Assembly (NCBI GenBank): GCA_902573755.1
Contig: CACGLD010000005.1
Span: 1 to 43,959 of the forward strand
Direction: 5' to 3'
Length of the DNA: 43,959 bases
DNA from: an uncultured Pelagibacteraceae bacterium
GTDB lineage: Bacteria > Pseudomonadota > Alphaproteobacteria > Pelagibacterales > Pelagibacteraceae
The notes below the pieces were generated by a model that saw nothing but the letters and a program-made list of their open reading frames with translations, was not told the DNA's origin and ran no database searches. Below, in pieces: positions 1 through 43,959 of the stretch. Position 1 is the first letter of the stretch; each line of letters begins with the position of its first letter. The translations under genes and the position numbers were made by a program.

Positions 1-1725
1 GGTTTAAAAAATAACCTAATTAAAAATAATATTTATTTAGGCAAAGTAAGTAGAATTGAACCCTCTTTGCAAGCAGCCTTTGTTGATTTTGGAAGGGAGA
101 GGCATGGGTTTTTGTCTTTTAATGACATTCAATCAGATTATTATCAGATACCAAAAGCAGATTTAGAAAGAATTAAAGAGGAGGAAGAAAAAGTTAGAGA
201 AGAACTTTCAAGAGAAGTTGAGGCGAAAGAAGAGGAAAATATTGCTGAGGGAAAACTAGAAATTGATGATCCTATAGAAAAAGAATCAGAAGAACAAACA
301 GAAGAGGATTTAAATAATAAAGAAAATATTACTGAAAAAGAAAATTTAGATTATGGTAAAGAAAAAAAGAAAGAGCTTAGATTTAAATTTAAAAGATATA
401 AAATTCAGGAAGTAATTAAACCTAACCAGGTAATTCTTGTACAAGTTATAAAAGATGAAAGAGGTCAAAAAGGTGCTGCATTAAGTACATTTATTTCGAT
501 TGCCGGAAAATATATAGTATTAATGCCAAACACTCCAAAAGGAGGAGGTATATCAAGAAAAATATTTAATCCCAGTGATAGAAAAAAAATAAGAACAATT
601 TTAAATGAAATTGAAATACCTAGGGAGATGGGTTTGATTGTTAGAACTGCTGGAAGTAATAAAACAAAAAATGAAATAAATAACGATTTAACTACTTTGA
701 TTAATACTTGGGGTCAAATAAAGGAAAATGCAATCAACTCTATTGCTCCCTCTTTAATACATCAGGAAAGTGAAATTATAAAAAGAACTTTAAGAGATAT
801 GTTTGATGATAATACCCAAAACATAATTGTAGAAGGAAACGAGGGTTATAAAAAAGCACAATTATTCATGAAAACCATGATGCCTTCCAGTGTAAAAAAA
901 GTTAAAAAATATAGAGGTAAAATTCCTCTGTTTATTGAAGAAAATATTGAACAGAAATTAAATCAAATTTTTGACTCTGAAATTAAACTAAAGTCAGGAG
1001 GATATTTAGTTATTAACCCTACAGAGGCTTTAGTTTCTATCGATATAAATTCTGGAAGTTCAATAAAAGGAAAAAATGTTGAAAGTACTGCTTTGGATAC
1101 AAATATCGAGGCTGCTGAAGAAATAGCAAGACAAATTAAAATAAGAGATTTGTCTGGTTTAATAATCATTGATTTTATAGATATGCTAGGTTACGGAAAT
1201 AGAAGATTGGTAGAGAGAAAACTTAAAGAAAAATGCAGAACAGATAGGGCAAGAATTCAAATTGGTAGAATAAGCAATTTTGGTCTTTTGGAAATGTCTA
1301 GACAAAGACTCAGAGAAAGCGCAATAAAGTGGAAGGTCACATTAACAGATGAATCTTTTGCTCAAAAACTTTTAAAAATTGTTGAGTTAAAAGCTGTAAT
1401 TAACAAAGCTAAATTTGTTGAATTAAAAGTTTGTGAAAAAATTTCAGATTTCCTTAAAGAAAACTTTGTTAATGATTTAACTTATTTTGAGAAAAAAAAT
1501 AAAATGACAATAGATATTATTAGTGACAATTCTTTAATTATACCCGAGTACATCATAGATATCAAAAATAAATCAAAAAAGACGATAGAGCTAATAGAAT
1601 ATTATGAAAAATTAAAAAATTTAGAAATACAAAATAAAGAAGATAAATTTTCAGAAAAAAAAGAGAATAAAAAGATTAATAAAAAAAAATATAATAAAAA
1701 AAGGTATTATAAAAAGACTAAATAA
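1..1725 (+). CDS. rne: Ribonuclease E/G family endoribonuclease, 5' end outside window
   Basis: Single-strand-specific endoribonuclease for mRNA decay and rRNA/tRNA processing. The frame is open from base 1 (it reads GLKNNLIKNNIYLGKVSRIE, normal RNase E N-terminal S1 sequence), so the start lies upstream; the TTG at 67 is not a start. Counting from that TTG, the S1 domain is interrupted by a charged Glu/Lys insertion (about residues 30-110) and resumes at IQEVIKPNQVILVQV. The DNase I-like catalytic domain follows, with Asp in SIDINSG (about 326) and in IIDFIDM (about 372), then DRARIQIGRISNFGLLEMSRQRLRE. The CPxCG Zn-link expected just after this is absent. There is no long scaffold domain: the protein ends in a short Lys-rich tail. 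The 3' end overlaps convergent thiG by 8 bases. Family call is firm; E versus G naming is less so. Confidence 0.93.
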   Translation, partial: GLKNNLIKNNIYLGKVSRIEPSLQAAFVDFGRERHGFLSFNDIQSDYYQIPKADLERIKEEEEKVREELSREVEAKEEENIAEGKLEIDDPIEKESEEQTEEDLNNKENITEKENLDYGKEKKKELRFKFKRYKIQEVIKPNQVILVQVIKDERGQKGAALSTFISIAGKYIVLMPNTPKGGGISRKIFNPSDRKKIRTILNEIEIPREMGLIVRTAGSNKTKNEINNDLTTLINTWGQIKENAINSIAPSLIHQESEIIKRTLRDMFDDNTQNIIVEGNEGYKKAQLFMKTMMPSSVKKVKKYRGKIPLFIEENIEQKLNQIFDSEIKLKSGGYLVINPTEALVSIDINSGSSIKGKNVESTALDTNIEAAEEIARQIKIRDLSGLIIIDFIDMLGYGNRRLVERKLKEKCRTDRARIQIGRISNFGLLEMSRQRLRESAIKWKVTLTDESFAQKLLKIVELKAVINKAKFVELKVCEKISDFLKENFVNDLTYFEKKNKMTIDIISDNSLIIPEYIIDIKNKSKKTIELIEYYEKLKNLEIQNKEDKFSEKKENKKINKKKYNKKRYYKKTK

Positions 1726-2491
1726 TTCCTTTTGATGGAGATGATGGATTGCCCATCAAAATTTTATCTATTCTTCCAGACTTGTAGGATTGTCTACCAG
1801 CGATAACAGCATTTTTAAAAGCTAAAGCCATTTCAAGTGGTTTTTTTGCTTTTGCTATAGCGGTGTTAACAAGCACTCCGTCACATCCTAATTCCATTGC
1901 AATTGTAGCGTCTGAAGCTTGACCCAAACCAGCATCAATAATTAATGGAAGTTTGGTTTGTTTTCTAATTATTTGAATATTAATTTTGTTTTGTATTCCT
2001 AGTCCTGATCCAATAGGTGCAGCTAGAGGCATAATTGCGTCAGCACCTGAACTCTCTAAACGCTTAGCCATTAAAGGATCATCATTACAATAAACCATAA
2101 CCTTAAACCCTTCTTTAGCGAGAACTTCTGTAGATTTTAAAGTTTCAATCATGTCTGGAAATAAATTCTTTTTATCTCCTAAAACTTCTAATTTAACTAA
2201 CTTCCAACCACCTATTTCTCTTGCTAATCTTAAAGTCCTCAAGGCCTCTTTTGAATTAAAGCATCCAGCGGTATTGGGTAAATATGTAATTTTTTTTGGA
2301 TCAATATAATCCATAAGCAAAGGCTTATTTTTATCTGAAATATTAACCCTTCTTACAGCAACTGTTACAATTTCTGCTCCAGAAAGCTTAATTGCTTTTG
2401 CGCACTCTGACATGCTTTTATATTTTCCTGTCCCAACAATTAATCTGGAATTAAATTTTTTATTCGCAATAATTAGACTATCTTTTTTCAA
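1718..2491 (-). CDS. thiG: Thiazole synthase ThiG
   Basis: Builds the thiazole phosphate of thiamin from deoxyxylulose 5-phosphate, dehydroglycine and ThiS-thiocarboxylate. It is a TIM barrel: SRLIVGTGKY near the start, the Schiff-base Lys in WKLVKLEVLGD, phosphate-binding loops around MPLAAPIGSGLG and IIDAGLGQASDA, and the C-terminal VLVNTAIA. Two TTG starts compete. The one at 2506 overlaps thiS by 14 bases. The one at 2491 has a perfect GGAGG eight bases upstream, so I chose 2491 (257 residues). It is translationally coupled to thiS and converges with rne, overlapping it by 8 bases. No thiC, thiO or thiF is in the window. Confidence 0.92.
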   Translation of the reverse strand: MKKDSLIIANKKFNSRLIVGTGKYKSMSECAKAIKLSGAEIVTVAVRRVNISDKNKPLLMDYIDPKKITYLPNTAGCFNSKEALRTLRLAREIGGWKLVKLEVLGDKKNLFPDMIETLKSTEVLAKEGFKVMVYCNDDPLMAKRLESSGADAIMPLAAPIGSGLGIQNKINIQIIRKQTKLPLIIDAGLGQASDATIAMELGCDGVLVNTAIAKAKKPLEMALAFKNAVIAGRQSYKSGRIDKILMGNPSSPSKGII

Positions 2492-2492
2492 G

Positions 2493-2711
2493 TTAACCGC
2501 CTCCAATAAAATGAACTATCTCAATTTTATCATTTTTATTTAATTTTATTTTATTAATTTTTTTTTTATCTATTATTTCCTCATTAAACTCAATTGCTAC
2601 TTTATTTAATGGTATTTTAAGATTTTTTAACACCATAGAGAGATTAGAATCTTGAATTATAGATTTGATTTTACCATTTATTTTGATTTTTATTTTTTTT
2701 ATTTTTTTCAT
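2493..2711 (-). CDS. thiS: Sulfur carrier protein ThiS
   Basis: Small ubiquitin-fold (beta-grasp) sulfur carrier of 72 residues that delivers thiocarboxylate sulfur to ThiG. The diagnostic end is EIVHFIGGG; the terminal Gly is adenylated and thiolated. The N-terminus is extremely Lys/Ile-rich (MKKIKKIKIKINGKIK), which matches the base composition. ATG start at 2711. It is first in a two-gene unit with thiG and diverges from aroQ with only 16 bases between the start codons, so its promoter must overlap that spacer or the aroQ coding start. Confidence 0.88.
   Translation of the reverse strand: MKKIKKIKIKINGKIKSIIQDSNLSMVLKNLKIPLNKVAIEFNEEIIDKKKINKIKLNKNDKIEIVHFIGGG
2500..2504 (-). promoter_or_regulatory. 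Shine-Dalgarno of thiG inside thiS
   Basis: GGAGG on the minus strand lies 8 bases before the TTG at 2491. It is formed by the GGA and GGC codons of the ThiS C-terminal Gly tail, so the same bases encode the functional C-terminus of ThiS and the ribosome binding site of thiG. It argues for the downstream TTG as the thiG start. Confidence 0.6.
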
Positions 2712-2727
2712 CGTATATAAGTGCTGA

Positions 2728-3177
2728 ATGAATAATAAAATAATTATTATTAACGGTCCAAATCTTAATCTATTAGGAGAAAGAGAACAATCACAATATG
2801 GATCAACTACGTATGACCAACTTAAAGAGAATTGTTCTAAAAAAGCAAAAGAAATTGGTCTTAATGTTGAATTTGCTCAATCTAATGTTGAAGGAGAGCT
2901 TGTTAATATTATTCAAGATGCTAGGAAAAAATTTGATGGTATGATTATAAATGCCGCTGCATTTACTCATACCTCTGTAGCCATAAGAGATGCTCTAGAT
3001 TTATTTAAAAAACCAATAATCGAGATACATTTATCTAATATTTATAAAAGAGAAGAATTTAGACATAAATCACTTATAAGTGGTGTAGTAACTGGAGGAA
3101 TTTTTGGATTAGGTGCTGAAGGATATATTTTGGCCATAATTTCATTACAAAAGACTTTGCATAATGAAAATAGATAA
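2728..3177 (+). CDS. aroQ: 3-dehydroquinate dehydratase, type II
   Basis: Converts 3-dehydroquinate to 3-dehydroshikimate in the cytosolic shikimate pathway. At 149 residues it has the normal length for the type II dodecameric enzyme. Signatures: INGPNLNLLGERE (about 9-20), catalytic Tyr24 in QYGSTTYD, NAAAFTHTS with His81, EIHLSN with His101, and Arg in KREEFRHKS. It leads an aroQ-accB-accC operon, an order common in alphaproteobacteria, and overlaps accB by 14 bases. No clear Shine-Dalgarno precedes the ATG. Confidence 0.95.
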   Translation: MNNKIIIINGPNLNLLGEREQSQYGSTTYDQLKENCSKKAKEIGLNVEFAQSNVEGELVNIIQDARKKFDGMIINAAAFTHTSVAIRDALDLFKKPIIEIHLSNIYKREEFRHKSLISGVVTGGIFGLGAEGYILAIISLQKTLHNENR

Positions 3178-3598
3178 AAAAATAATTGAAGAATTAAGTG
3201 ATTATTTAAAAGAATTTAATCTTACTGAAATAGAGATAACTGAAAAAGATACAAAAATTAAAGTATCAAAAAATAATGTTTCAATAAGTAATCAACCTCA
3301 AGTTATTTCGTCCTCATCACCTGCTTCAAGTTCAGCACCTACCCAAACTCAAAATTTTAAATCAGGAACTGAAATTACTTCACCTATAATTGGAACTGCC
3401 TATCATGCTCCAGAACCAGGTGCTAAAAAATTTGTTGAAATTGGAAAAAAAATTAAAAAAGGTGATACAATAATGATTGTTGAGGCAATGAAAACCATGA
3501 ATCATGTTCCTTCAACAGCAGATGGTGTAGTAAAAGAAATTTGTGTTGACGATGGCCAACCTGTAGAATTTGGTCAAACTATTATTATCCTAGAATAA
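3164..3598 (+). CDS. accB: Biotin carboxyl carrier protein of acetyl-CoA carboxylase
   Basis: Carries biotin between the carboxylase (AccC) and carboxyltransferase parts of acetyl-CoA carboxylase, the first step of fatty-acid synthesis. Residues 1-45 form the N-terminal helper region, about 46-70 a Ser/Pro/Ala/Gln linker, and 71-144 the biotinyl domain. The biotinylated Lys110 sits in VEAMKTMN; the usual motif is AMKMMN, so the residue after the Lys is changed to Thr, a tolerated variation. The start lies inside the end of aroQ (14-base overlap), and accC follows after 3 bases. Confidence 0.94.
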   Translation: MKIDKKIIEELSDYLKEFNLTEIEITEKDTKIKVSKNNVSISNQPQVISSSSPASSSAPTQTQNFKSGTEITSPIIGTAYHAPEPGAKKFVEIGKKIKKGDTIMIVEAMKTMNHVPSTADGVVKEICVDDGQPVEFGQTIIILE

Positions 3599-3601
3599 AT
3601 A

Positions 3602-4939
3602 ATGTTTAAAAAAATTTTAATTGCAAACCGTGGGGAAATTGCAGTTAGAATTATTAGAGCATGTAAAGAATGGGGAATACCTACAGTCGCTGTTCATTCA
3701 GATGTAGATAGAGAAAGCATGCATGTTAGAATGGCAGATGAAAGTGTTTGTATAGGTTCTCACCAACCAGCAAATAGTTATTTAAATATTCCAGCATTAA
3801 TGTCAGCAATAGAACTTACGAATGCTGATGCTGTTCATCCTGGATATGGTTTTCTTTCTGAAAATGCAAATTTTGCAAAAATTTTAGAAGAGAATAAAAT
3901 TAATTTTATTGGAGCTTCATCAAAACATATAGAAATGATGGGTGATAAAATCCAAGCAAAAAGAATAGCTAAAGAAAATGGATTGCCTGTTATTGAAGGG
4001 TCTGAAGGAGGAGTAAAAGATGTATCCGAAGCAAAAGAACTTTGTAAAAAAATTGGTTTTCCTGTTCTAATTAAAGCCTCAGGGGGAGGTGGAGGTAAAG
4101 GTATGAAAATAGTTTATAAGGAAGAAGAATTTGAAACGCTGTTTTCAACCGCAAAATCAGAAGCACAAAAATACTTTGGTAATGATGAAGTCTATATTGA
4201 AAAATTTTTTCAAAATCCAAGACATATTGAGGTTCAAATATTGGCTGGAAAAAATAGAGCAGTTCACCTGCATGAGAGAGATTGTTCGGTTCAAAGGAGG
4301 CATCAAAAACTTATAGAAGAAACACCAAGTCCAGTTTTAAATGATGAAATAAGGAAAGATTTATTTGAAAGAACAGTAAAAATGGTAGCTAAAATAGGTT
4401 ATATGGGAGCTGGTACTGTTGAGTTTATATATGAAGACGGAAAATTTTATTTCCTTGAAATGAATACAAGAGTCCAAGTTGAACATCCTGTAACTGAGAT
4501 GGTTACTGGCGTTGATATAATTAAAGAGCAAATTTGGATTGCTTTTTCAGGAGAAACAGCTTTGAAACAAAGTGATATAAATCCTAGAGGACATGCAATT
4601 GAATGTAGAATAAATGCTGAAGATGCTAGTAAAAACTTTCAGCCTTCACCTGGAGTTATTACTATGTGTCATCAACCATCTGGTTTTAGAACAAGAGTAG
4701 ATGGCGCAATATTTCAAGGATATAAGGTAACACCCTATTACGATAGTATGGTGTGTAAGTTAATTTGTCATGGAAGAAACAGAACAGAAGCAATTCAAAG
4801 AATGAATAGATCTTTAGATGAATTTGTTATTGAAGGAATAACCACAACAATACCTCTACATAAAAAATTACTAAACCACAAAAAATTTATCAATTCAGAT
4901 TTTAACGTTAGTTGGCTAGATAAAGTTTCAATTGTTTAA
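3602..4939 (+). CDS. accC: Biotin carboxylase subunit of acetyl-CoA carboxylase
   Basis: ATP-dependent carboxylation of biotin on AccB. At 445 residues it is full length. N-terminal domain: KKILIANRGEIAVRIIRAC and HPGYGFLSENA (79-89). ATP-grasp: glycine-rich loop KASGGGGGKGMK (158-169), HERDCSVQRRHQK (224-236), and metal/bicarbonate residues in EMNTRVQVEHP (286-296). The C-terminal biotin-carboxylase domain is complete. It is last in aroQ-accB-accC. Its TAA stop shares a TTAA palindrome with the stop of the convergent DUF2155 gene. Confidence 0.97.
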   Translation: MFKKILIANRGEIAVRIIRACKEWGIPTVAVHSDVDRESMHVRMADESVCIGSHQPANSYLNIPALMSAIELTNADAVHPGYGFLSENANFAKILEENKINFIGASSKHIEMMGDKIQAKRIAKENGLPVIEGSEGGVKDVSEAKELCKKIGFPVLIKASGGGGGKGMKIVYKEEEFETLFSTAKSEAQKYFGNDEVYIEKFFQNPRHIEVQILAGKNRAVHLHERDCSVQRRHQKLIEETPSPVLNDEIRKDLFERTVKMVAKIGYMGAGTVEFIYEDGKFYFLEMNTRVQVEHPVTEMVTGVDIIKEQIWIAFSGETALKQSDINPRGHAIECRINAEDASKNFQPSPGVITMCHQPSGFRTRVDGAIFQGYKVTPYYDSMVCKLICHGRNRTEAIQRMNRSLDEFVIEGITTTIPLHKKLLNHKKFINSDFNVSWLDKVSIV

Positions 4940-5343
4940 TAACAGTTTACAAGCCAAACATCATAAACAGGATGATCAAAAGGTGTAATTGTTGGACTTG
5001 ATGAAAACATCCAGCCATTAAAAACAAAAACTTCATCATTATTTTTATTAGTCAGATCTCGAACTTGTATATAGGCAGTTATTTCTGGATTATCATCAAA
5101 TTCTGAATTTTTACATTTTAGACTTTTAATTGATAAATCTTTAAAATTTACTAATTCTCCATTTTTAAGTTTAAGCAAGGTGTTTTTAGAACTTATTTTA
5201 TCCAAAATTTTTATATCAGTAAAAGTTCCCTCTAAATTATTTTTTGCATTTAAGTTTGAAACTAAACAAAAATAAAATAAAAAAACTAAATAGATTAATT
5301 TAAAATTATTCTTTCCAACTTGAGTATTTCTTTTTAATACCAT
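4936..5343 (-). CDS. DUF2155 domain-containing exported protein
   Basis: Small protein of 135 residues with an N-terminal hydrophobic signal (about 14-33, ending near SNLNAKN), so probably periplasmic. The conserved part carries the DUF2155 hallmark near the end: FNGWMFSSSP...PFDHPVYDVWLVNC. The function is unknown. In many alphaproteobacteria this gene sits between accC and the NDUFA12 gene, as here. The ATG at 5343 is the only plausible start and lies 38 bases inside the NDUFA12 gene, with no good Shine-Dalgarno, so translation is probably coupled. Confidence 0.8.
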   Translation of the reverse strand: MVLKRNTQVGKNNFKLIYLVFLFYFCLVSNLNAKNNLEGTFTDIKILDKISSKNTLLKLKNGELVNFKDLSIKSLKCKNSEFDDNPEITAYIQVRDLTNKNNDEVFVFNGWMFSSSPTITPFDHPVYDVWLVNCY

Positions 5344-5665
5344 TTTTATTTTTATTTGGATAATAAGCTGAGTCTGTTCCAGTTAAATTTTCTTGATGTG
5401 GTTTTTGCCATTCGTATTTTTCTAAGGTATGTTTTTTCTCAATTTTATTAGCTGTAAAATGTATCCAAGAAAACCATTCAACAGGAATTTTTGATGCGTC
5501 AATTGTGTTTGAATAGATAACCCATCTTTTTCCGTTTTTACTCTCGTAGTATTTATTGCCTAGATGATCAGTACCAACTAGTTTTCCAAAAAAAATAGTT
5601 TTTAGTCTTGTTCCGAAAGTATCTTGATTCCACCATGTGAAAATTTTTCTTAAAAGTGTCAACAT
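5306..5665 (-). CDS. NADH:ubiquinone oxidoreductase accessory subunit, NDUFA12 family
   Basis: Accessory subunit of respiratory complex I (B17.2/NDUFA12 family), shared by mitochondria and alphaproteobacteria. 119 residues. Family features: TWWNQDTFGTRLKTIFFGKLVG near the N-terminus, GNKYYESKNGKRWVIY, then PVEWFSWIHF and the C-terminal WQKPHQENLTGTDSAYYP. It stabilises the enzyme on its matrix/cytoplasmic arm in known systems. It overlaps the downstream DUF2155 gene by 38 bases and diverges from the NrdJ-like gene. Its presence supports an alphaproteobacterial host. Confidence 0.88.
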   Translation of the reverse strand: MLTLLRKIFTWWNQDTFGTRLKTIFFGKLVGTDHLGNKYYESKNGKRWVIYSNTIDASKIPVEWFSWIHFTANKIEKKHTLEKYEWQKPHQENLTGTDSAYYPNKNKNGIKKKYSSWKE

Positions 5666-5708
5666 AATATTTTTTTATTTATTCAATTAAAAATTGTAAA
5701 ATTTAAAT

Positions 5709-5736
5709 TAGACTAAAATATGAATATGTATATAAA
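5709..5736 (+). promoter_or_regulatory. Predicted sigma-70 promoter for the NrdJ-like gene
   Basis: Lies in the 114-base divergent spacer 5666-5779, the longest in the window. TAGACT (5709-5714) and TATAAA (5731-5736) are separated by 16 bases, giving a leader of about 37 bases. A weak GAGG lies just before the ATG at 5780. In such AT-rich DNA chance matches are common, so confidence is low. Confidence 0.35.
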
Positions 5737-5779
5737 TTAATTGATTCATTATTCAAATTAAAATTTAAATTGAGGTTAA

Positions 5780-6604
5780 ATGGCAAAATATTTAGTTGAA
5801 ACTTATTATACATGCACCTTTAAGGTTAATCATTATCTAGATGATATTAACGAGGCAGAGTTAAAAAATTTAGAGAAGAGAGACGATGGAAAATTCGAAG
5901 TTTTAGATGTAAAACTTGATAACAGAAAAACGAAAAGCCTAGATCCTAAAAATAATAAAGTCTTGGAAAGCAACAAAGTAGAAGTAATTAAAGAGACAAA
6001 TAATAAAAGCTCAATAAATAAAGAAAGTGTAATAACAAGCATAAATACAACTAATGAAAAGTCGGGTAAAAGATTTAGCATGCCTGACAGAAGAAAAGGG
6101 TATATTCAAAAAGCTACTATTGGTGACCATAAAGTTTACCTGCATACAGGAGAATATGAAGACGGAAAAATTGGGGAAATATTTATTGATACCAGTAAAG
6201 AAGGTGAGCTTGTTAAAGCTTTAATGAATAATTTTGCAATTGCTGTTTCTCTAGGCCTTCAATATGGTGTTCCGTTAGATGAGTTTATAAGTGCATTTGT
6301 AGGTACAAAATTTGAACCATCTGGAAAAGTCCATGGTAATGATAGAATTTTAAGCGCCACATCAATTTTGGATTATATTTTCAGAGAATTAGCTATTTCA
6401 TATCAAAATAGAGAAGATCTAGCCCATACTCCGTCAATTGGAGGAAATGATGCCATCAGTGCAGAAGATCAAGGCTCTGAAGATCAAAATCAATTATTAA
6501 AAATTGTAAAAGATATTACTAGTAAAGGTTTTGTTAGAAATAATTATAAAAAAAATCTAGTTGATCTTTCGGATGTAAAAATAAATTTAAAAGGTAAAAA
6601 ATAA
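5780..6604 (+). CDS. Stand-alone NrdJ C-terminal (TSCPD/NrdJb-like) protein
   Basis: 274 residues. Residues about 103-217 match the C-terminal region found in B12-dependent class II ribonucleotide reductases (NrdJ): [78 protein letters not shown]. The N-terminus ([17 protein letters not shown], then [17 protein letters not shown]) is a separate conserved block joined by an Asn/Lys/Ser-rich linker (50-100). No catalytic NrdJ domain (radical Cys, finger loop) is present here or next door. Known relatives include split class II enzymes whose second chain (NrdJb) is a separate protein. Whether this one works with a reductase is unknown. It ends one base before convergent aspS. Confidence 0.75.
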
Positions 6605-6605
6605 G

Positions 6606-8390
6606 TTATTTTTTAGTTTTTAAAGCTAAATTTAATTCTTTCAATTGATCTGGATTTACCTCAGATGGTGCATTCATCATCAAATCTTGAGCGTTTTGAT
6701 TCATTGGAAACATAGTAACTTCCCTAATATTCTTCTCGTTAGCAAGTAACATTACGATTCTATCAATACCAGGTGCTATTCCTCCATGTGGTGGTGCGCC
6801 ATAACTAAGTGCATTAATCATGCCGCTAAATTTTTCATCTACTTGATTTTTATCATACCCTGCTATGGAGAAAAGTTTATACATAAGCTCTGGTTTATGA
6901 TTTCTAATTGCTCCTGAAGATAATTCTATACCATTACAAACTATGTCGTATTGATAAGCAAGTATATCTAATGGGTTTTCAAAATCTTTTTCACTTAAAT
7001 CGCCTTGAGGCATTGAAAATGGATTGTGACTAAATTGAATCTTGTTTGTTGATTCATCTTTTTCAAACATTGGATAGTCTACAATCCAGCAAAATGCGAA
7101 AACATTTTCATCAATTAAATCTAGATCTTTTGCAATTTTATCTCTTGCTAGAGCAGTAATTTTTTCTAATTCATCTTGTTTTCCACAAGCCATGAAAATA
7201 CTATCCCCTATTACACAGTTTGTTTTTTTCATGATTTCAGCTAATGCATCTTTAGAAAAGAATTTTCCTATAGGACCTTTTGCTGAAATATCTTTGTCTT
7301 TTTCAAAAGTAAAATAAGCTAAACCAGAAGCACCTTCTCCTTTTGCCCATTTATCAATATTATCAAAAAAACTTCTTGGCTTATCTTTCGTATTTTTTGT
7401 AATAATACATCTTACTTTAGATCCAGATTTTACTAATTTTTTAAATATTTCAAATGAAACATCTTCTCTCATAAAAATTTCAGTTATATCATTCACAATG
7501 AGCGGGTTTCTTAAATCTGGTTTATCAGTACCATATTTAAGCATTGCTTCCTTGTATGAAATCTTTGGAAATTTATCAAACAACAGTTTTTTAGTAGAAA
7601 AGTTTTTAAATGTATTAACCATTAACTTTTCAACAACATCAAATACATCCTCTTGTTCAACAAATGACATTTCCAAATCTAATTGATAAAACTCCCCTGG
7701 ACTTCTATCTGCTCTTGCATCTTCATCTCTAAAACAAGGTGCAATTTGAAAATATCTATCAAATCCAGAGACCATTATTAATTGTTTAAATTGTTGGGGG
7801 GCTTGAGGTAATGCATAAAATTTTCCTGGATTTAAACGACTAGGTACTAAAAAATCTCTTGCACCTTCTGGACTAGATGAGGTTAAAATTGGTGTTTGAA
7901 ATTCTAAAAAACCTAATTTAGTCATTTCATTTCGGATATATGAAATAACTTTAGATCTTAAAATAATATTTTCGTGAATTTTTTTTCTTCTTAAATCTAA
8001 AAATCTATATTTCAATCTTATTTCTTCAGCATACTCTTGATCGCTGAAGACTGGCATAGGCAGCTCTTTACAAGTTCCCAAAATTTCATATTTCTCAATA
8101 ACAACCTCTATTTCACCTGTATCAATTTCTGAATTAATTGTTTCTTTTGATCTGTTAACAACTTTTCCCTCGACTTTAATTACTGTTTCTAATTGCATTT
8201 TTTCTAAATCAGAAAAATATTTATTATCTTTGTCAATTATACATTGGGTAATTCCATAGTTATCTCTCAAATCAATGAATAATAAATTACCATGGTCTCT
8301 TTTTTTATTTATCCAACCTGCAAGAGAAATTTTTTTATCTACATGCTCTTTTTTTAATTCATTACACTTATGTGTTCTGTATTTATTCAA
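6606..8390 (-). CDS. aspS: Aspartyl-tRNA synthetase, bacterial type
   Basis: Charges tRNA-Asp, 594 residues. N-terminal OB anticodon-binding domain (about 1-110); class II core with YRFLDLRR (128-135), TPILTSSSPEGARDF, motif 2 CFRDEDARADRSPGEFYQLD (219-238) and motif 3 GGIAPGIDRIVMLL (536-549). The GAD insertion domain lies between motifs 2 and 3. Start is TTG at 8390, directly after the hdaA stop, supported by AGAGG five bases upstream. His33 in KKRDHGN resembles non-discriminating AspRS, which also charge tRNA-Asn; this is only a hint. Likely cotranscribed with hdaA. Confidence 0.96.
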   Translation of the reverse strand: MNKYRTHKCNELKKEHVDKKISLAGWINKKRDHGNLLFIDLRDNYGITQCIIDKDNKYFSDLEKMQLETVIKVEGKVVNRSKETINSEIDTGEIEVVIEKYEILGTCKELPMPVFSDQEYAEEIRLKYRFLDLRRKKIHENIILRSKVISYIRNEMTKLGFLEFQTPILTSSSPEGARDFLVPSRLNPGKFYALPQAPQQFKQLIMVSGFDRYFQIAPCFRDEDARADRSPGEFYQLDLEMSFVEQEDVFDVVEKLMVNTFKNFSTKKLLFDKFPKISYKEAMLKYGTDKPDLRNPLIVNDITEIFMREDVSFEIFKKLVKSGSKVRCIITKNTKDKPRSFFDNIDKWAKGEGASGLAYFTFEKDKDISAKGPIGKFFSKDALAEIMKKTNCVIGDSIFMACGKQDELEKITALARDKIAKDLDLIDENVFAFCWIVDYPMFEKDESTNKIQFSHNPFSMPQGDLSEKDFENPLDILAYQYDIVCNGIELSSGAIRNHKPELMYKLFSIAGYDKNQVDEKFSGMINALSYGAPPHGGIAPGIDRIVMLLANEKNIREVTMFPMNQNAQDLMMNAPSEVNPDQLKELNLALKTKK

Positions 8391-9053
8391 TTAAACCTCT
8401 AATGCTTCTTTAATAATTTTAAAATCGATTGGTTTCTTTCTTTTTAAACTAATTTCGTCGATTTTATATATGAAATCAGAAATTTTGCCATAAGTTCTAT
8501 CAATTCTTTTAATTATAAATTCAATAAGTTTTTGGTCTATTGATATTTGACGATCAGAAAGATTTTTTAATATTAGTGCATAGATTAAATCATCACCAGG
8601 TTTTTCAATTTGAGATAAAATAAAATTAGTAGATCTTGAATTAAGATCATTAAGTTTAAAATTAAAGTCAACTATTGGTTTTTTTGAGGTTACTATTAAA
8701 TACTTATTGTCCTGATCAATTATATTTATAAGTGTAAATAATAAGTTTTCATTTATTTTTTCAGTTAAATCCTCAACAATAATATTTTCATATATTTTAA
8801 TTTGATGAAGAAAGTCATTATTAATATCTTCTGCATTAATTTTAATTCCTTTATGCTTTTCTAAAAATATATTTATTAAATGACTTTTTCCTGAAAACTT
8901 TTCACCTATTAAGTTTATAAAATTTTTATCCCATTTTGGCCAACTATTTAAAAGGCTAAAAGAGTGTTCGTTGCTGTTTGAAACATAAAAATCCTGATCT
9001 TTAAAATTTTGATCATAATCAAATTTAAGTATTTGCTGATTAAGATTTGTCAT
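8391..9053 (-). CDS. hdaA: HdaA-like DnaA-related AAA+ regulator of replication initiation
   Basis: 220-residue DnaA paralogue without the C-terminal DNA-binding domain. In known systems Hda/HdaA with the sliding clamp stimulates ATP hydrolysis by DnaA after initiation. Seen here: DFYVSNSNEHSFSLLNSWP near the N-terminus, a variant Walker A GEKFSGKSHL (50-59), Walker B-like ENIIVEDLTE, and a lid domain ending FKIIKEALEV. The N-terminal QQILKFD is a plausible but weak match to the clamp-binding motif. It overlaps the upstream DUF2066-like gene by 14 bases and is followed without a gap by aspS. Confidence 0.82.
   Translation of the reverse strand: MTNLNQQILKFDYDQNFKDQDFYVSNSNEHSFSLLNSWPKWDKNFINLIGEKFSGKSHLINIFLEKHKGIKINAEDINNDFLHQIKIYENIIVEDLTEKINENLLFTLINIIDQDNKYLIVTSKKPIVDFNFKLNDLNSRSTNFILSQIEKPGDDLIYALILKNLSDRQISIDQKLIEFIIKRIDRTYGKISDFIYKIDEISLKRKKPIDFKIIKEALEV
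8396..8400 (-). promoter_or_regulatory. Shine-Dalgarno deciding the TTG start of aspS
   Basis: AGAGG on the minus strand, five bases before the TTG at 8390, within the last codons of hdaA. It supports TTG as the true start and translational coupling to hdaA. Confidence 0.55.
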
Positions 9054-10128
9054 TTAAAACCCAAATTTTATTTTTAATTTCAAAATCATAATTTTGATCA
9101 TTCATAACCTCTAAAAACTTATCAGGTGTTCCATTAAAAATAACTTTGTAAAAATTATTTCGATTATCGAACTTATAAATTGAGAAATTATATATCAAAT
9201 CCATATCAGATAAAATTTTTTCAAATTTATTAATTTTTATATTATTAGAATTATCAATAGAAATATTTAAAGATAACTTTACTGAAGTATTGATTTGATT
9301 TTGCGATTTCCAAAAATCTTCGTAGACTAATTTTAAATTATCAATAAATTCAAATAACTCTTCTTCATCATCAAAATTAACTTCAGTATAATTTAAATTT
9401 TTTAAATTGTTATTTTCATTAAAATAAATTTTGTTAAATACTCTTATTTTATTATTATCCTTAAACATAATCATAATAATGTGATCATTTATATTGTATT
9501 TGTTTATAATTTCTTTGAAGTCATAAGTTTCCAAAATATTAATATTTTGTTTTATCAATCTAAAATCATCTAAATCTTCAGTAGGTAAAATATAATTTAA
9601 AAGACTGTATTTTTTATTTTTTAAATTCCAACTGGAAAATAACTTATTCTCAGAGAACATTAAAACTTGATTTTTATTTTGATCAACAAGTACGGGGATG
9701 AATAAAAAATTTTTTTTCACAGGTAAAGATGGAAAAATATTTTTCGTTTCTAATAAATCAAATATATTTTTTTTATTAAATGAAACATTTAGAGCAAGAT
9801 AATAAATTTCATCAATAAACTTTTCTTCCTTAATTGAGAAAGTTTCTATCATTCCTTTTATTTGATTAATTGATGTATTTTTTAATTTTACCTGATCTTT
9901 ACTTTGGACAATTGATAAAATAAGTTCATTAAATGCCTTTACAAATCCTTCATCGATAATTTCATTTTTACTAAAATTTATTTCAAAAGGTGTTGATATT
10001 TCAATATCATTTATAGAAAATGTCTTTGCATGACTTTTTCCTGTGGAAAAGAAAATATTTATTAAAGCAAGAAATAAAAAAAAATTATATAAAAGCTTTA
10101 AATTACTAAGTAGAGAAATAAATTTCAT
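9040..10128 (-). CDS. DUF2066-like exported protein
   Basis: 362 residues with an N-terminal signal peptide (hydrophobic about 12-30, cleavage near KSHAKT). The body looks like the DUF2066 family found between purM and hda in many proteobacteria: an early FVKAFNELILSIV helix, PVLVDQNKNQVLMFSENKLFSSWN in the middle, and a C-terminal domain ending IKNKIWVLNDKS. The function is unknown; it is probably periplasmic. Sequence is strongly Asn/Lys/Ile-biased, so assignment leans on gene order as well as pattern. Only 11 bases separate its start from purM. Confidence 0.65.
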   Translation of the reverse strand: MKFISLLSNLKLLYNFFLFLALINIFFSTGKSHAKTFSINDIEISTPFEINFSKNEIIDEGFVKAFNELILSIVQSKDQVKLKNTSINQIKGMIETFSIKEEKFIDEIYYLALNVSFNKKNIFDLLETKNIFPSLPVKKNFLFIPVLVDQNKNQVLMFSENKLFSSWNLKNKKYSLLNYILPTEDLDDFRLIKQNINILETYDFKEIINKYNINDHIIMIMFKDNNKIRVFNKIYFNENNNLKNLNYTEVNFDDEEELFEFIDNLKLVYEDFWKSQNQINTSVKLSLNISIDNSNNIKINKFEKILSDMDLIYNFSIYKFDNRNNFYKVIFNGTPDKFLEVMNDQNYDFEIKNKIWVLNDKS

Positions 10129-10139
10129 AAAACATATTA

Positions 10140-11171
10140 ATGAATAAAAAAAAATTTACCTATAAAAAAAGTGGAGTTAATATTAAAGCTGCTGATAAGT
10201 TTGTTGATTTCATTTCTGTAGTTTCAGCAAAAAAAAGAGGCAAAAAAAAGTTCTCTAATATAGGAGGATTTGGTTCAATCACAAATATACCAGGTAATAT
10301 TAAACAACCTAGAATCGTAGCTTGTACTGATGGTGTGGGAACCAAAATTGAAATTGCTAATACATTAAATAAATTTGATACTATTGGTATTGATCTGGTT
10401 GCTATGAGTGTAAATGATTTAATTGTTCAAGGAGCTAAACCTTTGCTTTTTTTAGATTATATTTCAATAAATAAAATTGACCTTAAAAAACTTAAAGCAA
10501 TTATAAAAGGAATTAACAAAGGCTGCAATCAATCAGAATGTGAACTCGTTGGTGGAGAAACTGCTGAAATGCCAGGAACGTATGAAAAAGGTAAATTTGA
10601 TATCGCAGGTTTTGCTGTAGGAGTTGTAGGAAAGAATAGAATTTTAAATAAAAATAAAATAAAAAAAAATAATCTTATAGTTGCGATTCCTTCTAGCGGT
10701 TTACATTCTAATGGTTATTCACTTGTAAGATATTTATTAAAACAAAAAAAAATAAATATTAAAAAAAATAAATTTTTAAAATCTGAGCTTCTAAAACCAA
10801 CTAAAATATATGTTAAAGAAGTAATGAATTTGATAAACAACAACTTGATCAATGGCTGTGCAAATATAACTGGGGGAGGTTTATCTGATAATATTAAAAG
10901 GATTATACCAGATAAGCTTTCTGCACAAATAAGTTTAGATAAAATTAAAACTTCTAAAATATTTAATTGGCTTAAAAATAATGGAATTTCTGATAAAGAA
11001 ATGCTTAAAACATTTAATTGTGGAGTTGGTTTTTGTCTTATTGTTGAAAGTAAAAATTTAAAAAAAATAAGTAAATTTTTTTCAAGAGAATATAAACCAT
11101 ATGTTGTTGGAAAAATTTTAAATGGTAAAAACAAAGTTAAGTTAAATGGTTCTATCAACTGGTATCAATAG
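10140..11171 (+). CDS. purM: Phosphoribosylformylglycinamidine cyclo-ligase (AIR synthetase)
   Basis: Fifth step of purine synthesis: ATP-dependent closure of FGAM to AIR. 343 residues, full length. Signatures: CTDGVGTKIEIA, IGIDLVAMSVNDLIVQGAKPL, ELVGGETAEMPGTYE, PSSGLHSNGYSLVR, NITGGGLSDNI and FNCGVGFCLIV. It forms an operon with purN, which starts 26 bases before its stop. The upstream spacer to the divergent DUF2066-like gene is 11 bases with no Shine-Dalgarno, so the promoter must lie in the neighbouring coding sequence and the mRNA may have almost no leader. Confidence 0.97.
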   Translation: MNKKKFTYKKSGVNIKAADKFVDFISVVSAKKRGKKKFSNIGGFGSITNIPGNIKQPRIVACTDGVGTKIEIANTLNKFDTIGIDLVAMSVNDLIVQGAKPLLFLDYISINKIDLKKLKAIIKGINKGCNQSECELVGGETAEMPGTYEKGKFDIAGFAVGVVGKNRILNKNKIKKNNLIVAIPSSGLHSNGYSLVRYLLKQKKINIKKNKFLKSELLKPTKIYVKEVMNLINNNLINGCANITGGGLSDNIKRIIPDKLSAQISLDKIKTSKIFNWLKNNGISDKEMLKTFNCGVGFCLIVESKNLKKISKFFSREYKPYVVGKILNGKNKVKLNGSINWYQ

Positions 11172-11727
11172 AATTAGAACAGCTGTATTTATTTCAGGGA
11201 CAGGCAGTAATTTAAAATCTTTAATTAAATTTTCTAAAACTAAATTATCTCCTATATCAATTAACTTTATTGTTTCAAATAACTCTAAGGCAAAGGGTTT
11301 AAATTATGCCAAAAAATTTAAAATTAAAAAAAAAGTTTTAAATTTTAAAAACAAAAAATTAAGTGAAAATAAGCTACTTTCTATCTTAAAAAAAAATAAT
11401 ATTAAAATAATTTGCCTAGCTGGATTTATGAAAATTTTATCAAAAAATTTTATAAAAAAATTTAAAGGAAAAATTTTAAATATACACCCCTCTTTACTGC
11501 CTAAATATAAAGGATTAAATACTCACCAAAGAGTATTAAATAATAAAGAAAAATACTCAGGATGCACTGTTCATTTTGTAAATGATAGATTAGACTCGGG
11601 GAAGATTATTCTACAAAAGAAAGTAAAAATTTCAAAAAAAGATACAGAGTTCTCTCTTGCTAAAAAAATTTTAGTTCAAGAGCATAAACTGTACCCAAAA
11701 GCTATATTAAAAGTTTTTAATCTTTAA
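11146..11727 (+). CDS. purN: Phosphoribosylglycinamide formyltransferase
   Basis: Third step of purine synthesis: formyl transfer from 10-formyl-THF to GAR. 193 residues. Motifs: FISGTGSNLKSLI, CLAGFMKIL, catalytic Asn/His in NIHPSLLPKYKGLNTHQR, and Asp in CTVHFVNDRLDSG. ATG at 11146 lies inside purM (26-base overlap); no other conventional start fits before RTAVFISGTG. The 3' end overlaps convergent ndk by 11 bases. Heavily Lys-rich, as expected from composition. Confidence 0.96.
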   Translation: MVLSTGINRIRTAVFISGTGSNLKSLIKFSKTKLSPISINFIVSNNSKAKGLNYAKKFKIKKKVLNFKNKKLSENKLLSILKKNNIKIICLAGFMKILSKNFIKKFKGKILNIHPSLLPKYKGLNTHQRVLNNKEKYSGCTVHFVNDRLDSGKIILQKKVKISKKDTEFSLAKKILVQEHKLYPKAILKVFNL

Positions 11728-12127
11728 AGAAAAAATCTATTTCAATTTTAGCATTTTCAACACTATCTGACCCATGCACAGAATTTTTATCTATTGAAAT
11801 TCCATATTTTTTTCTAATAGTGCCCTCCTCTGCATCTTTTGGATTTGTAGCACCCATTAATTCTCTATTTCCTAAAACCGCATTATCTTTTTCAAGAACC
11901 ATTACAACAATTGGGCCTGATGATAAATAGGCACATAAATCATTATAAAATGGCTTAGTCTCATGAACTTTGTAAAATTTTTCAGCTTCTGATTTTTCAA
12001 TTTGGATTTTTTTTTCTTTTAAAATTATAAAACCATTACTTTTAAACATTTCTTTTATTTCGTTTTCCAAACTTCTCTCCACTGCATCTGGTTTTATAAT
12101 TGATAAGGTTTGTTCTAAATTACTCAT
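11717..12127 (-). CDS. ndk: Nucleoside diphosphate kinase
   Basis: Transfers gamma-phosphate between NTPs and NDPs through a phospho-His. 136 residues. LSIIKPDAVER near the N-terminus, ELMGATNPKDAEEGTIRKKYG, and active-site His118 in NSVHGSDS. ATG at 12127 has a good Shine-Dalgarno (GAGGA, five bases upstream) lying inside the end of pepA. Start overlaps pepA by 8 bases, end overlaps purN by 11. Confidence 0.97.
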   Translation of the reverse strand: MSNLEQTLSIIKPDAVERSLENEIKEMFKSNGFIILKEKKIQIEKSEAEKFYKVHETKPFYNDLCAYLSSGPIVVMVLEKDNAVLGNRELMGATNPKDAEEGTIRKKYGISIDKNSVHGSDSVENAKIEIDFFFKD

Positions 12128-13574
12128 AATGATCCTCTATTAGTTTGTTTAATAATCTCACTCCATAACCTGTTGCACCACCTGAATTTAACGCTCCACC
12201 ATATTTTGAAAAAGCCATTCCAGCTATATCTAAATGTGCCCAAGGTGTTTTGTTTAAAATAAATCTTTGCAAAAATTGAGCAGCAGTTGTTGATCCTGCT
12301 CCCCCAACATAATTAATATTTTGCATATCTGCATTTTTAGAATCTATTAACTTATCAAAATTTTTATTCAGAGGCATTCTCCAAACTTTTTCTTCTACTT
12401 TCTCACCAGCATTAATTAATTGTTTAGATAAATTATCATCATTTGAAAATAAACCTGCATATTCAGAACCTAATGATACAATTATAGCTCCTGTTAAAGT
12501 AGCTAAATCTACTATTAATTTTGGTTTAAATTTTTCTTCTGTATAAGTTAAGGCATCAGCTAGGACCAATCTTCCTTCGGCGTCAGTATTTAAAATTTCT
12601 ACAGTTTTACCGCTATAAGACTTAACAATATCTCCAGGTCTTTGTGCATTACCTCCTGGCATATTTTCAACTAGTCCCACAACACCAACAGCATTTATTT
12701 TTGCTTTTCTAAGTGCTAAGCTTTTCATTAATCCAACTACAACTGCAGAACCAGCCATATCATAAGTCATATCTTCCATGAATTTAGCAGGCTTTAAAGA
12801 TATTCCTCCAGTATCAAAGCAAACTCCTTTTCCAACAAATGCTAATGGTTTAGATTTTTTACTTAAACCATTCCATTCAATTGTTACAAGATATGATCCT
12901 CTGGCACTTCCTTGCCCTACACCAAGTAGTGTATTCATACCAAGTTTTTTTAATTTTTTTTCGTCATATACAGTTACCTTTAAACCATGTTTTTTAAGTG
13001 AATTTAATCTTTTTGCATATTCATCAGGATGTAAAATGTTGCCAGGTTCAGAAACTAAATCTCTTGTATAAAAAGTTCCATCTTCTATTGCTCTAAATTT
13101 AATTTGATCTTTAAGAGATGGCTGATTTTTACCAGTTATTGTAATTAAAATATTTTTATTATTTTTTTTTGTTTTATATTTTTCAAATGAATAAGATTTC
13201 AATTTTATGCCATGTACAAAATAGCCTATAATATTCTTTTGTTGAGTTGATAGGGTTTCTGAGTTTAAATCGAAATCGTTTATTTTATTACTTTTGAATT
13301 GATCATAAAAATTTGCGCCCAAATTTTCTAATTCAGAATTTGAAATATTTTTTTTTAGAGAAACTAGTATTATTTTCTTTTTTGAACTAATATCAAAAGC
13401 TAATATTTTCTTTTTTTCATCTCTTTTTTTAATCAAATCTAAAATAAAGTTATATTCTGAGCTTGAAATGTGTTTTTTTAAGCCGGAAATATTGAATTTT
13501 TCATCAATAAATAAAACCAAATTATCAGTTTTTTTTTTTAGTTTTTTATTTTTATAAATAATCTGTACTGACAT
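12120..13574 (-). CDS. pepA: Leucyl aminopeptidase (cytosol aminopeptidase, M17)
   Basis: Two-metal aminopeptidase that removes N-terminal residues from peptides. N-terminal macro-like domain (about 1-165), then the catalytic domain: VGKGVCFDTGGISLKPAKFM (metal Lys and Asp), the M17 signature NTDAEGRLVLADAL, VDLATLTGA, and the C-terminal PWAHLDIAGMA. Two starts are possible. TTG at 13589 would leave a leader of about 12 bases from the predicted promoter; the ATG at 13574 fits better and is used here (484 residues). It overlaps downstream ndk by 8 bases. Confidence 0.95.
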   Translation of the reverse strand: MSVQIIYKNKKLKKKTDNLVLFIDEKFNISGLKKHISSSEYNFILDLIKKRDEKKKILAFDISSKKKIILVSLKKNISNSELENLGANFYDQFKSNKINDFDLNSETLSTQQKNIIGYFVHGIKLKSYSFEKYKTKKNNKNILITITGKNQPSLKDQIKFRAIEDGTFYTRDLVSEPGNILHPDEYAKRLNSLKKHGLKVTVYDEKKLKKLGMNTLLGVGQGSARGSYLVTIEWNGLSKKSKPLAFVGKGVCFDTGGISLKPAKFMEDMTYDMAGSAVVVGLMKSLALRKAKINAVGVVGLVENMPGGNAQRPGDIVKSYSGKTVEILNTDAEGRLVLADALTYTEEKFKPKLIVDLATLTGAIIVSLGSEYAGLFSNDDNLSKQLINAGEKVEEKVWRMPLNKNFDKLIDSKNADMQNINYVGGAGSTTAAQFLQRFILNKTPWAHLDIAGMAFSKYGGALNSGGATGYGVRLLNKLIEDHYE

Positions 13575-13607
13575 AAATTTTAAATTCAATCTCTACGAGA
13601 TGTTTGC

Positions 13608-13636
13608 TATATAGGTATAAAAATCGCATATTTCAA
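13608..13636 (-). promoter_or_regulatory. Predicted sigma-70 promoter for pepA-ndk
   Basis: On the minus strand TTGAAA (13631-13636) and TATATA (13608-13613) are spaced by exactly 17 bases. The -35 hexamer overlaps the first base of the lptF start codon, so the two divergent genes share promoter DNA. A TATAAA at 13616-13621 could be the -10 of lptF but has no good -35. Confidence 0.4.
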
Positions 13637-14778
13637 TGAAAAAAATAATATATAGAAAATTTTTATACGATTGTTTAATTTTTTTTATTATTACGCTAAC
13701 TAGCGCAAGTGTAATAATTTGGGTTTTTCAGGCGGTAAATTACTTGGATATTATAATTGATGATGGAAGAGATTATTTAGTCTATTTGAATTACTCATTA
13801 TTAAATTTTCCCAAAATATTTAGCAAAATTTTGCCTTTTGCACTTTTTTTTAGTTTTTCATATGTGATCGCAAAATATGAACTTAACAATGAATTACTTA
13901 TTTATTGGAACTTTGGAATTAGTAAAATTAGCTTTGTAAATTTTTTTTTATTTTGTTCATTAGTTATTTTACTAATACAATTAGTACTTACAGCATTTAT
14001 AGTTCCTAATTCACAAGGCCTAGCAAGATCAATAATTAGAGTGTCAGATTATAATTTTGTCGATAATTTTATTAAAGTAAAAAAATTTAATGCAGCTGTA
14101 AATAATTTAACAATTTATACAGAAAGCAAAACCAGCAGTAATAATTATAGAAATATTTATATAAAAAAAGATAGTGAAGAAAGTAAAAATAATTTTCAAA
14201 TTATTTTTGCAAAAAAAGGAACTATAAAAAATAAAAACGGTTTACCAATTCTTGAACTATATGATGGTGAAAATATAAATGTTGTTAATAAAAATATTAC
14301 TAATTTTACTTTTACAAAATCAGAATTTAATCTTTCTGCATATACTACAGATACAATTTTAGTAAAAAAAACTCAAGAACACAGAACAGTTGATTTAATA
14401 AATTGTACTTACAATTTATTAAAAAAAGATACTGAGAAAATTAATAAATTATTTAAAACAGTTAAAAACTGTGAATATAAAAATTTAGATAATATTTTTT
14501 CTGAATTATATAAGAGATTAATAATTCCGATTTACTTGCCAGTATTAATGTTAACATCATTACTTTTGATTATTCAATCAAAAGAAAAAATTAATTATAC
14601 AAGATATAGATTGTCAAATTTTTTATTAGGTTTTTTAATTATAATTTTCTCTGAATCAACTTTAAGATTTATAAATAAGTCATTAGAAAATAATCTTATT
14701 TTTATATCAATACCAATAATATTAAATATTATATTTTATACTTACTTTCGTAAAAAATTTAAATTCAAAAAGGCATAA
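13636..14778 (+). CDS. lptF: LPS export ABC transporter permease LptF
   Basis: Inner-membrane permease of the LptB2FG machine that extracts LPS and passes it to the Lpt bridge. 380 residues: three N-terminal membrane segments (about 10-32, 58-80, 100-122), a periplasmic beta-jellyroll region (about 130-290), and three C-terminal segments. LKKIIYRKF-type start, LPFALFFSFSY, and KRLIIPIYLPVLML before the C-terminal membrane part fit YjgP/YjgQ. First of a block lptF-lptG-lptD-surA-pdxA-rsmA; its TAA overlaps the lptG ATG by one base. Confidence 0.92.
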   Translation: MKKIIYRKFLYDCLIFFIITLTSASVIIWVFQAVNYLDIIIDDGRDYLVYLNYSLLNFPKIFSKILPFALFFSFSYVIAKYELNNELLIYWNFGISKISFVNFFLFCSLVILLIQLVLTAFIVPNSQGLARSIIRVSDYNFVDNFIKVKKFNAAVNNLTIYTESKTSSNNYRNIYIKKDSEESKNNFQIIFAKKGTIKNKNGLPILELYDGENINVVNKNITNFTFTKSEFNLSAYTTDTILVKKTQEHRTVDLINCTYNLLKKDTEKINKLFKTVKNCEYKNLDNIFSELYKRLIIPIYLPVLMLTSLLLIIQSKEKINYTRYRLSNFLLGFLIIIFSESTLRFINKSLENNLIFISIPIILNIIFYTYFRKKFKFKKA

Positions 14779-15851
14779 TGAAAACTTATATCAAATTTCT
14801 TATTAATACTTTTCTCTATTCTTTTTTTTACGTTTTTTTTATTGTGTTCAGTTTAGTTTTTATAATTAACTTGTTAACAGAATTGGAATTTTTTAAAGAA
14901 ATAAATATTGGATTTTTGTTTCCAATTTATCTTTCGCTACTTAATGCGCCTAGTATGATATATGAAATTTTTCCATTTATTTTTCTTATTTCAACTCAGT
15001 TATTTTATATTAAATTATTTAATAATAATGAAATTCAAATCTTTAAGTATTCTGGATTAAAAAATACAAAAATTTTATTTATTTCAAGTCTAATTGCTTT
15101 GGTGTTGGGTATTTTAATAGTAAGTTTATTTTATAATAGCGCTTCAAATCTAAAAAACTTTTACCTAGAGCTTAAATCTAATTACACAAAAGATGGTAAA
15201 TATCTTGCAGTAATTAATAAAAATGGATTGTGGGTAAGAGACCGAGTTCAAGATAAAATTTTAATTGTGAATTCCTCAAAAATTAATGGGAATACTTTAA
15301 TCGATAATTTTATAACTGAATTTGATAATAAATATAATGTAATTAGAAATATCAAAAGCAATGAAATTAATATTAAAGAAAATCTGTGGATAGTATTAGA
15401 GCCTGAAATTTACATTAATAATACAAGTGAGAAAAAAAATAAAATTGAAATTTATTCAAATTTTAATTCTGATAGGATAAATAGTCTATTTTCTAATTTA
15501 TCCTCTCTATCTTTTTTTGAATTAATTGAATTAAAAAATAACTATGAGATGTTGAATTATGCGATTGTTGATGTAAATATTCAAATTCATAAAATTATAT
15601 CTTATCCTTTATATTTGATTTTAATGACTGTATTTTCTAGTATAATTATGATTAATACAAAAAAATTTAATAGTGATACTTTTAAAATTTCAATAGGATT
15701 ATTTTTAAGTGTAATCATCTATTATTTTAATAATTTATTTAATGTTTTGGGATCAACCGAAAAAATTAATTATTTAATTTCTGTTTGGGGGCCTCTTTTT
15801 ATTCTATCTTTAATAATATCAATATTAACATTTAAGTTTAATGAAAAATAA
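14778..15851 (+). CDS. lptG: LPS export ABC transporter permease LptG
   Basis: Partner of LptF in the LptB2FG exporter, 357 residues, same architecture: membrane segments near 10-30, 50-75 and 95-118, a periplasmic domain, and three C-terminal segments from about 275. Signature regions: NAPSMIYEIFPFIFLISTQ, GLKNTKILFISSL and NKNGLWVRD. Overlaps lptF by 1 base and lptD by 11 bases, so the three are almost certainly cotranscribed. Confidence 0.92.
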   Translation: MKTYIKFLINTFLYSFFYVFFIVFSLVFIINLLTELEFFKEINIGFLFPIYLSLLNAPSMIYEIFPFIFLISTQLFYIKLFNNNEIQIFKYSGLKNTKILFISSLIALVLGILIVSLFYNSASNLKNFYLELKSNYTKDGKYLAVINKNGLWVRDRVQDKILIVNSSKINGNTLIDNFITEFDNKYNVIRNIKSNEINIKENLWIVLEPEIYINNTSEKKNKIEIYSNFNSDRINSLFSNLSSLSFFELIELKNNYEMLNYAIVDVNIQIHKIISYPLYLILMTVFSSIIMINTKKFNSDTFKISIGLFLSVIIYYFNNLFNVLGSTEKINYLISVWGPLFILSLIISILTFKFNEK

Positions 15852-18555
15852 TTTTAAATTAATAATTTTTTATTTATTTTTAAGCTTAATTATATCTTCA
15901 AAAATATCCTCATCTCAAATCATTAATTTCGATGTATCTGAAATCGAAATTACTGAAAATGGTGACATTATGAAAGGTTATAATGGAGGAGAGGTTACTA
16001 CTAATAATGGAATTAAGATTAAAGCTCAAACATTTGAATATATAAAATCTAAATCGTTGCTACAAGCAAGGGGAGATGTAAATTTTATAGATGAAAATAA
16101 AAATATAAATATTAGAGCTGATAAAATTTTATATTTGAAAGATGAAGGTAAGTTAAATGCATCAGGAAATATATTCATTATCGATAATGACAAAAAATTA
16201 AATATCTCTGCAAATAAAATTTTGTACTTTGAGGAAAAAAGTGAAATAATAGCATCAGACACAGTTAAAATAAACGATTTACAAACTAATTTAAAAATTA
16301 ATGCTGATGAAATTGCTTATTTTAAAAACCAAGAAGAAATAATAGCCACAGGTAAAGTAAAGTTTTTTGATAATTTAAAAAATATTAAAATAGACTCAGC
16401 AAAAGCTACATATTCAAAAAAAATTGGTAAAATTTCTACTGAAGGAATTACAAATGCAGAGATTGAGGGAAAATATATTTTTAACTCTAAAGATGTAACG
16501 TTCTTAAAAAACGAAATGCGGATATTCTCATTTAATAAATCAATAATTAAGGATAATAAATTTTCAATATTTAAACTCGATGAATTTGATTATCAGATAG
16601 ATAAAGAATTTTTAAAAGGTAAAAATGTAACTATAATTGAAAATTCTAATTTGTCTGAAAATGAAATTAGTAAATATTATTTTGAAAATGGTTTTTTTGA
16701 TTTAAAAAATAATAGATTTAAAACTGGTGAAACAAAAATTACCTTAAAAAAAAATATTTTTGATAGATCTGATAATGACCCACGGTTGTATGGAGTTTCA
16801 TCAAACCATGAGGGTGGTATAACCACTATAAATAAGGCGGTTTTTACCTCATGTAGCAAAGGTGACGAGTGTCCACCTTGGAAACTTGAAGCAAATACAA
16901 TTACTCATGATAAAAATAAAAAACAAATAATTTATGATAGTTCAATTTTAAAAGTTTATGATGTACCAGTTTTTTACTTTCCAAAATTCTTTCATCCTGA
17001 TCCAACTGTCGAAAGACAGTCAGGATTTTTAACACCTAAACTTAATAATTCTAATATTTTAGGATCTTCAATTGGAGTTCCTTATTTTCACGTCATCTCT
17101 GAAAATAAAGATTACACTTTTAGCCCAACAATTTTTTCAAAAAATACTCAAATTTTACAAAATGAATATAGGCAAGAGAATGAACACTCATCATTTATAG
17201 TTGATTTTGGTTATACCAGAGGATTTAATTCTGAAGAAACTAATAAAAACAAAAATATTAACCACTTATTTGCTGAATTTAAAAAAGATCTTAATTTAAA
17301 TAATTTTATTAGGAGTGATTTTAAAATTTTTTTAGAAAGAACAAATAAAGATACTTTTTTAAAAATATTTGCAAATAGCTTATCAGATAGTGATATTAAA
17401 CCTAAAAATAATGATATTTTGAAATCTGGAGTTGATCTGTCCTTTGAGAATAATAATTATAATATAGATGGGGGTATAGATATTTATGAAGATTTAACTA
17501 AATTAAATAACGACAGGTATCAGTTTATATTACCATATTATAATTTCTCTAATGATCCAATTTATACTGATTTTGGAAAATTTAACATTAGCTCAATTGG
17601 TAATAATGTTCTTGATAATACAAATAATGTCAAAGCAAGAATTATAAATGATCTAAGCTTTAATTTTAATGACAAAATATTTGAAAAGGTGGGGTTGAAA
17701 AATAATTTCAATTTATACTTTAAAAACCTAAATAGCGTTGGAAAGAATGTCGATACTTATAAGTCTAGCCCACAAATTGAATTAAACTCTTTGTTTGAAT
17801 TAAGTTCAGAATTACCCTTGATAAAATATTCGGAAACTTTTGATCAAACATTGGTACCAAGATTGTCATTAAGAATTAACCCAAGTGATATGAAAAATCA
17901 CTCAGATGATAAAAGAAAAATAAATACAAATAATATTTTTAACATTAATCGAATTGGTATTAATGATAGTTTTGAGGCTGGCAATTCACTTACACTTGGT
18001 TTTGATTATAGAAGAGATAATAAAAATGAAACTAACGATTATTTAGAAGTTAAATTAGCTTCAGTTTTTAGAGATAAAGAGGAGTCAAATATACCTTCAC
18101 AAACAACTTTAAATAAAAAAAATTCAAATCTTTTTGGTTCAATAAATTATAATTTTTCAAACAATCTAAATATTGATTATAAATTTTCAACGGATAATAA
18201 AATTGAAAAATTCAATTATAATTCAGTTGGATTAGGTCTAACAATCAATAATTTTGTTACAGATTTTAATTTCATTAAAGAGGATTCTGCTCTAGGTAAT
18301 ACAAATCTTTTTGATATTGCATCATCATATCAATTTAACGCAAATAACTCATTATCATTTAAAACCAGAAGAAATAGAGAATTAAACCTTACAGAATATT
18401 ACAATCTTGTTTATGAGTATAAGAATGATTGTTTGACAGCAGGTGTAAGATTTAACAAAACTTACTATGAAGATAGAGATTTAAAACCTACTGAAAACTT
18501 AATGTTTACAGTAAGTTTTTATCCAATTACTACTATAGAACAGTCTATCGATTAA
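15841..18555 (+). CDS. lptD: LPS-assembly protein LptD
   Basis: Outer-membrane translocon that inserts LPS into the outer leaflet with LptE. 904 residues: signal peptide (about 1-26), an LptA/OstA-like N-terminal domain with repeated strands (about 35-240, e.g. ADKILYLKDEGKLNASGNI), then the LptD barrel domain with the hallmark CPPWKLEA, VYDVPVFYFPKFFHPDP and RQSGFLTPKL. Only three Cys were found, at 338, 344 and 864; the two-plus-two disulfide pattern of E. coli is not kept. Between lptG (11-base overlap) and surA (6-base gap). Confidence 0.93.
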   Translation: MKNNFKLIIFYLFLSLIISSKISSSQIINFDVSEIEITENGDIMKGYNGGEVTTNNGIKIKAQTFEYIKSKSLLQARGDVNFIDENKNINIRADKILYLKDEGKLNASGNIFIIDNDKKLNISANKILYFEEKSEIIASDTVKINDLQTNLKINADEIAYFKNQEEIIATGKVKFFDNLKNIKIDSAKATYSKKIGKISTEGITNAEIEGKYIFNSKDVTFLKNEMRIFSFNKSIIKDNKFSIFKLDEFDYQIDKEFLKGKNVTIIENSNLSENEISKYYFENGFFDLKNNRFKTGETKITLKKNIFDRSDNDPRLYGVSSNHEGGITTINKAVFTSCSKGDECPPWKLEANTITHDKNKKQIIYDSSILKVYDVPVFYFPKFFHPDPTVERQSGFLTPKLNNSNILGSSIGVPYFHVISENKDYTFSPTIFSKNTQILQNEYRQENEHSSFIVDFGYTRGFNSEETNKNKNINHLFAEFKKDLNLNNFIRSDFKIFLERTNKDTFLKIFANSLSDSDIKPKNNDILKSGVDLSFENNNYNIDGGIDIYEDLTKLNNDRYQFILPYYNFSNDPIYTDFGKFNISSIGNNVLDNTNNVKARIINDLSFNFNDKIFEKVGLKNNFNLYFKNLNSVGKNVDTYKSSPQIELNSLFELSSELPLIKYSETFDQTLVPRLSLRINPSDMKNHSDDKRKINTNNIFNINRIGINDSFEAGNSLTLGFDYRRDNKNETNDYLEVKLASVFRDKEESNIPSQTTLNKKNSNLFGSINYNFSNNLNIDYKFSTDNKIEKFNYNSVGLGLTINNFVTDFNFIKEDSALGNTNLFDIASSYQFNANNSLSFKTRRNRELNLTEYYNLVYEYKNDCLTAGVRFNKTYYEDRDLKPTENLMFTVSFYPITTIEQSID

Positions 18556-18561
18556 ATTCTA

Positions 18562-19506
18562 ATGAATAATAAATTATTTATAAAGAAAATTTTAATTAAT
18601 TGCTTCTTTCTGATTTTTATTAACTCTTTGTTTCATACAAAACTGTTTGCAATTGAAAATAAAATTATTCTGAAGATTGACAATAAAATCATAACAAAAA
18701 TTGATATAAATAATGAGGCAAAATATTTAAAAGCATTAAATCCTAAATTAAATGATTTAAATAAAGACAGAATGTATGAGATTGCTAAAGGATCACTTGT
18801 AAGAGAAACTATAAAAGAAATAGAAATTCTAAAAAATCAAATAAAAATTGATGACGAATATTTGGAAAATTTAATTATAAATATTTATTCTAGTATTGGC
18901 CTAAAAAATGAAAATGAATTTATTAATTACCTTGATGAATTTAATGTTGGTATCGAGACTGTTAAAAAAAAAATTTCAAATGAGGCTAGTTGGAATCAAT
19001 TAATATTTTTAAAATTTGGTAAAAAAGTTAAAATTGACAAAAAAAAAATAGAAAGCGATGTAAAATCAATAAAGAATTTTTCTAGATCATATTTGCTTTA
19101 TGAAATTGTCTTCAATGCTAATGAAAAGAAGCAAATAGATGAATTAAGTCAAAAAATAATTAAAAGTATAAATGAAATAGGCTTTGAAAATACAGCCTCA
19201 GCTTTTAGTATATCTGAAAGTGCTAAAGTTGGAGGAAAATTAGGCTGGATAAATGAAAGTTCATTAGATAAAAAAATATTACAACAAATAATAAGTTTAA
19301 ATCAAAAACAATATACAAATCCTATCATTATTCCGGGTGGTTTTTTAATTTTATATATTGAAGATATTAAAGAAGAAGAACAAGCAATAAATTATGAAAC
19401 AGAATTTACTAATAGAATAAGATCAATTACAAATCAGCAATTGAATCAATTTTCCATTATTTATTTTAATAAAATTAAAAAAGATATAAATATAAATGAA
19501 AGTTAA
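18562..19506 (+). CDS. surA: SurA-like periplasmic peptidylprolyl isomerase/chaperone
   Basis: Periplasmic chaperone helping outer-membrane proteins such as LptD fold. 314 residues with a signal segment (about 10-30), a SurA N-terminal helical domain (from IILKIDNKIITKIDINNEAKYLK to about 165) and one parvulin/PPIC domain (about 175-285) with SISESAKVGGKLGWINESSL and PIIIPGGFLILYIED. Classical SurA has two parvulin domains; a single one is common in reduced genomes. Overlaps pdxA by 11 bases. Confidence 0.88.
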   Translation: MNNKLFIKKILINCFFLIFINSLFHTKLFAIENKIILKIDNKIITKIDINNEAKYLKALNPKLNDLNKDRMYEIAKGSLVRETIKEIEILKNQIKIDDEYLENLIINIYSSIGLKNENEFINYLDEFNVGIETVKKKISNEASWNQLIFLKFGKKVKIDKKKIESDVKSIKNFSRSYLLYEIVFNANEKKQIDELSQKIIKSINEIGFENTASAFSISESAKVGGKLGWINESSLDKKILQQIISLNQKQYTNPIIIPGGFLILYIEDIKEEEQAINYETEFTNRIRSITNQQLNQFSIIYFNKIKKDININES

Positions 19507-20461
19507 ACCAATTATAATTGTAAATGGTGAACCAAATAGTATTTTTTTAGAAATATTTCTAAAATCTTTAAAATTTAAAAATTACAAATCTCCAGTTATT
19601 CTTATTTCATCATTAGAATTATTAAAAATTTACATGAAAAAATTAAATTTTAAGAAAAAAATTAAATTAATAAATTTAAACAATTTAAAAAATACTAAAT
19701 TAGATAATAAATCGATAAATGTAATTGATGTAAAAATTAATTTAAATAAAAACTTAAATAAAATAACAAGTAAATCAAATTTTTTTATAAAAAAAACATT
19801 TGATTTTGGTCTTCAGGCTCTAAATAATTTAAAATCAAATAAACTTATTAATGGGCCAATTTCAAAAAAAAATTTTTTAGATAAAGAATACCCAGGAATA
19901 ACAGAATATATTGCTCAAAAAACAAAAATAAAAAAATTTGCTATGCTAATTTACAATAAAAAGTTATCTGTTTGTCCCTTAACAACACATATACCAATTA
20001 AAAAAGTAGCATCTTTTATAAATAAAAAAAATCTTGATGAAAAAGTTAGACTAATAAATAATTTCTATATTAAAAATAGAAAAATCAAACCTCGAATTGG
20101 TGTTCTTGGTCTAAATCCTCACTGTGAGAGTACAGATAAATTTAATGAAGATGACAAAATTTTAAAACCTGCAATTAAGTCTTTAAAAGAAAAAGGCTTT
20201 AAAATTTCAGGCCCCTTTTCAGCTGACACAATGTTTTTAAAAAAAAATAGAGTGAAATTTGATGTTATTATTGGAATGTACCATGACCAAGTTTTGACCC
20301 CAATTAAAACACTTTTTGAATATGATGCAATTAATATAACTTTAGGCTTAAATTTTATAAGAATATCTCCTGACCATGGACCAAATGAAAAAATGATAGG
20401 AAAAAATAAATCAAACCCTCTTAGTCTAATCAGAGCTTTAGAATTTTTGGATAAACATTGA
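19496..20461 (+). CDS. pdxA: 4-hydroxythreonine-4-phosphate dehydrogenase-like PdxA (divergent)
   Basis: PdxA oxidises 4-phosphohydroxythreonine on the way to pyridoxal phosphate. 321 residues. The three metal-binding His are kept: His165 (PLTTHIPI), His209 (GLNPHCES) and His263 (MYHDQVLTPIK). NGPISK and GPFSADTMF also match. But several motifs are changed: the N-terminal GDPAGIGPE becomes GEPNSIFLE, NPHAGE becomes NPHCES, and DHGTAxDIAG becomes DHGPNEKMIG. Its place between surA and rsmA is the standard one, so orthology is likely; the substrate or efficiency may have shifted. The stop overlaps the rsmA TTG by 4 bases. Confidence 0.88.
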   Translation: MKVKPIIIVNGEPNSIFLEIFLKSLKFKNYKSPVILISSLELLKIYMKKLNFKKKIKLINLNNLKNTKLDNKSINVIDVKINLNKNLNKITSKSNFFIKKTFDFGLQALNNLKSNKLINGPISKKNFLDKEYPGITEYIAQKTKIKKFAMLIYNKKLSVCPLTTHIPIKKVASFINKKNLDEKVRLINNFYIKNRKIKPRIGVLGLNPHCESTDKFNEDDKILKPAIKSLKEKGFKISGPFSADTMFLKKNRVKFDVIIGMYHDQVLTPIKTLFEYDAINITLGLNFIRISPDHGPNEKMIGKNKSNPLSLIRALEFLDKH

Positions 20462-21243
20462 TTAAAGCAAAAAAAAGTTTAGGTCAAAATTTTTTAATTG
20501 ACAAAAATATTATTGAAAAAATTATAAATTCAGCAGCTATTAAAGATAAAATAATTCTTGAAATAGGACCAGGAACTGGAAATTTAACAGAATATATTCT
20601 AAAAAAAAATCCAAAAAAAATATTAGTAATTGAAAAAGATAGTAATCTTACGGTAGATCTTAAGAATAAGTTTAATAAAAAAATCACAATAATAAACGAA
20701 GATGTTTTAAAAATTAATGAAACCAGTCTATTTAAAGAAAAGGTAACAGTTTTTGGGAATCTACCTTATAATATTTCAACCGAAATACTTAGTAAATGGA
20801 TAATAAATTTAAAAGACAACTTTTGGTTTGATTGCCTAGTGTTAATGTTTCAAAAAGAAGTGGCTGAAAGAATTATTGCAGAGTTTAATACATCTAATTA
20901 TGGAAGATTGTCAATAATTTCTAATTGGAAATTAAATATAAAAAAAATATGTGATATTAAGCCTGAATCATTTTATCCAAAACCAAAAGTAGATAGTTCT
21001 TTATTATGTTTTTATCCAAAAAAAAATTTTGTTAAAATTAATGATGCAAATAATTTAGAAAAAGTTACCAGAATTTTTTTTAATCAAAGAAGAAAAATGT
21101 TAAAAAAACCTTTTAATCAGCTATTTAATGGAAATCAAAAAATATTAAATAAACTTAGAATTGATCTTAATTTAAGGCCACAGAATTTAAGTTTAGATAC
21201 TTACTATAAATTAACTTGTGAATATGAAAACTTAAGAAGTTAA
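20458..21243 (+). CDS. rsmA: 16S rRNA dimethyladenosine transferase (KsgA)
   Basis: Dimethylates the two adjacent adenines in the 3' hairpin of 16S rRNA during 30S maturation. 261 residues. [11 protein letters not shown] at the N-terminus, SAM motif [13 protein letters not shown] (33-45), acidic VIEKD, and the adenine-binding GNLPYNIST (100-108). Start is TTG at 20458, overlapping the pdxA stop as TTGA; the family start M(I/x)[10 protein letters not shown] fits this exactly. The end overlaps convergent gmk by 12 bases. Confidence 0.96.
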
Positions 21244-21864
21244 TTTATCAACATGATCTCTGATAAAATCTATATCATAATCTTTTGAGCCATTATTTAT
21301 TACAGCATCAATTAAATTTTTTATTTTTGTATAACATATATTTAAATCATTATTTATAACTACATAATCATAGTTTATCCAATGCAAAACATCTCTCTCG
21401 AATTGCTTCATTCTTTCTTCAGCTATTAATTTTTCATTTACATGTCTTTTAGACAGTCTTTCAAATAAAACTTCTTTACTTGGAGGAAGTATAAAAAAAG
21501 TGATCAATTTATAATCTAATTTTTTATTCTTAATTTGATCGGCCCCCTGCCAATCAATATCAAATAGAACGTTTTTACCTTTGTTGAGCTTATCTATTAC
21601 AGGCGTTCTTGTGGTGCCATAAAAATTATTGAAAACTTTTGCATATTCCAAGAACTCCTCGTTTTTTATCAATCTTTTAAACTCTAACTCATCAACAAAA
21701 AAATAATCTTCTTTTTGATTTTCGTTAGGTCTAGGTTGTCTTGTTGTATGTGAAATTGATATTTCATAATTATCAGTTTCAGATAATTTTTTTACTAGAG
21801 TAGTCTTACCAGCCCCCGAAGGAGAAGATAATATTATCATTACCCCATCTTTTTCTGATGGCAT
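21232..21864 (-). CDS. gmk: Guanylate kinase
   Basis: Phosphorylates GMP to GDP. 210 residues. P-loop [11 protein letters not shown] (13-23), GMP-binding [28 protein letters not shown] and [10 protein letters not shown]. Last of the minus-strand fabD-fabG-acpP-gmk run, 8 bases after acpP. In many alphaproteobacteria fabF and mltG lie between acpP and gmk; they are missing here. The 3' end overlaps rsmA by 12 bases. Confidence 0.97.
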
Positions 21865-21872
21865 TAAAATTT

Positions 21873-22112
21873 CTAGTTAGCTTTTCCTTCGATAAATTTA
21901 ACTGCATCGCCTACAGTTAAAATTTTCTCAGCTTCACTATCGGAAATTTCAGATCCAAATTCTTCCTCAAAAGCCATCACTAATTCAACTGTATCTAAGC
22001 TGTCTGCTCCTAAATCATCTATAAAACTTGATTCCTCAGTTACTTTTGCTTCATCGATACCTAAGTGATCAGCTACAATTTTTTTTACTTTGCTTGAAAC
22101 GTCTTCTGACAT
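21873..22112 (-). CDS. acpP: Acyl carrier protein
   Basis: 79-residue acidic four-helix carrier of acyl chains in fatty-acid synthesis. Phosphopantetheine attaches to Ser38 in [11 protein letters not shown]. Strong Shine-Dalgarno AAGGA lies five bases before the ATG (22118-22122), stronger than for most genes here, which fits high expression. A 48-base gap separates it from fabG and 8 bases from gmk. Confidence 0.98.
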
Positions 22113-22160
22113 ATTGATCCTTTTTGTTATAAATTCTTAATAGTTTAAAAAGCCATTTTG

Positions 22161-22898
22161 TCAAGCCATATACATGCCCCCATTAACATGCAAGGTTTCA
22201 CCATTTATATAACTCGATTGATTTGAGCATAAAAAAAGCACAGCATTTGCAATATCATCTGGCTCTCCTAGTCGGGCAGAAGGAATTTTTGATATTATAG
22301 CCTCTTTAAATTTGTCATCCAATTTATCCGTCATAGCTGTTTTGATAAAACCAGGTGAAATACAATTTATATTTATATTTTTCTTTGCGTATTCTATTGC
22401 TAAACTCTTAGACATTGCAATTATACCTGCTTTAGAAGCAGTGTAATTGGCCTGTCCTAAATTACCTGTATGCCCAACAACTGAAGTAATATTAACAATC
22501 TTTCCAGATTTATTTTTAAGCATTTTTTTAATTGCTGATTTGCTCATTAAAAAAGTTGATGTTAAATTAATATCAATTACTTTTTTCCATTCATCTAAGC
22601 TCATTCTTATTGCTAAATTATCTTGGGTAATACCTGCATTATTAACTATGCAATCTAAATTGCCACCAAGTTCTTTAGTTGCGTTTTCAACAAACTCCTC
22701 AACTTTATCGCTTTGAGAAATATCAAACTTTAATATTTTAATATTTCCATATTTACCTTTTAGTTCTTCAAGTTTTTCTATTCTTGTGCCTGAAGCTAAA
22801 ATATTTGCTCCTGCTTGATATAATTTTTCAATTATTGAATTTCCAATTCCGCCTGAAGCTCCTGTAACAATAATATTTTTATCTTTTAGATCTGTCAT
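22161..22898 (-). CDS. fabG: 3-oxoacyl-ACP reductase
   Basis: NADPH-dependent reduction of 3-oxoacyl-ACP in fatty-acid elongation. 245-residue short-chain dehydrogenase: TGASGGIGNSI (12-22), NNAGIT, catalytic Ser139 in NITSVVG, Tyr152 and Lys156 in NYTASKAG, and the C-terminal GETLHVNGGMYMA typical of FabG. Its ATG overlaps the fabD stop as ATGA, so the two are translationally coupled. Confidence 0.97.
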   Translation of the reverse strand: MTDLKDKNIIVTGASGGIGNSIIEKLYQAGANILASGTRIEKLEELKGKYGNIKILKFDISQSDKVEEFVENATKELGGNLDCIVNNAGITQDNLAIRMSLDEWKKVIDINLTSTFLMSKSAIKKMLKNKSGKIVNITSVVGHTGNLGQANYTASKAGIIAMSKSLAIEYAKKNININCISPGFIKTAMTDKLDDKFKEAIISKIPSARLGEPDDIANAVLFLCSNQSSYINGETLHVNGGMYMA

Positions 22899-23821
22899 AT
22901 TTTTAGACCCTCAATATCACTTTTATTATTAATTGTATCAATTTTTACATTTCTATTAATTCTTTTTACCAAACCTGATAAAACTTTCCCAGGTCCAATT
23001 TCTATAAAATGGTCTACATCATTTTCTATCATATTAATCACGCTTTCTCTCCATCTTACTCTATTTTCTATTTGTTTAATCAAGAGATTTTTAAGCTCAT
23101 CTGGGTCTTTAATCTCATTAGCAGTAACGTTTGATATTAAAATATTTTGACCATTTTTAAAATTAAGTTTATTTAACTCTTCTGTCATTATTTTTGTAGC
23201 ATTATTCATTAAATCACAGTGAAAGGGAGCGCTTACTGGAAGTTTGATATTTTTTATAGAATTATCTTTTAAAATTTGAATTAATTTTTCTAAATCTTCT
23301 GTTTTTCCACTCAAAACAATTTGGCCTTCAGAATTGTCATTGGCAATTTGTACTTTTAAATTTTCTTTATTTTCTGTTAAAATTTTTTCAATCACATCAA
23401 CTGTTGAGCCCAATACCGCAACCATTCCTCCCTGTCCTTTAGGCACAGCGTTTTGCATTGCATTTCCTCTGATTCTTAATATTTTTAAAGTATCTGAAAA
23501 ATCTAGATATCCTGCACATGATAAAGCCGAATATTCACCTAAAGAATGTCCAGCAAAGTATTTTGCTTTGTTTAAATCTAAGTTGAATTCATTTTTTGCT
23601 AAATTAAAAATTGAAAAACTTATTAAAAATATTGCAGGTTGTGTATTTGCTGTTAAATCTAACTCTTCTTTTGGACCCTCTAAAATAAGCTTAGAAATTG
23701 GAAAGTTTAATATATCATCTGCCTTTTTAAACAGGTTTTTAACTTCATCAAAATTGTTGTATAGCTCTTTTCCCATACCTACTACCTGAGATCCCTGACC
23801 TGGAAAAATTACTGAAAACAT
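22895..23821 (-). CDS. fabD: Malonyl-CoA:ACP transacylase
   Basis: Loads malonyl groups onto ACP. 308 residues. FPGQGSQVVGMG (7-18), active-site Ser93 in FAGHSLGEYSAL, SAPFHCDLM with the catalytic His, and IEIGPGKVLSGLVKRI near the end. First gene of the fabD-fabG-acpP-gmk run and divergent from rpsF across an 87-base spacer. Confidence 0.97.
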   Translation of the reverse strand: MFSVIFPGQGSQVVGMGKELYNNFDEVKNLFKKADDILNFPISKLILEGPKEELDLTANTQPAIFLISFSIFNLAKNEFNLDLNKAKYFAGHSLGEYSALSCAGYLDFSDTLKILRIRGNAMQNAVPKGQGGMVAVLGSTVDVIEKILTENKENLKVQIANDNSEGQIVLSGKTEDLEKLIQILKDNSIKNIKLPVSAPFHCDLMNNATKIMTEELNKLNFKNGQNILISNVTANEIKDPDELKNLLIKQIENRVRWRESVINMIENDVDHFIEIGPGKVLSGLVKRINRNVKIDTINNKSDIEGLKI

Positions 23822-23847
23822 ATAAAAAAAACTAAATATTTTGCCTT

Positions 23848-23876
23848 TTTAACTATTGTAATTGAACTTTTATAAT
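23848..23876 (+). promoter_or_regulatory. Predicted sigma-70 promoter for rpsF-rpsR-rplI
   Basis: In the divergent spacer 23822-23908. A perfect TATAAT (23871-23876) lies 17 bases after TTTAAC (23848-23853). The leader would be about 25 bases, too short for the folded S6:S18 autoregulatory element known from other bacteria, and I see no such structure. Confidence 0.45.
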
Positions 23877-23908
23877 AGTATATCCTCACTTTTTAATAAA
23901 GAACTTAA

Positions 23909-24262
23909 ATGAATTTATACGAACATACAATTATAGCTAGGCAAGATACTTCGCCCAGTGAATTAAAGCAACTAACAGAAAAATATTCTAAAATTGTAGA
24001 GAAGAATGATGGTGAAGTTGTTAAAACTGAAAACTGGGGACTGCTAAACTTATCTTATTTAATAAAAAAGAATAAAAAAGGAAGTTACATTCACTTTAAA
24101 ATAAAAGGTAAAGGCAATGTAATTGATGAGTTAGAAAAAAATGAAGCAATTGACAAAAAATTACTAAGATATCTAACAGTAAGAGTAAAAAAATTTGATC
24201 TTGATACAAACTATTTTGGTAAAAAAGAAGATGCTGAAAAAAAAGAGAGTGTTAAAAACTAA
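23909..24262 (+). CDS. rpsF: 30S ribosomal protein bS6
   Basis: Small-subunit protein that pairs with bS18 on the platform. 117 residues: [13 protein letters not shown] start, [24 protein letters not shown] core, [13 protein letters not shown], then an acidic/Lys tail. First of the rpsF-rpsR-rplI operon; its stop overlaps the rpsR start by one base. Confidence 0.97.
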
Positions 24263-24534
24263 TGCCAAAAAGACAAAGTGGAAATAAAAAAGGGAAACAA
24301 AGTAATTTTTCAAAATTAAGTATTTTTCAACCAAACAAATACAAATTTAAGAAAACTTGTCCATTATCAGTAAAAGGTGCTCCTGAGGTGGATTATAAAA
24401 ACATAAAACTTTTAAAAAAGTATGTATCTGAGAATGGTAAAATTTTACCTTCAAGAATTACAAATATATCTCAAAAGAAACAAAGAGAACTTTCTCTTTC
24501 AATCAAAAGAGCAAGAAACTTAGCATTAATATAA
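24262..24534 (+). CDS. rpsR: 30S ribosomal protein bS18
   Basis: 90 residues with a basic N-terminal extension ([14 protein letters not shown]), then the conserved core from [19 protein letters not shown] through [20 protein letters not shown] to KRARNLALI. Overlaps rpsF by 1 base; rplI follows after 1 base. Confidence 0.97.
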
Positions 24535-24535
24535 A

Positions 24536-24994
24536 ATGAAAGTAATTTTATTAGAAAACGTAAAAAGAATTGGATCTATTGGTGAAGTAATAGACGTAAA
24601 AAGAGGTTATGCTAGAAACTTCCTAATTGCTAATAAAAAAGCTCTCTATGCATCAAAGGATAATATAAAAGAAGTTGAAAAAATTAAAGCTGAGTTGTCT
24701 AAAAAAGATAACGAAAAGAAAAAAGAAGCATCTCAAATTGCTGAACAAATTAATAGTAAAGAGTATTCTGTTAAAAAACTAAGTACAGAAAATAATGAAT
24801 TATATGGTTCAGTTAAACCAACTGAAATTTCAAAACTTATTCAAGAAGAAAACAAAATTGATATCAAGCCTTCGATGATACAACCAGTTGAAGAAATTAA
24901 AGCTTTAGGAAAATTTAAAGTTAAAATTTCTTTACACTCAGAAGTTGATGCTGAGATTACAATCAATGTTTCTTCAGCTGATACGATTCAATAA
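24536..24994 (+). CDS. rplI: 50S ribosomal protein bL9
   Basis: 152 residues. N-terminal domain MKVILLENVKRIGSIGEVIDV, VKRGYARNFLIANKKAL, the long connecting helix rich in Lys/Glu (about 40-80), and the C-terminal rRNA-binding domain (LYGSVKPTEISKLI onward). It sits between rpsR and dnaB, the standard arrangement. Confidence 0.97.
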   Translation: MKVILLENVKRIGSIGEVIDVKRGYARNFLIANKKALYASKDNIKEVEKIKAELSKKDNEKKKEASQIAEQINSKEYSVKKLSTENNELYGSVKPTEISKLIQEENKIDIKPSMIQPVEEIKALGKFKVKISLHSEVDAEITINVSSADTIQ

Positions 24995-25062
24995 TTATAC
25001 ATTCTTTTCCCCAGCACTAATTTAGAATTTGATTTAACCAATTTTCATGTAAATTTATTTTC

Positions 25063-26482
25063 ATGGAAAACAACTTAAGTATAGTCAAAGATCAATTTAA
25101 AGAATTGCCAAATAACATTGAGGCAGAACAAGCGGTAATAGGATCTATTCTTGTAAGTAATGATATTTTTGACGAAATAAATACAATAATTTCTAGTATT
25201 AACTTTTATGATCCCATGCATCAAAAAAATATTTGAGGCAGTTGAAAGTCTTATCTACAAAGGAATGTTGGCCAACCCAATTACTTTAAAAAATTATTTT
25301 GAAGATGAAAAAGATGATCTAAATGTTCCAGAATATTTGGTAAAAATTACAAAGTTTTCTACATCAGTTAGACAGGCAATAGAGTACTCAAAAATAATTT
25401 ACGATATGTTTGTAAGAAGAGAATTAATCAAAATATCTGAACAAACTATTGATAGTGCAAAATTAAATGATCTTGATACTAACGGTCAATCTATAATCGA
25501 AAGTTCTGAGAGATTATTATTTGATTTAGCTGAAAAAGGTTCTTTCAATTCTTCTTTAGTAAAATTTGATGAAGCAATGAAACAAACAATTGAAATGGCT
25601 TCAGCTGCTTATAAAAATGAAGAGGGAATAGTTGGTGTTCCAACTGGTTTAAGAGATTTAGATGATAAGCTTGGTGGTTTACATCAATCAGATTTAATTA
25701 TTATTGCTGGTCGACCATCAATGGGTAAAACCTCGTTAGCAACAAATATTGCATTTAATGCCGCTCAAAAGCTACAAGAAAGTGGTAAGAAATCATCCAT
25801 AGCTTTCTTTTCACTCGAAATGTCTTCAGAACAATTGTCTACAAGAATTATTTCTGAACAAGCTAGAATTAGTTCTAATGATATAAGAAGAGGAAGAATA
25901 TCTAACGACCAATTTGACAAGTTTTTAGAAACATCAAAAAATATTTCTGAACTACCTCTTTATATTGATGAAACTCCAGCAATAAGTATTGCTGCTTTGA
26001 GTAATAGAGCTAGACGTATTAAAAGGCTTTTTGGTCTTGATATGATAGTGGTTGATTACATTCAATTAATGAGAGGAACTACTTTTAATAAAGATGGAAG
26101 AGTTCAAGAAATTTCGCAAATTACACAAGGACTTAAAGCAATAGCCAAGGAACTCTCTGTTCCAGTAGTAGCTCTGTCACAGCTTTCTCGACAAGTAGAA
26201 CAAAGGGATGATCATAAACCACAATTGGCAGACTTAAGAGAATCTGGATCTATTGAACAAGATGCAGATGTTGTAATGTTTGTTTATAGAGAAGGATATT
26301 ATTTGCAAAGAAAAGAGCCAAGAGAAGCAACAGTTGAACATGCAGAGTGGCAAGCAAAAATGAACGAGGTTGCACATTTAGCCCAAATTATAATTGGTAA
26401 ACAAAGACACGGCCCTATTGGTAATGTAACTCTTGAATTTGAGGAAAGATTTACAAAATTTAAGGATACTCAATTAAGTTAA
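25063..26482 (+). CDS. dnaB: Replicative DNA helicase DnaB, frameshifted as written
   Basis: Hexameric helicase that unwinds the replication fork. The true start is the ATG at 25063: MENNLSIVKDQFKELPNNIE, then AEQAVIGSILVSNDIF, is the normal DnaB N-terminus. After DPMHQK an extra A in the run 25223-25229 shifts the frame into TGA at 25234-25236. Removing one A restores HQKIFEAVESLIYKG and gives one protein of 472 residues. As written, the intact downstream frame runs from ATG 25208 (424 residues) and lacks about 50 N-terminal residues. Walker A GRPSMGKTS starts near residue 216 of the repaired protein; DYIQLMRG and SQLSRQVEQR (H3/H4) follow. DnaB is essential, so a base-call error is most likely. 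Confidence 0.9.
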
Positions 26483-26503
26483 TTTCCAATATAAAGAGCT
26501 TGA

Positions 26504-28900
26504 ATGATAGCTCATTTTTATCAAAACGTTATCCTTAAAAATCCCAAAGCAATATTTGTATTGTTAATTATTGCTATTTTAAGTTTTGGATACTATTCAA
26601 AAAATTTTAGGCTAGATGCTTCATCAGAAACATTATTAATAGAGGGTGACCCAGATTTAGCATATTTAAAAGAAGTCTCTAAAAGATATGGATCTAAAGA
26701 ATTTTTAATTCTTACTTATGCACCAAATGATGGGATGGTAACTGACTCTTCAATTAATAATTTATTAAGTTTAAAATATAAAATCCAGAGCCTCAATTGG
26801 GTCCATAGTGTGATTACATTATTAGATATTCCACTTTTAAATAATTCAGAAGCTCCCCTTCAAGAAAGACTGGAAAGTTTCAAAACATTAAAAGATGAAG
26901 ATGTTGATAGAGATCGAGGTTTTAAAGAGATTTTAAATAGTCCTGTTTTTCGAAATTTTGTCATTAGCGAAGATGGTAAAACTAGTGGGATTATTATTAA
27001 CATTAAACAGTCTCAAAAATTAGAAGATATAAAAAATAAATCAAAAGAAGAAGTTGAATTAATTAAAGATCAAATCAAAAAACAAAACCATCAGAATATT
27101 TTAGAAATTAGACAAGTTATTCAAAGTTATGGTGATGTTGGAAAGATTTATCTAGGAGGAATACCAATGATTGCTGATGATATGATGACTTTTATCAAAA
27201 GCGATATAATAGTTTTTGGTTTAGGAGTTCTATTATTTATAATTGCTACTTTATGGTTTGTTTTTAGAAACATTCTTTGGATAATAGTACCTATAAGTAG
27301 TTGTCTTTTTTCTGTGATAATAATGATGGGATTACTTGGATTGCTGGGATGGAAAGTTACAGTCATCTCGTCAAATTTTATTGCACTTATGTTGATTTTA
27401 ACAATGGCAATGAATATTCATATGAGTACTAGGTTTCTTCAGCTTAAAAAAGATTTTCCATCAAAAAATAATTTTGAACTTATTTCCTTAACAACTTCAA
27501 AAATGTTCTGGCCAATTTTTTATACTGTTCTAACGACAATTTTCGCTTTCTTGTCTTTAATTTTTAGTGAAATAAAACCTATTATTGATTTTGGCTGGAT
27601 GATGACCTTTGGTTTAATTACATCATTTATCATTACATTTACTTTACTACCCACCCTTTTAAACTTTGCACCTACAAATAACATTTCGGTCAAAAAAGAT
27701 CAGAAATCTAAAATTACAAATTTTCTTAGTTTAATTTCTATAAATAATAAAAACTCTATCTTCTTAGTAACTGGAATAGTCATAATATTCAGTATTGTTG
27801 GAATAAGTAAGCTTGAAGTTGAAAATAGTTTTATAAATTACTTTAATAAGAATACTGAAATTTACAAGGGTATGAAGCTTATAGATGAGGAGCTAGGTGG
27901 AACCACTCCTTTAGAAGTTATTATAAAATTTCCTGAGAAAGAAAAAGTGAAAAAATCTGAAGAAGATGGTGAATTTGAAGATTGGGATGATGAAGAAGAT
28001 GCTAATGATGAAAAATACTGGTTTACCAAAGATAAAATTGATTTAATTTCATCTGTTCATAATTACTTAGATAGCTTGCCTGAAATTGGCAAAGTTCTAT
28101 CTTTTTCATCTATTATTGAGGTTGCTACTCAATTAAACAACAATAAACCTCTAGGTACTTTAGAAATGGGAGTGCTTTACTCTAAAATTCCTGAGAGCAT
28201 TAAAACTGAAATTATCGATCCTTATCTGTCTATCAAAGATAATGAAGCGCGAATTAGTTTAAGAATTATAGACTCTCAGGAAGATTTAAGAAGAAATGAT
28301 TTAATTAACAAAATTAATTTTGATCTTAAAGATAAATTTGGTTTAGAAGAAAAAGATTACAAACTAGCAGGTGTATTAATATTATTTAACAATTTATTAC
28401 AAAGCTTATTTAAATCTCAAATTTTAACATTGGGATTGGTTATGATTGGGATATTTTCAATGTTCATAATCTTATTTAGAAATATCAAGCTTTCATTAAT
28501 TGGTGTTGTTCCAAATTTTATTGCAGCTTTTTTTATACTTGGAATAATTGGTCTGTTAGGAATACCTTTGGATATGATGACGATAACGATAGCAGCAATT
28601 ACAATAGGTATCGCAGTAGATAACAGTATTCACTATATTTACAGATTTAAAGAAGAGTTTAATAAAATAAAGGATTACAACAAAACATTAAAAACTTGTC
28701 ATTCAACTGTTGGAGTTGCTATACTAAACACTTCAATAACGATTGTTTTTGGATTTTCAATTTTGGTGTTATCAAAGTTTATCCCAACAATTTATTTTGG
28801 TATGTTTACAGGACTAGCTATGTTATTAGCTATGATATCGGTATTAACTCTACTTCCAGCATTAATCTTAATTATTAAACCTTTTGGCAAATCATCTTAA
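26504..28900 (+). CDS. RND/MMPL-family transporter
   Basis: 798-residue membrane protein with two similar halves, each one membrane helix, a large periplasmic loop, then five helices. First half: helix near 17-30, loop to about 240, helices to about 390. Second half: helix near 422-440, loop to about 625, helices to the end. LDASSETLLIEGDPDL after the first helix and GIAVDNSIHYIYRFKEEF in the second half are typical of the exporter subfamily related to hopanoid/lipid exporters. A very acidic insertion (about nt 27931-28017, EDGEFEDWDDEEDANDE) lies in the second periplasmic loop. The substrate is unknown. cvpA follows with a 1-base overlap. Confidence 0.85.
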   Translation: MIAHFYQNVILKNPKAIFVLLIIAILSFGYYSKNFRLDASSETLLIEGDPDLAYLKEVSKRYGSKEFLILTYAPNDGMVTDSSINNLLSLKYKIQSLNWVHSVITLLDIPLLNNSEAPLQERLESFKTLKDEDVDRDRGFKEILNSPVFRNFVISEDGKTSGIIINIKQSQKLEDIKNKSKEEVELIKDQIKKQNHQNILEIRQVIQSYGDVGKIYLGGIPMIADDMMTFIKSDIIVFGLGVLLFIIATLWFVFRNILWIIVPISSCLFSVIIMMGLLGLLGWKVTVISSNFIALMLILTMAMNIHMSTRFLQLKKDFPSKNNFELISLTTSKMFWPIFYTVLTTIFAFLSLIFSEIKPIIDFGWMMTFGLITSFIITFTLLPTLLNFAPTNNISVKKDQKSKITNFLSLISINNKNSIFLVTGIVIIFSIVGISKLEVENSFINYFNKNTEIYKGMKLIDEELGGTTPLEVIIKFPEKEKVKKSEEDGEFEDWDDEEDANDEKYWFTKDKIDLISSVHNYLDSLPEIGKVLSFSSIIEVATQLNNNKPLGTLEMGVLYSKIPESIKTEIIDPYLSIKDNEARISLRIIDSQEDLRRNDLINKINFDLKDKFGLEEKDYKLAGVLILFNNLLQSLFKSQILTLGLVMIGIFSMFIILFRNIKLSLIGVVPNFIAAFFILGIIGLLGIPLDMMTITIAAITIGIAVDNSIHYIYRFKEEFNKIKDYNKTLKTCHSTVGVAILNTSITIVFGFSILVLSKFIPTIYFGMFTGLAMLLAMISVLTLLPALILIIKPFGKSS

Positions 28901-29445
28901 TGTTAGAAATCATAAAAGATTTTTATAAAGCAATATCGATAATTGATTTAATTTATTTAATTTTAACAATCCTTTCTTTGATAAATTGTTACAAAAAGGG
29001 CTTCATTTTAAGTATTCTATCAATGGCTAAATGGTTGTTGGCATACATAATTACATTAATTCTTTTTCCTAAAATTAAACCCTATGTAAAAGACATAATT
29101 GATAATGAGTATGTGCTCGATGTTGGTTTAGGAATAGTAATATTTGTGGTTGTTATCTTTTTGGTTCTATTAGTTAATAAAGGAATCAGTAAAGCAGTCA
29201 GGTATACGGGAATCGGTGGCTTAGATACGACATTTGGATTCTTTTTTGGTTTTATAAGAGCTTACATTATTTCTGTATGTATCTTTTCAGGTGTTCATAT
29301 CGTTTATAATTATGATAAATGGCCAATAAATTTTGACAAATCATACGTCTTTCCATATTTAGAAAAAGGTAGTAGTTATCTGATAAAAGAATTTCCTAAT
29401 GAAAAAACATATCAAGATTCTAAAGAAAAAATTACAGAGCTATAA
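28900..29445 (+). CDS. CvpA family membrane protein
   Basis: 181 residues with four hydrophobic helices (about 15-32, 38-58, 74-98 and 112-132). Family marks are IDLIYLILTILSLINCYKKG near the start and the GGLDTTFGFFFGFIRAY segment. In many bacteria cvpA lies directly before purF, as here. Relatives are linked to envelope stress and, in E. coli, colicin V production; the molecular role is not known. purF starts inside it (47-base overlap). Confidence 0.88.
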   Translation: MLEIIKDFYKAISIIDLIYLILTILSLINCYKKGFILSILSMAKWLLAYIITLILFPKIKPYVKDIIDNEYVLDVGLGIVIFVVVIFLVLLVNKGISKAVRYTGIGGLDTTFGFFFGFIRAYIISVCIFSGVHIVYNYDKWPINFDKSYVFPYLEKGSSYLIKEFPNEKTYQDSKEKITEL

Positions 29446-30880
29446 TCCAAGACTAAAAGAAGAATGTGGAGTTTTTGGTATTAGTAATGCAAAAGATGCT
29501 TCAGCTCTAACAGCACTTGGATTACACGCTCTACAACACAGAGGTCAAGAAGGTTGTGGAATAGTTACTTTTGATGGAGAAAAATATTATTCTGAAAAAA
29601 GATTTGGTTTAGTTGGTGATAATTTCAACAAAGAAAAAGTGCTTAATAATCTTAAAGGAAATTATGCAATTGGCCATAATAGATACAGTACAACTGGAAA
29701 CAATATATTAAGAAATATACAACCTTTTTTTGCTGATACCAATGCAGGTGGAATTGGAGTTGCACACAATGGAAATCTTACTAATTCAATAGCTTTGAGA
29801 AATAAACTAGTTGAAGATGGAGCTATATTTTATACTACCTCAGACACTGAAACGATTGTTCAATTAATTGCTAAATCAAAAAGACCAAAAACAATTGACA
29901 AAGTAATTGACGCAATTTTTCAAATTCAAGGTGGTTATGCATTAGTGATGTTAACGCAAAACTCTCTAATTGGAGTTAGGGATCCTTATGGAATTAGACC
30001 ACTAGTAATTGGTAAGCTTGGTAATAGTTATGTCTTAGCCTCTGAAACTTGTGCATTTGACATTATTGGTGCTAAATTTGTTAGAGAAGTTGAAAATGGT
30101 GAGATAGTTTTAATTGAAAATAATGAGCTGAAAAGTATCAAACCTTTCCCCGCTAAAAAAGTTAGACCTTGTGTATTTGAATATATTTATTTTTCAAGAC
30201 CAGACAGTTTAATAAGTGGAAAAACAGCTTATGAGCATAGAAAAAATATTGGTAGAGAGCTAGCAAAAGAAAATGATACTGATGCAGATATAGTGGTTCC
30301 AGTTCCAGACTCTGGAAATGCTGCTGCTATGGGTTTTGCTCAAGAATTAAAAATGAACTTTGAACATGGGTTAATTAGAAATCATTATGTTGGAAGAACT
30401 TTCATTGAACCAAGCCAAAAAATTAGAAGCTTGGGTGTTAAATTAAAATTAAATGCTAATCAAACAACAATAAAAGATAAAAAAATTATTCTAATTGATG
30501 ACTCTCTTGTTAGAGGAACAACATCTTATAAAATTGTTAAAATGCTTTACGACGCTGGTGCAAAAGAAGTTCATGTTAAAATTGCGTGCCCTGAAATAAG
30601 ATACCCAGATTTCTATGGTGTAGACACACCTACAAAAAAAGAATTGTTAGCAGCAAATAAAACAAATGATGAAATTTGTGAATATATTGGTGCTAAATCT
30701 TTAAGATTTTTGTCAATTGAAGGATTGTATAAAGCTATTGGTTTTGAAAAAAGAAATGAAACATATCCACAATTAACAGATCATTATTTTACAGGTGAAT
30801 ACCCTGTTAAATTAGTGGATGAATTAGGAGATAATAAAATAACTCAGTTATCTTTACTAAGCACTAGATCAAACAATTAA
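29399..30880 (+). CDS. purF: Amidophosphoribosyltransferase
   Basis: First step of purine synthesis: PRPP plus glutamine to phosphoribosylamine. 493 residues. Cys23 in KEECGVFGI is the glutaminase nucleophile, preceded by a 22-residue propeptide that must be cut off. HALQHRGQEGCGI and IGHNRYSTTG complete the glutaminase domain; PRPP motif KIILIDDSLVRGTT spans 362-375. It belongs to the propeptide class (Bacillus-like) that normally has a 4Fe-4S cluster. However, the expected Cys positions near the C-terminus are replaced (YPDFYG, and YPQLTDHYFTGEYP), so the cluster is probably lost. ATG at 29399 lies 47 bases inside cvpA; no closer start exists. Confidence 0.96.
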   Translation: MKKHIKILKKKLQSYNPRLKEECGVFGISNAKDASALTALGLHALQHRGQEGCGIVTFDGEKYYSEKRFGLVGDNFNKEKVLNNLKGNYAIGHNRYSTTGNNILRNIQPFFADTNAGGIGVAHNGNLTNSIALRNKLVEDGAIFYTTSDTETIVQLIAKSKRPKTIDKVIDAIFQIQGGYALVMLTQNSLIGVRDPYGIRPLVIGKLGNSYVLASETCAFDIIGAKFVREVENGEIVLIENNELKSIKPFPAKKVRPCVFEYIYFSRPDSLISGKTAYEHRKNIGRELAKENDTDADIVVPVPDSGNAAAMGFAQELKMNFEHGLIRNHYVGRTFIEPSQKIRSLGVKLKLNANQTTIKDKKIILIDDSLVRGTTSYKIVKMLYDAGAKEVHVKIACPEIRYPDFYGVDTPTKKELLAANKTNDEICEYIGAKSLRFLSIEGLYKAIGFEKRNETYPQLTDHYFTGEYPVKLVDELGDNKITQLSLLSTRSNN

Positions 30881-30883
30881 GTT

Positions 30884-31441
30884 ATGAAAACAGTAAATTT
30901 TACTGAAATGAAAAATGGAACTAAAGAAGATTATGAGCTTCTTGAAAAATTTGAGAAAAACTTTGAAAGACAAACAGCTGAGAGAGTTTTAAATTATTTA
31001 TCCAAACAAACTACAACTTTAGAAGGTTACAAAATCACTAGACTAGAGCATTCATTACAAGCTGCAACAAGAGCTTTTAAAAATAAAGAAAGTGATGAAA
31101 TGGTTGTTGCAACTTTGTTACATGATATTGGAGATGATTTAGCACCAATGAATCATTCTCAATATGCTGCATCTATACTAAGACCTTATGTTTCAGAAAG
31201 AACTTATTGGATTGTTCTACACCATGGTCTTTTTCAAACTTACTACAGCGCCCATCATTTAGGGGGTGATAGAAATGCAAGAGATAAATTTAAAGACCAC
31301 AAGTATTATCAAGACACTATAGATTTTTGTGAAAAATATGACCAATGCTCTTTTGACCCTAATTACAAAAGTATGACTTTGGAAGATTTTAAGCCATTAG
31401 TTAAAAAAATATTCGCAAAAGAGCCTAATTATTATCTTTAA
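30884..31441 (+). CDS. HD-domain protein, PhnZ-like subgroup
   Basis: 185 residues with an HD metal-binding fold: His56 in TRLEHSLQAATRA, His80-Asp81 in ATLLHDIGDDL, then His113/His114 (VLHHGLF), His124/His125 and Asp153 (EKYDQCSFDP). The LEHSLQ...EMV.A.LLHDIG pattern is shared with PhnZ, a diiron oxygenase that cleaves hydroxy-phosphonates; these proteins were earlier called HD phosphohydrolases. The Tyr and Glu that precede LEHSLQ in PhnZ are not conserved in register (the region reads LEGYKITR), so the substrate may differ. Three bases after purF and 29 before gshA. Function not established. Confidence 0.7.
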   Translation: MKTVNFTEMKNGTKEDYELLEKFEKNFERQTAERVLNYLSKQTTTLEGYKITRLEHSLQAATRAFKNKESDEMVVATLLHDIGDDLAPMNHSQYAASILRPYVSERTYWIVLHHGLFQTYYSAHHLGGDRNARDKFKDHKYYQDTIDFCEKYDQCSFDPNYKSMTLEDFKPLVKKIFAKEPNYYL

Positions 31442-31470
31442 ATTTAGCTATAAATCACTACTTACAGCGC

Positions 31471-32766
31471 ATGATTGATTCAAAAGAAAAAATTATAAAT
31501 TATTTTAAATCAGGTATTAAAGAGTCCAAAAATTTCAAAATTGGGATCGAGCATGAAAAGTTTTTATTTAATAATTCGTACAATAAAAGGATTGATTATC
31601 CAAAAATAAAAGAAATGTTTACAGCCTTACTTGAATTTGGCTGGAATCCAGTTTTTGAAAAAGAAAATATCATTGCTCTTAATAAAGGTGGAAAAAATAT
31701 AACTCTTGAACCAGGTAACCAAATAGAATTATCAGGAGATCAATTAAATCATATGCATGAAGCTTGTGCGGAGTCACAAGACTATTTGTTTGAATTAAAA
31801 CAAGTTACAAAAAAATTAGATATAAAAATTGTTAGTGCAGGATTCGATCCAATATCTAAATTAAATGAAATACCAAACAATCCTAAACAAAGATATGAAT
31901 TGATGACTAAGGATATGCCTTTAGGTGGTGAACTTAGTTTAGATATGATGTATCGAACATGTGGCACACAATTAAATATAGATTATAGTTCAGAAGAAGA
32001 TTTTATTAAAAAGTTCAGAGTAGCAAATTCTATAGTGCCTATTGCAATTGCTTTATTTGCTAATTCCTCAATTGTTGAGAAAAAAAATAGTAAATATTTA
32101 TCTTATAGATCTAAAGTATGGCAAAGCACTTCTAGAGGTGGATTGCCTAAATTATTTTTCGAAAATATGAATTTTGAAAAATATGCAGATTTTGTAATTA
32201 ATTTTCCTATATTATTTATACAAAATGAAGATCAGTATATTTCGGGTAGGAAATATATTTTTAAGGATTTTATGGAAGGAAAAATTCAAGAAATTGGAAA
32301 TAGGCTTCCAACTGAAATAGACTTAACAACTCACTTAAGCACAATATTTACCGAGAATAGACTAAAAAAATATATAGAATTGAGATCAATGGATACCTGT
32401 GGCTGGGATTGTTTGTGTGCAGGACCAGCTTTCAATATAGGTATGCTTTATGGAAATTTAGATGAAGTTCATGAACTAATTTCGACATGGGAAAACGATA
32501 AAATAATTAATGCCTATTTAGAGGCACCAAAAAAAGGATTTAATACTCAATTAATGGGTAAAGATCTTCTTTATTGGTCATCTTCACTTTTAGATCTTTC
32601 AAGGAAAGGGCTGGAGAATAGAGATGTTTTAAGCAAGAAAGGTAATAACGAGACTGTATTCCTAAACCATCTACAAAAAGTAATTGATAATAAGACAACA
32701 AACGCAGATCATATGATTAGTAAATTTTCAAAAAACGAAAATTTAGACGAATTGTATGATAAATAA
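31471..32766 (+). CDS. gshA: Glutamate-cysteine ligase, plant/alphaproteobacterial type
   Basis: ATP-dependent ligation of glutamate and cysteine, the first step of glutathione synthesis. 431 residues of the GCS2-like family: FKIGIEHEKFLF (metal-binding Glu), TLEPGNQIELSGDQLNHMHE, SAGFDPI, MMYRTCGTQLNIDY, and SRGGLPKLFFE. Overlaps gshB by 11 bases, so both steps of the pathway are made together in the cytosol. Confidence 0.92.
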   Translation: MIDSKEKIINYFKSGIKESKNFKIGIEHEKFLFNNSYNKRIDYPKIKEMFTALLEFGWNPVFEKENIIALNKGGKNITLEPGNQIELSGDQLNHMHEACAESQDYLFELKQVTKKLDIKIVSAGFDPISKLNEIPNNPKQRYELMTKDMPLGGELSLDMMYRTCGTQLNIDYSSEEDFIKKFRVANSIVPIAIALFANSSIVEKKNSKYLSYRSKVWQSTSRGGLPKLFFENMNFEKYADFVINFPILFIQNEDQYISGRKYIFKDFMEGKIQEIGNRLPTEIDLTTHLSTIFTENRLKKYIELRSMDTCGWDCLCAGPAFNIGMLYGNLDEVHELISTWENDKIINAYLEAPKKGFNTQLMGKDLLYWSSSLLDLSRKGLENRDVLSKKGNNETVFLNHLQKVIDNKTTNADHMISKFSKNENLDELYDK

Positions 32767-33682
32767 AATTATAGCTGTTCAAGGAAATCATCCTTCTAAA
32801 CTAAATCCTTTAACGGATACAAGTGTTTTTTTAGCAAACGAAATTCAGAACAAAAAATATAAAATTTTCTATTACGATCCAAAAGACTTATCAGTTGTTA
32901 ATTCAAAAGTTACAGCTAAGGGTTTTTTTATTAAATTTAACTATAGCAATAAAAAATTCTATAAAATTACAAAAAAACAAAATCTAGACTTAACAAAATG
33001 TAGATTTATTCTTATTCGCCAAGATCCACCTTTTAATCTTGAGTATATTTCAACAACATACATTTTGGATACAATTAAGACTAAAGTTAAAATAATTAAC
33101 AACCCTACCGCTGTAAGGAATATTTCCGAAAAATTGTATTCATCTAAATATCAAAAATACATGCCAGCTACTATTTTTACTCAAAATATGGATGAAATTA
33201 AAAAATTTTTCCAAAAAAACAAAAAAGTTATTTTAAAGCCCATCCATAGTTTCAGTGGAAACGATATTCATTTACTAACTAAATTTAATTCAAAATTAGT
33301 TAGTAAATTTATAAAAAAACACGATCATATTATGTGCCAAAAATTTCTTCCTAAAATAAGTAACGGAGATAAAAGGGTTTTTATTATTAATGGGAAAGTA
33401 TGTGGTGCAATTTCAAGAGTTCCAAAGAAAGGTTCAATTTTAAGTAATATGAGTAAAGGAGCAAAACCCACTAATATAAAATTAACAAGTAAAGAAATTA
33501 AAATTTCAAAACTGATTGCAAAAGATTTAAAAAAAGAAAATATTTTTTTTGCAGGGATTGATTTTATAGATCAAAAACTCAATGGAGATATAAATGTTAC
33601 TTCTCCAACTGGACTTAAAACACTTTATGATCTATCTGGAAAAAATTTAGCTAAAATTTTTTGGAAAGAACTTAAAGCGTGA
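32756..33682 (+). CDS. gshB: Glutathione synthetase
   Basis: Adds glycine to gamma-glutamylcysteine. 308-residue ATP-grasp enzyme: LIRQDPPFNLEYI, INNPTAVRNISEKLY, VILKPIHSFSGNDI, DKRVFIINGKVCGAISRVP, and FAGIDFID...INVTSPTGLKTL. Starts in the end of gshA and shares GTGA with the next gene, forming a gshA-gshB-DMT unit. Glycine is a substrate here, which links it loosely to the glycine-related operon at 39999-43959. Confidence 0.94.
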   Translation: MINKIIAVQGNHPSKLNPLTDTSVFLANEIQNKKYKIFYYDPKDLSVVNSKVTAKGFFIKFNYSNKKFYKITKKQNLDLTKCRFILIRQDPPFNLEYISTTYILDTIKTKVKIINNPTAVRNISEKLYSSKYQKYMPATIFTQNMDEIKKFFQKNKKVILKPIHSFSGNDIHLLTKFNSKLVSKFIKKHDHIMCQKFLPKISNGDKRVFIINGKVCGAISRVPKKGSILSNMSKGAKPTNIKLTSKEIKISKLIAKDLKKENIFFAGIDFIDQKLNGDINVTSPTGLKTLYDLSGKNLAKIFWKELKA

Positions 33683-34554
33683 ACAATTTAACTAATCAGC
33701 AAAAAGGTTCTTTGATGGCTTTTATAGGAGTTATGTTTATTACTCCTGACTCTTTGTTAATTAGATTATCAAATATTGATACTTGGGGAATGCTTTTTTA
33801 CCGAGGAGCAATACCGTTTGTGGTAGTTCTAATCGGTCTTCTTTTATTTTATAAAAATAATTTCTTAAAAGCTTTGTTTAAAATTGGTTATCCAGGTATT
33901 TTTTATGTAATTAGTTTTTCTATTTGTAATATTACTTTTATTATTTCAATTCAAAATACTAATGTAGCAAATACTTTATTAATGGTAGCTCTTGCACCGA
34001 TGCTTTCAGCAATCTTAGGAGCTATTTTCTTAAAAGAAAAACCAGATAATAAGACTTGGGTTGCTATAATAATTACCTTTATTGCCTGTGTTTATATTTT
34101 TTACGACTCTTTAAGTCTTGGTAATTTTTATGGAGATATGTTTGGTTTAATCACTTCTTTTGGATTAGCGTGTAATGCTAACATTGCTAGATACGCTAAA
34201 ACTATTGATTTAGTGCCTGCTGCTGTAATTGGAAAATCGTGCGTTGCTATATTTGCCTTTTTCTTTGTTAAAGACTTTGCATTAGTGGGAAATGATCTTT
34301 TTTATATACCTTTAATGTGTGTGATGTGTGTAGCCATACCATTTGTTTTAGTCACCATTGCACCAAGATTTATAACTGCAGCTGAAGTTAATCTATTTTT
34401 CCTACTAGAAACCATACTTGGACCGATATGGGTATGGATGGTTATTAAAGAACAGCCCTCTAACGAGACTATCTATGGAGGTATCGTTATCATTATTACG
34501 ATAGCAATTCATTCTTTACTGGCCATAAAAAAAACACAAACCAAAACTACGTAG
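33679..34554 (+). CDS. DMT-superfamily permease (EamA family)
   Basis: 291 residues, about ten membrane helices in two EamA repeats (first about 10-140, second about 150-285, ending WVWMVIKEQPSNETIYGG). Start is GTG at 33679, overlapping the gshB stop as GTGA. The family exports or imports small metabolites such as amino acids; the substrate cannot be read from sequence. Coupling to gshA-gshB raises, but does not prove, a link to glutathione or thiol precursors. Confidence 0.87.
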   Translation: MNNLTNQQKGSLMAFIGVMFITPDSLLIRLSNIDTWGMLFYRGAIPFVVVLIGLLLFYKNNFLKALFKIGYPGIFYVISFSICNITFIISIQNTNVANTLLMVALAPMLSAILGAIFLKEKPDNKTWVAIIITFIACVYIFYDSLSLGNFYGDMFGLITSFGLACNANIARYAKTIDLVPAAVIGKSCVAIFAFFFVKDFALVGNDLFYIPLMCVMCVAIPFVLVTIAPRFITAAEVNLFFLLETILGPIWVWMVIKEQPSNETIYGGIVIIITIAIHSLLAIKKTQTKTT

Positions 34555-34583
34555 CCAGAAAATATTAAACTTAAAAACTATAT

Positions 34584-35888
34584 ATGCAAAAAGAAGTAAA
34601 AAAGTCTTGGGCTCTATTTATAGGGATAGGGGTAATGATGATTGCTCATGGTTTGCAAATGCAAGTTATGGGCATTCGATCAGTACTTGAAGATTTTAGT
34701 GTTTTTACAACTGGTATCTTTATGTCCGGATATTATGTTGGTTACTTTGTAGGCTCAAAAACAACACCTAACTTTGTTCAAAAAGTTGGTCATATAAGAG
34801 TTTTTGCTGCATTCGCTTCACTTGCATCTTTAAGTGCTTTAATTGCTGTTGTTTATGTAAATCCATTTATGTGGACAATTAGTAGATTTATAACAGGTAT
34901 AAGTTTAGTTAGTTGTTATGTAGTTACTGAAAGCTGGTTAAATGACAGGGCAACCAATAAAAATAGAGGACAACTATTGTCTGCTTATATGATGGTAATC
35001 TATTTTGGATTAGCTATAGGTATGTTGCTACTTAATGTTAGCAAACCAGAAGACTACGAACCATTTATTTTAGTTTCTATTTTACTTTCTCTTGCGCTTG
35101 TTCCTATTTTATTAACTAAAAGACCTGCCCCTAAATTTAAAAAGATAGAAACAATAAGTATAAAAGAATTGTATAAGATTTCACCACTTGGTTCATTGAG
35201 CTCATTCTTTACTGGTATCATTCACGCAGCATTCTTTTCTTTAATATCTGTTTACGCAACACTTGCGAAATTTTCTTTGGTTGAAACATCAATACTTTTA
35301 TTTATTGCAACAATTGCAGGAGTGATTGGGCAAGGACCAATAGGTTATTTTTCAGATACATTTGATAGAAGAAAAGTAATTGTTATGACAACTTTTGGAA
35401 GTTGTTTTTTAGCGTTTATTTCAATTTTAACTTCAAATGATCCTATTCAAAATATTTATTACATGGATGAATTTGCTTTTAGAAAAATTATATTTTTTAT
35501 TGCTGTAGGATTGTATTCAAGTTTATGTCTTCCTTTGTTTTCACTTAACCTTGCCCACACAAATGACTTTGTTCCTAAATCAAAATTCGTAGCAGCTGGA
35601 GGTGGTTTGCAATTTATCTTTGGTGTGGGTGCAATTAGTGGTCCTATTTTGTGTTCTATATTTATGGAATGGTTTGGTTTAAATGGTTTATTTATTTTTT
35701 TAATTATTGCTCATGCGATAATTGGTGGATTTGGTTTATATAGGATGAAAGTTAGAGAAACTGTTGAAAACCCAGACTCAACTTTTACACCTGTACCAGC
35801 AACAATTACACCTGCTGGACTAGAACTAGACCCAGATACACCCGCAACACTTGATGAAAATCCAGTTAATGAAACTGTAAAACCTTAA
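34584..35888 (+). CDS. MFS transporter
   Basis: 434 residues with about twelve helices. The N-terminal half has IGIGVMMIAHGLQMQVMGIR and GYYVGYFVGS, with SRFITGISLVSCYVVTESWLNDRA in helix 4-5; the central loop has PIGYFSDTFDRRKVI, an MFS signature. The C-terminus (about 395-434) is a soluble Pro/Thr/Asp-rich tail with repeated TPxP/DPDTPAT-like units. Overall like the YcaD/YfkF type of MFS proteins. Substrate unknown. Its stop and the convergent MOSC stop share TTAA. Confidence 0.87.
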   Translation: MQKEVKKSWALFIGIGVMMIAHGLQMQVMGIRSVLEDFSVFTTGIFMSGYYVGYFVGSKTTPNFVQKVGHIRVFAAFASLASLSALIAVVYVNPFMWTISRFITGISLVSCYVVTESWLNDRATNKNRGQLLSAYMMVIYFGLAIGMLLLNVSKPEDYEPFILVSILLSLALVPILLTKRPAPKFKKIETISIKELYKISPLGSLSSFFTGIIHAAFFSLISVYATLAKFSLVETSILLFIATIAGVIGQGPIGYFSDTFDRRKVIVMTTFGSCFLAFISILTSNDPIQNIYYMDEFAFRKIIFFIAVGLYSSLCLPLFSLNLAHTNDFVPKSKFVAAGGGLQFIFGVGAISGPILCSIFMEWFGLNGLFIFLIIAHAIIGGFGLYRMKVRETVENPDSTFTPVPATITPAGLELDPDTPATLDENPVNETVKP

Positions 35889-36334
35889 ATATTAATAATT
35901 TCTATTTTATCACCGACATTAATTTTGGAAGATGAGAGAATTTGGCATCTAAGGCCTCCTTTTCTCATAAATTCTTTAAGGATATTTTTTTGATCGAGCA
36001 TTTCAGTCAAATGTCGACACGGACGACATAATTCTACCCCCTCCAATTCAACATTTCCTACCTTTAATTTTTTTCCAATTAAATCATTTAATTGAATGCC
36101 TTTTGTAACAACATTCCTTCTAAAATTGATGTAAGGTAAATCGAGCCCAAATTTAATATTATATTCATCAATATTTTCAGCCTCTATTAAAGATAATTGA
36201 TTGTAAGGATCATTAAAATCATGAAAATGTCGATCACCTACTATTCCTTTATTAGCTAAAACCTCAATTGAATTTACTTCCTTGATTGGTTGATTGTTGT
36301 TAGCGGTAATTCCTAATTTAAATACTTCGGCCAT
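35885..36334 (-). CDS. MOSC domain-containing protein
   Basis: 149-residue single-domain MOSC protein (relatives bind molybdenum cofactor sulfur or act in metal-sulfur metabolism and base-analog resistance). Features: GIVGDRHFHDFNDPYNQLSLIEAE, NFRRNVVTKGI, LNDLIGKKLKVGNV, and the conserved Cys region VELCRPCRHL with two Cys. Substrate unknown. It is alone on its strand, convergent with the MFS gene and divergent from the PhyH gene. Confidence 0.88.
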   Translation of the reverse strand: MAEVFKLGITANNNQPIKEVNSIEVLANKGIVGDRHFHDFNDPYNQLSLIEAENIDEYNIKFGLDLPYINFRRNVVTKGIQLNDLIGKKLKVGNVELEGVELCRPCRHLTEMLDQKNILKEFMRKGGLRCQILSSSKINVGDKIEIINI

Positions 36335-36340
36335 AAATTA

Positions 36341-36367
36341 TTGAAGAAATAGTTGAGCTCATATAAT
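36341..36367 (+). promoter_or_regulatory. Predicted promoter of the PhyH cassette
   Basis: Perfect TATAAT (36362-36367) preceded by TTGAAG (36341-36346) at 15 bases, a little short. The transcript would start about 8 bases before the ATG at 36382, so the mRNA would be nearly leaderless; no Shine-Dalgarno is visible. Spacer 36335-36381 holds nothing else. Confidence 0.4.
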
Positions 36368-36381
36368 CTTTTTAAAATAAT

Positions 36382-37206
36382 ATGACTTATCTATCATCAA
36401 ATCAACTTAAACAGTATGAAGATCAAGGTTACATATCCCCTATTGAAGTTTTGTCTAGTAGTGAAGCATTAGAGGCAAGAGAAGAAATCGAATTAATTGA
36501 AAAGAAAATGCCAAATGAAATAGATAAATCGGGAAGATATAATGTTCATTTAATTTCACCAAAACTTGATTCGATCGTCCATAATTCAAAAATTTTAGAT
36601 GCAGTAGAAAGTATTATTGGAAAAAACATCTTAGTTTGCAGCACTACTTTATTTATTAAAAACCCTAACGAACAAGGTTTTGTAAGCTATCACCAAGATG
36701 CAAAGTATATAGGATTAGAACCACACAATTGGATTACAGCATGGGTAGCATTAACAGATTCAAATGAAAATAACGGATGTATGAAAATGTGGCCTAAATC
36801 ACATTTGAATATTAAAGATCACAATGAGAAATTTAATGAAGGAAATTTACTTACCAGGGGACAAACAGTAGAAAATGTACCTGAAAACGAAGTTAAATCT
36901 ATAGAACTAAAAGCTGGTCAAATGTCTTTGCATCACCCAAGAGTAGTGCATGGGTCAGGAATAAATAAGAGTAATCACAGAAGAATAGGATTTGTTATTC
37001 AAAGTTATATAGGGACAAACGTAAAACAAACCTTGGGTAAAAATAGTGTCCAAATTGCAAGAGGAGAGGATAAATATCATCATCATGAAATTATAAATAG
37101 AACTAATGTTTTAATGAGCGAAGAAGGTATTTTACTTCGAAAAAAAGAAAATGATTACTTGCAAGAAATTTTTTATAAGGGTGCAAAACAAAAAGGATCT
37201 TATTGA
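36382..37206 (+). CDS. Phytanoyl-CoA dioxygenase (PhyH) family protein
   Basis: 274-residue Fe(II)/2-oxoglutarate-dependent oxygenase. The metal triad is His104 and Asp106 (SYHQDAKYIGLEP) plus His190 (HHPRVVHGSG), and Arg200/201 (NHRRIGF) would bind 2-oxoglutarate. NENNGCMKMWPKSH is typical of the bacterial small-molecule hydroxylases in this family. The family includes phosphonate, ectoine and many other hydroxylases; the substrate is unknown. It heads a cassette with two Gfo/Idh/MocA genes (3-base gap to the first), suggesting oxidation of one compound in steps. Confidence 0.85.
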   Translation: MTYLSSNQLKQYEDQGYISPIEVLSSSEALEAREEIELIEKKMPNEIDKSGRYNVHLISPKLDSIVHNSKILDAVESIIGKNILVCSTTLFIKNPNEQGFVSYHQDAKYIGLEPHNWITAWVALTDSNENNGCMKMWPKSHLNIKDHNEKFNEGNLLTRGQTVENVPENEVKSIELKAGQMSLHHPRVVHGSGINKSNHRRIGFVIQSYIGTNVKQTLGKNSVQIARGEDKYHHHEIINRTNVLMSEEGILLRKKENDYLQEIFYKGAKQKGSY

Positions 37207-37209
37207 TTT

Positions 37210-38221
37210 ATGAAAAAAGCACTTAACCTTGGAGTAATCGGAATAGATCATGGTCATATTTTCGATATGCTAGATGAAATGATCAAAGAAGGTTGTAGCT
37301 GTAATTACTTTTGGACAGATGGGGATCCTTTAACTCTTCAAGAATTTAATAAAAAATATCCAAATATTAAAAGAAAAGAAAATAAAGAGGAAATATTAAA
37401 TGACTCATCTATTGATATGATTTTAATATCTTCGATCCCTGTAGATAGAGCTGGTCATTCAATAGATGCATTAAAAGCCGGGAAAGATGTTATGGTAGAT
37501 AAACCAGGCTGTACTACGTTAGATCAGTTAAATAATTTGAAAAACACTGTTAAAGAAACTGGAAAAATATGGTCTGTAAATTTTTTCTGAAAGATTTCAC
37601 GTAGCTGCAGTTGCTAAAGCTGAAGAATTAGTCAATGAGGGAAAAATTGGTAAAGTAAAGCAAACGATTGGTACAGGTCCCCATAGACAGGGTAATTATG
37701 AAAGACCTGATTGGTTTTATAATCGTCAAAGTTATGGAGGAATTATTACCGATATTGGTTCCCACCAAATTCATCAATTTTTGGTTTTTACAAATTCAAA
37801 TCAAGCAAAAATCAACCATGCATTAGTAGAAAATACGACAAAGAAAGATATGCCTGGTTTTCAAGATTTTGGTGAAGTGAATCTTACTGGTAATGGTGGG
37901 CATGGCTATATTCGTCTTGATTGGTTTACTCCAGATGCCCTTCCAACCTGGGGAGATGGAAGATTGCTAATCCTTGGAGACAAAGGTTTTATTGAAATAA
38001 GAAAATATACAGATTTAGCAAAATCAGAAAAAGGTAATCATTTATTTTTAGCGAATAATGATGAAGTGAAACATATTGATTGTTCTAATGTTAAGCTACC
38101 CTACTTTAGAAATCTAATTAATGATATTTTAAACAGAACAGAAACTGCATGTCCTCAGGATCTTACTTATCTTTCAATGGAACTTGCTATTAAAGCTCAA
38201 GAGCAAGGTGAAAAAAAATGA
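37210..38221 (+). pseudogene. Gfo/Idh/MocA family oxidoreductase, frameshifted
   Basis: NAD(P)-dependent sugar/cyclitol-type dehydrogenase split by one extra T. The first frame, 37210-37590 (126 residues), has the Rossmann start LGVIGIDHGHIFDML and DVMVDKPGCTTLDQL, then stops at TGA 37588-37590 just after a run of six T (37581-37586). Removing one T gives WSVNFSERFHVAAVAKAEEL and continues without interruption to 38221, including DIGSHQIHQF and GEVNLTGNGGHGYIRLDWF. A later ATG at 37781 opens only the last 146 residues. The repaired protein is about 336 residues, normal for the family. Overlaps the next oxidoreductase by 4 bases (ATGA). Whether this is a true pseudogene or a read error cannot be decided here. 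Confidence 0.82.
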
Positions 38222-39297
38222 AAAAATATCAAGTAGCAATAATTGGAACCAATATAGGAGCAAAGCATTTTGAGGATTTTAAAAAAGTATCTGAAAGATT
38301 TAATGTTCACACATTATGTGGTTTAACTCGTGAAGTTATTGATAAAATATTACAATCAAATACTGAGACAAAAGTTTCTCTAAATTTTGATGATGTATTA
38401 AAAGTTAAAGAAATTGATATTATTGATATTTGTCTCCCCCCCCATTTACATTTTTCTGCTTGTAAAAAAGCTATGGAAGCTGGAAAGCATGTGATTTGTG
38501 AAAAACCGTTAGTTTCAAGTCTTAAAGAAGTAGATCAGTTAGAAAAGATCAGTAAAGCAACTGGTAAGATTATTTTTCCAGTATTTCAATATCGATATGG
38601 TCTAGGGTTTTCAAAATTAAAAGCATTAATCAAATCTGGTTTGGCTGGAAAACCTTTGATTAGTTCATTAGAAACTCATTGGAATAGAGGTAAAGATTAT
38701 TATTCAAAGCCTTGGAGAGGAACTTGGGAAGGAGAACAAGGTGGTGCAATATTAAGTCATTCTATTCATATTCATGATTTAGTTAGTATGATCTTGGGGC
38801 CTGTCTCAAATGTTTTTGCAAAATTAACAACTAGAGTAAATGATATTGAAGTTGAGGATTGTGCTGCCCTTTCTATTGAAATGAAAAATGGAACTCTAGT
38901 GACAAGTTCAATTACATTGGGTGCAGCAAATGATACTAGTAGACTTCGATTTTGTTTTGAAGGGTTAACGGCTGAGTCTGGTGCATCACCAGATAAACCA
39001 TATAGTCCTGCTGATGATAAATGGGACTTTTTGCCAAGAGCTCCTATAACTCAAACTCAAATAGATGAAGTGCTATCAAAAGTAAAAGAACCAAAATCAT
39101 GGTATGCTGGTATGTTTGAAGAAATTGCAAATAAACTAGATGGATCTAATAGTGATGAAGTAACTTTATCAGATGCTAGAAAATCTCTAGAATTTGTAAC
39201 TGCAGTGTATGATTCTTATAGACAAAATAAGAATATTAAACTTCCAATCAATAAAGATAATCCTTTATATAATTCTTGGTTACCTTTAAATAATTAA
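38218..39297 (+). CDS. Gfo/Idh/MocA family oxidoreductase
   Basis: 359 residues, full length. N-terminal Rossmann domain VAIIGTNIGAKHF (6-18), ICLPPHLHFSACKKAMEAGK, and catalytic ICEKPLVSS with Lys96. The C-terminal alpha/beta domain has FQYRYGLGFSKLKALI, GGAILSHSIHIHDLV (conserved His) and MFEEIANKLDG. Paralogous to the frameshifted gene upstream and overlapping it by 4 bases, so the pair may act on one substrate at different steps or as a heteromer. Substrate unknown. Confidence 0.9.
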   Translation: MKKYQVAIIGTNIGAKHFEDFKKVSERFNVHTLCGLTREVIDKILQSNTETKVSLNFDDVLKVKEIDIIDICLPPHLHFSACKKAMEAGKHVICEKPLVSSLKEVDQLEKISKATGKIIFPVFQYRYGLGFSKLKALIKSGLAGKPLISSLETHWNRGKDYYSKPWRGTWEGEQGGAILSHSIHIHDLVSMILGPVSNVFAKLTTRVNDIEVEDCAALSIEMKNGTLVTSSITLGAANDTSRLRFCFEGLTAESGASPDKPYSPADDKWDFLPRAPITQTQIDEVLSKVKEPKSWYAGMFEEIANKLDGSNSDEVTLSDARKSLEFVTAVYDSYRQNKNIKLPINKDNPLYNSWLPLNN

Positions 39298-39299
39298 AT

Positions 39300-39767
39300 A
39301 TGGGAGATTCAAATAAAGCACCAAACGATTTTTTTGATAATTGGAATAAAATCCAATCAATGTCATATAAAAATGTCATTGAACTACTTGTGAAGAGAAG
39401 TAGTGAAAAAAAAATATTAGCTCTAATTCAATTTGAATTAGATCAATTTTCTGAAAATGTTCAAAAGGATTTGACTATTTCTGAAACAAGTTCTTTCTAT
39501 CAAGAAATATCTAATCTTTTAAGAGATTCAAACTGGTGGTCAACAGCTACAGTTACAGATGCTTGTAAATATTATTTAAAGTGTGCAAGAAATAATATTT
39601 CTTATTTTGAAAACTATGTAGAGGCAGATAGTGATTTATCTCAAAATCAAAAAAATGAGATATTTGCGTTATATCAATTATGTACTTTATTTGTTTCTTG
39701 GAATGCTATTAAAGAAAAAAAGATCAGAGAAATTATAGATATTAGAAAAAGTTTATTTTTTAGATAA
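39300..39767 (+). CDS. Uncharacterised 155-residue protein
   Basis: I do not recognise a family. The protein is soluble and mainly helical by residue pattern, with no signal peptide or membrane segment. Segments of note are DFFDNWNKIQSMSYKNVIEL near the start, SNWWSTATVTDACKYYLKCARNN in the middle, and LYQLCTLFVSWNAIKEKKI near the end. The helical DFF..W..... start loosely recalls phasin-like proteins, but this is weak. It lies 2 bases after the intact oxidoreductase and 11 before the next small gene, so it is probably part of the same cassette. Confidence 0.6.
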   Translation: MGDSNKAPNDFFDNWNKIQSMSYKNVIELLVKRSSEKKILALIQFELDQFSENVQKDLTISETSSFYQEISNLLRDSNWWSTATVTDACKYYLKCARNNISYFENYVEADSDLSQNQKNEIFALYQLCTLFVSWNAIKEKKIREIIDIRKSLFFR

Positions 39768-39778
39768 AACTAAACTGT

Positions 39779-40006
39779 ATGAACAAAGAAAACGCAAGTA
39801 AACTTTGGAAAATTATTCAGGAAGCTGGCGATTATTTGGTGGGGCAATTACCTAACCACCCAAATCACCCAAAAGGAAGAAACCCCTATGCTCATGTTGC
39901 TATTTGTGTAAAAAGCAAATTCAATGCAAGTTACAAGGATATTCCTGATGAACAGTTTGATGAAGTGATAAAATATATTGAGTTTTTAAAAGAAAATCCT
40001 AGTTAG
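39779..40006 (+). CDS. Uncharacterised 75-residue protein
   Basis: Short soluble protein with a His/Pro/Asn-rich centre (LPNHPNHPKGRNPYAHV) followed by a conserved-looking helix pair, FNASYKDIPDEQFDEVIKYI. The last part resembles the YKDIP...F..VI.YI pattern seen at the end of some phage-type regulators, but the DNA-binding part of those is absent, so I make no functional call. It lies 11 bases after the 155-residue gene and overlaps convergent ltaE by 8 bases. Confidence 0.6.
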   Translation: MNKENASKLWKIIQEAGDYLVGQLPNHPNHPKGRNPYAHVAICVKSKFNASYKDIPDEQFDEVIKYIEFLKENPS

Positions 40007-41048
40007 CTTTAATTGTATTTAACAATTCATCAACATCACTATCTTTAGTATTCCAAGCAGCAACTAATCTTACCGCTTTTCCATCTAATTCTTCTTCATT
40101 CATTTTGTAACCTTCAGAATTTAGATGTTCTATTTTTTCTCTTGGAAATTTTGCAAATACTTCATTTGCTTCAGTTGGGTAAGCAATTTCAATATCATTA
40201 TGCTTACTTAACCCTTCACTTAACTTTTTACCCATTGCATTAGCATGCTTTGCATTTCTCATCCAAACATCATTTGAAATGTAAGCATCGAGTTGAGCAG
40301 AGACAAAACGCATTTTAGATAACAGATGCCCTGCTCGTTTCATTAAAAATGCAATGTCCCCTACTAATTCTTTCTTAAAAAAAATGATTGCTTCAGCTGC
40401 CAGACATCCATTTTTAGTTGCTCCAAATGACAAGACATCAACCCCAGATTTCCAAGTCATTTCAGCAGGAGTTACATCTAAAGATACCAATGCATTAGCA
40501 AATCTAGCGCCATCCATATGTAAATTTAGACTATGTTTATGAGTGATTTCTGCAATTTTTTTAATTTCATCTAATTGATAAACTTCACCTGTTTCACACA
40601 CTTGAGTAATGCTAACTGATGAAGGTTGTGTATGATGAACAATTCCTTTTCCACCTATTGATTGATCCAACTCATCTGAAGTTATTTTTCCCATTATTCC
40701 ATTTAAAGGAACTAACTTTCCTCCCCCTGTATAAAATTCAGGTGCACCACATTCATCAGTATTTATATGGGACATCTTATGACAATAAATGTTTCCATAA
40801 GAAGGTGTCATTGTAGATAATGCTAAAGCATTAGCTGCAGTACCTGAGGCAGTCGGAAAAACAATTACTTCTTTTTCAAAGATTTCTGAAAACTTATCTT
40901 GTAATTCAGTTGATATTGGGTCATTCCCATAAGGTGTGCTATCTCCTTCATTGGCTTTTAAAATTGCATCCAATACCTCGGGACAAGCACCAGCAACATT
41001 ATCAGAAGCGAATTTAACTCGCTCTCTTTTTATTTTAATTTTTGCCAT
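39999..41048 (-). CDS. ltaE: Low-specificity L-threonine aldolase
   Basis: PLP enzyme cleaving threonine or allo-threonine to glycine and acetaldehyde. 349 residues: FASDNVAGACPEVLDAI at the N-terminus, YGNDPISTELQ, PTASGTAANALAL, LNLHMDGARFANAL (Asp179), and PLP Lys212 in SFGATKNGCLAAEA. Last gene of a tight minus-strand operon, 2 bases after the amidinotransferase. There is no room for a leader regulator such as a glycine riboswitch directly in front of it. Convergent with the 75-residue gene (8-base overlap). Confidence 0.92.
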   Translation of the reverse strand: MAKIKIKRERVKFASDNVAGACPEVLDAILKANEGDSTPYGNDPISTELQDKFSEIFEKEVIVFPTASGTAANALALSTMTPSYGNIYCHKMSHINTDECGAPEFYTGGGKLVPLNGIMGKITSDELDQSIGGKGIVHHTQPSSVSITQVCETGEVYQLDEIKKIAEITHKHSLNLHMDGARFANALVSLDVTPAEMTWKSGVDVLSFGATKNGCLAAEAIIFFKKELVGDIAFLMKRAGHLLSKMRFVSAQLDAYISNDVWMRNAKHANAMGKKLSEGLSKHNDIEIAYPTEANEVFAKFPREKIEHLNSEGYKMNEEELDGKAVRLVAAWNTKDSDVDELLNTIKAN

Positions 41049-41050
41049 AA

Positions 41051-42166
41051 TTATTGTTTTGGAAAGTAATCTTTAAGCTCACCCTCTCGGTAAACATCTG
41101 CAGTACAGCAGTGTAAACCTCCACCAAAAGCGTAGGCATCTCTAAGCTCTACGGGTATAACTTCCATTCCTAATTTATCTAATTGTTCAGCTTGGTATTT
41201 TTCACTTTTTTCCACACATACAGTTTTGGGATCTAAAACTAAAACATTCATTGATAGCCAAGTTGATGAATAACATAACGGTGGTGGTTCGTTATGTGCT
41301 GGTTGTGCACTGTCTACAATTTCCCAGCCATTATCTTCAAATAATTTTCTTTGTTCCTTAGGAAGTCTTCTTTGTGGGTTATTGATAATTAAACCTTCTT
41401 TAATTGGGGTAAAAGTTGCATCAATGTGAATTGGATAAGGATCACCTGGAAAATTAAATGCATGAACTCTGTGATCTTTATAATGTCTCTTTAACCAATC
41501 AATTCCTTTTAAATTTGTTGTAAAACCATGTTGAACAACTAAATCTTTACCAAATCTTAATACGTCCGCTGCATCAAATAATGGTTCTTCTTCAGTGGTT
41601 ACAAAATATTTTTTTTCAGTCCATTCTAATCTTTTTTGAACGCCAATTTTATCTGATAAATAATCTTTTCTATAATCTGTATCCGTTAATCTTGGCTTTG
41701 GAGCAGACTCGTGTCTCATGTTAGGATCTTGATTATAATAATCTTTTAGAAGTGGTCGGTAACATAAATATTCAAACCAACGACAACGATAACTCATTGT
41801 AGCTTCTAAAATTTCGTTTCCTACTGTTAACAAAACATCTCTTGGAGGCATACAGCCAAACATGGTTTCTGCTTCCCAATCAGGTGTAGATGTTTTTTGA
41901 TTAAAATCTATTGGTGTTGGTCGATCAACTTTAATACCTCTTTTTTGAAGCATATTTGAAAAGTTATCTAATAATTCATTTGCCTTATCTACAGTGTCTT
42001 TAGTTCTTGGACCAAACTGACCCCGCATATCACTATCTTCAGGAACTTTAGCGTCTAATGCTGGCTCTGGTGCCGGTATACAAGTACCATCTGCTCTCCC
42101 AACAATTACATGTTTTAATGGATCCCACTCGTTCCAACTATTAACAATAGTTTTATTCTCACTCAT
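41051..42166 (-). CDS. Glycine amidinotransferase-like enzyme (AGAT family)
   Basis: 371 residues, close in pattern to arginine:glycine amidinotransferase, which moves an amidino group from arginine to glycine to give guanidinoacetate and ornithine (reversible). Start NEWDPLKHVIVGRADG; catalytic set Asp198 (LFDAADVLRFGKD), His247 (PIHIDATF) and Cys353 (FGGGLHCCTADV); WLSMNVLVLD also conserved. In the human enzyme the loop before the His reads NPM-HIDA; here it is YPI, so the acceptor may not be glycine. Five bases after creatinase and 2 before ltaE. The amidinotransferase class is firm, the acceptor is not. Confidence 0.85.
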   Translation of the reverse strand: MSENKTIVNSWNEWDPLKHVIVGRADGTCIPAPEPALDAKVPEDSDMRGQFGPRTKDTVDKANELLDNFSNMLQKRGIKVDRPTPIDFNQKTSTPDWEAETMFGCMPPRDVLLTVGNEILEATMSYRCRWFEYLCYRPLLKDYYNQDPNMRHESAPKPRLTDTDYRKDYLSDKIGVQKRLEWTEKKYFVTTEEEPLFDAADVLRFGKDLVVQHGFTTNLKGIDWLKRHYKDHRVHAFNFPGDPYPIHIDATFTPIKEGLIINNPQRRLPKEQRKLFEDNGWEIVDSAQPAHNEPPPLCYSSTWLSMNVLVLDPKTVCVEKSEKYQAEQLDKLGMEVIPVELRDAYAFGGGLHCCTADVYREGELKDYFPKQ

Positions 42167-42171
42167 AAAGA

Positions 42172-43389
42172 TTAGTTTTTTATAATATTATGCTCAGGAC
42201 CAAAAGGAAATTTTGTAATATTTTCTACTCCATCTTTGCCTATTACCAAAATATCATGTTCTCTATATCCACCTGCACCAGGATTACGTTCTGGGATCAT
42301 GATCATTGGCTCCATAGACACCACCATATTTTCTTCAAGAACAGTATCAATATCTTCTCTTAATTCTAAACCAGCTTCTCTTCCATAAAAGTGTGAAAGC
42401 ATACCAAATGAATGTCCGTAACCAAATGTTCGATACTGAAGGTAACCAAGCTCAGCAAAAAGTTCGTTAAGCTCATGACAAATATCAGAACATTTAACAC
42501 CTGGTTTAATTAATTCTAATCCTCTTTTATGAACTTTAACATTTGCCTCCCAAGCTTTAAGAGAAGCATCATCGGCATGATCTAAAAATAAAGTTCTCTC
42601 TAGTGCAGTGTAGTAACCTGAGATCATTGGAAAAGTATTTAAAGATAAAATATCTCCTTTGACTAATTTTCTATTAGTCTTTGGATTGTGAGCTCCGTCT
42701 GTATTGATACCCGATTGAAACCATACCCAAGTGTCCATATATTCAGCACCAGGATAGCTTTTAACAATCTCTCTTTCCATTCTATCTCTAGCTGCAATTG
42801 CTACTTCGATCTCCGTATTATCTTCTCTTATATTTTTAACTATTTCTTCACCACCAATGTCTGCAATTCTTGCACCATTTCTAATGATCTCAATTTCTTC
42901 GTTCGATTTAATCATTCTAAGTTTCATTAAATCTTTTGAAACATCACTAAATACTGAGAAAGTAAAAATAGAACCTATTTTTTCTCGCATATCTAATGTG
43001 ACATGATCATTTTCAATTCCAATATTTTTTGGAGGCTCATCTCTTCCAATAATTGAAACAATGGCTCTTAAAAAATTATCTCTTTTCCAATCAGTATAAA
43101 TTACGTTATCACAATGAGATCTACGCCATGGTTGACTTGCATCAATGTTAGCTGAAATTGTTGAGATTTTATTTTGAGTGATAACACATCCGTATGGTCT
43201 ACCAAAAGAACAATAAATAAAACCTGTGTAATATGCAACGTTATGCATTGAGGTTAAGATAACCATATCAAGACCATTTTGGTCCATCACTGATCTAAGT
43301 TTACTTACTCGATCGTTATATTCTTTATCTGTAAATGGTAATTTTACTTTTTCACCGTTTTTAAGTTCAAAAAAATCTGGCCGTTCCAT
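42172..43389 (-). CDS. creA: Creatinase (creatine amidinohydrolase)
   Basis: Hydrolyses creatine to sarcosine and urea; M24 'pita-bread' fold without metal. 405 residues with very close similarity, as I recall it, to Pseudomonas creatinase along the whole length: YCSFGRPYGCVIT, SANIDASQPWRR, DTWVWFQSGINTDGAHNP, GYYTALERTLFLDH, FGYGHSFGMLSHFYGREAGL, GAGGYREHDI. All active-site residues are present: Arg64, His234, Tyr260, Glu264, Arg337, Glu360 and His378. Guanidinoacetate or another guanidino compound is a possible alternative substrate. One base after the DMT permease stop and 5 bases before the amidinotransferase. Confidence 0.92.
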   Translation of the reverse strand: MERPDFFELKNGEKVKLPFTDKEYNDRVSKLRSVMDQNGLDMVILTSMHNVAYYTGFIYCSFGRPYGCVITQNKISTISANIDASQPWRRSHCDNVIYTDWKRDNFLRAIVSIIGRDEPPKNIGIENDHVTLDMREKIGSIFTFSVFSDVSKDLMKLRMIKSNEEIEIIRNGARIADIGGEEIVKNIREDNTEIEVAIAARDRMEREIVKSYPGAEYMDTWVWFQSGINTDGAHNPKTNRKLVKGDILSLNTFPMISGYYTALERTLFLDHADDASLKAWEANVKVHKRGLELIKPGVKCSDICHELNELFAELGYLQYRTFGYGHSFGMLSHFYGREAGLELREDIDTVLEENMVVSMEPMIMIPERNPGAGGYREHDILVIGKDGVENITKFPFGPEHNIIKN

Positions 43390-43390
43390 A

Positions 43391-43959
43391 TTAGTTTAAT
43401 GCTATGTATCTTTTGTTCCATCTCATTATTAAACTGTAATAAAATATAGATACGAAAAGAAAAAAACCACCGATTATAGTATTTGCGGATGGTACTTCAT
43501 TAATTCCAAATAATGGCAGCCAAACCCAAAAAATTCCTCCTACAACTTCAGTTAAAGATAATAGAGTCAATTCTGCTGCTGGTATCGCTTTAGATCCAAT
43601 TGAATATAAAATTAATCCAAAACACACTAACGTCCCATGCAAAGAAAACAAAGTTCCATTATAGCTAGATGAAAAGAAAACTAAGTTGTTTGATAAAATC
43701 ATAATTGTCGCAAAAACAAAACAAAAGAAACCAGCAAAAGCTACAGTTGTAAATTTTGGTGTTTCTTTTCTCCATCTAAGCGTTACAGAAAAAACTGAGA
43801 AACCAATTGAAGAAGTTAAACCAAATACAAAACCAATTAATGATTTTTCTCCAGTATTTCCAAGTGCCATAATAATAATACCAACTGTTGCAATTATTAT
43901 TGATATCCACACGTTAAGAGAAATTTTTTCTTTTAAAAATAAAAATGCCAATAATGCTG
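43391..43959 (-). CDS. DMT-superfamily permease (EamA family), 5' end outside window
   Basis: C-terminal part of a ten-helix drug/metabolite-type permease; the frame is open to the window edge (reads ALLAFLFLKEKISLNVW), so the TTG at 43951 is not a start. About 189 residues are visible: the last helix of the first EamA repeat plus the second repeat (IGSKAIPAAELTLLSLTEVVGG, WVWLPLFGINEVPS). It is the first visible gene of the operon with creatinase, amidinotransferase and threonine aldolase, separated from creatinase by one base, so it may carry creatine, another guanidino compound or a product. Direction and substrate are not shown. Confidence 0.85.
   Translation of the reverse strand, partial: ALLAFLFLKEKISLNVWISIIIATVGIIIMALGNTGEKSLIGFVFGLTSSIGFSVFSVTLRWRKETPKFTTVAFAGFFCFVFATIMILSNNLVFFSSSYNGTLFSLHGTLVCFGLILYSIGSKAIPAAELTLLSLTEVVGGIFWVWLPLFGINEVPSANTIIGGFFLFVSIFYYSLIMRWNKRYIALN

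Follow-up and report, generated by a model that had tools for sequence, protein, structure and literature searches.

A pair of genes, predicted to encode an arginine:glycine-type amidinotransferase (AGAT) and a transporter, is the near-constant core of a SAR11 operon at the end of the window (the whole 43,959-nucleotide stretch of DNA that was analysed); a creatinase and an aldolase are add-ons that are independent of each other (p 0.69). Judging from the families of its enzymes, the operon may help SAR11 to obtain glycine from guanidino compounds. Our best explanation, to which we give slightly less than an even chance, is that it is a salvage locus for guanidino acids and glycine, with glycine as the point at which its reactions converge. 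SAR11 bacteria, which have small genomes and are among the most abundant bacterial groups in the ocean, need glycine or serine. We did not find the core pair in the open-licence literature that we searched, and the same search, partly judged by titles and listings, returned nothing on a SAR11 amidinotransferase.

The four genes lie on the minus strand with gaps of 1, 5 and 2 bases, as a sequence-only reading had stated and the open reading frames of the window confirm. They encode a DMT/EamA-type permease (43391..43957; C-terminal 188 residues), a creatinase (creatine amidinohydrolase; 42172..43389; 405 amino acids), the AGAT (41051..42166; 371 amino acids) and an L-threonine/phenylserine-type PLP aldolase (39999..41048; 349 amino acids); permease and AGAT are the core genes and the other two are accessory. 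Because the contig stops at the window end, the permease frame is open there and the protein lacks 113 N-terminal residues; what remains corresponds to residues 114–301 of a 301-amino-acid orthologue (L018), with a 97% match. This full-length orthologue passes the Pfam EamA model (65.9 bits; cut-off, 28.2), the cut window copy falls below it (20.3 bits) and the permease misses the narrower model TIGR00950 (50.9 versus 230). The same arrangement is seen in many relatives and is therefore not due to chance. A link to a glycine riboswitch was rejected, as no Rfam family, that riboswitch among them, reached the gathering threshold in the window or in six related loci (L018, L038, L065, L075, L147 and L051).

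We surveyed 158 Pelagibacterales genomes, including 114 from the genus of the window, 104 of which carry the operon AGAT; the enzyme occurs in 105 of the 114 when G054, which has a paralogue instead, is counted. Permease and AGAT are adjacent in 103 of the 104 genomes and split over contigs in the remaining one, and the permease lies at most three genes from AGAT in 73 of 73 named loci (from a total of 80) whose upstream sequence extends for 1.3 kb or more. The co-location in relatives that the sequence-only reading had proposed to look for is thus strongly conserved. Its single four-gene module was not borne out: around the core, the other two genes come and go independently. Creatinase is present in 40 of the 104 genomes, adjoining AGAT in all 40, and aldolase in 49, adjoining AGAT in 48. 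Both add-ons occur in 20 genomes, creatinase only in 20, aldolase only in 29 and neither in 35 (genome sets compiled by hand). Creatinase was counted at 80% identity or above; at E 0.001, 141 of the 158 genomes score, because other M24 proteins match. On the AGAT tree, creatinase changes at least 7 times and aldolase at least 11 times, nearly always in the same slots; these counts are minima, read from a quickly built tree of this one gene in 92 loci, and can be inflated by recombination.

All nine AGAT-negative genomes of the genus lack the permease too. In one of them (G150) a contig begins with an aldolase fragment, and another (G105) has a partial aldolase, so assembly gaps may explain part of the absence of AGAT. 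The operon AGAT is gone from G054, in which permease and aldolase are adjacent (L182); the G054 paralogue adjoins SoxA/GcvT-like, GbcA-like Rieske and BHMT-like genes, all under the model cut-offs. Creatinase lies away from AGAT in G006, and AGATs of family f2 occur without an adjoining permease. No constant AGAT partner was found in 24 loci of family f14, which were screened with the queries of this study and for gene clusters shared by four or more loci, with gene calls that are rough because this GC-rich DNA is full of long spurious open reading frames; the neighbours there include a ureohydrolase that forms a pair with AGAT (L132), a creatinase separated from AGAT by one gene (L201) and a nearby dimethylglycine-dehydrogenase-like gene (L205). 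The sole viral-contig match (L178) covers 16 residues and was not taken as a phage-borne AGAT, and neither of two plasmid records (H1 and H2) is annotated at the relevant position.

At the family level, the putative creatinase is securely assigned. It scores 534 bits against Pseudomonas creatinase (1chm; EC 3.5.3.3) and 531 bits against 7yto, and 234 of 398 aligned residues (59%) are identical to 1chm. Arg64, His234, Glu264, His326, Arg337, Glu360 and His378 (window numbering), which we take to be the catalytic residues of the Pseudomonas putida enzyme, are all identical in 1chm, in line with the earlier claim of a complete catalytic set. The window copy differs from these creatinases in sitting in a SAR11 operon with AGAT. 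Of the other M24 proteins, the best dipeptidase scores 93 bits; ectoine hydrolase (DoeA, 6twj; 47 bits versus 534 to creatinase) and the DMSP lyase DddP (32.7 bits versus a cut-off of 600) were ruled out. The enzyme itself is common, occurring in 38 of 289 alphaproteobacterial genomes, 3 of them Pelagibacteraceae. Its presence in SAR11 and a proposed use of creatine by SAR11 are already in print: in PMC3686209, creatinase is among the core clusters of SAR11 SG1a, and the enzymes that lead from creatine to glycine are described as enriched in the Red Sea.

Assignment of the aldolase to the L-threonine/phenylserine type also holds at the family level, on the strength of near full-length matches to 1v72 (365 bits), the closest solved relative, which is named merely 'Aldolase', and to L-threonine aldolase 5vye (281 bits), and of a PF01212 score of 198 bits; the LtaE-type and GntG models of NCBIfam both score the protein under their cut-offs. 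Lys212, in the motif SFGATKNG, aligns with the lysine of 1v72 and is presumably the PLP lysine that had been pointed out before.

The putative amidinotransferase holds as arginine/glycine-type at the family level, scoring 294 bits against human AGAT, 221 against SxtG, 213 against HsvA and 178 against inosamine-phosphate amidinotransferase. Like human GATM (1jdw), it keeps Asp110, Asp198, His247, Asp249 and Cys353 (human Asp170, Asp254, His303, Asp305 and Cys407), which we take to be the catalytic set, as well as Ser300 (human Ser354) and Arg266 and Ser301 (human Arg322 and Ser355), the last two of which presumably bind the amino-acid carboxylate. The Asp/His/Cys set, already recognized in the window, and Arg322 and Ser355 are present in 103 of 103 SAR11 operon sequences; SxtG keeps Ser355 and has Phe at position 322. 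The SAR11 enzyme differs from human GATM in being bacterial and permease-paired, in an operon that does not itself include the methyltransferase of creatine synthesis, and in its specificity loop. Here (41420..41437, minus strand; translation YPIHID), Tyr244-Pro-Ile246-His247-Ile-Asp249 takes the place of human Asn300-Pro-Met302-His303-Ile-Asp305, a point missed by the sequence-only reading. All 103 distinct operon sequences from SAR11 have Tyr and Ile at human positions 300 and 302, as do all 5 sequences of the paralogue and all 8 from f14; among 5 f2 AGATs, each of the two residues is present in 4. SxtG has Glu and Leu. Because the pocket departs from human AGAT at these two positions, glycine is not assured as the acceptor. 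The positions also differ in a 64% identical AGAT (L120; Phe and Ser) and in a Photobacterium relative (L193), so Asn300 and Met302 may not define glycine AGATs. Indeed, Phe and Ser are presumably the state in glycine-using CyrA, which suggests that the loop varies among glycine enzymes.

The operon locus abuts formate dehydrogenase genes. Among 63 loci for which 5.5 kb or more of upstream sequence is available, moeA directly precedes the permease in all 33 that have creatinase, 28 of the 30 creatinase-less loci lack moeA and carry an NAD-type formate dehydrogenase instead, and 2 of the 63 have moeA without creatinase (flank gene names checked on one locus per type). Loci with mobA and moeA have the order mobA-moeA-permease-creatinase-AGAT-aldolase on a single strand, the median gaps being −8, 49, 1, 5 and 2 bases; in L186 and L189, creatinase occurs but moeA does not. 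The creatinase–moeA link (33/33 versus 2/30) was rejected as an independent association, as it largely follows the tree and leaves too few independent pairs for a test. This flank resembles the HTCC1062 cluster fdhF-fdsB-fdhD-mobA-moeA of PMC3160333, and the SAR11 one-carbon and betaine-to-glycine pathway described there would carry sarcosine and one-carbon units to formate dehydrogenase; the main text of that paper contains no words starting with 'creatin-' or 'amidino-'.

Genes for sarcosine dehydrogenase and urease had been suggested as further places to look. A SoxB-type subunit is present in 135 of the 158 genomes, including that of the window and all 41 with creatinase, which agrees with the suggestion, although, in view of PMC3160333, the subunit may belong to N-methylglutamate dehydrogenase rather than to sarcosine oxidase. 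Urease did not follow: strong urease-alpha matches (E below 1e-50) are confined to 17 of 158 genomes, among them 12 of the 41 that have creatinase, and the window genome, which is 69% complete, yielded none; at E 0.001 the count is 33 of 158, the extra matches being weak and partial. As urease is mostly not found, urea would often be lost. The co-occurrence of urease and creatinase (12/28/1/63; p 3e-5) comes mostly from one clade near the window and was not accepted as independent evidence.

Under the salvage explanation, the permease would take up guanidino acids. AGAT, which would shift an amidino group from arginine to glycine or catalyse the reverse (guanidinoacetate + ornithine → arginine + glycine), would run towards glycine. 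Creatinase, in the slot between permease and AGAT, would convert creatine to sarcosine and urea; sarcosine would then give glycine and a one-carbon unit, the oxidation of which the neighbouring formate dehydrogenase could complete. The aldolase, behind AGAT, would release glycine and acetaldehyde from threonine, and glycine would be the shared product under selection. The glycine-supply proposal of the sequence-only reading therefore survives in part: the linkage, the families and the place of glycine or sarcosine in all three reactions agree with it, and the independence of the add-ons, the lack of a riboswitch match and the mostly absent urease do not.

We counted the near-constant adjacency of permease and AGAT, the fixed slots (40/40 and 48/49), the published SAR11 creatinase, SoxB, the formate dehydrogenase flank and the kept carboxylate-binding residues in favour of salvage, together with the AGATs elsewhere that are sometimes near glycine or creatine genes (L201 and G054). 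Counted against it were the pocket differences, the lack of a riboswitch match, the mostly absent urease, the tree-following moeA association with its L186 and L189 exceptions, the possible N-methylglutamate dehydrogenase identity of SoxB, the separate creatinase of G006 and the f2 AGATs without a permease. Exporters are also commoner than importers among DMT carriers. A further point is that 64 of the 104 operon-AGAT genomes lack creatinase, so AGAT does not depend on creatine. A more specific form of salvage, which we consider unlikely, makes AGAT a backward transamidinase: the permease would import guanidinoacetate, perhaps creatine, ornithine would become arginine, and glycine or sarcosine would be freed, so that mostly urease-less cells would retain nitrogen that would leave as urea in the creatinase reaction; the two add-on enzymes would be strain-specific extra taps on the glycine pool.

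It is possible, if on balance somewhat unlikely, that AGAT instead runs forward, making ornithine and guanidinoacetate from arginine and glycine, and that guanidinoacetate or some other product leaves the cell through the permease. This would dispose of surplus arginine nitrogen or make ornithine without urea, with the aldolase supplying the glycine acceptor and creatinase as a passenger. The near-constant pairing of permease and AGAT and the prevalence of exporters among DMT carriers fit such a role, as does the AGAT paralogue of G028, G030, G124 and G136, which likewise has EamA-type genes behind it, from a different subfamily. However, nitrogen-rich export would be odd for an oligotroph, as would the consumption of glycine in a group that needs glycine or serine, and the entry of creatinase into precisely this operon is left unexplained.

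Quite unlikely, in our assessment, is the arginase-replacing cycle that the sequence-only reading offered as an alternative, in which AGAT makes guanidinoacetate and glycine, acting catalytically, is returned with urea. The role that it gave to creatinase is not needed, given the 64 genomes without that gene; an unlinked ureohydrolase could serve. Ureohydrolases (>300 bits, with PF00491; counted by eye) occur in 113 of 158 genomes, comprising 99 of 114 in the genus and 14 of 18 in f2, and in 0 of 26 in five genera that also lack AGAT. The ureohydrolase of G000 is closest, among solved relatives, to 3-guanidinopropionase and guanidinobutyrase and could close the cycle, but its gene is not on the AGAT contig: it sits just ahead of an aldehyde dehydrogenase gene, with a potABCD-like set 3.7 kb in front of it, and none of the SAR11 loci that we read links the enzyme to AGAT. 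Within the genus, all 9 AGAT-negative genomes have a ureohydrolase and all 15 ureohydrolase-negative genomes have an AGAT, so the two are not associated. In f14 locus L132 a ureohydrolase frame ends 14 bases before that of AGAT (some 60 bases if the start of AGAT is placed as in the SAR11 protein), but that hydrolase is just 35% identical to the SAR11 ureohydrolase and closest to Deinococcus agmatinase, and the pairing occurs in 1 of 24 f14 loci. Creatinases are not known to use guanidinoacetate well, and urease is rare.

Equally improbable is a mosaic of independent acquisitions at a hot spot, with no single pathway and an AGAT that makes another guanidino compound from a non-glycine acceptor: the Tyr/Ile loop in all rows compared, the statistical independence of the add-ons, the genes past the aldolase, which change from locus to locus, a paralogue among TauD-, PhnZ-, BetA- and Xsc-like genes and a creatinase that occurs alone (L195) would suit it, but repeated use of the same slots is unexpected for a random hot spot, the carboxylate-binding residues are kept and L120 has the Phe and Ser that we ascribe to CyrA.

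The presence of permease–AGAT in 104 of 114 genomes of the genus, with fixed slots for the optional creatinase and aldolase, implies that guanidino compounds routinely take part in the nitrogen and glycine economy of these bacteria.

The contig that constitutes the whole window belongs to a 0.94-Mb assembly that is 69% complete. On its minus strand, at 39999-43957, four ORFs encode a permease, a creatinase, an arginine:glycine-type amidinotransferase (AGAT) and an aldolase, in that order and with gaps of 1, 5 and 2 bases, as the sequence-only reading had described. The contig stops within the permease gene, whose orthologues are 301 residues long; the full-length one of locus L018 passes the Pfam EamA model (65.9 bits versus a cut-off of 28.2). 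The creatinase shares 59% identity (234/398) with that of P. putida, and the top match of the aldolase is 1v72 (365 bits). Against solved structures, the amidinotransferase scores highest with human AGAT (294 bits); SxtG (221), HsvA (213) and inosamine-phosphate amidinotransferase (178) follow. The active sites that had been claimed appear intact in the translated proteins: all seven compared creatinase residues are identical to those of the P. putida enzyme, and the Asp/His/Cys set of AGAT and Lys212 of the aldolase are kept. The search for AGAT relatives gave 586, and among the best 80 of these the nearest matches that carry a name come from Pelagibacteraceae. Elsewhere in the window, a Gfo/Idh/MocA-type gene is split (37210-37590 and 37781-38221; 126 and 146 amino acids); it is a single ORF of 336 amino acids in relatives such as L003 and L018, so the window's copy is either disrupted or misassembled.

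We searched 158 Pelagibacterales genomes, including the window's own; all others are at least 85% complete. AGAT relatives occur in 122, comprising 105/114 genomes of the window's genus, 17/18 of family f2 and 0/26 of the remaining five genera. Each of these 105 genomes in the genus also carries the orthologous permease, which adjoins AGAT in 103 of the 104 with an operon AGAT (the two are on separate contigs in G079); G054 has the permease without an operon AGAT. In all 73 named loci with enough upstream DNA (from the best 80 of 586), the permease lies no more than three genes from AGAT. Outside the genus the permease has more remote matches (44-61% identity), which in f2 lie on contigs other than that of AGAT.

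Creatinase, counted at 80% identity or more, is present in 41/158 genomes, 40 of them within the genus and each of these with the gene beside AGAT (40/40). The remaining copy, in the f2 genome G006 (L195 2205-3422; 83% identical to that of the window), stands apart from AGAT, so the creatinase gene also moves alone. Aldolase is found in 52/158 genomes and adjoins the operon AGAT in 48 of the 49 that have both, lying on another contig in G095; G054, G105 and G150 have aldolase without an operon AGAT. The co-location sought in relatives is therefore conserved, but the idea of four genes as one unit fails: creatinase and aldolase do not co-occur as a set (20 genomes have both, 20 creatinase alone, 29 aldolase alone and 35 neither; p 0.69), and the permease–AGAT pair persists without them. 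A rapidly built DNA tree of AGAT from 92 loci gives minima of 7 state changes for creatinase and 11 for aldolase.

Some loci carry further genes. A gene for a 570-amino-acid protein with TPR and sulfotransferase domains is inserted between creatinase and AGAT at L045 6296-8008 and at the same place in L054, and a conserved ORF of about 75 amino acids, lacking a Pfam match, lies convergently behind AGAT or aldolase at L018 10161-10388 and in many other loci. G136, G030, G028 and G124 have a second AGAT, 75-77% identical; of its loci (L179 5609-15589, L180, L145 and L181), the longer ones include TauD-like, PhnZ/TmpB-like HD-oxygenase, BetA-like, EamA-type, 2OG-oxygenase, luciferase-like and Xsc/acetolactate-synthase-like genes. 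In G054, permease and aldolase adjoin (L182 7868-9878), and an AGAT paralogue lies amid GbcA-like Rieske, SoxA/GcvT-like, BHMT-like and DddP-like genes (the stretch L146 3433-11513).

All 103 distinct SAR11 operon AGAT sequences keep Asp170, Asp254, His303, Asp305, Arg322, Ser354, Ser355 and Cys407 (human numbering). Because Arg322 and Ser355 are kept, which we take from structural work to hold the amino-acid carboxylate in human AGAT, an amino-acid substrate pair is likely. Human Asn300 and Met302 are replaced by Tyr and Ile in 103/103, and the predicted acceptor pocket differs from the human one. The same Tyr/Ile occurs in the SAR11 paralogue (5/5, with Tyr at 354) and in orthologues from family f14 (8/8); position by position, f2 sequences have Tyr in 4/5 and Ile in 4/5. 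SxtG, unlike SAR11 AGAT, has Glu/Leu at 300/302 and Phe at 322. Distant amidinotransferase relatives (28-30%) with other loop residues are found in G082, G080 and G060 (L190 8109-9281, L191 6570-7754 and L192 7933-9033).

A phylum-wide draw yielded AGAT relatives in 18/397 genomes, own included, 8 of them in f14 (suspected to be Rhodobacteraceae) at 77-80% identity; drawing one f14 genome per genus gave 17/100. No constant partner gene of AGAT was seen in 24 f14 loci, although individual neighbours include a ureohydrolase ORF 14 bases upstream (L132), a creatinase (60%) separated from AGAT by one gene (L201) and a dimethylglycine-dehydrogenase-like gene (L205).

Upstream of the operon, two alternative kinds of formate dehydrogenase genes, a molybdenum-type set or an NAD-type enzyme, occupy one spot (flanks of L003-L082). 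Where 5.5 kb or more of upstream DNA is available (63 loci), moeA directly precedes the permease in 33/33 with creatinase, whereas of the 30 lacking creatinase, 28 carry the NAD-type enzyme without moeA and 2 have moeA; independent pairs on the tree are too few for a statistical test of this association. Both moeA and the NAD-type gene occur in 5/63 loci, all with creatinase, and L186 and L189, outside the 63, combine creatinase with the NAD-type enzyme without moeA. Where present, mobA-moeA-permease-creatinase-AGAT-aldolase share a strand, and the median gaps between them are small. Checked on one representative of each flank gene, the NAD-type enzyme exceeds its NCBIfam cut-off (667 versus 329), FdhD passes one of two, and MoeA, MobA and a NuoF/FdsB-like subunit are best matches, yet below cut-off. 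The molybdenum-type order resembles the HTCC1062 cluster fdhF-fdsB-fdhD-mobA-moeA, as given in an excerpt of PMC3160333.

A search of related genomes for sarcosine dehydrogenase genes had been suggested; SoxB (TIGR01373, above cut-off) is encoded in 135/158 genomes, including the window's own and all 41 with creatinase; it may be a sarcosine oxidase or N-methylglutamate dehydrogenase, an ambiguity noted in the same excerpt. Urease genes had been named for the same search: 12 of the 13 genomes of the genus with a strong urease-alpha match carry creatinase, but such matches occur in 17/158 overall, and the genomes of the genus with both are mostly one clade. The window's genome also encodes a ureohydrolase (L170 14044-15003) that most resembles 3-guanidinopropionase and guanidinobutyrase; ureohydrolases in its score class (above 300 bits with PF00491) occur in 113/158 genomes. 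An aldehyde dehydrogenase gene comes directly after it, and 3.7 kb ahead of it lies a potABCD-like set, itself preceded by an ectoine-hydrolase-like M24 gene that scores 452 bits against a cut-off of 613. A cycle replacing arginase, in which AGAT works with creatinase, would need a different hydrolase in most genomes, and we consider it improbable.

Of the published accounts, seen in excerpt, PMC3686209 counts creatinase as one core cluster of SAR11 SG1a and describes creatine-to-glycine enzymes, PMC11366302 describes creatine use in the AEGEAN169 group, and PMC11360552, a study of viral genes in the ocean, describes Arctic viruses with guanidinoacetate N-methyltransferase. We found no paper on a SAR11 amidinotransferase in the open-licence literature searched.

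Because the permease–AGAT pair is kept where creatinase and aldolase are not, we infer, more firmly than anything else here, that AGAT and the permease share a compound, which would be either a substrate or a product of AGAT. The insertion of creatinase in particular suggests compounds resembling guanidinoacetate. Each optional enzyme would yield glycine or sarcosine, and the operon may contribute to glycine supply, as first proposed.
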